Made by a program: the position numbers and the translations under genes
Part shown: positions 1-33,724 of the stretch, in pieces
Layout: each line of letters opens with the position of its first letter
Position numbering within the stretch: the stretch's first letter is position 1
Notes under the pieces: model-generated
Told to the model about the DNA's origin: nothing
The model's input: only the letters and a program-made list of their open reading frames with translations
Databases searched by the model: none
DNA from: a virus
IMG/VR virus record: IMGVR_UViG_3300023184_000338
Location: 1 to 33,724 of that record
DNA: 33,724 nt
Reading direction: 5' to 3' (one strand)

Positions 1-1054
1 CGCCAAAATTGTCTAGTCTTTCTTCAACCTCGCCAAGTTCGGCGGCACAGCGGGTATGAATTGAATCAAGCGCCCTTTGCTCGCCGTAAGATAGGTCTTC
101 GTTCAAAAGGATTTTACGCGCCATATCTTTAGCGGTCTTGAGGTTCGCAATGCGAGCCTTCATTTGAGACTGGGTTGAGGCTTTACGGGGAAGGTCACCA
201 ACAAAATTGATAATTTGTTCTATATCGCTCAATGTTTTTTCGGTTTTGAATTCCATTGCTTCTCTTGGAACATCAATAATTTTGCCGCCTACGCGAATCT
301 TGGAGAGGTTCTCTCCCCACATGTCTCTATATGTATCAAGAATTTCTACCTCTTGACCACGTAAAAATGCTTTTTTCTTTTTGTTTTTAGCAAAACGATC
401 CACGAATTCGTCGGGATCATTTTCCGCAAGGCTTCTGTTATCTCGCATTTGTTTTGCGGCATTTGCGCGAGAAATCATGTCACGAACCTTTTCGGCAAGA
501 CCGGGGAAGCGGCTATCAAGTTCTTCAATGCTGTCAACAGGAGCGTCTAGCGCTTCTTCTGCTGCTAGTAATACGGCATCTTCAACAGGTATTTCTTGTG
601 TATTGACTACTTGATCAATCATATCTTTGATAGCGTCTAGAAGTCCCATCTCGTCGTTAGCCTTTTTGGCCATTGTCAATCCCGGAGGCGGTGCGTTTGG
701 TGGAACCATACTGTTGAGAGTGTCCATCTCTGGCGTTTGCATCATCTGCTCTTGGCTGACTTCGTTTTCCATTTCTGGCGCTGGCTCCATTTGAATTTCA
801 TTATGAGTTGGGTTCTCTATGAACTGTTGTGCGATTTCATATGCTTCTTGCTCTTCTCTGCCATTGTCGATAGACATAACAATACGGGCAAGGGCATCAA
901 GTGATAATGGTTCTGCTGCAACTTCTTGCATTTCTTCAAGAACCTTAAAAATATTATGTTTAGCGTCTTCTTGCTCGTTTGAAAGAAGTGCGTTTGGATC
1001 AGACAGTTCGTCAGCATAAGAAACGACGCGCCAATTAGAAAATTTATTTAACAT
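1..1054 (-). CDS. Unknown protein downstream of large terminase (3' end cut by window)
   Basis: An uninterrupted frame of 351 codons starts at the ATG at 1054 and runs off the left edge, so the C-terminus is missing. It lies 38 bp downstream of the large terminase in the same direction, where phages often put portal or head genes. I see no portal-type features in the visible part. The N-terminal half is acidic and Gln/Met/Pro-rich. A lysine patch (NKKKKAF) is followed by a compact segment with GQEVEILDTYRDMWGE and VGGKIIDVP, which could be a small SH3/KOW-like beta-barrel; that is a guess. The last 100 residues look helical and charged. The ribosome site is weak (AAGTGATAG before ATG). Function unknown; a head-assembly or packaging accessory role is inferred only from position. 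Confidence 0.75.
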   Translation of the reverse strand, partial: MLNKFSNWRVVSYADELSDPNALLSNEQEDAKHNIFKVLEEMQEVAAEPLSLDALARIVMSIDNGREEQEAYEIAQQFIENPTHNEIQMEPAPEMENEVSQEQMMQTPEMDTLNSMVPPNAPPPGLTMAKKANDEMGLLDAIKDMIDQVVNTQEIPVEDAVLLAAEEALDAPVDSIEELDSRFPGLAEKVRDMISRANAAKQMRDNRSLAENDPDEFVDRFAKNKKKKAFLRGQEVEILDTYRDMWGENLSKIRVGGKIIDVPREAMEFKTEKTLSDIEQIINFVGDLPRKASTQSQMKARIANLKTAKDMARKILLNEDLSYGEQRALDSIHTRCAAELGEVEERLDNFG

Positions 1055-1092
1055 CTATCACTTAAACCGTAGGGTTGGACATATTTTATGTA

Positions 1093-2997
1093 CTATTTGA
1101 ATTTTCTTTTATGACGATGACCCATCGATCTTGATGGGGACTGCTGAGATCTTGTATTATTCTTATAATAGGATTCAAAATCGCGTTCTCTACCCATGCC
1201 GTAGCCTCCCTGAGCACCAAATTGCAGGCGTGAATGTAGACCGACAATGTCCGCCGCACTACCTCCCAATAGGGATGAGGTTACTTCGGCTATACAATCT
1301 GCAATATCCTTAGTTTGCACAGGGCCAATATCCTGTTTATCAACTCTACCATTTTTAATTTGAAGGAACTTTAACTCAAGTTTGGAGTAATCAGAATCCG
1401 GACAATCTTCGGGAATATGAACAAGATTAAGATTCAAAGCCGTTTTGAATGCCTCATATTTGTTCATATTTACTTTTGCAGTCGCTGTCTTTTCAATAAT
1501 TCTACAATTAATATTTCTTTTTTGAAGTTGGCTGCGAAGCGCTTGTATAAGCACATTTGAATAATATTGATCGAAACTGAATTCCGTCGGTCTAAATACG
1601 TCTATCCAGTTTGTAAGTTCTTCAATAATGACTTCGTACTGGATGGTTTTGCCCGGAAAGGTTTTTGGATCCCATCTTTTCACGACATCAAAAACTACAT
1701 GTTGAGACTCTTTGCCGTTTTCATCTAAAAATTTCTCCAGATGACCCATCGCAAATCCGAATCCAGCGGTTGTAGACGAAGGATCGCAATGCCCATAATA
1801 ATTATTTAGATATGTGCCGCTCGTTCTCATTTTGATTTCGCGTGATTTGTATTGGGTTACAAACGCTCTATCTACGTTTTCAGGAGTTAGATAAGAATCA
1901 ATAACCTCTGCCCATTGTCCGCGTCTTTCAACCTTAAATTTGTCAGGGTTGGATTCTTCAGAAAATCTTGCTTCTCGGCATTTATCTATATCGTCGCTGT
2001 TTTTAATTTTAGAAGTGTCAAGATCCGGCGAAACCATAATTGCACTTTTAAATCTGCGTTGGGGATCGCTTTCGTAATCCTTGTAAAGTTCCCACGAAGG
2101 AAATTGAAAACTAAAGAGGGCTGGAAATTTTGGACGGTCTCCGTCCATCTCCATGCTCTGTTCCCATCTATCGTAGAATTTGCCGATTTTTGTATAGGGC
2201 GAAGAATTGAGAAACATCAACCCATCTTTGCCAAACTGTGCAAGAGAAGGTTCTGCGGCGGAGTAGCAGGCTTCGGCGGACGAAGAGTTTCCTTCAATAG
2301 AAGTCATGAACGCCATTTCGTCAAAAACAACTGCCATTGTTGCCGAACCGCGAATAGAGTCCGCATTTGCAGATTTTGGAACTCCACGCAATTTTGCGAA
2401 ATCTCTACCGACTTTAATTCCTTTTGCTTTCATTGCGGTGATATATTGCTCATCGGCAGATGTCTTAATTGTGAATGTTTCTTCTTGAACTTTTCCGATG
2501 TGATCAGACAATGCTCCGCATCGGGTGATAACCGAAACAAGGTCGGCATATTGATAAGATTTTGCCTGATCCAGCGCTGTTGCCAAACACATAAAGTAGA
2601 TCTCTTTGTCAGGATCGATATTGTAATAAGAGCCGGGATCACCCAGCCTCCATGTGTCATACATTTTCTTGCCGACAGCAAGAGATGTGATGTAGCCCTT
2701 GGACGAACGGCGACCGCCGACCAATTGAATCTCTGGGAAATGCTTATATCCGTTTTCCCGCAGCCAACTAACCCGTTCTCGGATACCGGGTGATATGCGA
2801 GCCTCTCCCGTCGTCAACCACTCATCAAGAATATCCTCCTCCCATCCCTCAAGTTCTTCCAAAAACATCGTTTTAAGAAGAACACGTTGACGCGGAAAGA
2901 GCGGTTTATTACAAAATTCGTTGCTCTCTGCAAATTCGACAATACCAATTTTTCTGGTATCAAAAGATCTAATTATTTGATCGGCAAGAATAGACAC
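1093..2997 (-). CDS. Terminase large subunit (TerL)
   Basis: This 634-residue protein is the ATP-driven DNA-packaging motor and headful or site-cutting nuclease that docks on the portal. The ATPase half has a P-loop-like segment GGRRSSKG (residues 94-101), a Walker B with catalytic acidic pair VVFDEMAF (D226, E227) and a coupling-type motif NSSPYTK near 264. The C-terminal half looks like an RNase H-fold nuclease, with an acidic residue in HCDPSS (D405), a middle block FDQYYSN and a late Asp in KDIADCIAEV. The P-loop ends in KG instead of the usual GK[ST]. The C-terminal tail is basic. Translation starts at GTG, and the start shares one base with the previous stop (TAGTG), implying coupled translation. 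Length is normal for the family. Confidence 0.95.
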   Translation of the reverse strand: MSILADQIIRSFDTRKIGIVEFAESNEFCNKPLFPRQRVLLKTMFLEELEGWEEDILDEWLTTGEARISPGIRERVSWLRENGYKHFPEIQLVGGRRSSKGYITSLAVGKKMYDTWRLGDPGSYYNIDPDKEIYFMCLATALDQAKSYQYADLVSVITRCGALSDHIGKVQEETFTIKTSADEQYITAMKAKGIKVGRDFAKLRGVPKSANADSIRGSATMAVVFDEMAFMTSIEGNSSSAEACYSAAEPSLAQFGKDGLMFLNSSPYTKIGKFYDRWEQSMEMDGDRPKFPALFSFQFPSWELYKDYESDPQRRFKSAIMVSPDLDTSKIKNSDDIDKCREARFSEESNPDKFKVERRGQWAEVIDSYLTPENVDRAFVTQYKSREIKMRTSGTYLNNYYGHCDPSSTTAGFGFAMGHLEKFLDENGKESQHVVFDVVKRWDPKTFPGKTIQYEVIIEELTNWIDVFRPTEFSFDQYYSNVLIQALRSQLQKRNINCRIIEKTATAKVNMNKYEAFKTALNLNLVHIPEDCPDSDYSKLELKFLQIKNGRVDKQDIGPVQTKDIADCIAEVTSSLLGGSAADIVGLHSRLQFGAQGGYGMGRERDFESYYKNNTRSQQSPSRSMGHRHKRKFK

Positions 2998-3335
2998 TAG
3001 CCTTCATATTTTTCTTTTTCGCCTCTAAATTTTTCGCCGCGACTATTACCGCCAAGAACTTCCCAGCGCTTGCGTTCATGATCATATTCTTGTTTAGCCT
3101 GCTCTGTGGTTTCAATTCGACCAAGAATCTCAATGCAGGGAGGTTGATGAAAAAGCACAGGTGCGAGATCAACATGCACCTTTAAACCGATGGCTTGGAA
3201 ACGATCTTCGGCTCTCTTTGCCATCTCAGAAAGATTCATATGCGTATTAGTTTTTTTTGAAAAATCATCAACAAGTTCTTTTGCAATCTTGCCTACCTTC
3301 ATGATTTCGTAATCGTAAAGATCAGTAATATCCAT
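2997..3335 (-). CDS. Unknown small protein between terminase subunits
   Basis: A 112-residue soluble, charged protein squeezed between the probable small terminase and TerL, with one-base stop/start overlaps on both sides (TAATG upstream, TAGTG downstream). Translation is thus probably coupled to the packaging genes. The first 60 residues look helical; the middle holds a hydrophobic stretch (VHVDLAPVLFHQPPCIEILGRI), and the C-terminus is rich in Lys, Glu and Gly. I do not recognise the family and see no catalytic motif. Position suggests a packaging or head-assembly accessory role, which is inference only. Confidence 0.8.
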   Translation of the reverse strand: MDITDLYDYEIMKVGKIAKELVDDFSKKTNTHMNLSEMAKRAEDRFQAIGLKVHVDLAPVLFHQPPCIEILGRIETTEQAKQEYDHERKRWEVLGGNSRGEKFRGEKEKYEG

Positions 3336-4042
3336 TACTCTTCGTCCTCTTCAATTTTATCGACATCCTCAACGTCTGGCAGAGTAAGATCTTCATATGT
3401 CGGAAGCGTTTGAATTACGTCCGGCATCTCTATTGCGTAGGAATCGATTATTTTTTGCTCTATAGTTAGATTACTTTTAAAGTCTCCCAAAATTCTGTCA
3501 TACAAATCTTTAGGAACGTTTTTTTGTACTGCCTGTGTAAACGCATTAAAATCCCGAATCATTTCATCGACTTGATTTAGCGTTGTATCTTTTTCCATTT
3601 TTTCCAGCAAAGAAATCATTTGAACAACATCTCTGGGTTCTGGAGTTACGGTTCCATCGACAATAGACTGAAAGGATTTCATCATTGCAATTTCCATATA
3701 GCCTTTGCGAGTGAGCAAGAACCGTTTGCTGTTGTCTACGTCTTCGCCGATCTGCCTAGCCTTCTCCTCAATGACTTGACGAATTGCTGCATGTTCTACG
3801 CTAAGATGGCGTTTTTTATGATTTGAAAGAGATCGACGCTCAACTCCATCTTCTTCAAATTGACGCGCAATTTCTGAGAACGGTACGCCCATTACCAACA
3901 ATTGATCTATTGTTCTACGATATTTAGATTTGCATATAGAACAGCGTGGCTCAACAATTTCCATGCTGGGAAGCGCCGGAAGATTTCCGCCACCTGCTCC
4001 ACCACTATTGCTATTATTGCTATTTCTATTAAATTTACCCAT
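3335..4042 (-). CDS. Probable terminase small subunit (zinc/HTH DNA-binding)
   Basis: A 235-residue protein in the place expected of a small terminase, two genes before TerL. After a low-complexity Asn/Gly N-terminus comes a compact DNA-binding-type module at residues 31-80: C34-x2-C37, a helix-turn-helix-like stretch (VPFSEIARQFEEDGVERRSL) and H75-x3-H79, which could bind zinc. Residues 100-170 look helical and would suit oligomerisation. The tail is strongly acidic (VEDVDKIEEDEE), as in many small terminases, where the C-terminus contacts TerL. Start and stop overlap the neighbouring genes by one base (TAATG). Assignment rests on position plus the DNA-binding module, not on a recognised family signature; a transcription regulator is the alternative. 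Confidence 0.6.
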   Translation of the reverse strand: MGKFNRNSNNSNSGGAGGGNLPALPSMEIVEPRCSICKSKYRRTIDQLLVMGVPFSEIARQFEEDGVERRSLSNHKKRHLSVEHAAIRQVIEEKARQIGEDVDNSKRFLLTRKGYMEIAMMKSFQSIVDGTVTPEPRDVVQMISLLEKMEKDTTLNQVDEMIRDFNAFTQAVQKNVPKDLYDRILGDFKSNLTIEQKIIDSYAIEMPDVIQTLPTYEDLTLPDVEDVDKIEEDEE

Positions 4043-4401
4043 TATCTGTAATAACTAGCGCCATTTTTCTTTCTTTGTTCCGGCGAATTTATCTTTCTTC
4101 CTTGTGGATGCGCCCTCCAATAAATTCCAGAAACTATACTTGGATCAGGTACGCCATTTTGATTGTATATCTCTCGCCTGCGACGAGAATATAAATGTTC
4201 CTCAAGAAGGACAGGACAATCCCAAGTCGTGGGAGGGCCATAAGGATTTCCCGTTTTGGGGTCGATTGACTTTGCATGTGCGCGAAGAATTTGATCAGCC
4301 ATTTCTTCTAGTTCCAATTTGGAATAGGTTTGATCTGACTCAATTACGATGTCTTCTTCGCCGTTTTCTTCTAATCCCACAATTATCCTCTTCTGATTCA
4401 T
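4042..4401 (-). CDS. Unknown protein upstream of small terminase
   Basis: A 119-residue protein. I start it at the ATG at 4401 because a strong ribosome site (AGAGGAG) lies 7-8 nt upstream; a longer reading from a TTG at 4428 has no such site. The N-terminus (IIVGLEENGEEDIVIES) looks beta-rich and acidic, followed by a helix (SKLELEEMADQILRAHAKS) and a basic C-terminal half (LYSRRRREIY, PQGRKINSPEQRKK). It overlaps the preceding sigma-like gene by 62 nt in another frame, and its stop overlaps the next start (TAATG). No family is recognised. The basic tail suggests nucleic-acid contact, which is inference. Confidence 0.75.
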   Translation of the reverse strand: MNQKRIIVGLEENGEEDIVIESDQTYSKLELEEMADQILRAHAKSIDPKTGNPYGPPTTWDCPVLLEEHLYSRRRREIYNQNGVPDPSIVSGIYWRAHPQGRKINSPEQRKKNGASYYR

Positions 4402-4699
4402 TGAAATACTCCTCTGCAAATTGCGCAAATCCAGACTCTACATATTGACCCACAGATACGGTAGTAATTCCCATAATTTCGGCAACATCTTTTTGTCGCA
4501 TGTCAAGCATCACGTTATAGTGAATTGCTTCTCTTTTTCTTGGAGAGAGTCTTTCAAATCCCTCTTTTAAATCAAGAAAACATATCTCCATTCCTTCCGG
4601 ACCCCTGACAACGCTCCTACCGGTCTGAGAAAATAATTCCCCAAACTCGTAATAATGACGCATTGCCTCTCTTAGGAATCTGTGCTTTTTGTACTCCAC
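4340..4699 (-). CDS. Sigma-70 region 4-like HTH protein
   Basis: A 119-residue protein whose core (about residues 51-98) reads like sigma factor region 4: LSPRKREAIHYNVMLDM, then a helix-turn-helix QKDVAEIMGITTVSVGQYVE. In sigma factors this domain binds the -35 element; standing alone in phages it can be a late-gene activator or sigma-like factor. Region 2 is absent, so it is not a complete sigma factor. The end is a strongly basic tail (RRKRRRRHRN). I choose the GTG at 4699, preceded by AAGGGG at 5-6 nt; the GTG at 4720 lacks a ribosome site. It overlaps the RuvC-like gene by 28 nt and the next gene by 62 nt. Its place at the boundary between recombination and packaging genes fits a late regulator, by inference. 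Confidence 0.65.
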   Translation of the reverse strand: MEYKKHRFLREAMRHYYEFGELFSQTGRSVVRGPEGMEICFLDLKEGFERLSPRKREAIHYNVMLDMRQKDVAEIMGITTVSVGQYVESGFAQFAEEYFNESEEDNCGIRRKRRRRHRN

Positions 4700-5232
4700 A
4701 CTGTCCCCTTCGCCATCCACGCAAGAGCGACTGCAATTGCATCCGTCTCGTCTGGTGCAATTTCTTTGCGACGAGGTTCAAGTTGCGGGAACGACTCAAT
4801 GACTACATTTTTAATCTGTGTCTTGGTCGCTCTCATGCTTCCGCAAAGAGTTCTCTTAATCGTAGTTGCTCCTATTTCTTTATATTCTATTTTGTTTTGA
4901 ATACAAAGAACCTGAGAGGTTGTAGCAACAGCAAATGCGAGGACACGCTGTCCAATATTTCCAATAGTGTTGGAAATCGGAAGGTATTCAAAAACAATTA
5001 AATCTGGTTTATATTCGTTTAACAGCGATTCAAATTCTGGGATGAAAAAGAATATAAGTCGGTTTTTAAATGTCGTATATGTTTCATCGTCTCCACGAGT
5101 TAGACCCGTTACCCCAGATGAAACGTATGATGGCTCATAGACCATCTCTTCATTTATATCAAAATCTATGACAGCCCAACCGAGTCTTTTCGCTCCGGGA
5201 TCTATAGATAATATTCTAGTATAAAATGACAT
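4672..5232 (-). CDS. RuvC-like Holliday junction resolvase
   Basis: A 186-residue RNase H-fold nuclease of the RuvC type, expected to cut four-way junctions made during phage recombination and to debranch DNA before packaging. The acidic catalytic set is complete: D11 in ILSIDPGAKRLGWAVID, E82 in DLIVFEYLP, and D161/D164 in PDETDAIAVALAW, matching the D-E-D-D order of RuvC. The glycine pattern after the first Asp (DPGxxxxG) is also typical. I take the ATG at 5232 so that the first strand begins close to the N-terminus; longer readings to 5280 add a poor extension. It overlaps the upstream nuclease gene by 17 nt and is third in a run of nuclease genes behind RecA. Confidence 0.85.
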   Translation of the reverse strand: MSFYTRILSIDPGAKRLGWAVIDFDINEEMVYEPSYVSSGVTGLTRGDDETYTTFKNRLIFFFIPEFESLLNEYKPDLIVFEYLPISNTIGNIGQRVLAFAVATTSQVLCIQNKIEYKEIGATTIKRTLCGSMRATKTQIKNVVIESFPQLEPRRKEIAPDETDAIAVALAWMAKGTVWSTKSTDS

Positions 5233-5914
5233 TGCAATCTTCACACTCACATTCCGGCGGTATGCCAGTTTTAATGGCATCAGCCACTAAAGACCATTTG
5301 TAATAAATGGGTTCTAGTAGCGCATCATCTCTTTCAATAACGAATTCTTGAAAATTATGAGGCGCGTCTTTTTGTATTCCAATGATTATAGCAGATTCTA
5401 CCCTATTGTCCCAAGCCATGTAACAACTAACTTGCATACGCCACTTTTCAATAAGCGCCTGAGGAGGTTTTGCAAAATGAAAACCATTCATGGTTTTAAA
5501 ATCAATTAGATAAGAACCCCTGCCCGGAACCTCGCATCTGGCAATATCCGCAAAACCTCTAGCCCACCATTTTTGGTCTTGAAACCTTAGTTCTTTTTCA
5601 ATATCGCTTTTTTCGCAATAGCCAAGACCTTCGCAAATGATCTGCTGAAGCATCTCATGCCAAAAGTGACCGACAAAAAACGCTTTATGGTTGCTACCAG
5701 TTAGCGGCTGCCTTTCAACGATTCCGGTGAACTTTGCGTAGAGCGCACGAGCGCAAGGAGAACAATCGCCAGAAGGATGGAAGGCATCGTCAGGCTCCTT
5801 ATGGGTTCGGATATCAATGTTGAATTTTGGCGGAAATTCGGCTTTGTCCATATATCGATTGATATGCGGAGCAAGTATTTCTTTTTTTGCCAAATTCTTA
5901 ATAAAGCCTGTCAA
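5216..5914 (-). CDS. Cas4/RecB-like PD-(D/E)XK nuclease with probable Fe-S cluster
   Basis: A 232-residue PD-(D/E)XK exonuclease-type protein. The motif series is clear: a histidine block GHFWHEML (H83, H86), GFADIAR (D123), the core YLIDFKTMNG (D138-x-K140) and QVSCYMAW (Q161, Y165), as in RecB/AddB/Cas4 nucleases. Cysteines C51 and C54 near the N-terminus and C222, C224, C227 near the C-terminus fit the split four-cysteine iron-sulfur site of Cas4 and AddB. The expected role is end resection during recombination, alongside RecA just upstream. Only a TTG at 5914 opens the frame after a stop, so a TTG start is proposed; the ATG at 5851 has no ribosome site. It overlaps its upstream neighbour by 17 nt. 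There is no CRISPR array or cas1 here, so this is not taken as CRISPR adaptation. Confidence 0.8.
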   Translation of the reverse strand: MTGFIKNLAKKEILAPHINRYMDKAEFPPKFNIDIRTHKEPDDAFHPSGDCSPCARALYAKFTGIVERQPLTGSNHKAFFVGHFWHEMLQQIICEGLGYCEKSDIEKELRFQDQKWWARGFADIARCEVPGRGSYLIDFKTMNGFHFAKPPQALIEKWRMQVSCYMAWDNRVESAIIIGIQKDAPHNFQEFVIERDDALLEPIYYKWSLVADAIKTGIPPECECEDCNVILY

Positions 5915-6260
5915 TGTACAACCAATCTTTTAGAAAATTTGCAATTATATCTATATTCCCATTTGCATCTGCAAGAGGAGAATCCGGATTATGTATTCTT
6001 AGAGCCATCACCGGGATTCTATCAGACGCATATGCTTCGTCTCTAATTTTTTCTAGATCAGAAAGTTTGATAGATATGCTTTTTGCCGGTTTGTCAAATT
6101 CGCCCGTAGTTTTGCATTCTATTAAAAAAACATCATTTTTAACATCGCCATCTTCTTTGTCCGAGGCTCCTGATGAAGGAGAACGACGACCAGCGACTTT
6201 TTTCGCAATAAAATCTTCTTGCTCAACTGAACGAAATTTATTTGTCCCTCTTATCGCCAC
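5898..6260 (-). CDS. Small PD-(D/E)XK endonuclease, resolvase-like
   Basis: A 120-residue protein with the compact layout of archaeal Hjc-type and VRR-NUC-type endonucleases: an early Glu (EQEDFIAKK), a basic loop GRRSPSSGASDKEDGDV ending in D39, and the core FLIECKTTGEF (E48-x-K50). This gives the E-D-ExK metal site of a PD-(D/E)XK nuclease. A structure-specific DNA endonuclease (junction, nick or flap) is the likely activity. Translation starts at GTG, and GGAGG lies 7 nt upstream, which decides the start. It overlaps RecA by 23 nt and the Cas4-like gene by 17 nt. The phage therefore carries this enzyme and a RuvC-like resolvase side by side. Confidence 0.75.
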   Translation of the reverse strand: MAIRGTNKFRSVEQEDFIAKKVAGRRSPSSGASDKEDGDVKNDVFLIECKTTGEFDKPAKSISIKLSDLEKIRDEAYASDRIPVMALRIHNPDSPLADANGNIDIIANFLKDWLYIDRLY

Positions 6261-7308
6261 GAAGAGCCTCCAATACGTCCTGTCTAATTTTTTCCCGTTT
6301 ATCAGGGTTTTCCGTTAGGAATTTGGCAAGTTCTTTTTTGCCAAGATACTTTTCCTCTTCGTAGTAATAATATGGACCGGACTGACCAATTACATTCGTT
6401 CTTTTTGCTGTCGCAATAATGTCTTCAAGCCAATCAACACCAAAGGGATGGTCTTCAACTTCTGCGCTATAAAACATGTAGCGAGCGGTTTTGCGAGATC
6501 CCTCTGAAAGTTTATTGCGAATGATGGTCGCATTAACTTCATGACCGATTTGAACATCATCGCCATTAATCTTGGTCGTAACTGTTTCAGAACTTCTCTT
6601 CAATTGAACAATAACTGTCTCGGCATGTTCAAGTGCGTGACCACCGGGTTGCTCTACAACGCCGGGAATTCGGGAATTCATCTTGTCACGAACCTGATTG
6701 AGCATGAGAACCCAAACGTCATTTGTATAGACAGAATTCATAATGGAACGAACGCCATGTGTAATAAGCGCTGCGTTGCCGCCGACTCTTGCCTTGCCGC
6801 CCTCTTCGTTTTCGCTAGCAGAACTCATAGCGCCAATAGAATCGAAAACAACGGCATCAATAACTCCGGAATTTACAAAAATCTTTAATTGATCCAACGC
6901 TTCTTCTGCGTTCTTCGGACGAGCAACGATTAGATTGCCTGTATCAACGCCATGTCTTTCCGCCCAGTCAGGATCCCAATTAGGTTCCACGGCGACCCAT
7001 GCGCAATTCATACCAATTTTCTGAGCGCTGGCAATTGCGAGCAGTCCGATAACAGATTTTCCGATATCGCGAGGACCGAATACGCCGCAGATATGACGAG
7101 TAGGCCAACCACCCGTGCCTAGAGCGTGATCCAAGGCAAGTATCCCCGTAGGGATTATGCGGGACGGATAGCGTTCAGACCCAAGAGCAACAGAATTCCC
7201 GAATTTCTTTTTGAAATCCAAAAATTGCTTCTGTATTTCTTTATTCACTTCGCCACTCGGTTCTGTGGAACCGGCTGGTTCATTATTGGAGTTTTTCTCC
7301 TCTGACAA
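6238..7308 (-). CDS. recA: RecA-like recombinase
   Basis: A 356-residue RecA/UvsX-family strand-exchange ATPase. Residues 78-85 are the Walker A GPRDIGKS, Walker B is AVVFDSIGAM, and the L1/L2-like segment includes MLNQVRDKM followed by GGHALEHAETVIV. The protein would form filaments on ssDNA and support recombination-dependent replication and repair, together with the ssDNA-binding protein and nucleases encoded on either side. The N-terminus is a 20-residue low-complexity acidic stretch and the C-terminus is charged. Start is TTG at 7308, supported by GAGGA 7 nt upstream; no ATG lies nearby. It overlaps DnaE by 26 nt. Confidence 0.93.
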   Translation of the reverse strand: MSEEKNSNNEPAGSTEPSGEVNKEIQKQFLDFKKKFGNSVALGSERYPSRIIPTGILALDHALGTGGWPTRHICGVFGPRDIGKSVIGLLAIASAQKIGMNCAWVAVEPNWDPDWAERHGVDTGNLIVARPKNAEEALDQLKIFVNSGVIDAVVFDSIGAMSSASENEEGGKARVGGNAALITHGVRSIMNSVYTNDVWVLMLNQVRDKMNSRIPGVVEQPGGHALEHAETVIVQLKRSSETVTTKINGDDVQIGHEVNATIIRNKLSEGSRKTARYMFYSAEVEDHPFGVDWLEDIIATAKRTNVIGQSGPYYYYEEEKYLGKKELAKFLTENPDKREKIRQDVLEALRGDKRDK

Positions 7309-10300
7309 GATTCAGTCCTCGTTCTGTTACTTTACAGGTAAATATACCAACATTGTTTGGTTTTAGCAACCACTTTTTGTAATCTCCCCAAAGATCCTGA
7401 GAATTCCAATCGGAGGCAGAAAATACAACAAATTCGTTTTGCCGACCATCCCATTCGACCTTAACTATTCCCATGTTGGATCCACGTTTGGTCTTTACCT
7501 CTTTAACCTCTCTGATTACACCGGGAATATCAATGTACAAACCCTGTAAACCATCAAAAGATTCTGGGACGACCAAAGAATTTAACCTCTCTCTGTGGGT
7601 CTCAACCGTTTCTGCACTCATATCGGTGATGCAGAATCCAAGAAGTTCTTGTTCTGCTTCTGCGATATCTCCCCTTGAGACCTCGCGGGCTTCTATATTG
7701 TCGAAAGCGCCAACATTTACAAGAGTGTCAATGACATTAGATCGAAGGATTTGTCTTGGGGACTTTCCCTTCTTGTGCCCCTCCCATTCTTTCTGAGCCG
7801 CTGCGTGTTTGTCCGAGAACTCTTTTGAAGATGCGTAGGGCCGATTATCAACGATCCATCTAGCCGCATCTTCGCCAACCCATTTGATGTTTTTAAGACC
7901 AAACCATATCTGCGTATCCTTACTGCAAATTTCGACCTCAGACATATTTACGTCTGGAAGATTGATTTTGATTCCCATGAGCGAGGCTTCCTGAATGTAC
8001 GGACCTACATCTACAGGATTAGTTTGAATAGAAGACATAACAAATTCAACAGGGTGTTTCCACTTGGCGTACATTGTACGAGCCAAGATGATAGCGTAGG
8101 CGACGGCATGAGACTTATTGAAAGAGTATTTGGAAAAGTCAATAATCAGATTCCAGATTCGCTCCGCCATTTTTTCTTCCATGTGCTTGGTGGCATGCTC
8201 AATATATCTTGGATACTCGTTCTCCATTTCAACAACCATTTTTTTACCAAGCAATTTGCGGATGTGGTCAGCCTGCTTGAGGTCGTAACCAATTGACCGA
8301 AAGTAAGAGATGACCTGCTCTTGGTAGAGAAAATCTCCGTACGTTTCCTTAAGAATTTCTTCAAGAATCGGATGCAGATACTTGACCTCTTCAATCCCGG
8401 CGCGGCGGTCAATAAAGCGTTCAACCACACCAGAACGAAGCGGACCCGGCCTATTTAAGGCAACAATTGCAGCAAGATCAAGAATTGACCGGGGGCGGAT
8501 CCTCTTCCCAATTTTTTTAGCATTGCCGTCTTCAATTTGGAAAAGACCTAGCGTCCAGCCTTTATCAATTAGCATCCAAAAGTCTTCTGAAAGTTCTTCC
8601 CATTCAATATCTTGATAACGCCAATTACCGCCGACACTCTTATTAACCATTTTCAGAGTATCAAGATTTCTAAGGCCTAGACGGTCAAATTTTGGAAACC
8701 CACATTCTTCCACCTCTCGCATTTCCACCTGTGTTGCAAGAATTCGACTACCTTTCGCTCCGTCATCGTCTTTTAAGGCGCGGTACATGGTCGGCAATTC
8801 CTCTCTGATATCTACATCAGAGATGACAATTGCCGAAGCGTGGATTCCGTAATTAGAAATCCTACCGCCGATGATCTTTGCGCAATCAAAGAGTTCTGGA
8901 TATTTTTCCATGAAGGGAGCGAGTTTTTTGGCAGCATCTTCGTCTTCCAGCACAGCGATTTTAATTCCTTCACCAGACTCCCATCCAATCTGGTCGGCAG
9001 ACATAATATTGATGTCTGGTACAGAATCAATAATTTTCTTAATTGCCTCTGCGTCCTTATACGCAATCCCAAGAACTTTTGCAACGCGATCAATCGTTGC
9101 CTTGGGCTTCATTCGGATGTGGTTTCCTATTGGGATAACGTGATTGACGCCGTACCGGGATTTGAGATACTCATCCAACTCGTGGCGGCGGCTTGGCTCA
9201 AAATCAATATCAATATCAGGAAGACCGCTATCACGACCAGCGTTATAGAATCTCTCAAAATAAAGATCGTATTTAATGGGGTCTACGTCTGTAATTCCCA
9301 ACGCATAGGCGAGGAGACATCCTCCTGCACTTCCACGACCCGGACCTCTTTCAATTTCACTATCGTCAGCCCATTTACAGAAATCCGCAGTGATAAGGAA
9401 ATAGTCTGTTAGGCCAGCGTTAACGATTGTTTCAATCTCATATATCGCCCGGTCTTCAATCTCTTTGGTGACTTCCTCGTACCGACGCTCTAAACCTTCT
9501 TCAACAAGGCGAATCAGCATTGTCGCGTTGTTCTTGTCCTTAGAGGCTTCTTTAGGAACAAAAACCGGTAGATGCATGCGCGGTTCAGAGAGTTTTGCAT
9601 CTTTACATCTATCTAGAATTATGTCTGAATTATTTATTGCCTCATCGACAACACTTTGACTGAGATATGACAATTTGGATCTAACATCAACCTCATCCAT
9701 GATGTAAAGAGCAAGAGGATGCGACATCCTATTCTCATCATCAATCTTCTTGCCCATCTGCATGCAAAGCATGACTTCATGATAAGGATAATGATCCTTG
9801 CAAGAATAATGAGCATCGTTTGCATAAACCATTGGGATGCCATGCTCTCGCGCTACCGAAACAAGTTCTGAGTTGAGATCCATCTGAAATTTCTCGGGGT
9901 AAGTATGAATTTCCAAAAAGAAATCATCGCCAAATATTTCTAAGAACTTGTATACCGCTTCTCGGTTGCCACCGTTTCGTATACCTTGACAAACAATACT
10001 TGAAGCGCATGCGGATGTCGCAATGATGCCCTCCTTGTACTTTTCAAGAAGTTCCCAATCCATTCGCGGGACATAATAAAAGCCCGTTCGATTAGCCTCG
10101 TCAGAAATGCGCATGATGTTACGCACACCTTCTTCATTCTTTGCCAAAAGAATGAGGTGCGCCTGATCACGCTGCTTCTTTTTTCTATCGGGAGTTATCT
10201 TCCGATGTACGCTGGCTTGATATGCTTCTATGCCGAATCCGGGGATAAGATCGTTCCGGCGCATCTCTTTCATAAAAGGACGCCAACCAGCAATTACAGC

Positions 10301-10417
10301 ATGATCTGTCAGGAACGCGCCACGACTACCAATCTCCTGCGCGCGCGAGGCGATTTCTTTTACGGTAGAGAAACCGTCTAGGGCGGAGAACTCGCTGTGA
10401 TTATGAACGGGTATCAA
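7283..10417 (-). CDS. dnaE: DNA polymerase III alpha subunit (family C, DnaE type)
   Basis: A 1044-residue family C replicative polymerase. The N-terminal PHP domain is visible (VHNHSEFSALDG, LTDHAVIAGW, ANDAHYS around H203), with a partly preserved metal site, so it may keep proofreading activity. The palm holds PGRGSAGG (359-366) and the catalytic PDIDIDF (D401, D403); the fingers contain LYQEQVISYFRSIGYDLKQA and SFNKSHAVAYA. The C-terminal region is short compared with bacterial DnaE and looks like a reduced HhH/OB part, with no clear clamp-binding motif. The TTG at 10417 follows GGAGGGG by only 2-4 nt, and an extended -10 box lies 9 nt upstream, so initiation may be from a nearly leaderless transcript. 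No sliding clamp is seen in this window. Confidence 0.95.
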   Translation of the reverse strand: MIPVHNHSEFSALDGFSTVKEIASRAQEIGSRGAFLTDHAVIAGWRPFMKEMRRNDLIPGFGIEAYQASVHRKITPDRKKKQRDQAHLILLAKNEEGVRNIMRISDEANRTGFYYVPRMDWELLEKYKEGIIATSACASSIVCQGIRNGGNREAVYKFLEIFGDDFFLEIHTYPEKFQMDLNSELVSVAREHGIPMVYANDAHYSCKDHYPYHEVMLCMQMGKKIDDENRMSHPLALYIMDEVDVRSKLSYLSQSVVDEAINNSDIILDRCKDAKLSEPRMHLPVFVPKEASKDKNNATMLIRLVEEGLERRYEEVTKEIEDRAIYEIETIVNAGLTDYFLITADFCKWADDSEIERGPGRGSAGGCLLAYALGITDVDPIKYDLYFERFYNAGRDSGLPDIDIDFEPSRRHELDEYLKSRYGVNHVIPIGNHIRMKPKATIDRVAKVLGIAYKDAEAIKKIIDSVPDINIMSADQIGWESGEGIKIAVLEDEDAAKKLAPFMEKYPELFDCAKIIGGRISNYGIHASAIVISDVDIREELPTMYRALKDDDGAKGSRILATQVEMREVEECGFPKFDRLGLRNLDTLKMVNKSVGGNWRYQDIEWEELSEDFWMLIDKGWTLGLFQIEDGNAKKIGKRIRPRSILDLAAIVALNRPGPLRSGVVERFIDRRAGIEEVKYLHPILEEILKETYGDFLYQEQVISYFRSIGYDLKQADHIRKLLGKKMVVEMENEYPRYIEHATKHMEEKMAERIWNLIIDFSKYSFNKSHAVAYAIILARTMYAKWKHPVEFVMSSIQTNPVDVGPYIQEASLMGIKINLPDVNMSEVEICSKDTQIWFGLKNIKWVGEDAARWIVDNRPYASSKEFSDKHAAAQKEWEGHKKGKSPRQILRSNVIDTLVNVGAFDNIEAREVSRGDIAEAEQELLGFCITDMSAETVETHRERLNSLVVPESFDGLQGLYIDIPGVIREVKEVKTKRGSNMGIVKVEWDGRQNEFVVFSASDWNSQDLWGDYKKWLLKPNNVGIFTCKVTERGLNLVRGEKLQ

Positions 10418-10426
10418 TGCCCCTCC

Positions 10427-10435
10427 ATCTTAGCA
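10427..10435 (-). promoter_or_regulatory. Extended -10 promoter for DnaE
   Basis: TGC-TAAGAT on the minus strand, 9 nt before the TTG start of DnaE and downstream of the long hairpin element. There is no -35 match. The predicted transcript would begin 2-3 nt before the start codon. This is one of eleven similar TGN-TANNNT boxes in the window. Confidence 0.45.
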
Positions 10436-10450
10436 GGAAAGAGAAAAGAA

Positions 10451-10539
10451 TTGGGGCGGGAGCCATAGTGGCCGTCGCTGTCGTGGCGACGTCGCGAAGT
10501 TCGACGGCATCATCGACACGGGCATGGCTCCCGCCCCAA
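10451..10539 (-). repeat. GC-rich nested inverted repeat between ssDNA-binding protein and DnaE genes
   Basis: Two perfect 16-bp arms (10451-10466 and 10524-10539; TTGGGGCGGGAGCCAT and its complement) enclose 57 bp. Inside is a second perfect inverted pair, GCCGTCG at 10471-10477 with CGACGGC at 10502-10508, and within that a perfect 10-bp palindrome GCGACGTCGC at 10486-10495. On the minus strand the outer stem is followed by a pyrimidine-rich tail (AATTCTTTTCTCTTTCC), so a strong transcription terminator is one reading. Nested symmetry of this size is more than a simple terminator needs. A structured RNA, a protein-binding site or a replication element are alternatives. Confidence 0.8.
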
Positions 10540-10548
10540 ATTGCTGGA

Positions 10549-11364
10549 CTATTCAGACATCTGCTGCTTGAGGGCGGCGAAGCGCGTGTTGCGCGGTGCC
10601 TCCTCATCAGTCCACGGCGGGGCCTTCTCTGCATCCTTGTCGGAAACAGGAGCGGTGGCCTCCGTCTTTCCGCCGTAGCGGGAGACCTGATAGTGATCCG
10701 GAAGAGGATCGATCAACGAACGCAAACGATTTTCATCGCCGAGACCGGTAAGATACTCTTCGATATCGACAAAATTCTCAGAGAATCCCGAGAGATCGAT
10801 GGCGGAATTTTCGGTCTTAATGAAATCGTAGCGGGTCGAAATCTTTTCACCGCGACGAGTCACCGAGAAGACACAGTCTTCAATTGCCATTCCTGTATCG
10901 TCCGCAAACGTGGTAAGCCAGCGAAAGAAATTGGACGGAGTCTGGATAATAAGACCAATGTCCGGAACCGTTTCATCACGGCGCTGGGTGGTGCCAACCT
11001 CAAAACCAGAAATTTTGCCCGCCGTGCGGACGGGTTGCAAAACAGCAACAAGGGCAATCGACTTCAGGCGAGGCTGAACCTCAAAGCGATCCCAAATCGG
11101 ATCATAACCGTCCTCGCCGTCAAAGGCGGGATCCTTGCGCGACACAAAATCATTGTAGATAGAGGAGCCGTTATCACGCTCGCCAGTAATGATGAACTGG
11201 TGCATGAGCACGGTAGGAACCTCCTCCAGTGGCGTAATGAACTGGATGTACTTTTTCTCGTCGGTCTCCCAGTTAATGAAGTTTGGGCGCGGTGCTCCGT
11301 TTTCACGCTTCTGACCGGCTTGTGCGATTACCTGCGCACCCTTGCGAAAATTAGGCATTGTCAT
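10549..11364 (-). CDS. Probable single-stranded DNA-binding protein
   Basis: A 271-residue protein lying between the primase/helicase and polymerase genes, where phages usually keep their ssDNA-binding protein. It has a basic N-terminus (NFRKGAQVIAQAGQKRENG), a beta-rich core (KKYIQFITPLEEVPTVLMHQF, RLKSIALVAVLQPV, GLIIQTPSNFFRW), and an acidic, Pro-rich C-terminal region (SDKDAEKAPPWTDEEAP) like the protein-recruiting tail of such proteins. No zinc motif of the T4 gp32 type is present, so it would be a different lineage. AAGGAG lies 3 nt before the ATG at 11364 and 9 nt before the ATG at 11358; the second may be the true start. The gene is visibly more GC-rich than its neighbours. Function is inferred from context and architecture. 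Confidence 0.6.
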   Translation of the reverse strand: MTMPNFRKGAQVIAQAGQKRENGAPRPNFINWETDEKKYIQFITPLEEVPTVLMHQFIITGERDNGSSIYNDFVSRKDPAFDGEDGYDPIWDRFEVQPRLKSIALVAVLQPVRTAGKISGFEVGTTQRRDETVPDIGLIIQTPSNFFRWLTTFADDTGMAIEDCVFSVTRRGEKISTRYDFIKTENSAIDLSGFSENFVDIEEYLTGLGDENRLRSLIDPLPDHYQVSRYGGKTEATAPVSDKDAEKAPPWTDEEAPRNTRFAALKQQMSE

Positions 11365-11503
11365 CTTCTCCTTGTTTTTCCATTTCTCCGTAGAGATCTT
11401 CTTTTTCTTCGTCAGTCATTTCACTGACGTTCTTGTTGGCGCTCTTAATAATACCTGTTACGTCTTTTATTTTTTCACTCTTCTGGTATTTTTTAAATCC
11501 CAT
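11351..11503 (-). CDS. Small unknown protein between primase and ssDNA-binding protein
   Basis: A 50-residue charged protein. The ATG at 11503 is chosen because AAAGGA lies about 7 nt upstream; a longer reading to 11563 has no support and would run deeper into the primase gene. It begins basic (MGFKKYQKSEKIKD) and ends acidic (MTDEEKEDLYGEMEKQGEDD). It overlaps the primase end by 11 nt and the next gene start by 7-14 nt, typical of a real gene in a packed operon. No family is recognised. A small helper of the primase or helicase is possible but unproven. Confidence 0.55.
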   Translation of the reverse strand: MGFKKYQKSEKIKDVTGIIKSANKNVSEMTDEEKEDLYGEMEKQGEDDNA

Positions 11504-12512
11504 CTCTGTTTCCTTTTGTTGCCCACCAAGGGCTTGCCTGATTGATTCTATAGGAAACTTCATCCGGTGTCAAGTCATTGAGATCCCCCTTGTCCTGATC
11601 GGGAGGGTCAACAACAAAAAGCGGGACGGTGTTCTTTAACTGGTTGACAACTTTTTTTGTCGCATTCCTACCCGCCTCATCATTATCAAACGACAAAATA
11701 ATTTTATTCCCAACAGAACAAATGTTCTTAATTAGTCGGATTTGTTCTTGTTGAACGCTTGCTCCAAATGTAGCAATTGCAGAATATCCCAAGGTCGCCA
11801 GATAGGCAACCGTTATCGCGCTCTCAACTACAACAATATCGTGGTCGTCTTCCACATTGTCATAATTGTATAGAGTAGATTTTTTTGGAAAGTCTTTTGT
11901 GTTTGTATATTTAGGAATATTACTTGGAGCGTTTATCCATCTTTCTTGATAGCCTACAAGTTTTTTTCTAAAGATGTGCGGAATTATTACGGCTGGTCCG
12001 ACATACGAACCACGCTGATGCTGCGAGTCATAACCTAATAGTAATAACGAAGATACCTCTAAAGAAATTCCCCTATTTAGAAAGAAATCTGTTTCTTCTA
12101 AATTTTCCACCCAAGGATTAATCAAATTTTTACTAAAAACAGGTATTGCAGGCTCTTTGATCTCCATCTTCTGACTGTTGATAAGTTTTTCAATTCTCTC
12201 CGCGAGAGCGGATCCACTATTGGTCTGAAGAGATAGAGAGTAAGTTCTGCAGAAGGCTACTGCATCTTCAAAAGAACAACTCTTAACATCGGAAACTAGG
12301 TTAATTAAAGTTCCGCCACGACCACATGCAAAACAGTTAAAAAGTTTTTTGTTTCTGTTTATAGAAAAACTTGGATTCCGGTCATTGCCTGAATGGGTTG
12401 ACAGGGGGCATCTCGCAATGTCTTCCTCGCCGTTTCGTGTTACGACATCTATGCCAAGAGCCGACTCAAGTTGATCAATGTCGATGCTCTGAGACATGAC
12501 CGCGTAATTCAT
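11493..12512 (-). CDS. DNA primase (DnaG-like, CHC2 zinc finger plus Toprim)
   Basis: A 339-residue primase. The N-terminal zinc-binding domain has C35, H40, C60 and C63 (CPLSTH ... CFACG) for template recognition. The Toprim catalytic domain shows the conserved Glu in IVVVESAIT (E230) and the DxD in SFDNDEAG (D276, D278). It is much shorter than bacterial DnaG and lacks a long helicase-binding C-terminal domain. The helicase is encoded as a separate protein just upstream, unlike the fused T7 gp4. Its start shares one base with the helicase stop (TAATG), with no clear ribosome site, so translation is probably coupled. It should lay RNA primers at the phage fork. Confidence 0.9.
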   Translation of the reverse strand: MNYAVMSQSIDIDQLESALGIDVVTRNGEEDIARCPLSTHSGNDRNPSFSINRNKKLFNCFACGRGGTLINLVSDVKSCSFEDAVAFCRTYSLSLQTNSGSALAERIEKLINSQKMEIKEPAIPVFSKNLINPWVENLEETDFFLNRGISLEVSSLLLLGYDSQHQRGSYVGPAVIIPHIFRKKLVGYQERWINAPSNIPKYTNTKDFPKKSTLYNYDNVEDDHDIVVVESAITVAYLATLGYSAIATFGASVQQEQIRLIKNICSVGNKIILSFDNDEAGRNATKKVVNQLKNTVPLFVVDPPDQDKGDLNDLTPDEVSYRINQASPWWATKGNRDGI

Positions 12513-13762
12513 TAGGTGAGTCCGGTGATCCGGAAGTTGCTGTTCTGCGTAAGTTCAACCTTCATTTCCCAAGATGCAGTCTCATACGCTCGGGCCTCAA
12601 TAATTCCCAATTCAACCACTTGAGATACACGCATATCCTTTGTCTGGTGCAAACCGAGGATAGCGTCAGCCGTTTGACCAATAGAATCAGAGAGACCGAT
12701 TTTAGAAAGGTCTGCCATTTCGGAAAGTTTGGCTGCCTCTCTATTGAACTGGGCGGCTACATAAAAAGGAAATGCACCGCAAGCATCTTTTAGATCTTCG
12801 TTGATATATTCAATTTCTCTAAAGCGCTGGTCGGCTGACACGTTCTTTGTTGATTCAAGAAATTTCAATTGATCAACATAAACAATATCCGCGCCGTGTT
12901 CTTTTGCTATCAACTTTAGCGATTGAACCGTCCTCTCACCACGGGGAGGCTTGATAATGTTAATGTTTCCACTCTCAATTATTCGCTCCATATTTCTGTT
13001 GAATATGTCTTTATCGTGAGCGTTAAGTTCATTCTGTTTAAAGCGCGGCCAAGATATTCCGGCAGCCATGCATGCGTACCTGTAAAATGTTTCTTCAAGT
13101 TCCATTTCAAGAGTAAAGAAAACGCAATTTACTCCGGACTTCTGTGCCTCAACCATGCTCTTCATCAGCATCCAAGACTTGTACCGCTTTGGGCGACCGA
13201 TAACATAAATCAGTTCGCCTCTCTTCAGGCCACCGAGGGCTGTGTCAACCTCTTTAAATCCATATGTGACGCCCTGATTTCTTTTATCCTGTGCATCTTG
13301 ATAGTAAGATGCAAGAATATCTTGATATTCATAACCACTAATTGAATATCTCTTTACTCTTATGTTCTCTCGTATACGAACTAGAGAGTCAATCGTTTGG
13401 TCAATTAACAGATGCGGTTCTTTTTTATAAAGAGTTCCCGCAATTTCAGTAAGGACATTTTCTACTTTTCCGCGAGCAAAGCGAGTTTTGAATTCGTCTA
13501 TCAGCCAATTTAGTTCAGAGGATGGCTCAATGCATTCAACATTGAACCTATGGCAAATGACCTCTCTGGAGGCTGGCTCATGGTATTTCTCTATATGAGA
13601 AAACTGATAATCAAGGATGTTTCTGCCTGTGGTCTCTTCTTCGGTCAGAAACTCTGGGAGGAATCTTTGGTCATACAGAGACTGAGCGTTTTCCGCAATG
13701 CCAAGATGATCAATTAGTTCATTTTCCAGAACTATCGGTTTTAATTCCGTTTCCATCTGCAT
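12512..13762 (-). CDS. DnaB-like replicative helicase with atypical P-loop
   Basis: A 416-residue RecA-fold helicase of the DnaB family. The N-terminal 150 residues are helical. The motor domain begins with TYGFKEVDTALGGLKRGELIYVIG, typical of DnaB. The P-loop reads GRPKRYKS (189-196), with Tyr194 where DnaB has Gly. Walker B is ADIVYVDQLKFL (D297); H3-like AQFNREAAKLS and a late DSIGQTADAILGL motif follow. Its loader is probably the DnaC-like protein encoded divergently at 15418. The ATG at 13762 lacks a good ribosome site and overlaps the kinase gene by 44 nt; the ATG two codons later is an alternative. The family call is secure even though the P-loop is unusual. Confidence 0.88.
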   Translation of the reverse strand: MQMETELKPIVLENELIDHLGIAENAQSLYDQRFLPEFLTEEETTGRNILDYQFSHIEKYHEPASREVICHRFNVECIEPSSELNWLIDEFKTRFARGKVENVLTEIAGTLYKKEPHLLIDQTIDSLVRIRENIRVKRYSISGYEYQDILASYYQDAQDKRNQGVTYGFKEVDTALGGLKRGELIYVIGRPKRYKSWMLMKSMVEAQKSGVNCVFFTLEMELEETFYRYACMAAGISWPRFKQNELNAHDKDIFNRNMERIIESGNINIIKPPRGERTVQSLKLIAKEHGADIVYVDQLKFLESTKNVSADQRFREIEYINEDLKDACGAFPFYVAAQFNREAAKLSEMADLSKIGLSDSIGQTADAILGLHQTKDMRVSQVVELGIIEARAYETASWEMKVELTQNSNFRITGLT

Positions 13763-14366
13763 TCTTGTTCAGAGTCTCCAAGACGAGGGGCATCCGCTTT
13801 GAATGCACCGGAGAAAGGACAGTAGCAGGGTTTCCGTAGCGGCGCAATGCCTCTTGCATGGCCTTGTCCAGAACTTCATTTTCGCCTGTGTCTGCTTTTG
13901 GGTTTTGAACCGAAATAGCGGCAAAGGATTCCGGATCTGTTGTCGGCAAATAGAAAAGATTATTGGCAACACTCAGTGTGTCAATACAAAAATATGCAAA
14001 TACTTGTGCAGCACTAACTTCTCTTTGAATAGAGAAACTCTTAACCTCATCTTCAATAGGAGACTGAGCGACTGTCTCTGCGTAAAAACCCGTATAACAC
14101 AATGTATCAAAAATAGTTCCGCAGACAATAATGTTTTTTTCTGCGAGGTAGTTCTTACGGGTTTCTTGTTCTCTTGAAACGGCTATATGCAAATTTGACA
14201 CATAGGTAGCATTGACACCTATTCCCATTTTGAACTGATCGCTGAGTTTTTCAACGTATTTGTCAATAATTACAAAATTATTTTCTGGGAACGCACGTTT
14301 TATTGCATTTGCCAATTTGGTCTTTCCGGAACCCGGAACACCAATAAGTCCAATTATTTTACTCAT
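13719..14366 (-). CDS. P-loop nucleotide kinase-like ATPase
   Basis: A 215-residue protein with an N-terminal Walker A GVPGSGKT (residues 9-16) in the context SKIIGLIGVPGSGKTKLANAI, typical of small kinases (AAA_28, NadR and deoxynucleotide kinase-like groups). A later segment, NIIVCGTIFDTLCYTGFY, resembles the Walker-B/DT region in such kinases. The substrate cannot be read from the sequence; a deoxynucleoside or (d)NMP kinase would fit with the reductase and deaminase elsewhere in the window, but NAD- or RNA-related kinases are alternatives. A ribosome-like AGGTGG lies about 9 nt before the ATG. It overlaps both neighbouring genes. Confidence 0.65.
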   Translation of the reverse strand: MSKIIGLIGVPGSGKTKLANAIKRAFPENNFVIIDKYVEKLSDQFKMGIGVNATYVSNLHIAVSREQETRKNYLAEKNIIVCGTIFDTLCYTGFYAETVAQSPIEDEVKSFSIQREVSAAQVFAYFCIDTLSVANNLFYLPTTDPESFAAISVQNPKADTGENEVLDKAMQEALRRYGNPATVLSPVHSKRMPLVLETLNKNADGNGIKTDSSGK

Positions 14367-14961
14367 TTTCTTTTTCCACCTTTTTTGGAGATCCCAACTT
14401 CATCTGAATTTTTCCGGGTAAAGCATATTCTTGGAAAATGGGAAGAAGACTTGGATCACTGTCGATCATTTCTTCCGCTTTTTTCTCGTCAAATTCGTAA
14501 ACCGTTCTTTCAACCATAACCAATTGAGATATTTCGGGATGTTCTTTTGCAAATTTGTCTGTATCAAATCTTGCGCCTACGACCGCAGAACTTCTTGAAC
14601 ACTGGAATCCTTCTTCGTTAGTCCAAACAAATTTAATTTTTGTAGGATCTTCTTCTATAAGGATTCCATTATCGTCTCTTTTAACAAAACGCCATTCTGG
14701 ATAGTTTTCTTGGATGTATTGTTTTGCAGAGGTATCATCATTGATATGAATATCAATATACTGGTATGCCAGAGTTTGTGATAGTTTAATATATTCTGTT
14801 GCTAGATCAAAAAACTTAGATCTGAGTTCGCTTTTCTTATTTTCTAATTTTTTTATTTCATCATTTACAAAATAAAGTTCTGAACAAGTATCATTGAGGA
14901 CCAGAGACAAGGACGACGGGTCCTTCACACTCTGGGCAAATTCTTTCTCTGTGTTGCTCAT
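14359..14961 (-). CDS. Unknown protein with N-terminal coiled coil
   Basis: A 200-residue charged protein. Residues 20-65 form a probable coiled coil (CSELYFVNDEIKKLENKK onward), followed by a mixed beta/alpha domain (YPEWRFVKRDDNG, IKFVWTNEEGFQCSR) and a Lys/Glu-rich tail. A weak ribosome site (AAAGG) lies 11 nt before the ATG. The 5' end overlaps the SWIM protein gene by 71 nt, an unusually long overlap in this operon, and the 3' end overlaps the kinase. No family is recognised. As an early gene in the replication operon it may assist DNA metabolism, which is inference. Confidence 0.75.
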   Translation of the reverse strand: MSNTEKEFAQSVKDPSSLSLVLNDTCSELYFVNDEIKKLENKKSELRSKFFDLATEYIKLSQTLAYQYIDIHINDDTSAKQYIQENYPEWRFVKRDDNGILIEEDPTKIKFVWTNEEGFQCSRSSAVVGARFDTDKFAKEHPEISQLVMVERTVYEFDEKKAEEMIDSDPSLLPIFQEYALPGKIQMKLGSPKKVEKENE

Positions 14962-15193
14962 CTGTCTGTTGCCTTTCTGAAAAACTATTCCATGTACATA
15001 TACTTTTTATAGTTTTTTTTATATGAGAGCATTTGCCCCTGTATAGATACCCTGTGCAGTCGCACATCGCGCTGTTTTTGTCCCACGGCGGAACGAACAC
15101 GTTATAAATTTTTGTAGCGTCGGATGCAGAGCGGACTTTGAACTCTCCGTATGAAGAGTCTTTTCCCTGCTCACACATCCAGACCTCGTTCAT
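14891..15193 (-). CDS. SWIM zinc-finger protein, first gene of the replication operon
   Basis: A 100-residue protein built around a SWIM zinc finger, CxC(n)CxH: C44-x-C46, C55-x-H57 in CDCTGYLYRGKCSHIKK. A second pair, C86-x2-C89 (CPECEG), lies near the C-terminus. SWIM domains bind DNA or proteins and occur in SWI2/SNF2 ATPases, transposases and recombination mediators; the phage also encodes an SNF2-like ATPase at 21842 with no SWIM domain of its own, so a partnership is conceivable. It is the first gene after a promoter whose -10 box ends 6 nt before the ATG, so the mRNA may be leaderless; AGGA within the -10 could instead act as a ribosome site. The exact role is unknown. Confidence 0.75.
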   Translation of the reverse strand: MNEVWMCEQGKDSSYGEFKVRSASDATKIYNVFVPPWDKNSAMCDCTGYLYRGKCSHIKKTIKSICTWNSFSERQQTDEQHRERICPECEGPVVLVSGPQ

Positions 15194-15199
15194 GCAGGA

Positions 15200-15228
15200 A
15201 TCCTAGCACAAAAACGATCTCAGATCAA
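15200..15228 (-). promoter_or_regulatory. Promoter of the leftward replication/packaging operon
   Basis: TTGATC (15223-15228) and TAGGAT (15200-15205) are 17 bp apart, with TGC just before the -10. Only 6 nt separate the -10 from the ATG at 15193, so the first transcribed base would be at or next to the start codon. Confidence 0.6.
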
Positions 15229-15254
15229 AACTTGACATTGCAAAAAATCTTTGA

Positions 15255-15338
15255 TACCCTTCCCCAAGTTGGACTCGGGGCTTTATATTTTATATATTTT
15301 ATTTATTTTTTATTTTATTTATTTTTTATTAGGCATAA
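15255..15338. other. AT-rich divergent control region, origin candidate
   Basis: Between the divergent operons, positions 15282-15331 are wholly A/T and include a perfect tandem duplication of a 16-bp unit (TTTTATTTATTTTTTA at 15297-15312 and 15313-15328). A short imperfect hairpin (CCCCAAGT-TGG-ACTCGGGG) precedes it, and two G-runs of 7 and 8 (15346-15352, 15357-15364) follow it. An easily melted tract between a helicase-loader gene and a helicase/primase operon fits a replication origin. This is inference; UP-element-like promoter stimulation is the alternative. Confidence 0.4.
15297..15328. repeat. Perfect 16-bp tandem direct repeat, all A/T
   Basis: Two adjacent exact copies of TTTTATTTATTTTTTA in the divergent control region. 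No third copy is seen. Confidence 0.85.
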
Positions 15339-15382
15339 TGGAATAGGGGGGGTCAAGGGGGGGGACCCGTTTGACTATTGAT

Positions 15383-15410
15383 TTGACCTGACCAGAAGAC
15401 CTGCTAGGCT
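15383..15410 (+). promoter_or_regulatory. Promoter of the rightward operon
   Basis: TTGACC (15383-15388) and TAGGCT (15405-15410) are 16 bp apart, with TGC before the -10. The GTG start at 15418 follows after 7 nt, with no ribosome site, so a leaderless mRNA is predicted. Confidence 0.6.
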
Positions 15411-15417
15411 AATCCCC

Positions 15418-16206
15418 GTGAACCGATACTCTTCCATACTGACCCCAGAAGACTCCGACCGGTTGAACGCTCGCAAAAGTTTTTCCAGATTCAATGGAAA
15501 ATGCCCAACATGCGACGATACGGGTGAGTTTGCCTATAACGGGCATATAAATAAGTGTGAAAAAGATTTTGATGGAGTCTGCATTCAAAAGAAACTTTTT
15601 ATGCGATACGAATTAGCCAACATCCCCTACCGGTATCAAAGATTTGACTGGGACGAGTTCGACACACAGCCGGAAGCAAGATGTGAGATTGAAAAATATA
15701 TTTCCAATCTTGATAATTCGATAAAAACAGGAATTGGCATATATATCCACAGCAAGGGTCTAGGTACTGGCAAAACCCTTATTGCTTGCCACATTCTTAA
15801 AGAAGCCATTAAACAGGGCTATAAAGCGTATTTCTGCCAGTTTTTTGATCTTGTCAACATATCGGATGACAAGATAGGTAGGAATTTGCTTGAGAATCAA
15901 CTTTTTAACTGCGACATAATCTGTATAGATGACGTTGTTAATAGCAAGATATCTGAGAAGCAAAGTGATTTCTTTAGATACATGCTTGAAAAGGTTATCA
16001 GAGATAGAGTCCACAATGCAATGCCAATAATCATGACATCAAATCTTAATAGTGAAAAACTTCTCAAAGAGTACGATAGGGTTTTCTCTTTGCTAGTAAG
16101 TTCTTGTTACACTATAGAACTTGATTCGTCTTTCGATTACAGGATTGACGCAATGAGACAAAAACTGTCAGGAGATTTTCAAAAAAATATTGCGCCAATT
16201 AGTTGA
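15418..16206 (+). CDS. DnaC-like helicase loader (AAA+ ATPase)
   Basis: A 262-residue AAA+ protein of the DnaC/DnaI/IstB group. Cysteines C29, C32, C47 and C55 at the N-terminus may form a zinc site (KCPTCDDTGEF ... KC ... VC), as in several helicase loaders. Walker A is GLGTGKT (114-120), Walker B CDIICIDDVV (D171, D172), and a sensor-1-like PIIMTSN follows. The expected role is to load the phage DnaB-like helicase, encoded divergently. The gene starts at GTG without a ribosome site, 7 nt after a -10 box, so leaderless translation is likely. It is a single-domain loader with no transposase beside it, which argues against an insertion-sequence IstB. Confidence 0.85.
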   Translation: MNRYSSILTPEDSDRLNARKSFSRFNGKCPTCDDTGEFAYNGHINKCEKDFDGVCIQKKLFMRYELANIPYRYQRFDWDEFDTQPEARCEIEKYISNLDNSIKTGIGIYIHSKGLGTGKTLIACHILKEAIKQGYKAYFCQFFDLVNISDDKIGRNLLENQLFNCDIICIDDVVNSKISEKQSDFFRYMLEKVIRDRVHNAMPIIMTSNLNSEKLLKEYDRVFSLLVSSCYTIELDSSFDYRIDAMRQKLSGDFQKNIAPIS

Positions 16207-16210
16207 AAAG

Positions 16211-16229
16211 GTTGTCCAATTAAGACAAC
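16211..16229. repeat. Short inverted repeat before the reductase gene
   Basis: GTTGTC and GACAAC, 6-bp arms around 7 nt, lie just after the loader stop. No T-run follows, so it is a weak terminator at best; an operator is possible. Confidence 0.3.
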
Positions 16230-16288
16230 TGGAAAACATGTACTTCGCTTAACATAAGTGTCGTTATATTTTACTTTCGGAGAAAAAA

Positions 16289-18220
16289 ATGGAAAAGCAA
16301 GAACTGCCAACAGATTATCAAAAGTTTATTCATATCAGTAGATACGCAAGATGGTCTGACTCCCTTGGAAGAAGAGAAAACTGGGAGGAAACTATTGATA
16401 GATATTTTAATTTTATTGAAGCGAACCTGCTTAGGACTAACAATTATAAATTAGATTCAAAACTTCGTAAAGAACTTTCTGATGCTGTTTTGAATCTAGA
16501 AATCATGCCCAGCATGCGAGCATTGATGACTGCCGGTCCCGCTTTAGAACGCGACAACATTGCTGGTTATAATTGTTCCTATGTGCCTGTCAATCACATC
16601 CGGTCTTTTGACGAAATTCTCTACGTCCTTATGTGTGGAACGGGTGTTGGTTTCAGTGTTGAGCGTCAGTTTGTAAACGAACTTCCGATTGTAAATGAGC
16701 ATTTTGAAAAGTCGGACACGACAATTGTTGTAAACGACTCAAAGTCTGGATGGGCACGAGCGCTCCGCGAATTGATTGCAATGCTCTACGCTGGCCAAAT
16801 TCCTTCTTGGGATGTCAGCAAGGTTCGTCCCGCAGGTGCTCGTCTCAAGACATTTGGTGGTCGTGCTTCTGGACCCGGTCCTTTGGAAGATCTATTTCGA
16901 TTTTCCATTCGCATGTTCCAGAATGCTGCTGGCCGCAAACTAACAAGTATCGAATGTCACGACCTTGTGTGTAAAATTGCGGATATTGTAGTGGTCGGAG
17001 GTGTCCGTAGGTCAGCGCTTATCAGCCTGAGCAACCTAACTGATGATCGTATGCGCAATGCCAAGTCTGGCGCTTGGTGGGAGGATAATATTCAGCGCGC
17101 TCTCGCCAATAACTCTGTCTGCTATACGGAGAAGCCCGAGATGTCTTCGTTTATGGAGGAGTGGCTAAGCCTATACAATTCTAAGAGTGGTGAGCGTGGC
17201 ATCTTCAATCGCGAATCCGCTAAGAAACATGTTGCTCGCAATGGCCGTCGTGATGTTGACTGGGATTTTGGAACCAACCCCTGCTCAGAGATCATCCTTC
17301 GCCCCTATCAATTTTGCAATCTGACCGAGGTTGTTGTCCGTGCAGAGGACAATCCCAAAGATATCGAGCGCAAAATTCGCCTCGCCACGATCCTTGGAAC
17401 CTTTCAAGCAACCATGACGGATTTTAAATATCTCCGCAAGATCTGGAGGGACAACACCGAAGAAGAGCGCCTTCTCGGCGTGTCCCTGACGGGTATCCTT
17501 GATAACAAATTCATGGCCTATCGTTCTGAATCCTTAAACGACGCCCTCGTTGGTTTCCGTGAGATGGCCGTTAAGACAAATGCCGAATTTGCCAAAAAGT
17601 TGGGAATCAATCAGTCTACCTCCATCACCTGCGTCAAGCCCAGTGGAACAGTTTCTCAGTTGGTTGACTCGGCTTCCGGCATACACGCTCGCCATGCTGA
17701 GTATTACATCCGCCGCGTCCGTGGAGACAAGAAAGACCCACTGACTCAGTTTATGATTGATTCGGGCATCCCTTGCGAGGACGATGTCACGAATTCCGAA
17801 AACATAGCCGTCTTCTCATTTCCAATGAAGTCTCCTGAGGGTGCTGTTCTCCGTGACGACCTTACTGCTTTGGACCAGTTAGAACTGTGGAAAACCTATC
17901 AGATCGAATACACCGAACATAAGCCGAGCATAACTGTTTCCGTCAAAGAGCACGAATGGATGGGAGTCGGCAGTTGGGTGTGGGAAAACTTTGATCATGT
18001 AAGCGGTGTATCTTTCCTGCCACACTCTGATCACACCTATCGTCAGGCTCCCTACGAAGAAATAGACAAGGTAGCCTATGAGACGATGTTAGCGGTCATG
18101 CCCGTGTCTATTGATTGGTCTCGTCTTGCCGAATATGAATATGAAGACAACACAGAAGGCGTGCAAACCCTTGCTTGTTCAAGTGGGGCTTGCGAGATTG
18201 TTGATGTCGGCGTTAAATAA
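16289..18220 (+). CDS. nrdJ: Class II (adenosylcobalamin-dependent) ribonucleotide reductase
   Basis: A 643-residue monomeric class II reductase that converts ribonucleotides to deoxyribonucleotides using adenosylcobalamin to make a thiyl radical. The radical loop is NPCSEI: C332 is the thiyl cysteine and E334 the catalytic Glu. C96 (AGYNCSYVP) and C343 (YQFCNL) are the reducing pair. C630 and C635 in LACSSGACE are the C-terminal shuttle. The 11-residue spacing of C332-C343 and 5-residue spacing of C630-C635 match Lactobacillus leichmannii RTPR (408/419, 731/736). It is about 100 residues shorter than that enzyme, so the N-terminal allosteric part may be reduced. GGAG lies 7-8 nt before the ATG. 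No class I radical-generating subunit is needed or present. The protein depends on host B12. Confidence 0.93.
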   Translation: MEKQELPTDYQKFIHISRYARWSDSLGRRENWEETIDRYFNFIEANLLRTNNYKLDSKLRKELSDAVLNLEIMPSMRALMTAGPALERDNIAGYNCSYVPVNHIRSFDEILYVLMCGTGVGFSVERQFVNELPIVNEHFEKSDTTIVVNDSKSGWARALRELIAMLYAGQIPSWDVSKVRPAGARLKTFGGRASGPGPLEDLFRFSIRMFQNAAGRKLTSIECHDLVCKIADIVVVGGVRRSALISLSNLTDDRMRNAKSGAWWEDNIQRALANNSVCYTEKPEMSSFMEEWLSLYNSKSGERGIFNRESAKKHVARNGRRDVDWDFGTNPCSEIILRPYQFCNLTEVVVRAEDNPKDIERKIRLATILGTFQATMTDFKYLRKIWRDNTEEERLLGVSLTGILDNKFMAYRSESLNDALVGFREMAVKTNAEFAKKLGINQSTSITCVKPSGTVSQLVDSASGIHARHAEYYIRRVRGDKKDPLTQFMIDSGIPCEDDVTNSENIAVFSFPMKSPEGAVLRDDLTALDQLELWKTYQIEYTEHKPSITVSVKEHEWMGVGSWVWENFDHVSGVSFLPHSDHTYRQAPYEEIDKVAYETMLAVMPVSIDWSRLAEYEYEDNTEGVQTLACSSGACEIVDVGVK

Positions 18221-18221
18221 T

Positions 18222-18250
18222 TTGCATATTCAAATATAATCTGCTACGAT
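18222..18250 (+). promoter_or_regulatory. Promoter of the lysis cassette
   Basis: TTGCAT (18222-18227), 17 bp, then TACGAT (18245-18250) preceded by TGC. A TATAAT also occurs at 18235-18240 without a -35. It lies between the reductase stop and the holin gene. Confidence 0.5.
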
Positions 18251-18292
18251 AGATCGTGGTGGTTGTTCATCCATGTAGAGAAGGATTGTGAC

Positions 18293-18334
18293 ATGGTACT
18301 AGATCAGAGTTTACTCCTTTCGCTGAACTATTAG
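18293..18334 (+). CDS. Possible 13-residue leader peptide before the holin
   Basis: ATG at 18293 is preceded by AAGGA at 7-8 nt and reads MVLDQSLLLSLNY before TAG. It lies between the lysis promoter and the holin start. It may be a translated leader that tunes holin timing, or chance. Low certainty. Confidence 0.25.
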   Translation: MVLDQSLLLSLNY

Positions 18335-18373
18335 ACCTTCTCATAAAAAAAAAGGAAAAAGGAAAAGTGAATT

Positions 18374-18625
18374 ATGAATCTTGATAAGTCCTTGATTGAA
18401 CAAGCGGCACTTCGTGCGATCCGTTCTTTTATTCAGGCGTTTCTGGTCGTTTACCCCGGTCAGGCTCTAGTCAACTGGGCTGTAGGTACGGGAAGCATTG
18501 ACACGAATCTTCTTCGTGCCGCTGCAATCGCTGGTGGAGTTGCCGCCCTATCGTTTGTCTGGCGCATGTTCCTTGACCCCAGCCGCATTCCATCCATGGC
18601 CGACGTGCCGACAGAAAGCAAGTAA
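18374..18625 (+). CDS. Holin (r1t-like)
   Basis: An 83-residue membrane protein with two probable transmembrane helices, about residues 17-36 (RSFIQAFLVVYPGQALVNWA) and 46-66 (LLRAAAIAGGVAALSFVWRMF), and a short polar tail. The opening pattern (EQAALRAIRSFIQAF) matches the phage r1t holin group common in phages of Gram-positive bacteria. It would open the membrane at the end of infection and release the endolysin encoded 10 nt downstream. A purine-rich AAGGAAAAAGGAAAAGTG run precedes the ATG. The small size and pairing with a lysin support the call. Confidence 0.8.
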   Translation: MNLDKSLIEQAALRAIRSFIQAFLVVYPGQALVNWAVGTGSIDTNLLRAAAIAGGVAALSFVWRMFLDPSRIPSMADVPTESK

Positions 18626-18635
18626 ACAAGAGAAT

Positions 18636-19406
18636 ATGAAAACACTTAGTCTTACAACGCCTCACATGAAGGGGACGGAGGTCAAGAACCTCCAAAACTT
18701 TTTGAAGAATAACCTCTACGGTTCTTTCTATCATGACAAGGTAGATGGAGAATTTGGAACCTCTACGGCCACGGCTATTAAGTTGGCAAAGTTCGCTCTA
18801 GGATATCCAGAAAAAGAAATTCTTCCTTTTGCGGCAGATCCTCTTCTATCCTATCTTGATGGATCCAAAGGCCTTCCTCTTCTCTACAAGACTCGCCGTA
18901 ACTTGCGACTCAAGCAGGAAAATAAGGCTGACAAGGATTTTCGTTTGAAGGCCCTTAAAAGCGCCATTGGTTTTATTGGAACGGTAGAAAAACCGTCTGG
19001 TTCCAACAAGGTCATGTTCTCGGACTGGTATGGAATTGTTGGTCCATGGTGTGCCATGTTTGTAACTTACAATATGGTCGCAGGCGGTAGCAAGGCGTTT
19101 AAAAGAGGCAACCGATGGGCGTACTGTCCCTTCGTTGTTGAAGACGCTCGTGCGGGTCGCAATGGAATCAAGCAGGTGTCTGCAGCAAACGTTCAGCCGG
19201 GAGACATTGTTCTTTACGACTGGAATGGCGATGGTGTTGCCGACCATATTGGCATCTTTGAGGATTGGGTTGGAAAGGTCGGAAAGACTCGGTTTACGGC
19301 GATTGAGGGCAATACTTCTGGGCAGAACCCGTCGGATGGCGGAGAAGTTGCTCGCACAAACCGAGACATGAAAAATGTCTTGATCTTTGCTCGTCCCCTG
19401 TATTAG
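18636..19406 (+). CDS. Endolysin: peptidoglycan-binding domain plus CHAP domain
   Basis: A 256-residue lysin. Residues 5-55 form a peptidoglycan-binding type 1 domain (MKGTEVKNLQNFLKNN ... DGEFGTSTATAIK). The C-terminal half is a CHAP cysteine amidase/endopeptidase: C139 in GPWCAMFVTYN, H204 in VADHIGIFEDW, and an acidic/Asn residue in AIEGNTS (E224/N226). It cuts cell-wall peptidoglycan after the holin acts; there is no signal peptide, consistent with holin-dependent export. The ATG at 18636, 10 nt after the holin stop, gives a domain-bounded protein; a longer reading from 18498 merely overlaps the holin gene. Cell-wall binding at the N-terminus and catalysis at the C-terminus reverse the usual Gram-positive lysin order. 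Confidence 0.9.
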   Translation: MKTLSLTTPHMKGTEVKNLQNFLKNNLYGSFYHDKVDGEFGTSTATAIKLAKFALGYPEKEILPFAADPLLSYLDGSKGLPLLYKTRRNLRLKQENKADKDFRLKALKSAIGFIGTVEKPSGSNKVMFSDWYGIVGPWCAMFVTYNMVAGGSKAFKRGNRWAYCPFVVEDARAGRNGIKQVSAANVQPGDIVLYDWNGDGVADHIGIFEDWVGKVGKTRFTAIEGNTSGQNPSDGGEVARTNRDMKNVLIFARPLY

Positions 19407-19434
19407 TATAGATGACTCAAATATTCGGAGCATT

Positions 19435-19461
19435 AAGGGTCGCCTTCGGGTGGCCCTTTTT
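19435..19461 (+). terminator. Rho-independent terminator after the lysis genes
   Basis: A 10-bp stem (AAGGGTCGCC / GGTGGCCCTT, two G-T pairs) around a TTCG loop, followed by TTTTT. Confidence 0.9.
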
Positions 19462-19463
19462 GT

Positions 19464-19472
19464 TGCTATAAT
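19464..19472 (+). promoter_or_regulatory. Extended -10 promoter for tRNA-Gln
   Basis: TGC-TATAAT, a perfect extended -10, lies 10 nt before the tRNA 5' end and directly after the terminator. No -35 match. Confidence 0.6.
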
Positions 19473-19482
19473 GAATCAACGT

Positions 19483-19553
19483 TGGGGGATCGTCTAAAGG
19501 CAGGACAACGGGTTTTGGTCCCGTGAATTGGGGTTCGAATCCCTGTCCCCCAG
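19483..19553 (+). tRNA. tRNA-Gln (UUG)
   Basis: Acceptor arms TGGGGGA and TCCCCCA pair fully, with discriminator G. The anticodon stem ACGGG/CCCGT closes the loop TTTTGGT, giving anticodon TTG. The T-arm has GGTTCGAATCC. The unusual U1-A72 pair is typical of bacterial tRNA-Gln. CCA is not encoded. Confidence 0.95.
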
Positions 19554-19576
19554 TAAACCTAAAGGAGATAAAATAA

Positions 19577-20053
19577 ATGATAATTGAACTTGAAAAATGG
19601 GAATACGAGCATGCTGTTTATATTGCTGGTCGTCGTCTTGCTGAGAACAAGGGAAGAAAAGATGCCGCTCACTACAACAACAATCTTAAACAAAACGAGA
19701 TACTGGCAAATGTCGCAACATGTTGCTGTGAGATTGCCGTAGCAAAACTTTTTAACGAATACTGGCATGCTCATGTTTGGGATGTTCGTGATCACAGTAA
19801 GTATAAAGATCTTCCCGATGTAGGAAAAGATATTGAGGTTAGAAGAATTAGAGAAAAAGAAAACCCCGTCACTGTAAGAAAAAACGATGTTCTTAAAAAT
19901 AGAATTGTTGTTGCCGCCTACGCCGAGCCGCCAGAGTTTTGGACTGTCAACGTTTTGGGCATGATTGAAGCAGGACCGGGCTGGGAGATTGGCGCGCCCG
20001 CTTCTTTTGACCCCGAAAATTCTAGAAGAGTTTCTATTTCGGATATTGTCTAA
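19577..20053 (+). CDS. Unknown phage protein, possible PD-(D/E)XK-like fold
   Basis: A 158-residue protein with AAGGAG 9 nt before the ATG, 23 nt after tRNA-Gln. Residues 45-60 (NVATCCCEIAVAKLFN) followed by LPDVGKDIEVRRIRE (D81, E87-x-R89) and later KNDVLKNRIVVAAYAEPPEFWTVNVLGMIE recall a group of small phage proteins with an E ... D ... ExR/K pattern like PD-(D/E)XK nucleases. The usual Lys is replaced by Arg here, so catalysis is doubtful. It is translationally coupled to the following glycosyltransferase (TAATG). A nuclease-like function is a tentative reading; unknown is the safe label. Confidence 0.65.
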   Translation: MIIELEKWEYEHAVYIAGRRLAENKGRKDAAHYNNNLKQNEILANVATCCCEIAVAKLFNEYWHAHVWDVRDHSKYKDLPDVGKDIEVRRIREKENPVTVRKNDVLKNRIVVAAYAEPPEFWTVNVLGMIEAGPGWEIGAPASFDPENSRRVSISDIV

Positions 20054-20772
20054 TGAAGATTGTCGCCATCCCAGTCAAGAACAAGTTGGAGTGGACGGCA
20101 CCGCTTGTTGAGCATCTTCTTTTGCATGATGATATAGACGAGTTATGGATCTATGACAATGGGTCAACGGATCGAACTGCTGATTGGGTCGCCAATCGTA
20201 GAAGAATGGACAAACGTCTACACCGTATAGATGCGCCGAATATGGGCATTTACGATATGTGGAATTTAATGATTGAGATGGCTAATATCAGATCTGATAA
20301 GACTGATCTTGCCATTCTTAATAATGACATTCGTCTTCCCCCTTATGCCATCAGAGATATTGCCGCCCTCGCGCGCGAGGCCAATTTTCAAATTGCAACA
20401 GTTGATCCAATAAGAACTGGGCTGTACAGTTACCACATTGAATGGTGGAATAGAGAGTATGCGCTCCCTAGACCGTGCGAACCTTATTGCGAAGAAGTTA
20501 GTTTGGGGTTCCGTGCAGGCTGGGCTTTTGTCCTCGCCGCAGAGTTTTGGAAGAATCAGGAGTATGCTATTCATCCGGATTATAATATATATTATGGTGA
20601 CGATGATCTTTATCGGCGCGCCATGGTTCGTGGTGGCCGTGCCTGCATTGTTCGTGGTATTGGAAGTGACCATGCCGAAAGCCAAAGCGGATGGTCTAAA
20701 AAAGTAGAGGATTGGGGCAGGGATAAAACAATTTTTGAAAGGTTATGGGATGGCACATCTAGCACAGTTTGA
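20053..20772 (+). CDS. Glycosyltransferase, GT2-like
   Basis: A 239-residue GT-A-fold enzyme. DNGSTDRT (35-42) is the nucleotide-sugar binding motif after strand 2, and ILNNDIRL (NND, 90-92) takes the place of the DxD metal site. A later acidic cluster, YYGDDDLYRRA, sits where the catalytic base is expected. It probably adds a sugar to a phage structural protein, to DNA or to a host surface component; the acceptor cannot be read from sequence. Its start overlaps the preceding stop by one base, and its end overlaps the methyltransferase start by 23 nt, so the three genes form a unit. Confidence 0.8.
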   Translation: MKIVAIPVKNKLEWTAPLVEHLLLHDDIDELWIYDNGSTDRTADWVANRRRMDKRLHRIDAPNMGIYDMWNLMIEMANIRSDKTDLAILNNDIRLPPYAIRDIAALAREANFQIATVDPIRTGLYSYHIEWWNREYALPRPCEPYCEEVSLGFRAGWAFVLAAEFWKNQEYAIHPDYNIYYGDDDLYRRAMVRGGRACIVRGIGSDHAESQSGWSKKVEDWGRDKTIFERLWDGTSSTV

Positions 20773-21277
20773 TTTTGTTAAGGAAGTTAGGCAGTCTTTT
20801 CCAGAAATGTTTGAAAACAAAAACGTATTAGAAGTCGGCAGCCTAGATATAAATGGATCCGTTAGGGACATTTTTTCTGACTGCAGTTACATAGGTGTCG
20901 ATCTGGATTATGGTTCTGGTATAGACCTTGTGTGCGCGGGGCAAGATCTTAGATTTCGTCCGGGCTTTTTTGATGTATCTATAAGTTGTGAATGTTTTGA
21001 GCATAATCCTCACTGGTACGAGACGTTTGCAAACATGATCAGAATGACCAAGCATCTTGTAATCGTAACATGCGCTACCGACGGAAGACCAGAGCATGGA
21101 ACATCACGAACGACCTATCAAGACTCTCCGTTTAATGCAGAATGGAATTATTATAGAAATCTAACTGCAGAGGACTTTCGTAATCGTTGCGATTTTTCAA
21201 TGTTTAAAAATTTTGAGTTTCATACCAATCAAAAAACTCATGATCTTTATTTTTGGGGCATCAAGCATTCGCTATAA
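20750..21277 (+). CDS. SAM-dependent methyltransferase-like protein
   Basis: A 175-residue class I methyltransferase-type fold: motif I NVLEVGSLDINGSVR (about 25-39), the acidic end of strand 2 in YIGVDLDYGSGIDLV, motif IV-like FFDVSISCECFEHNPHW and a late strand LVIVTCATDGRPEHG. Similar small proteins often accompany phage glycosyltransferases and may act on sugars, though no substrate can be assigned. I choose the ATG at 20750, with AAAGG 7-8 nt upstream, over a TTG at 20735. It overlaps the glycosyltransferase end. Confidence 0.75.
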   Translation: MAHLAQFDFVKEVRQSFPEMFENKNVLEVGSLDINGSVRDIFSDCSYIGVDLDYGSGIDLVCAGQDLRFRPGFFDVSISCECFEHNPHWYETFANMIRMTKHLVIVTCATDGRPEHGTSRTTYQDSPFNAEWNYYRNLTAEDFRNRCDFSMFKNFEFHTNQKTHDLYFWGIKHSL

Positions 21278-21288
21278 ACCATTTTATT

Positions 21289-21297
21289 TGATATAAT
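21289..21297 (+). promoter_or_regulatory. Extended -10 promoter for tRNA-Asn
   Basis: TGA-TATAAT, 20 nt before the tRNA 5' end, in the intergenic gap after the methyltransferase gene. No -35 match. Confidence 0.5.
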
Positions 21298-21317
21298 TAT
21301 TAATGGCACTGCTGCCG

Positions 21318-21388
21318 TCGGGGATCGTCTAATGGCAAGACAAACGACTGTTAATCGTTGAATGGAAGTTCGACTCTTCCTCCCCGAG
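21318..21388 (+). tRNA. tRNA-Asn (GUU)
   Basis: Acceptor TCGGGGA pairs with TCCCCGA, discriminator G. The anticodon stem AACGA/TCGTT holds loop CTGTTAA, anticodon GTT. The T-arm is GGAAG-TTCGACT-CTTCC. CCA is not encoded. Confidence 0.95.
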
Positions 21389-21410
21389 TTATGAAAATTA
21401 AGGGAAAACT

Positions 21411-21845
21411 ATGAAAGAAGGAGAACTGATTGAGGCCGCCGCTAAAATTGCTGCAAGATCTCCTGTAAAAAGGTTCCAGACCGGTGCTGTTATATTTAGA
21501 GACGGTGCAATACTATCTACCGGCTGGAGTCATGCCTCGGACAAAAATATGATCAACTACAGATCTGTTCATGCCGAAATGCATGCGTTGTCCCGTTTGG
21601 ATGTTCGGGATGCCGTCGGTTCTATAATTGCTATCGTGACCATATCTAGGAAATCAGGCAACCGCACCGACGGCACCCCTTGTTTCTTCTGTCTTAGCAA
21701 TCTGAAAAAAATTGGTATTAAGGAAATAATATTTACCATTCCCGGTGGCGGTCAAAAGACTATTTATCCAGAATTTATAGACATGTATAAGATATTAGAA
21801 AAGTTTGAGCCGTCTAGAAAAGCATATGTTGGGCATCTGTTTTGA
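21411..21845 (+). CDS. Cytidine/deoxycytidylate deaminase-family protein
   Basis: A 144-residue zinc-dependent deaminase: H54-x-E56 in SVHAEMHAL and C91-x2-C94 in GTPCFFCLSNL give the zinc ligands and the catalytic Glu. The family includes dCMP deaminases, which make dUMP for thymidylate synthesis, and cytidine deaminases; tRNA adenosine deaminases share the fold. A nucleotide-pool role would fit the reductase in this phage. No thymidylate synthase is seen in this window. The ATG is preceded by AAGGGA at about 5 nt, 22 nt after tRNA-Asn. The stop overlaps the helicase start. Confidence 0.85.
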   Translation: MKEGELIEAAAKIAARSPVKRFQTGAVIFRDGAILSTGWSHASDKNMINYRSVHAEMHALSRLDVRDAVGSIIAIVTISRKSGNRTDGTPCFFCLSNLKKIGIKEIIFTIPGGGQKTIYPEFIDMYKILEKFEPSRKAYVGHLF

Positions 21846-23758
21846 AAATTGAAATTTTTAATAGCGAACTAGAGAAAGAGATTATTTCTAATGGTGTGCA
21901 GGACAATGTTTTGTTTGTTGAAAGGCACCCGTCTATCAACATGCATTGGATTGTTGATGGGTTTGACCCAATGTTTGTAACTCAATTTAAATCTCTAGGC
22001 GGCCGTCGCATTTTTGGTCCATTCCGAGTTCATGAATTTGTAAGCGAAGCGTACAAACTGGGATATAGGATCATTTGGATGAATGATCCTAAAGAAGAAC
22101 TTGAATGGATTGACAAACTTGATCTTGACCCTGACGTAGAGATCCAATCTAGTCTTCCGAATACGCGAAAGGGTTTCATTCCATTTCAAATTCAGGGATT
22201 TAACTTCCTAAAAGAATTGCCATCGGGAATCGCAAATTGGAGTACAGGTACGGGCAAAACTGTTTTGGCATGTGCTCTTGTTCGACATCACTACAACAAT
22301 AACAATTTTGATATCTGTTTTTGGGTAGTAAAAGCACATAATAAGATTAATACACAACGCACAATCTCAAAATTAATTGACCTGTCTGAAAACGTGGTGG
22401 TGATTGACGGTGACCGCAAGTCCAGAACGGAACTGTACGCGAAATGCGAACAACTTTTGGCCGAAGGACAGCGGCCGATTGTCATCCTTAACTACGAAAA
22501 GTTTAGAGACGATCCGGCGACCCTAATGGATCTGGTCCAAGACAACAAGGTATTTATTGTCTGGGATGAGATGCCGACCAAATTGAAGAATAGAACAACC
22601 AAACTTTATCGTTCGGTAGTCAGCATTCTGTTCTTAAGCAAAAACGACCTGTCTCTTAATCGAACAAGAGCAAAACAACTTCGACAGATTATGCTTTCTG
22701 CAACGCCAATTGAAAATTCTCCTGAAGATTTTTTCAATTGCGTAAGAATTCTTGACTCTTCTATTTATGGATCTATTAAAGAATTTCATTCAAAATATGT
22801 TGCTCGTTTCTCTAGTTGGGGGTACAACAACCCCTCTGTCTGGAAGAATTTGGATTTGATGGGTGCAAAGGCCGCATTTATAACTCATCAGGTGGATAAA
22901 AATGATCCAGATATCGCCGTGCAATTCCCAGAAGTGATAGACGAGATTATTTATATTGATATGTCTAAAGAACATCACGAGATATACAGCATCCTTATGG
23001 GCCAGTACCGTGAAGATCTTGCGACGGAAGAAATTGATTCCGCCAATATCCTTGCTCGCATCAACGTTGCCCAGATGCTTATTAATCATCCAGAATCTGT
23101 TCTTCTAAGCGCAGCAAAGCGAGAGAACTCAATCATTGCCGAGATGTTGGGAGAACCTGATATGGGCGGTTCAGAACTCGCCAGAAGGCTTGTACAGGTT
23201 GTTGGAGAGGACAAGATAAGGAAAGCCGAAGCCTCCAAACTGGAGACTTTACGGGATCTTTTGGAGGGTTTAGACAAGAGTCAGAAGGTAATCTTGTTTA
23301 CGGCCATGAACGCTTCTTTGATTCCCATTCTTCACAAAGCACTAAAGGGATGGGGGTATGATCACGTTGTTTATCATGGGGCTTTGTCGATGGCTCAAAA
23401 ACAAGAGGCTGAAGACCGTTTTAAAAATGATCCACATTGCCGAATTTTTGTATCCAGTGATGCGGGTTCAGATTCTATCAATCTTGAGGTGGCAGATATA
23501 GTCGTTCATTATGATTTGCCATGGAAATGGTCTACGCTGATTCAGCGTCAAAACAGAGCGCATAGGATTACATCTGAACATTCCCATGTTAGATATTACA
23601 CACTAATGGTTGCGGACACCGTTGAGGAAAGAAAGAAAAGCAAAATCTCTCTCAAAGAGGGCTACCATGAAGAGGTTTTGAAGGGTAGCGTATCCGAAAT
23701 CTCGGGCGGTGCTCGCATGTCTAAGAAGGATCTTGAATTCATCTTGTTTGGATCCTGA
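21842..23758 (+). CDS. SNF2-like superfamily 2 helicase/translocase
   Basis: A 638-residue SF2 ATPase. FQIQGFNFL precedes motif I STGTGKT (134-140); motif II is WDEMPTKLKN (D242, E243); motif III SATPIENS (286-293) has the SNF2-type TPIEN sequence. The second RecA lobe ends with SSDAGSDSINLEVADIVVHYD and the arginine-finger motif QRQNRAHRI. SNF2-like phage proteins remodel protein-DNA complexes or assist recombination and replication; the exact role is unknown. The N-terminal 110 residues form an extra domain that I do not recognise. The only nearby start is TTG at 21842, overlapping the deaminase stop (TTGA), consistent with coupled translation. Confidence 0.85.
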   Translation: MKIEIFNSELEKEIISNGVQDNVLFVERHPSINMHWIVDGFDPMFVTQFKSLGGRRIFGPFRVHEFVSEAYKLGYRIIWMNDPKEELEWIDKLDLDPDVEIQSSLPNTRKGFIPFQIQGFNFLKELPSGIANWSTGTGKTVLACALVRHHYNNNNFDICFWVVKAHNKINTQRTISKLIDLSENVVVIDGDRKSRTELYAKCEQLLAEGQRPIVILNYEKFRDDPATLMDLVQDNKVFIVWDEMPTKLKNRTTKLYRSVVSILFLSKNDLSLNRTRAKQLRQIMLSATPIENSPEDFFNCVRILDSSIYGSIKEFHSKYVARFSSWGYNNPSVWKNLDLMGAKAAFITHQVDKNDPDIAVQFPEVIDEIIYIDMSKEHHEIYSILMGQYREDLATEEIDSANILARINVAQMLINHPESVLLSAAKRENSIIAEMLGEPDMGGSELARRLVQVVGEDKIRKAEASKLETLRDLLEGLDKSQKVILFTAMNASLIPILHKALKGWGYDHVVYHGALSMAQKQEAEDRFKNDPHCRIFVSSDAGSDSINLEVADIVVHYDLPWKWSTLIQRQNRAHRITSEHSHVRYYTLMVADTVEERKKSKISLKEGYHEEVLKGSVSEISGGARMSKKDLEFILFGS

Positions 23759-23760
23759 TA

Positions 23761-23769
23761 TGCTATGAT
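23761..23769 (+). promoter_or_regulatory. Extended -10 promoter for tRNA-Ile-like gene
   Basis: TGC-TATGAT begins two bases after the helicase stop codon and ends 7-8 nt before the tRNA 5' end. No good -35. Confidence 0.5.
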
Positions 23770-23776
23770 CCGACAA

Positions 23777-23847
23777 TGGGCGACGGTACTGGTTGACCAC
23801 GCGAGTCTTATATGCTTGTAGGCAAGGTTCGATTCCTTGGTTGCCCA
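23777..23847 (+). tRNA. tRNA-Ile-like (UAU), unusual D-arm
   Basis: GGGCGAC (23778-23784) pairs with GTTGCCC, and the T-arm CAAGG-TTCGATT-CCTTG is canonical. The anticodon stem CGAGT/GCTTG contains two G-T pairs around loop CTTATAT, giving anticodon TAT (Ile, AUA codons). The D region is irregular: only GGT/ACC pairs, and one or two linker bases seem missing. It may be a degenerate or unusually folded tRNA. CCA is not encoded. Confidence 0.65.
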
Positions 23848-23859
23848 CTAGGAGACAAA

Positions 23860-24330
23860 ATGACCTCTTTTGATACCCCAGTTGGTTGCAAATGCAATGA
23901 ATGCAAACGTTGCAAAAACCGCATTAAGGCCAAACTTTGGCGTGAAAATAATCCGAACCATCTTAAAAAATATTATATTGATAATAAAGAACGGATTAAT
24001 GCCGTTTCTCAAAATTGGAAAGACGACAACAGGGAAGAGGTCAGAGATTACAATCGGGAATACAGTAAAGAGTATCGCGAACGTCCCGGCGTTACAGAAA
24101 AGACAACCGAATGGGACAGAGAGCGCCGGAAGAAGCCAGAACACCGCGAACGAATTCTTGCAAGGAAGAAATTGCAGCAGGCCGTAAGAAGAGGAACAAT
24201 TGAACGTCAATCGTGTGAGGTCTGCGGTGCGACGGAAGGCGTTCATGGGCACCACGAGGATTACAAGAAGCCGTACGATGTGATATGGTTGTGCATAACG
24301 CACCATGCTGAGGTGCATAGAACGAAATAA
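23860..24330 (+). CDS. HNH homing-type endonuclease
   Basis: A 156-residue protein. The C-terminus carries the HNH nuclease with zinc ribs: C119-x2-C122 (CEVCGA), VHGHHEDYKKP (H131, H132), VIWLCITHHAEVH (C145, H148/H149). The N-terminus has a cysteine cluster (CKCNECKRCKN), then a long basic, helical stretch with repeated NREE/YNREYSKEY-type segments that probably contacts DNA. Such free-standing HNH genes often behave as homing endonucleases. AGGAG lies 6 nt before the ATG at 23860; longer readings enter the tRNA. It sits between tRNA-Ile and tRNA-Lys, so it looks like an insertion into a tRNA cluster. Confidence 0.85.
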   Translation: MTSFDTPVGCKCNECKRCKNRIKAKLWRENNPNHLKKYYIDNKERINAVSQNWKDDNREEVRDYNREYSKEYRERPGVTEKTTEWDRERRKKPEHRERILARKKLQQAVRRGTIERQSCEVCGATEGVHGHHEDYKKPYDVIWLCITHHAEVHRTK

Positions 24331-24339
24331 ACGCCCTAC

Positions 24340-24412
24340 GGGAGTATGGCCAAATGGTTAAGGCATCTGACTTTTAATCAGACGATTCTAGGTTCGAATC
24401 CTAGTGCTCCCA
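24340..24412 (+). tRNA. tRNA-Lys (UUU)
   Basis: Acceptor GGGAGTA/TGCTCCC with one G-T pair, discriminator A. Anticodon stem TCTGA/TCAGA with loop CTTTTAA, anticodon TTT. T-arm CTAGG-TTCGAAT-CCTAG. No encoded CCA. It lies 9 nt after the HNH stop. Confidence 0.95.
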
Positions 24413-24418
24413 CCTCAC

Positions 24419-24489
24419 GGCCCGTTCGTCTATTGGTAGGACTCCACCCTTTCACGGTGGCGAAGAGAGTTCGATCCTCTCACGGGCTA
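24419..24489 (+). tRNA. tRNA-Glu (UUC)
   Basis: Acceptor GGCCCGT pairs with ACGGGCT (first pair G-T), discriminator A. Anticodon stem CCACC/GGTGG with loop CTTTCAC, anticodon TTC. T-arm GAGAG-TTCGATC-CTCTC. Its last three bases overlap the stop codon of the convergent SpoU gene. Confidence 0.93.
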
Positions 24490-25062
24490 TGATATTGCAG
24501 CAGTTTTTACTGCGTAATCGTACATTGCAATCCCGCTGGCGGTTCCTACGTTCAATGAACGAGTAGAACCGATCTGGGGGATATAGACTACATCGGCAGC
24601 GCGCGCGAGAGCGATATTTGAAATCCCGATGGATTCTTGACCAAAAATTACGAGCGATTTTTCTTGCCAGCGGTATTCATTGACCGGGGAAGCCGACTCA
24701 ACATTATCGATTGCGATAATTCTGTGGCCTCTGTAATTTGAGATGACTTCATCAATAGATTTGGCATGGTGGATGTGTTCGTATTTGTGGGTTCCGCAGG
24801 TGCCGCGCCTGTCATAGCGTTTTCGTCCAACAATCCAGACGCATTTGGAGAGGAAAGCGTTTGAGTTCCTGACAACGGTAGCAATGTTGAAGTCATAAGC
24901 GAAGTTCTCACATACCACGACCAATTCAGTCCGGCGGGTATCAAGGTCTGCGACAATTGCCTCATGCTCCCAGTATTTGTAGTGATTGATGACGTTTCGT
25001 CTGTCTTCAATTGGAGATTTTTCCAATCCATTGGGCCACCTTGCATTGTTTAATACGCTCAT
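24487..25062 (-). CDS. SpoU/TrmH-family RNA 2'-O-ribose methyltransferase
   Basis: A 191-residue SPOUT methyltransferase. The three family motifs are intact: motif 1 NIATVVRNSNAF (R65), motif 2 LVIFGQESIGIS (E143) and motif 3 IPQIGSTRSLNVGTASGIAMY (N171), which forms the trefoil knot and SAM pocket. The family methylates ribose 2'-OH in tRNA (Gm18, or position 34) or 23S rRNA. Its position next to phage tRNA genes suggests a tRNA substrate, by inference. No ribosome site precedes the ATG; an extended -10 box ends 6 nt upstream, so a leaderless mRNA is likely. The stop codon lies within the 3' end of tRNA-Glu on the other strand. Confidence 0.9.
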   Translation of the reverse strand: MSVLNNARWPNGLEKSPIEDRRNVINHYKYWEHEAIVADLDTRRTELVVVCENFAYDFNIATVVRNSNAFLSKCVWIVGRKRYDRRGTCGTHKYEHIHHAKSIDEVISNYRGHRIIAIDNVESASPVNEYRWQEKSLVIFGQESIGISNIALARAADVVYIPQIGSTRSLNVGTASGIAMYDYAVKTAAIS

Positions 25063-25068
25063 GTTTTG

Positions 25069-25077
25069 ATCATATCA
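25069..25077 (-). promoter_or_regulatory. Extended -10 promoter of the SpoU gene
   Basis: TGA-TATGAT, with only 6 nt to the ATG at 25062. The site forms part of a palindrome, GTTTTGAT-CAT-ATCAAAAC (25063-25081), and begins inside the T-tract of the upstream terminator. Confidence 0.5.
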
Positions 25078-25111
25078 AAACAAAAGGGCGACAGACCAAA
25101 GTCTGCCGCCC
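25077..25111 (-). terminator. Rho-independent terminator after the GPT-repeat gene
   Basis: Minus-strand stem GGGCGGCAGA/TCTGTCGCCC (10 bp with one G-T pair, 6-nt loop) followed by TTTTGTTTT. Confidence 0.88.
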
Positions 25112-25124
25112 CAGTGTTTCGAGA

Positions 25125-25406
25125 TTATGGGCCTGTAGGACCTGTGGCACCAGTGGCACCAGTAGGACCAGTAGGACCTGTAGGACCAGTAGGACCAGTA
25201 GGACCTGTAGGACCAGTAGGACCAGTAGGACCTGTGACGTTCACGTCAACGGTTACCCAGCGACCTGCTGAAACATTGCGGATGTCACGCTGAATTTTTG
25301 GATCAGCGATGTTGACAACCGTACCACCATCAGCGTTGCTGATGTTTGTGTTGCCGAGACGCAAGGGCTGACGGCCCATTCGGCGAATTCTAACGTAATC
25401 TGCCAT
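25125..25406 (-). CDS. Short collagen-like (Gly-Pro-Thr)n protein
   Basis: A 93-residue protein. The first 58 residues form a small basic then mixed domain ([18 protein letters not shown] ... [21 protein letters not shown]), and residues 59-93 are uninterrupted Gly-X-Y triplets: eight GPT, two GAT, then GPT-GP to the C-terminus. This is a collagen-like triple-helix tail; GPT threonines are known O-glycosylation sites in bacterial collagen-like proteins such as BclA. The N-terminal part probably anchors it to the particle; a virion decoration protein is likely but not certain. AAAGG lies 8-9 nt before the ATG. A terminator follows directly. The triplet number is probably prone to slippage. Confidence 0.8.
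25128..25232 (-). repeat. 9-bp codon repeat encoding Gly-Pro/Ala-Thr
   Basis: Near-identical 9-bp units (GGT-CCT/CCA-ACA type) encode the collagen-like tail. They are coding repeats with no spacers, so this is not a CRISPR array. Confidence 0.9.
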
Positions 25407-25498
25407 GAGATTACCTTTCTTGTTGGTCGTTCTCCTTCATGCCGAGGCAATCTGGTAGCGACAGTTCACCAATTACGGTCAGCAAACGGCCTAGAATA

Positions 25499-25580
25499 TG
25501 CCCGAAGAGGGATTCGAACCCTCAAACCTTGCGGCGGCGGATCTTGAATCCGCTGTGTCTGCCAATTCCACCACCCGGGC
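25499..25580 (-). tRNA. tRNA-Leu (CAA)
   Basis: Class II tRNA on the minus strand. Acceptor GCCCGGG pairs with TTCGGGC (two G-T pairs), discriminator A. Anticodon stem GCGGA/TCCGC holds loop TTCAAGA, anticodon CAA. A long variable arm follows, then T-arm GAGGG-TTCGAAT-CCCTC. No encoded CCA. Confidence 0.95.
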
Positions 25581-25589
25581 TATATGTAA

Positions 25590-25618
25590 ACCCTACCACA
25601 AAAGTAGACGATTCGCAA
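25590..25618 (-). promoter_or_regulatory. Promoter of tRNA-Leu and the GPT-repeat gene
   Basis: TTGCGA (25613-25618), 17 bp, then TAGGGT (25590-25595) preceded by TGG. The glycosyltransferase stop codon TAG forms the start of the -10. The tRNA begins 9 nt downstream. Confidence 0.45.
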
Positions 25619-26360
25619 AATTATCTACGGTACCGTACATAAGAATTTTTGATTGCGCATATTTCATGTGAGCCAATCCATTTTTAGATTCCCAAATAGC
25701 CTTTTCCATTTCGTCATCAGAATACGCAATTCCAAATCTGCCAAAAAATGAATTTTCCAAATCTTTTGGCTTCCATTCAGCAGTTGTATGAACACGCACT
25801 GGCGTTCCACACATAGCAGCCTCTAAGTTCAAAGCAGAAAAAGGATCAAATGATATTAGATATTCAATGCTTCCAAGAAGAATGGCAAGTTCTTCTCGTG
25901 TGTATGATTTATCAGGAGATATTCTAAAAGCGTTGTAAGGGATTTTGTACAAATCTTCATATCCTTTTCCAACCCAATAAGCAATACCTTTTCTTTCAAG
26001 ATTCATTGGTTTGAATATTTCTGACTCCACAATGGGGACATGAAGGATAGGGTGGTCGCCAAGGCCATGAATCCATGCCCAGCATTCTCCGTCAAGATCG
26101 GCACGATTCAAAAGCCATCGAACAAATCTATCACTACCTGCTGGGTTATTAACAATAATTTCTGGATAAACATGTATGTCTTCGTCTGAATTCTTTAACA
26201 ATTTTGGCGCATTATAAGGGTTTTCAACATACTCCCCTAGAAAAGTTTGTATATTCGCATCAATATTGCGTTCTCGTAGCAAGTCGCAGAGAAGATACAG
26301 TGCGCGGATCCCACCACTTTGATGAGTATACGGTGGAGACCAGACAATTACACGAGTCAA
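25593..26360 (-). CDS. Glycosyltransferase, GT-B type (GT4-like)
   Basis: A 255-residue protein with the pattern of retaining GT-B enzymes: an N-terminal SPPYTHQSGGIRALYLLCDLL that reads like the glycine-rich acceptor loop plus first helix, and a C-terminal FDPFSALNLEAAMCGTPVRVH with the ExxxxxxxE-like sugar-nucleotide motif. It is shorter than typical GT4 enzymes (350-400 residues). The first codon is TTG at 26360, directly after the TAG of the upstream gene, with no ribosome site, so coupled translation is likely. It is last in a row of three minus-strand glycosyltransferases. The acceptor is unknown; fibre or capsid protein is inferred. Confidence 0.75.
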   Translation of the reverse strand: MTRVIVWSPPYTHQSGGIRALYLLCDLLRERNIDANIQTFLGEYVENPYNAPKLLKNSDEDIHVYPEIIVNNPAGSDRFVRWLLNRADLDGECWAWIHGLGDHPILHVPIVESEIFKPMNLERKGIAYWVGKGYEDLYKIPYNAFRISPDKSYTREELAILLGSIEYLISFDPFSALNLEAAMCGTPVRVHTTAEWKPKDLENSFFGRFGIAYSDDEMEKAIWESKNGLAHMKYAQSKILMYGTVDNFANRLLLW

Positions 26361-27431
26361 CTAACCAACGACCTTTAGATACGTCTCTAAATTTCCTAAC
26401 AGCCTTTCATTTTTTGGTTCAAAAGTGATGGCGTCTTGACCGTGCTTGATGGCTGATTTGTACAGACCAAGATGAAACGAGGAAACCGAAGCCAGATCAT
26501 GAGGCAAAGATCCCCACGCCGGTTCTTCACAAAGATACTCTAAAGGTTTCTCTGCGATCTCTAGCGCCCTCTTAGAAGCCGCTAGGCAAGCCTCCCAACG
26601 TGACTGGTCGTGATAGTAGAGCGAGAGTTCAACCCATCCCTCGCGCCTGTCAGGGGCCTCTGCACACGCTCTCAAGAGCCACGTTTCTCTTTCGTGCAAT
26701 TCTAGTTCGGCTAGGTACCGCATTCCTCTAGCGCGTTCTGGACGCCATTGGGCGCGGGGCAAAGACAGATGGCGCTTGAATTCATTGATTGCCTTCTGAT
26801 GATTGTCGTCATCGTGCCGATGAAAGTAGAGTTCACGAGCATAGTAATAGGCATTGCGATCATCCTCTGGATCTTCCTGCACAGACAACTCAAGAAGGGG
26901 AAAATATTGTCCGCGAGATTTGGTGTCATCCGGATGGTGATGAATCTCAATTTCTTCATACCAACTTTGAGTTTCACGTCCTGTCGTTGAGCCGATGACT
27001 TCGTGGACGGGATGTTTCCAGCGATAATCCTTGCGGGCATGTATCTTGTCACCGCCGTAGGTCAAGCCTTCCGATCCGTCAGCGTTCCAAGACCAGACAT
27101 ATTTGTAGCGAGGTCGCGTAATGCCAGCAGCATGAGCCTTCTCAAGGCCCTCTCTCCATCCGGGAAGAAGAATCTCGTCTACGTCTAAGGCTATGCAGTA
27201 ATCGAAATTTTCAGGTACGGCATCAAGGGATGCATTGCGGGCAACATCGAAACGCCACGGTTCAATTTTAAACTTAATCACCTCAACACCACATTCTTTT
27301 GCAAGAGCGACAGTGTTGTCAGTAGAACCGGTGTCAGCAAGCAGAATTAGATCGGCGTCTTTTGCGGATTCCGACCATCTTTTGATGAATTGTTCTTCGT
27401 TTTTAGATATATTGTAAACAGCAACTTTCAT
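26361..27431 (-). CDS. Glycosyltransferase GT2 fused to TPR-like repeats (copy A)
   Basis: A 356-residue two-domain protein. The N-terminal GT-A domain has LLADTGSTDNT (nucleotide-sugar motif), the metal-binding DxD in ALDVDEIL and KHPVHEV near the catalytic region. From about residue 200 on, helical pairs resembling tetratricopeptide repeats follow (ELYFHRHDDDNHQKAINEF, GWVELSLYYHDQSRWEACL, LGLYKSAIKHGQDAI), which probably hold the protein acceptor. AAGGA lies 6 nt before the ATG. A paralog with the same layout is encoded at 28871. Protein O- or N-glycosylation of a virion component is the likely role, by inference. Confidence 0.85.
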   Translation of the reverse strand: MKVAVYNISKNEEQFIKRWSESAKDADLILLADTGSTDNTVALAKECGVEVIKFKIEPWRFDVARNASLDAVPENFDYCIALDVDEILLPGWREGLEKAHAAGITRPRYKYVWSWNADGSEGLTYGGDKIHARKDYRWKHPVHEVIGSTTGRETQSWYEEIEIHHHPDDTKSRGQYFPLLELSVQEDPEDDRNAYYYARELYFHRHDDDNHQKAINEFKRHLSLPRAQWRPERARGMRYLAELELHERETWLLRACAEAPDRREGWVELSLYYHDQSRWEACLAASKRALEIAEKPLEYLCEEPAWGSLPHDLASVSSFHLGLYKSAIKHGQDAITFEPKNERLLGNLETYLKVVG

Positions 27432-27448
27432 AATTTTCCTTAAAATGG

Positions 27449-28156
27449 TTAATATAAAATTTCAAAAGCAGCCGCTGCATACCACAGGCCAAAGATGAAA
27501 GCACCTACGGATCCGATAAGAGCGATCCGTTTCATATCAATCTTTTGTTCTGTTGCGTCCATTCCGCGACATAGCAACCATGAACAAAACGCCATTGAGA
27601 TAGCCGTGAAAACGGCAAGAACCACAAGAGCAATTGACGCCATTAAATGGCTTTGCATTCTGCTTAAGATCAAGGCTACGGCTCCTGCGCTACCACCGGT
27701 TCCGTGAAGAACTCCTATAGCAAGAGCGGTTCTATTTGTTCGGTGAGCATGACCGGGACTGCTGTGAGTGTGGGGGTGGGCGTGTTCTGGTCCGTTGTGG
27801 TGTGTATGAGCATGGTTGTCTTTCTTCAGAAACGCCAGTCTGAACATCACGCGGAGTGCTAGGACAGATATCAAAATGCCGACCGCAAACTCAAGCGTCT
27901 GCTGAAACACTTCTGGCAATGCCCCAAAGAAATAAATCAGCGGAACGCCGACTAGGATCATGGATGCGGCGTGACCAACCCCCCAAGAAAAACCAATGTA
28001 ATGTGGCGCGCGCTGCTTTTTGTTTAGCCTAAGCGTGAGGAGCGCAGAGAGATGATCCGGGTCTGTTGCATGACGAAGACCCAGAAGTGCTCCCACTATC
28101 AAAACAAAAGTCCATCCATTCCCGTACGATGCCAGATACTCGTCTAAGCCAAACAC
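27449..28156 (-). CDS. Nickel/cobalt transporter-like membrane protein (NicO/UreH-type)
   Basis: A 235-residue protein with about six transmembrane helices (near 17-37, 58-78, 86-106, 145-167, 172-197, 208-234). Helix 1-2 carries LGLRHATDPDHLSAL, matching the metal-recognition signature H-x4-D-H of nickel/cobalt permeases (H29, D34, H35). A His-rich loop at 115-138, rich in HAH, HTHH and HPHTH, would bind divalent metal. GVLHGTGGSAGAVAL is a second motif seen in UreH/NicO-type proteins. Direction of transport (uptake or efflux, as in RcnA) cannot be read. It starts at GTG, sharing one base with the previous stop (TAGTG). Such a gene is rare in phages; with the B12-dependent reductase here, cobalt supply is an attractive explanation. 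Confidence 0.8.
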   Translation of the reverse strand: MFGLDEYLASYGNGWTFVLIVGALLGLRHATDPDHLSALLTLRLNKKQRAPHYIGFSWGVGHAASMILVGVPLIYFFGALPEVFQQTLEFAVGILISVLALRVMFRLAFLKKDNHAHTHHNGPEHAHPHTHSSPGHAHRTNRTALAIGVLHGTGGSAGAVALILSRMQSHLMASIALVVLAVFTAISMAFCSWLLCRGMDATEQKIDMKRIALIGSVGAFIFGLWYAAAAFEILY

Positions 28157-28863
28157 TACTTGTAGTCTTTTCTCTGGCGGTAATCATTCTTATATCTATG
28201 ACCGAATCGTCTTTTAGACCTCTCCCATTGCTTTGGATCAAAAGTTGACTCTTCTTTGATTTTTGATTTCCAATTTTCCCGCTTAAAAGGAATCACCTGA
28301 ATCATGGGAGTTCCCATCTCAATTTTTCCTCTAAAGCCCTTGCGAAGAAGGAAGGGAAAATTAACAGGCTGGATATTGTATGTGTCAGTGTCAACTACTC
28401 CGGGAAAACATTTGAAGGGAAGATCTTCATGCCATAGAGGAGAAAGGAAGAGACACGAGTAGCCCGGAGGTGTCGCGATTACCCACGGGTTGTGGAATTT
28501 CCATGCAACTGGGTCCCAGATTTTAGAGTCGATAGGCAGTTCGCTGACCTGCCCTGTGCTGTGGGTAGAAAACTGAGTAAAAACATCGGAGGGCCAGCGT
28601 ATAGACACGTTGCCCTCCTCGTTATCTTCAGCCTCAACGTCTTGCGGCAAGGGAATAATGTAGCCAGCGGTCATGGCGTCTAATGCGGGCATGCAATGCT
28701 TGACTGTATGGTTGTAGTTTCCGTCCTGCATCACCTGCTTGGTTTCGTCTGTGTACCCCGGTTGGCGCTTGTACCATTCGGGCAGAAATTGCGAGGCAGG
28801 CAAGGGAGGGTCAAACACTCCCTCAATCTCTGGGGTTGCTGGAGAGAATTTAATTTTAGACAT
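28156..28863 (-). CDS. Unknown conserved-looking phage protein
   Basis: A 235-residue soluble protein without signal peptide or membrane segments. Recognisable blocks are PPLPASQFLPEWYKRQPGY, VKHCMPALDAMTAGYIIPLP, WKFHNPWVIATPPGYSCLF, FPGVVDTDTYNIQPVNFPFL and GTPMIQVIPFKRE, then a very basic C-terminus (WERSKRRFGHRYKNDYRQRK). The aromatic, beta-rich core suggests a cupin-like or jelly-roll fold, but I do not name a family. A consensus extended -10 box ends 6 nt before the ATG with no ribosome site, so it may be leaderless. It is coupled to the Ni/Co transporter-like gene (TAGTG), so the two are co-expressed. Confidence 0.75.
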   Translation of the reverse strand: MSKIKFSPATPEIEGVFDPPLPASQFLPEWYKRQPGYTDETKQVMQDGNYNHTVKHCMPALDAMTAGYIIPLPQDVEAEDNEEGNVSIRWPSDVFTQFSTHSTGQVSELPIDSKIWDPVAWKFHNPWVIATPPGYSCLFLSPLWHEDLPFKCFPGVVDTDTYNIQPVNFPFLLRKGFRGKIEMGTPMIQVIPFKRENWKSKIKEESTFDPKQWERSKRRFGHRYKNDYRQRKDYK

Positions 28864-28869
28864 GGCGGT

Positions 28870-28878
28870 ATTATACCA
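28870..28878 (-). promoter_or_regulatory. Extended -10 promoter of the unknown/transporter/glycosyltransferase operon
   Basis: TGG-TATAAT, a perfect extended -10, 6 nt before the ATG at 28863 and overlapping the end of the upstream gene. No -35 match. Confidence 0.6.
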
Positions 28879-29965
28879 GCAATTTTGTTGTGCGGGTTTC
28901 CGGTGTAATCAAATACCATTCTAGGTTCTTGCGCAACCGCTGATCGTCGGGATCAAAAGACAAGGCCATTCTTCCTTGCGCAATTGCAACCTTCATATTT
29001 CCTAAGTGGTAAGCGGACAAAGCCGCCAGATCGTGCGGTTGTGACGACCACGCCGAAAATTGGTTTAGTTCGGAAAGGTTTTTTGTGTTGATGCGGAGCG
29101 CACGCATAGAAGTGATAAAACACTTTTCCCACTGTTCAACATCGTGATAGAATTGAGCCAGATCAATCAGCGGTTCACGTTCTCTCTTGGCCTCTTCACA
29201 CGCTTGCAGGAGCCATAGTTCGGCGTTTTGAGGCTCTACTCTGGCGAGACCAGAGCAGGCCGCCGCCCTCAGTAACCCCCAGTCCGACGGGAGCGTTAGT
29301 TGGCGTTTGAACTCTGCTGCGGCCTCTTCACTGCGTCCACTATCTGCAAACCCGCAAGCGTAGTCATAGGCGCTACGCGCATCTTGCTCATCGTTTTGTG
29401 TTGAGACAGCAAGAAAATCAAGGAGTTCGCCCTCCGTCGGCTGCAGTGGCTCTTCCACTACAAGAAGGGGTCGGTGATGCACACACATGTTTTGAATATC
29501 GCGCGATATTTCGGTTGTTCGATTTGATTCTAGTGTTTCGCTTATAGGATTTTTCCAGCGAAAACCGTGACGTGCGTGAATGCTGCTGCACCAGAAAGAA
29601 ACCCGTGGCTGATCGTTCTCATCATGCTCAGACGAATAAAGATAGCGACCACAGTTGGCGTCTCCCCATTGGTCTTCAATCGCCTCGCGCCAGCCACAAT
29701 CGACGGTGTCGTCTATGTTTAATTTCACGCATACATCAGCGTCAAATGGAAGTAGGGCCAACGCTGTGTTGAAAGCATCATCGGGTCGCCACGGATCAAC
29801 CCGAATTTCGTGAACGGTTATATGCAACTCGCGAGCGATCTTCACGGTGTCGTCAGTAGATCCAACATCAATCAACACGATCTCGTCTGCATTTTTAATC
29901 GTGTCCCACCAGCGCCACAAAATCTGGTCGCTATTTCTTGATACTGCGTACACAACAATTTTCAT
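28871..29965 (-). CDS. Glycosyltransferase GT2-TPR (copy B, divergent DxD)
   Basis: A 364-residue paralog of the protein at 26361. It shares the N-terminal pattern (MKIVVYAVSRNSDQ, IVLIDVGSTDDTVKIA, VDPWRPDDAFN) and the C-terminal TPR-like region (AYDYACGFADSGRSEEAAAEF, LAALSAYHLGNMKVAIAQG). Where copy A has LDVDE, this copy reads LNIDD, so the first Asp of the metal-binding DxD is Asn. The enzyme may have altered metal or donor use, or weak activity. The ATG lies 10 nt after the previous stop with no ribosome site, so coupling is probable. Two copies separated by two unrelated genes point to duplication followed by insertion or rearrangement. Confidence 0.82.
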   Translation of the reverse strand: MKIVVYAVSRNSDQILWRWWDTIKNADEIVLIDVGSTDDTVKIARELHITVHEIRVDPWRPDDAFNTALALLPFDADVCVKLNIDDTVDCGWREAIEDQWGDANCGRYLYSSEHDENDQPRVSFWCSSIHARHGFRWKNPISETLESNRTTEISRDIQNMCVHHRPLLVVEEPLQPTEGELLDFLAVSTQNDEQDARSAYDYACGFADSGRSEEAAAEFKRQLTLPSDWGLLRAAACSGLARVEPQNAELWLLQACEEAKREREPLIDLAQFYHDVEQWEKCFITSMRALRINTKNLSELNQFSAWSSQPHDLAALSAYHLGNMKVAIAQGRMALSFDPDDQRLRKNLEWYLITPETRTTKLLV

Positions 29966-29975
29966 TTAAATGCTG

Positions 29976-30650
29976 TTAGTGCGAGTGAGTGGGGTTGTTG
30001 TCGTATTCCAGCCTAATAGAAGCCTCAATTTTTTCTGCTTCTTGTGTTACGTTTTTATAGAGGAATATTGCCTGCTTTTCGACGTGGGTCTCAGGAATAA
30101 ACTCTTCGGGAATATTGCCTATCAACTCGTCAATTTTTTCCTGATCGTAACCAACCGGATTGCTAAAGATGAGAGGCCAGACTACTGCGCGTTGTTCTGG
30201 CGAAAGAACGGGAACAACCCCACCGCTGTTCAAAACCAGTTCTCCAGTGTCGGGCCGCACGCCAGTACCGTCTGGCGTTGTTCCGTAATTAAAGATAAAG
30301 TCTGGGTCAGCGGTTAGTTGCGCGTGTGCAATAGCGTATGCATCAATTGTGGTATTATCGCTGATATAGCCCTGTCTTGGCGTCTGAAGTTCGGGTGGGC
30401 GAACCAAACCATAGTCTTCCCAAGCCGGTGTGGTGGAATCCCCAGTCAGCATTGGCTCATTTGAACATCGCGTAAAGTAAATTCGGTCAAAAGAACTCAT
30501 AACCGCCGCTGGGCTTGCGTTGTCATCTAAGTTTCCACCGAATTCGTTTAGCACCTCGTTGGCAATGCTTTCGCAATCTTCTAGCAAGAGTGCGTGAAAA
30601 GATCGCGCCCAACTCATTATCATTAGTAGTTGTTGGTTTTTGGGAGTCAT
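29976..30650 (-). CDS. Unknown protein after the tail-collar genes
   Basis: A 224-residue protein. The ATG at 30650 is chosen because AAAGG lies 7 nt upstream; a longer reading to 30764 overlaps the preceding collar gene. It begins with a helical segment (TPKNQQLLMIMSWARSFHALLLEDCESIANEVLNEF), then an extended region with FDRIYFTRCSNEPMLTGDS and WEDYGLVRPPELQTPRQ, and a Glu-rich helical C-terminus ending HSH. No family is recognised. The location between tail-tip genes and glycosyltransferases suggests a fibre assembly or virion role; this is inference. Confidence 0.75.
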   Translation of the reverse strand: MTPKNQQLLMIMSWARSFHALLLEDCESIANEVLNEFGGNLDDNASPAAVMSSFDRIYFTRCSNEPMLTGDSTTPAWEDYGLVRPPELQTPRQGYISDNTTIDAYAIAHAQLTADPDFIFNYGTTPDGTGVRPDTGELVLNSGGVVPVLSPEQRAVVWPLIFSNPVGYDQEKIDELIGNIPEEFIPETHVEKQAIFLYKNVTQEAEKIEASIRLEYDNNPTHSH

Positions 30651-30672
30651 GAAATGCCTTTCTGAACATTTT

Positions 30673-31332
30673 TTAAATTTTGATGATGTGCCAAATTGCA
30701 ATTGTAGGATGGGAAGTTGTTCCTCCCCCTGCCCCGCTGCTGAGATAAGTAATCGTGGGCGCATTGTGGTTGTGATTGGGAGTGGAGGTGCCTCCGCTTA
30801 TATTGTGATTGTGAGGTCCAGCCGCACCGACAGCCCCGGTCATTCCGTGATTATGTCCCTGAATGTGAGTATTCGTGCTTCCGGAGGCCCGTAAAACGTT
30901 ACCGGTGTCGTTTGCGGAAGTCCCCACGTTGAATGCGTGACCGTGACTGCCTCCGTCACTGGTAGTAGAGGCCGTGGCATTGTGATTGTGAGACGTACTT
31001 GCTAGGGCGTTGACCCCGGGTACTGTACTGATATTATGAGCGTGAAACGCAGATCTGCTGACGTGTTCCGCGTTGGTCTTGGCGGCAACATGTTTGATCA
31101 TATAGTCCGAAATTCCGGGGAGCCGAAACGTACCCACCCCTTCGCCGGTCGTATTATATCTGGTGCCAATGGCAGCAAAGAGCGCTCTGTACATTGCCTG
31201 AGGCACGGTCTGCCCGTCGCAGTAGAGCCAGCCGGGGGCTGCAATCGCACCGTTTGCCGAGGCGGCATACTGCCCAGCCCCTCCGCCCCAAAGCATCATA
31301 GTGCCGGGTGGAATGTGAAAATTCTGACTCAT
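30673..31332 (-). CDS. Tail-collar domain fibre protein 1
   Basis: A 219-residue protein with a phage Tail_collar domain at about 33-75 (GWLYCDGQTVPQAMYRALF followed by RYNTTGEGVGTFRLPGI). The rest is Gly/Ser/Asn/His-rich with repeated H-x-H units (HAHN, HNHN, HGHAF, HNHG, HNHN, HNHN). In T4 gp12 and other fibre tips, such H-x-H pairs from three chains bind iron along the trimer axis. It ends in a hydrophobic strand (TIAIWHIIKI), the usual C-terminal trimer cap. It is probably a receptor-binding tip. Last of three tandem collar proteins; its start overlaps the previous stop (ATGA). Confidence 0.88.
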   Translation of the reverse strand: MSQNFHIPPGTMMLWGGGAGQYAASANGAIAAPGWLYCDGQTVPQAMYRALFAAIGTRYNTTGEGVGTFRLPGISDYMIKHVAAKTNAEHVSRSAFHAHNISTVPGVNALASTSHNHNATASTTSDGGSHGHAFNVGTSANDTGNVLRASGSTNTHIQGHNHGMTGAVGAAGPHNHNISGGTSTPNHNHNAPTITYLSSGAGGGTTSHPTIAIWHIIKI

Positions 31333-32033
31333 ACTGCTTTGATGATCGCTCGCACTTGATAAGCCGACTGCTCCGTCGAAAGGGCAACCTGACTGCTAGC
31401 AGCGGCAGAGTGAGTCGCTTGGGCGACAAAGGTCGATCCGGAGGTAAGGTGACCCGTCTCGTGATTGCCAGAGTTAGTTCCGTGGGCTTGAGCGTTTTGA
31501 CTGTGACCATGATCATAGGTTCCAGTTACGCCCGTACCAATGGCCGTGCTTGCGTGTGTGTGAGCAGCGCCTTGTACGCCGACGCCGTTGCCAACGGACT
31601 TTGCCATGAAGTTGGCGTTACCGCTTGCGAAACTAACTACTCCGTTGTGAGCATGACTAAGAGCACCCGAGTTGTTGAGACTTGAAGAGTTCCAATTGTG
31701 ATTGTGATCACCGCTAGCGATGTTGGTAATCGAAACATTGGTGGTGAAGGGATGATCGTGCGTATCTGCCCCTCCGGTTGCTCCCGTCGCGCTTCCACCA
31801 TAGGCATATTTTAGATTAAGGCTTGGCAGGTCAAAAGTGGCAGTGCCATCACCCACGCCGTAGGTGGTGCTGATCGTGGCAAAGAGTTTTCTGTAAATAG
31901 TACGGCTCCTCGGCGTACCGTCACATATCAACCATCCGGCTGGTACTACTGCTTCGTCTCCGGCCCACGAGATTACCGAGCCGACGGGTAAGAGATGTGC
32001 TGGTAGCCCCGGAGAAGAGTATCCCAAACTCAT
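31329..32033 (-). CDS. Tail-collar domain fibre protein 2
   Basis: A 234-residue relative of the neighbouring collar proteins. The collar domain reads PVGSVISWAGDEAVVPAGWLICDG ... IYRKLFATISTTYGVGDGTATFDLPSL (about 16-72). A Gly/Ser/Asn-rich region with H-x-H units follows (HDHPF, HNHNW, HAHN, HTHA, HGHS), ending in the strand YQVRAIIKAV. It is expected to form a trimeric, metal-stabilised fibre tip. It overlaps both neighbours by four bases (ATGA), so the three proteins are made in close ratio. Confidence 0.88.
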   Translation of the reverse strand: MSLGYSSPGLPAHLLPVGSVISWAGDEAVVPAGWLICDGTPRSRTIYRKLFATISTTYGVGDGTATFDLPSLNLKYAYGGSATGATGGADTHDHPFTTNVSITNIASGDHNHNWNSSSLNNSGALSHAHNGVVSFASGNANFMAKSVGNGVGVQGAAHTHASTAIGTGVTGTYDHGHSQNAQAHGTNSGNHETGHLTSGSTFVAQATHSAAASSQVALSTEQSAYQVRAIIKAV

Positions 32034-32767
32034 GCTAGAGTCCTTTCTTGCACTTTAGCGAGGATAACATGAACCATCGTAAGATACGGCGGGAAATTTG
32101 TGGTAGCCGTAGGAGTATAGGGGCCTCCAGAGGCGTTATAATTATGCGAGTGGGATACGCTAGAAGAGGTCACGCTGTTAACGCCGTGACCATGACCAGC
32201 GTGACCGTCGGTGCTTCCACTCGCACTGTTGGTAGCGTGGTTGTGCGCACCATACGCAGTGTTCAGATTGCCGTTGGCCCCAGCGTTGGTGGCTCCAGCA
32301 GATTGGGGCAGGCTCACGTTTAATGAATGAACGCCACCGTACGCTGGTGAGTCGGTGCTCATGGTTGCTGTGTGGCTTTCCGAACTGCTTCCAGAAGCAC
32401 TGACGCCAAGATTTGTGGTCCACGTATGAGTGTGCGCCGCACCAGCAGTGGTGCCGACATTAGCGTTTCGGCCAGCGTTAGTCGGGCTTACTAGCGATGG
32501 ACTAACGGTGAAGTATCCCGCCGCCAAGTTTGGAAGCAAAAAGTGTGTTGCTCCCGCCGCACCAGAACCGTTTGTATTAGCGCCGTAAGGGAAGGTCGTA
32601 GCGTTTGTGGTTAAAATATTATAAAGTTCGGGATAAGTGGCAATAGCAACCTGCTGATTGTTGCACAACAACCAACCGCTTGGAGCAGTAGCGTTGTGCC
32701 AAGCGATAATAGATCCAATAGGAATCGTGTGCCCTGCGCTTTGGCCTGTAGGTGTAGATACGGTCAT
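32030..32767 (-). CDS. Tail-collar domain fibre protein 3
   Basis: A 245-residue member of the tandem set. The collar domain is IPIGSIIAWHNATAPSGWLLCNN ... YPELYNILTTNATTFPYG ... HFLLPNLA. The distal region is Ala/Gly/Ser/Thr-rich with H-x-H units (HTHTW, HNHA, HGHG, HSHN) and ends in YLTMVHVILAKVQERTLA. A ribosome-like AGGA lies 11 nt before the ATG. It is first of the three collar genes in transcription order. The three share architecture but differ in the distal part, as expected of receptor-binding tips under diversifying selection. Confidence 0.87.
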   Translation of the reverse strand: MTVSTPTGQSAGHTIPIGSIIAWHNATAPSGWLLCNNQQVAIATYPELYNILTTNATTFPYGANTNGSGAAGATHFLLPNLAAGYFTVSPSLVSPTNAGRNANVGTTAGAAHTHTWTTNLGVSASGSSSESHTATMSTDSPAYGGVHSLNVSLPQSAGATNAGANGNLNTAYGAHNHATNSASGSTDGHAGHGHGVNSVTSSSVSHSHNYNASGGPYTPTATTNFPPYLTMVHVILAKVQERTLA

Positions 32768-32779
32768 GACACATTGATC

Positions 32780-33148
32780 CTATGTGATTAGTGTTCCACA
32801 CAAGACAATGGACAGTCCGGCAGCAGACGCAGACGCAGTAATAACCTCAGCAGCGGTCGCGGTAACACCAGCGGTTAGAACCACAGAACTGTTGGCGTAG
32901 ACAGTATTTCCAAAAAATAGATACGCCGATGTAGAGATGGAGGCCGAGGAGCCGAGTGTAGCGGTGCTGCCCGCGTTGGCAGCCGTACCCGACCGTAGTG
33001 CAATCGAAAAGGTTAAATTGCCGGACGTTTGATTGCACACAAAAATGGTGGACACGAGAGCAGAGGTGCTTGCAGGAACTGTATAAATGTCAACGGCGGT
33101 AGCGTTTGCCAGATAAGTTTGAGAAATGCAGCGATATACGTTAGCCAT
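32780..33148 (-). CDS. Small virion-type protein (fibre accessory)
   Basis: A 122-residue Ala/Ser/Thr/Val-rich protein: MANVYRCISQTYLANATAV, then alternating hydrophobic strands (ALVSTIFVCNQTSGNLTFSIAL, SAYLFFGNTVYANSSVVLT). The pattern suggests a small all-beta (jelly-roll or Ig-like) fold, as in proteins that sit between fibre genes in many phages. It has no catalytic motif. AAGGA lies 6 nt before the ATG and a clear promoter is directly upstream. A structural role is inferred from composition and place. Confidence 0.75.
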   Translation of the reverse strand: MANVYRCISQTYLANATAVDIYTVPASTSALVSTIFVCNQTSGNLTFSIALRSGTAANAGSTATLGSSASISTSAYLFFGNTVYANSSVVLTAGVTATAAEVITASASAAGLSIVLCGTLIT

Positions 33149-33165
33149 GGTAATCCTTTTGTGTT

Positions 33166-33193
33166 ATTTTAGCATAACTGATAATTTTTACAA
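33166..33193 (-). promoter_or_regulatory. Promoter of the collar-gene operon
   Basis: TTGTAA (33188-33193), 16 bp, then TAAAAT (33166-33171) preceded by TGC. The predicted leader is about 10 nt and contains the AAGGA ribosome site of the gene at 33148. Confidence 0.65.
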
Positions 33194-33198
33194 CCATA

Positions 33199-33724
33199 TT
33201 ACGCACCCATAAGTAGCAAGGCTGTTAGAGTTGGGTCTAGGTTTGTCCACGTTGGAGCCGCTGCTCCGTTAGCCGTAAACACCGAGCCGGTTGGACCAGT
33301 TGGGAGGTATGTTGTTGTGCCAGCGGCAGACTGATAGGGGATTTGACCAATAAGACCAGCGGCTATGTTAGTAGAAGTTGTTGCCGTTGTTGCAGATCCA
33401 ACAGAAAGAGACGCCTGTGCTGTCCATGTCGGAGCATTTGTTCCGCTTGCCGTGAAGACCGATCCAGTTGGTCCGGTTGGAACAAACGAGGTTGTGTTTA
33501 GCGCCGACTGATAAAGCACCTGACCGGCGGACCCGCCCAGCACAGCCGTACCTGTTGCTCCCGTAGAACCTGTGGGGCCTGTGGGGCCTGTGACCGTAGA
33601 GGCGGCTCCCGTAGAGCCTGTGGGGCCTGTTGCTCCCGTAGAACCTGTTGGACCTGTTGCTCCCGTAGAGCCTGTGGGGCCTGTGACCGTAGAGGCGGCT
33701 CCCGTAGAGCCTGTTGGACCTGTT
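33199..33724 (-). CDS. Collagen-like tail fibre protein (5' end cut by window)
   Basis: An open frame runs from the right edge to a TAA at 33199, giving 174 visible residues without a start. The first 60 residues are Gly-X-Y triplets of the GPT/GST/GAT kind, interrupted twice by GAASTVT. The C-terminal part contains two copies of a unit of about 60 residues ([20 protein letters not shown] and [20 protein letters not shown], each followed by a TW-containing end), finishing in [11 protein letters not shown]. It is probably a trimeric fibre with collagen-like shaft; the beta-rich repeats may form joints or the tip. Thr-rich triplets are possible glycosylation targets for the encoded glycosyltransferases. 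Confidence 0.85.
33547..33724 (-). repeat. Codon-level repeats of the collagen-like fibre shaft
   Basis: Repeats built from 9-bp and 18-bp units (GGC-TCT-ACG-GGA-GC type) plus two copies of the segment encoding GAASTVTGP. They continue beyond the window edge. Confidence 0.85.

Follow-up and report, generated by a model that had tools for sequence, protein, structure and literature searches.

The locus and its hairpin

The window, that is, the whole stretch of 33,724 nucleotides of viral DNA analyzed here, has all of its main genes between about 15193 and 1093 on the minus strand, in the order helicase, primase, a 70-aa ORF, a 271-aa protein, the hairpin described below, a DnaE-type polymerase and RecA. 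A Cas4-like exonuclease and a RuvC-like resolvase are also found among the minus-strand genes. The features of interest are the following:

10549..11364, minus strand: ssb, upstream of the hairpin, assigned from a family HMM, a profile match and gene order
10451..10539, minus strand: intercistronic RNA hairpin in the ssb 3′ UTR, the RNA running from 10539 to 10451, assigned from fold and covariation
10524..10539, minus strand: 5′ arm of the stem, about 10 nt past the ssb stop codon
10467..10523, minus strand: 57-nt interior, an irregular extension of the stem in the predicted fold
10451..10466, minus strand: 3′ arm of the stem
10437..10450, minus strand: U-rich tail 3′ of the stem, RNA ...CCCCAA-UUCUUUUCUCUUU
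7283..10417, minus strand: DnaE/PHP-type DNA polymerase III alpha, downstream of the hairpin, assigned from Pfam and PHROG matches

The 271-aa protein is a predicted SSB, as indicated by profile matches and gene order. A profile built from this protein and three close homologs finds the SSB of Gordonia phage RedWattleHog at 8e-5, and comparison with the profile of a distant-homolog set (SSB alignment A5), whose members match PHROG single-strand-DNA-binding families, gave a probability of 98.9. RedWattleHog and Rhodococcus phage Finch share the order primase, small ORF, (DnaJ), ssDNA-binding protein, DnaE polymerase, RecA, the gene preceding the polymerase being annotated as ssDNA-binding protein in both. 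The model of the window protein is strand-rich (pLDDT 84.5); since a fold search with it gave no significant structural match, the name SSB rests on profiles and gene order. Several of the weak top-ranked hits of that search were ssDNA-binding or OB-fold proteins.

Downstream of ssb, TTGGGGCGGGAGCCAT (10451-10466) and ATGGCTCCCGCCCCAA (10524-10539) are perfectly complementary, with 57 nt between the arms, and AATT flanks the element on both sides. When the window was shuffled 200 times with its dinucleotides preserved, perfect inverted repeats (arms at most 100 nt apart) reached an arm length of 14 bp, against 16 bp here: the palindrome is real and beyond chance. The initial annotation, made from the letters, had correctly described a GC-rich element in a lower-GC genome (67% versus 45% for the record), and the minus-strand RNA folding that it proposed as a check bears it out, with a folding energy of -66.5 kcal/mol and a z of -4.5 for the ssb-sense RNA (10400-10560, minus strand). 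This is the top 100-nt fold across the whole 33.7-kb record, both strands considered. The annotated nesting holds in part: inner 7-bp arms (10471-10477 and 10502-10508) and a 10-bp palindrome, GCGACGTCGC (10486-10495), are present within the 16-bp arms, but they do not make separate stacked hairpins. The predicted structure is a single long hairpin of 34 pairs (single-stem scan), the irregular inner part of which pairs only some of the inner-arm and palindrome bases, and a helix of at least about 20 bp is reached only when this part is included. Relatives do not conserve the interior and have much shorter apical regions. A special meaning of the inner palindromes is not supported. As for the extended -10 box placed next to the element, we found no promoter-like match there and nothing similar in the gaps of relatives. 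In its operon, whose genes are co-directional, the element forms a stable stem-loop within the ssb 3′ UTR, with about 33 nt from the hairpin end to the polymerase start.

An Rfam search of the window at the gathering score returned tRNAs only and no match for the hairpin; the five tRNA genes lie at 19483, 21318, 24340 and 24419 (plus strand) and 25499 (minus strand). Elsewhere in the window, the minus strand encodes a collagen-like Gly-Pro-Thr repeat protein (25125-25406) and three consecutive similar His/Gly-rich, tail-collar-like proteins, apparently tandem duplicates (30673-32767), and the plus strand a class II-like ribonucleotide reductase (16289-18220) with 89% identity to that of relative G001. 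No counterpart of the latter turned up in the other two relatives, but their records may be fragmentary. In relative G002, the terminase homolog (L094, G002:C1:22639-24534) contains one in-frame TGA, which may be an error, a mutation or recoding.

Compensatory changes and the working strand

Viral contig scans with the window polymerase or SSB as single protein found no relatives, and genome contigs searched with the SSB alignment gave no match, while a polymerase alignment query retrieved three IMG/VR contigs with 67% polymerase identity (L010, L011 and L012). All three carry a hairpin just past the ssb stop codon; in L012, a small ORF lies between the hairpin and the polymerase gene. In a MAFFT alignment of the four sequences, 97.9% of the cells of a 12-pair stem are in standard pairs and 6 of the 12 pairs are changed on both sides. 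Either value (paired cells or double changes) was reached by 2 of 500 shuffles, and the best slid register gave 2 double changes and 62% paired, while the loops vary widely, from 5 to 57 nt. For a sample of four sequences the number is modest and the pattern clear: compensatory changes maintain the hairpin among the close relatives. Covariation analysis, the second check suggested with the annotation, thus found conserved structure with compensated arms, and not the unstructured or freely varying arms that would have spoken against it.

We then asked on which strand the element works, using a strand-neutral inverted-repeat search that scores G.T and A.C alike, with 925 control windows. Across the 31 clear repeats at the ssb 3′ ends described below, that of the window among them, the ratio of G.U to A.C is 54:7 on the ssb-sense strand, compared with 302:303 in the controls. 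Since G.U is tolerated only in the ssb-sense transcript, selection acts on the ssb mRNA, and the working form of the element is ssb-sense RNA. A more conservative comparison of the best fold on both strands shows only a weak sense preference (18/33, p = 0.035); of the two tests, the strand-neutral count with its control windows is the cleaner. The window stem gives no strand signal of its own (-53.9 versus -55.2 kcal/mol) because it is perfect.

These observations weigh on a DNA-level reading, in which the palindrome would be a replication origin, a protein-binding site or an inserted mobile repeat. Its GC content, high relative to the surroundings, and the flanking AATT, which could mimic a target-site duplication, would fit such a reading, but the G.U bias points to RNA, the window holds no second copy, the exact arm pattern has no match in viral contigs, and hairpins of unrelated sequence recur at the same place. 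We consider a DNA-level role, which the initial annotation had entertained as a replication or binding element, to be extremely unlikely. The mobile-element version was set aside in view of the single copy together with the differing hairpins at the same place in relatives. By BLAST, the element had no match in phages and two short, chance-like matches in plasmids.

Hairpins after ssb in distant phages

We extended the analysis to distant relatives, with polymerase identities of about 30-42%, in which ssb was located with the SSB profile. The set comprises phages in which a DnaE polymerase accompanies a related ssDNA-binding protein and amounts to 47 distinct ssb 3′ ends, 31 from distinct loci and 16 added later from an SSB scan and annotated isolates. 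The first group includes two weak SSB matches (L110 and L140) and the second contains variants of one another (L176/L179, L180/L182, L181/L184); the loci are not fully independent. Separately, the best DnaE matches in phage records of human faecal origin, L002, L003 and L004 (MT835885, MT836213 and MT835750), have frames of about 1150 codons, versus about 1040-1100 in phage copies; these records resemble pieces of bacterial chromosome submitted as phage.

The distant relatives carry hairpins directly past the ssb stop codon, with unrelated sequences. The median z is -3.07 at the 47 ssb 3′ ends versus -0.36 at 241 other gene ends, and a z below -2.5 is found at 36/47 and 6/241 of them, respectively. 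In 39 of the 47 loci, against 8 expected, no other gene end is as structured as that of ssb; the p-value attached to this pooled comparison takes no account of relatedness. The ssb-end fold ranks first in its locus in 15 of the 31 distinct loci and 7 of the 16 added later. Long inverted repeats (score 12 or more) occur at 24 of the 47 ssb ends, versus 2 of the 925 control windows. The hairpin is not obligatory, as 11 of the 47 loci miss the z cut of -2.5 (for example L014, L015, L017, L019, L109 and L186). Among isolates, it is clear in Rhodococcus phages E3 and Finch, Eggerthella phage LE2-3, Gordonia phage RedWattleHog and Mycobacterium phage Phrappuccino, although in E3 and LE2-3 it is outside the strongest folds of the locus; the Bixzunaviruses Tonenili and Alice have weaker structure at the ssb end. 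Taken together, a hairpin recurs right after ssb in diverse phages with unrelated sequences. In a limited full-text literature search, we found no earlier description of a phage ssb 3′ hairpin.

To which of the two genes the hairpin belongs can be read from 23 loci in which 250-1170 nt separate the polymerase gene from ssb. In these, the median z is -3.1 at the ssb end and -0.3 before the polymerase. As the structure stays at ssb when the polymerase is distant, the element belongs to the ssb 3′ UTR, and the hairpin travels with ssb, not with the polymerase gene. The initial annotation had thus placed the element correctly between the two genes and anchored it to the wrong one, since it follows ssb even when the polymerase is far.

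In some loci (L016, L022, L018, L020, L099 and L100), the structure extends over the start of the next gene, whose translation it could affect instead. A role in translational or autogenous control, by which the hairpin would halt mRNA-bound SSB from spreading into the next gene or mask the next start, has a precedent in T4, where gp32 represses its own mRNA through cooperative binding, and the next start codon lies under the hairpin in L016, L013 and L022. The position of the hairpin nevertheless tracks the ssb stop codon and not the next start, falling about 33 nt short of the polymerase start in the window and hundreds of nt short in many relatives, and we hold such a control to be very unlikely. 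In L016 (2736-2800), L013 (1939-2000) and L022 (2733-2800) themselves, the hairpin spanning the start codon is conserved among these relatives in two distinct versions, which suggests a control of the translation of the next ORF. In L099 (2904-3010), L100 (955-1060), L018 (2594-2680) and L020 (2587-2690), the next ORF begins right at the ssb stop, and the fold over its first codons is extremely strong, ranking near the top of the locus.

Stem length bears on another reading, in which RNase III would cut a long double-stranded stem and thereby separate the ssb and polymerase messages. Stems of 20 or more pairs, the typical size of an RNase III substrate, are present in many members, including L107, L132, L030, L032, L176, L180 and L182. 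However, those of L010, L098, L104 and L006, with about 9-13 pairs, are too short, and no conserved internal-loop pattern was seen among members, and we hold RNase III processing to be improbable.

A more serious contender is an intrinsic terminator, complete or leaky, with release past the GC-rich stem and the U-rich stretch, most transcripts ending after ssb. The window element has the GC-rich stem-loop of such a terminator, followed by AATTCTTTTCTCTTT, with about 6 T, interrupted, in the 8 nt past the stem. A canonical U-tract terminator, GGGGACCctagaGGTCCCCTTTTTTATTTT, stands at the same place in T4, directly after gene 32 (L190 1800-1955), and the internal terminators of clostridial ABC operons combine low-U tails with long GC-rich stems (PMC9045158). 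Yet of the 31 clear hairpins, that of the window alone is followed by a TTTT run or by at least 5 T within 8 nt. The mean number of T in the 8 nt past the repeats is 2.3, versus 1.9 expected, and a U tract is absent from the close relatives; 30 of the 31 clear hairpins have no U run. Classical intrinsic termination thus fails to explain the set. Furthermore, the tested clostridial case lost termination once its U tail was removed (PMC9045158), a simple terminator scan with a loop limit of 8 nt did not list the window element, and the polymerase and the remaining operon still need to be transcribed. We therefore view termination as an unlikely explanation, though not a negligible one.

A model for the ssb hairpin and comparison with known systems

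SSB coats DNA stoichiometrically, and a phage needs many more copies of it than of the polymerase, which would provide a selective reason for stabilizing the ssb message. We propose that the hairpin probably does so within the operon, such that much SSB and little polymerase would be made from one transcript. The stem-loop lies in the ssb 3′ UTR, in a replication operon whose genes (helicase, primase, ssb, polymerase and recA) run in one direction. Once the polycistronic mRNA had been cleaved, or transcription terminated, just downstream, the hairpin would stop 3′-5′ exonucleases, and the ssb part would thereby outlive the polymerase part, resulting in abundant SSB and scarce polymerase from a single transcription unit. 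Stabilization is favored because the hairpins mostly lack a U run, as in the SRPS operons discussed below, and because a stem deprived of its U tail failed to terminate transcription (PMC9045158). In the window, the U-rich tail may also end a fraction of transcripts, and partial termination is possible there because of this tail. The suggestion in the initial annotation that the element separates two expression levels is accordingly the reading that fares best, the effect on expression being inferred.

More tentatively, phages pairing this ssDNA-binding-protein family with DnaE may repeatedly evolve or maintain a post-ssb stem-loop, of unrelated sequence, that sets the SSB-to-replisome ratio without classical termination. 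The findings already tie a structural RNA element to one gene function, ssb, across diverse phages, the hairpin being kept while its sequence, its length and its downstream neighbor change. The model of much SSB and little polymerase from one operon is testable, as it predicts mRNA 3′ ends in the culturable, sequenced phages Phrappuccino, RedWattleHog, Finch, E3 and LE2-3; the annotated stretches of these phages that were retrieved here list coding genes only.

Several known systems resemble this arrangement. The T4 gene 32 terminator is likewise a hairpin directly after a phage ssb gene and is a functional parallel from a phage whose polymerase is of another type; the T4 stem is short and followed by a nearly perfect U tract, whereas the hairpins described here are longer and generally without U tract. 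In E. coli, the REP element between malE and malF is an intercistronic hairpin credited with stabilizing the abundant upstream message. The window element is similarly an intercistronic hairpin after the gene of a message expected to be abundant, but REP is a repeated family, while the window element is single-copy and sequences are unrelated between phages.

In ABC importer operons, internal terminators follow the binding-protein genes (PMC9045158). The window shares with them a long GC-rich stem after a gene expected in excess and a U-rich tail of low quality, but most phage relatives have no U-rich tail at all. The closest likeness is with SRPS operons, described in the cip-cel operon of Clostridium cellulolyticum (PMC4423207), genome-wide by SLOFE (PMC8219983) and in E. 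coli (PMC10667835). There, the stem-loops lie within operons, where highly transcribed genes end, and lack a U run in 28 of 33 cases (PMC4423207), and their folding energy tracks the ratio of upstream to downstream transcript (PMC4423207; PMC8219983). As in SRPS, the phage stem-loop lies 3′ of a gene expected in excess, within an operon, mostly without a U run, although the window has its U-rich tail, and with its sequence free to vary. SRPS also involves an adjoining processing site and an upstream transcript that exceeds and outlives the downstream one, which for the phage hairpin would be predictions. What sets the phage case apart from SRPS is that it belongs to a replication operon and that a single gene function, ssb, bears the hairpin across diverse phages.
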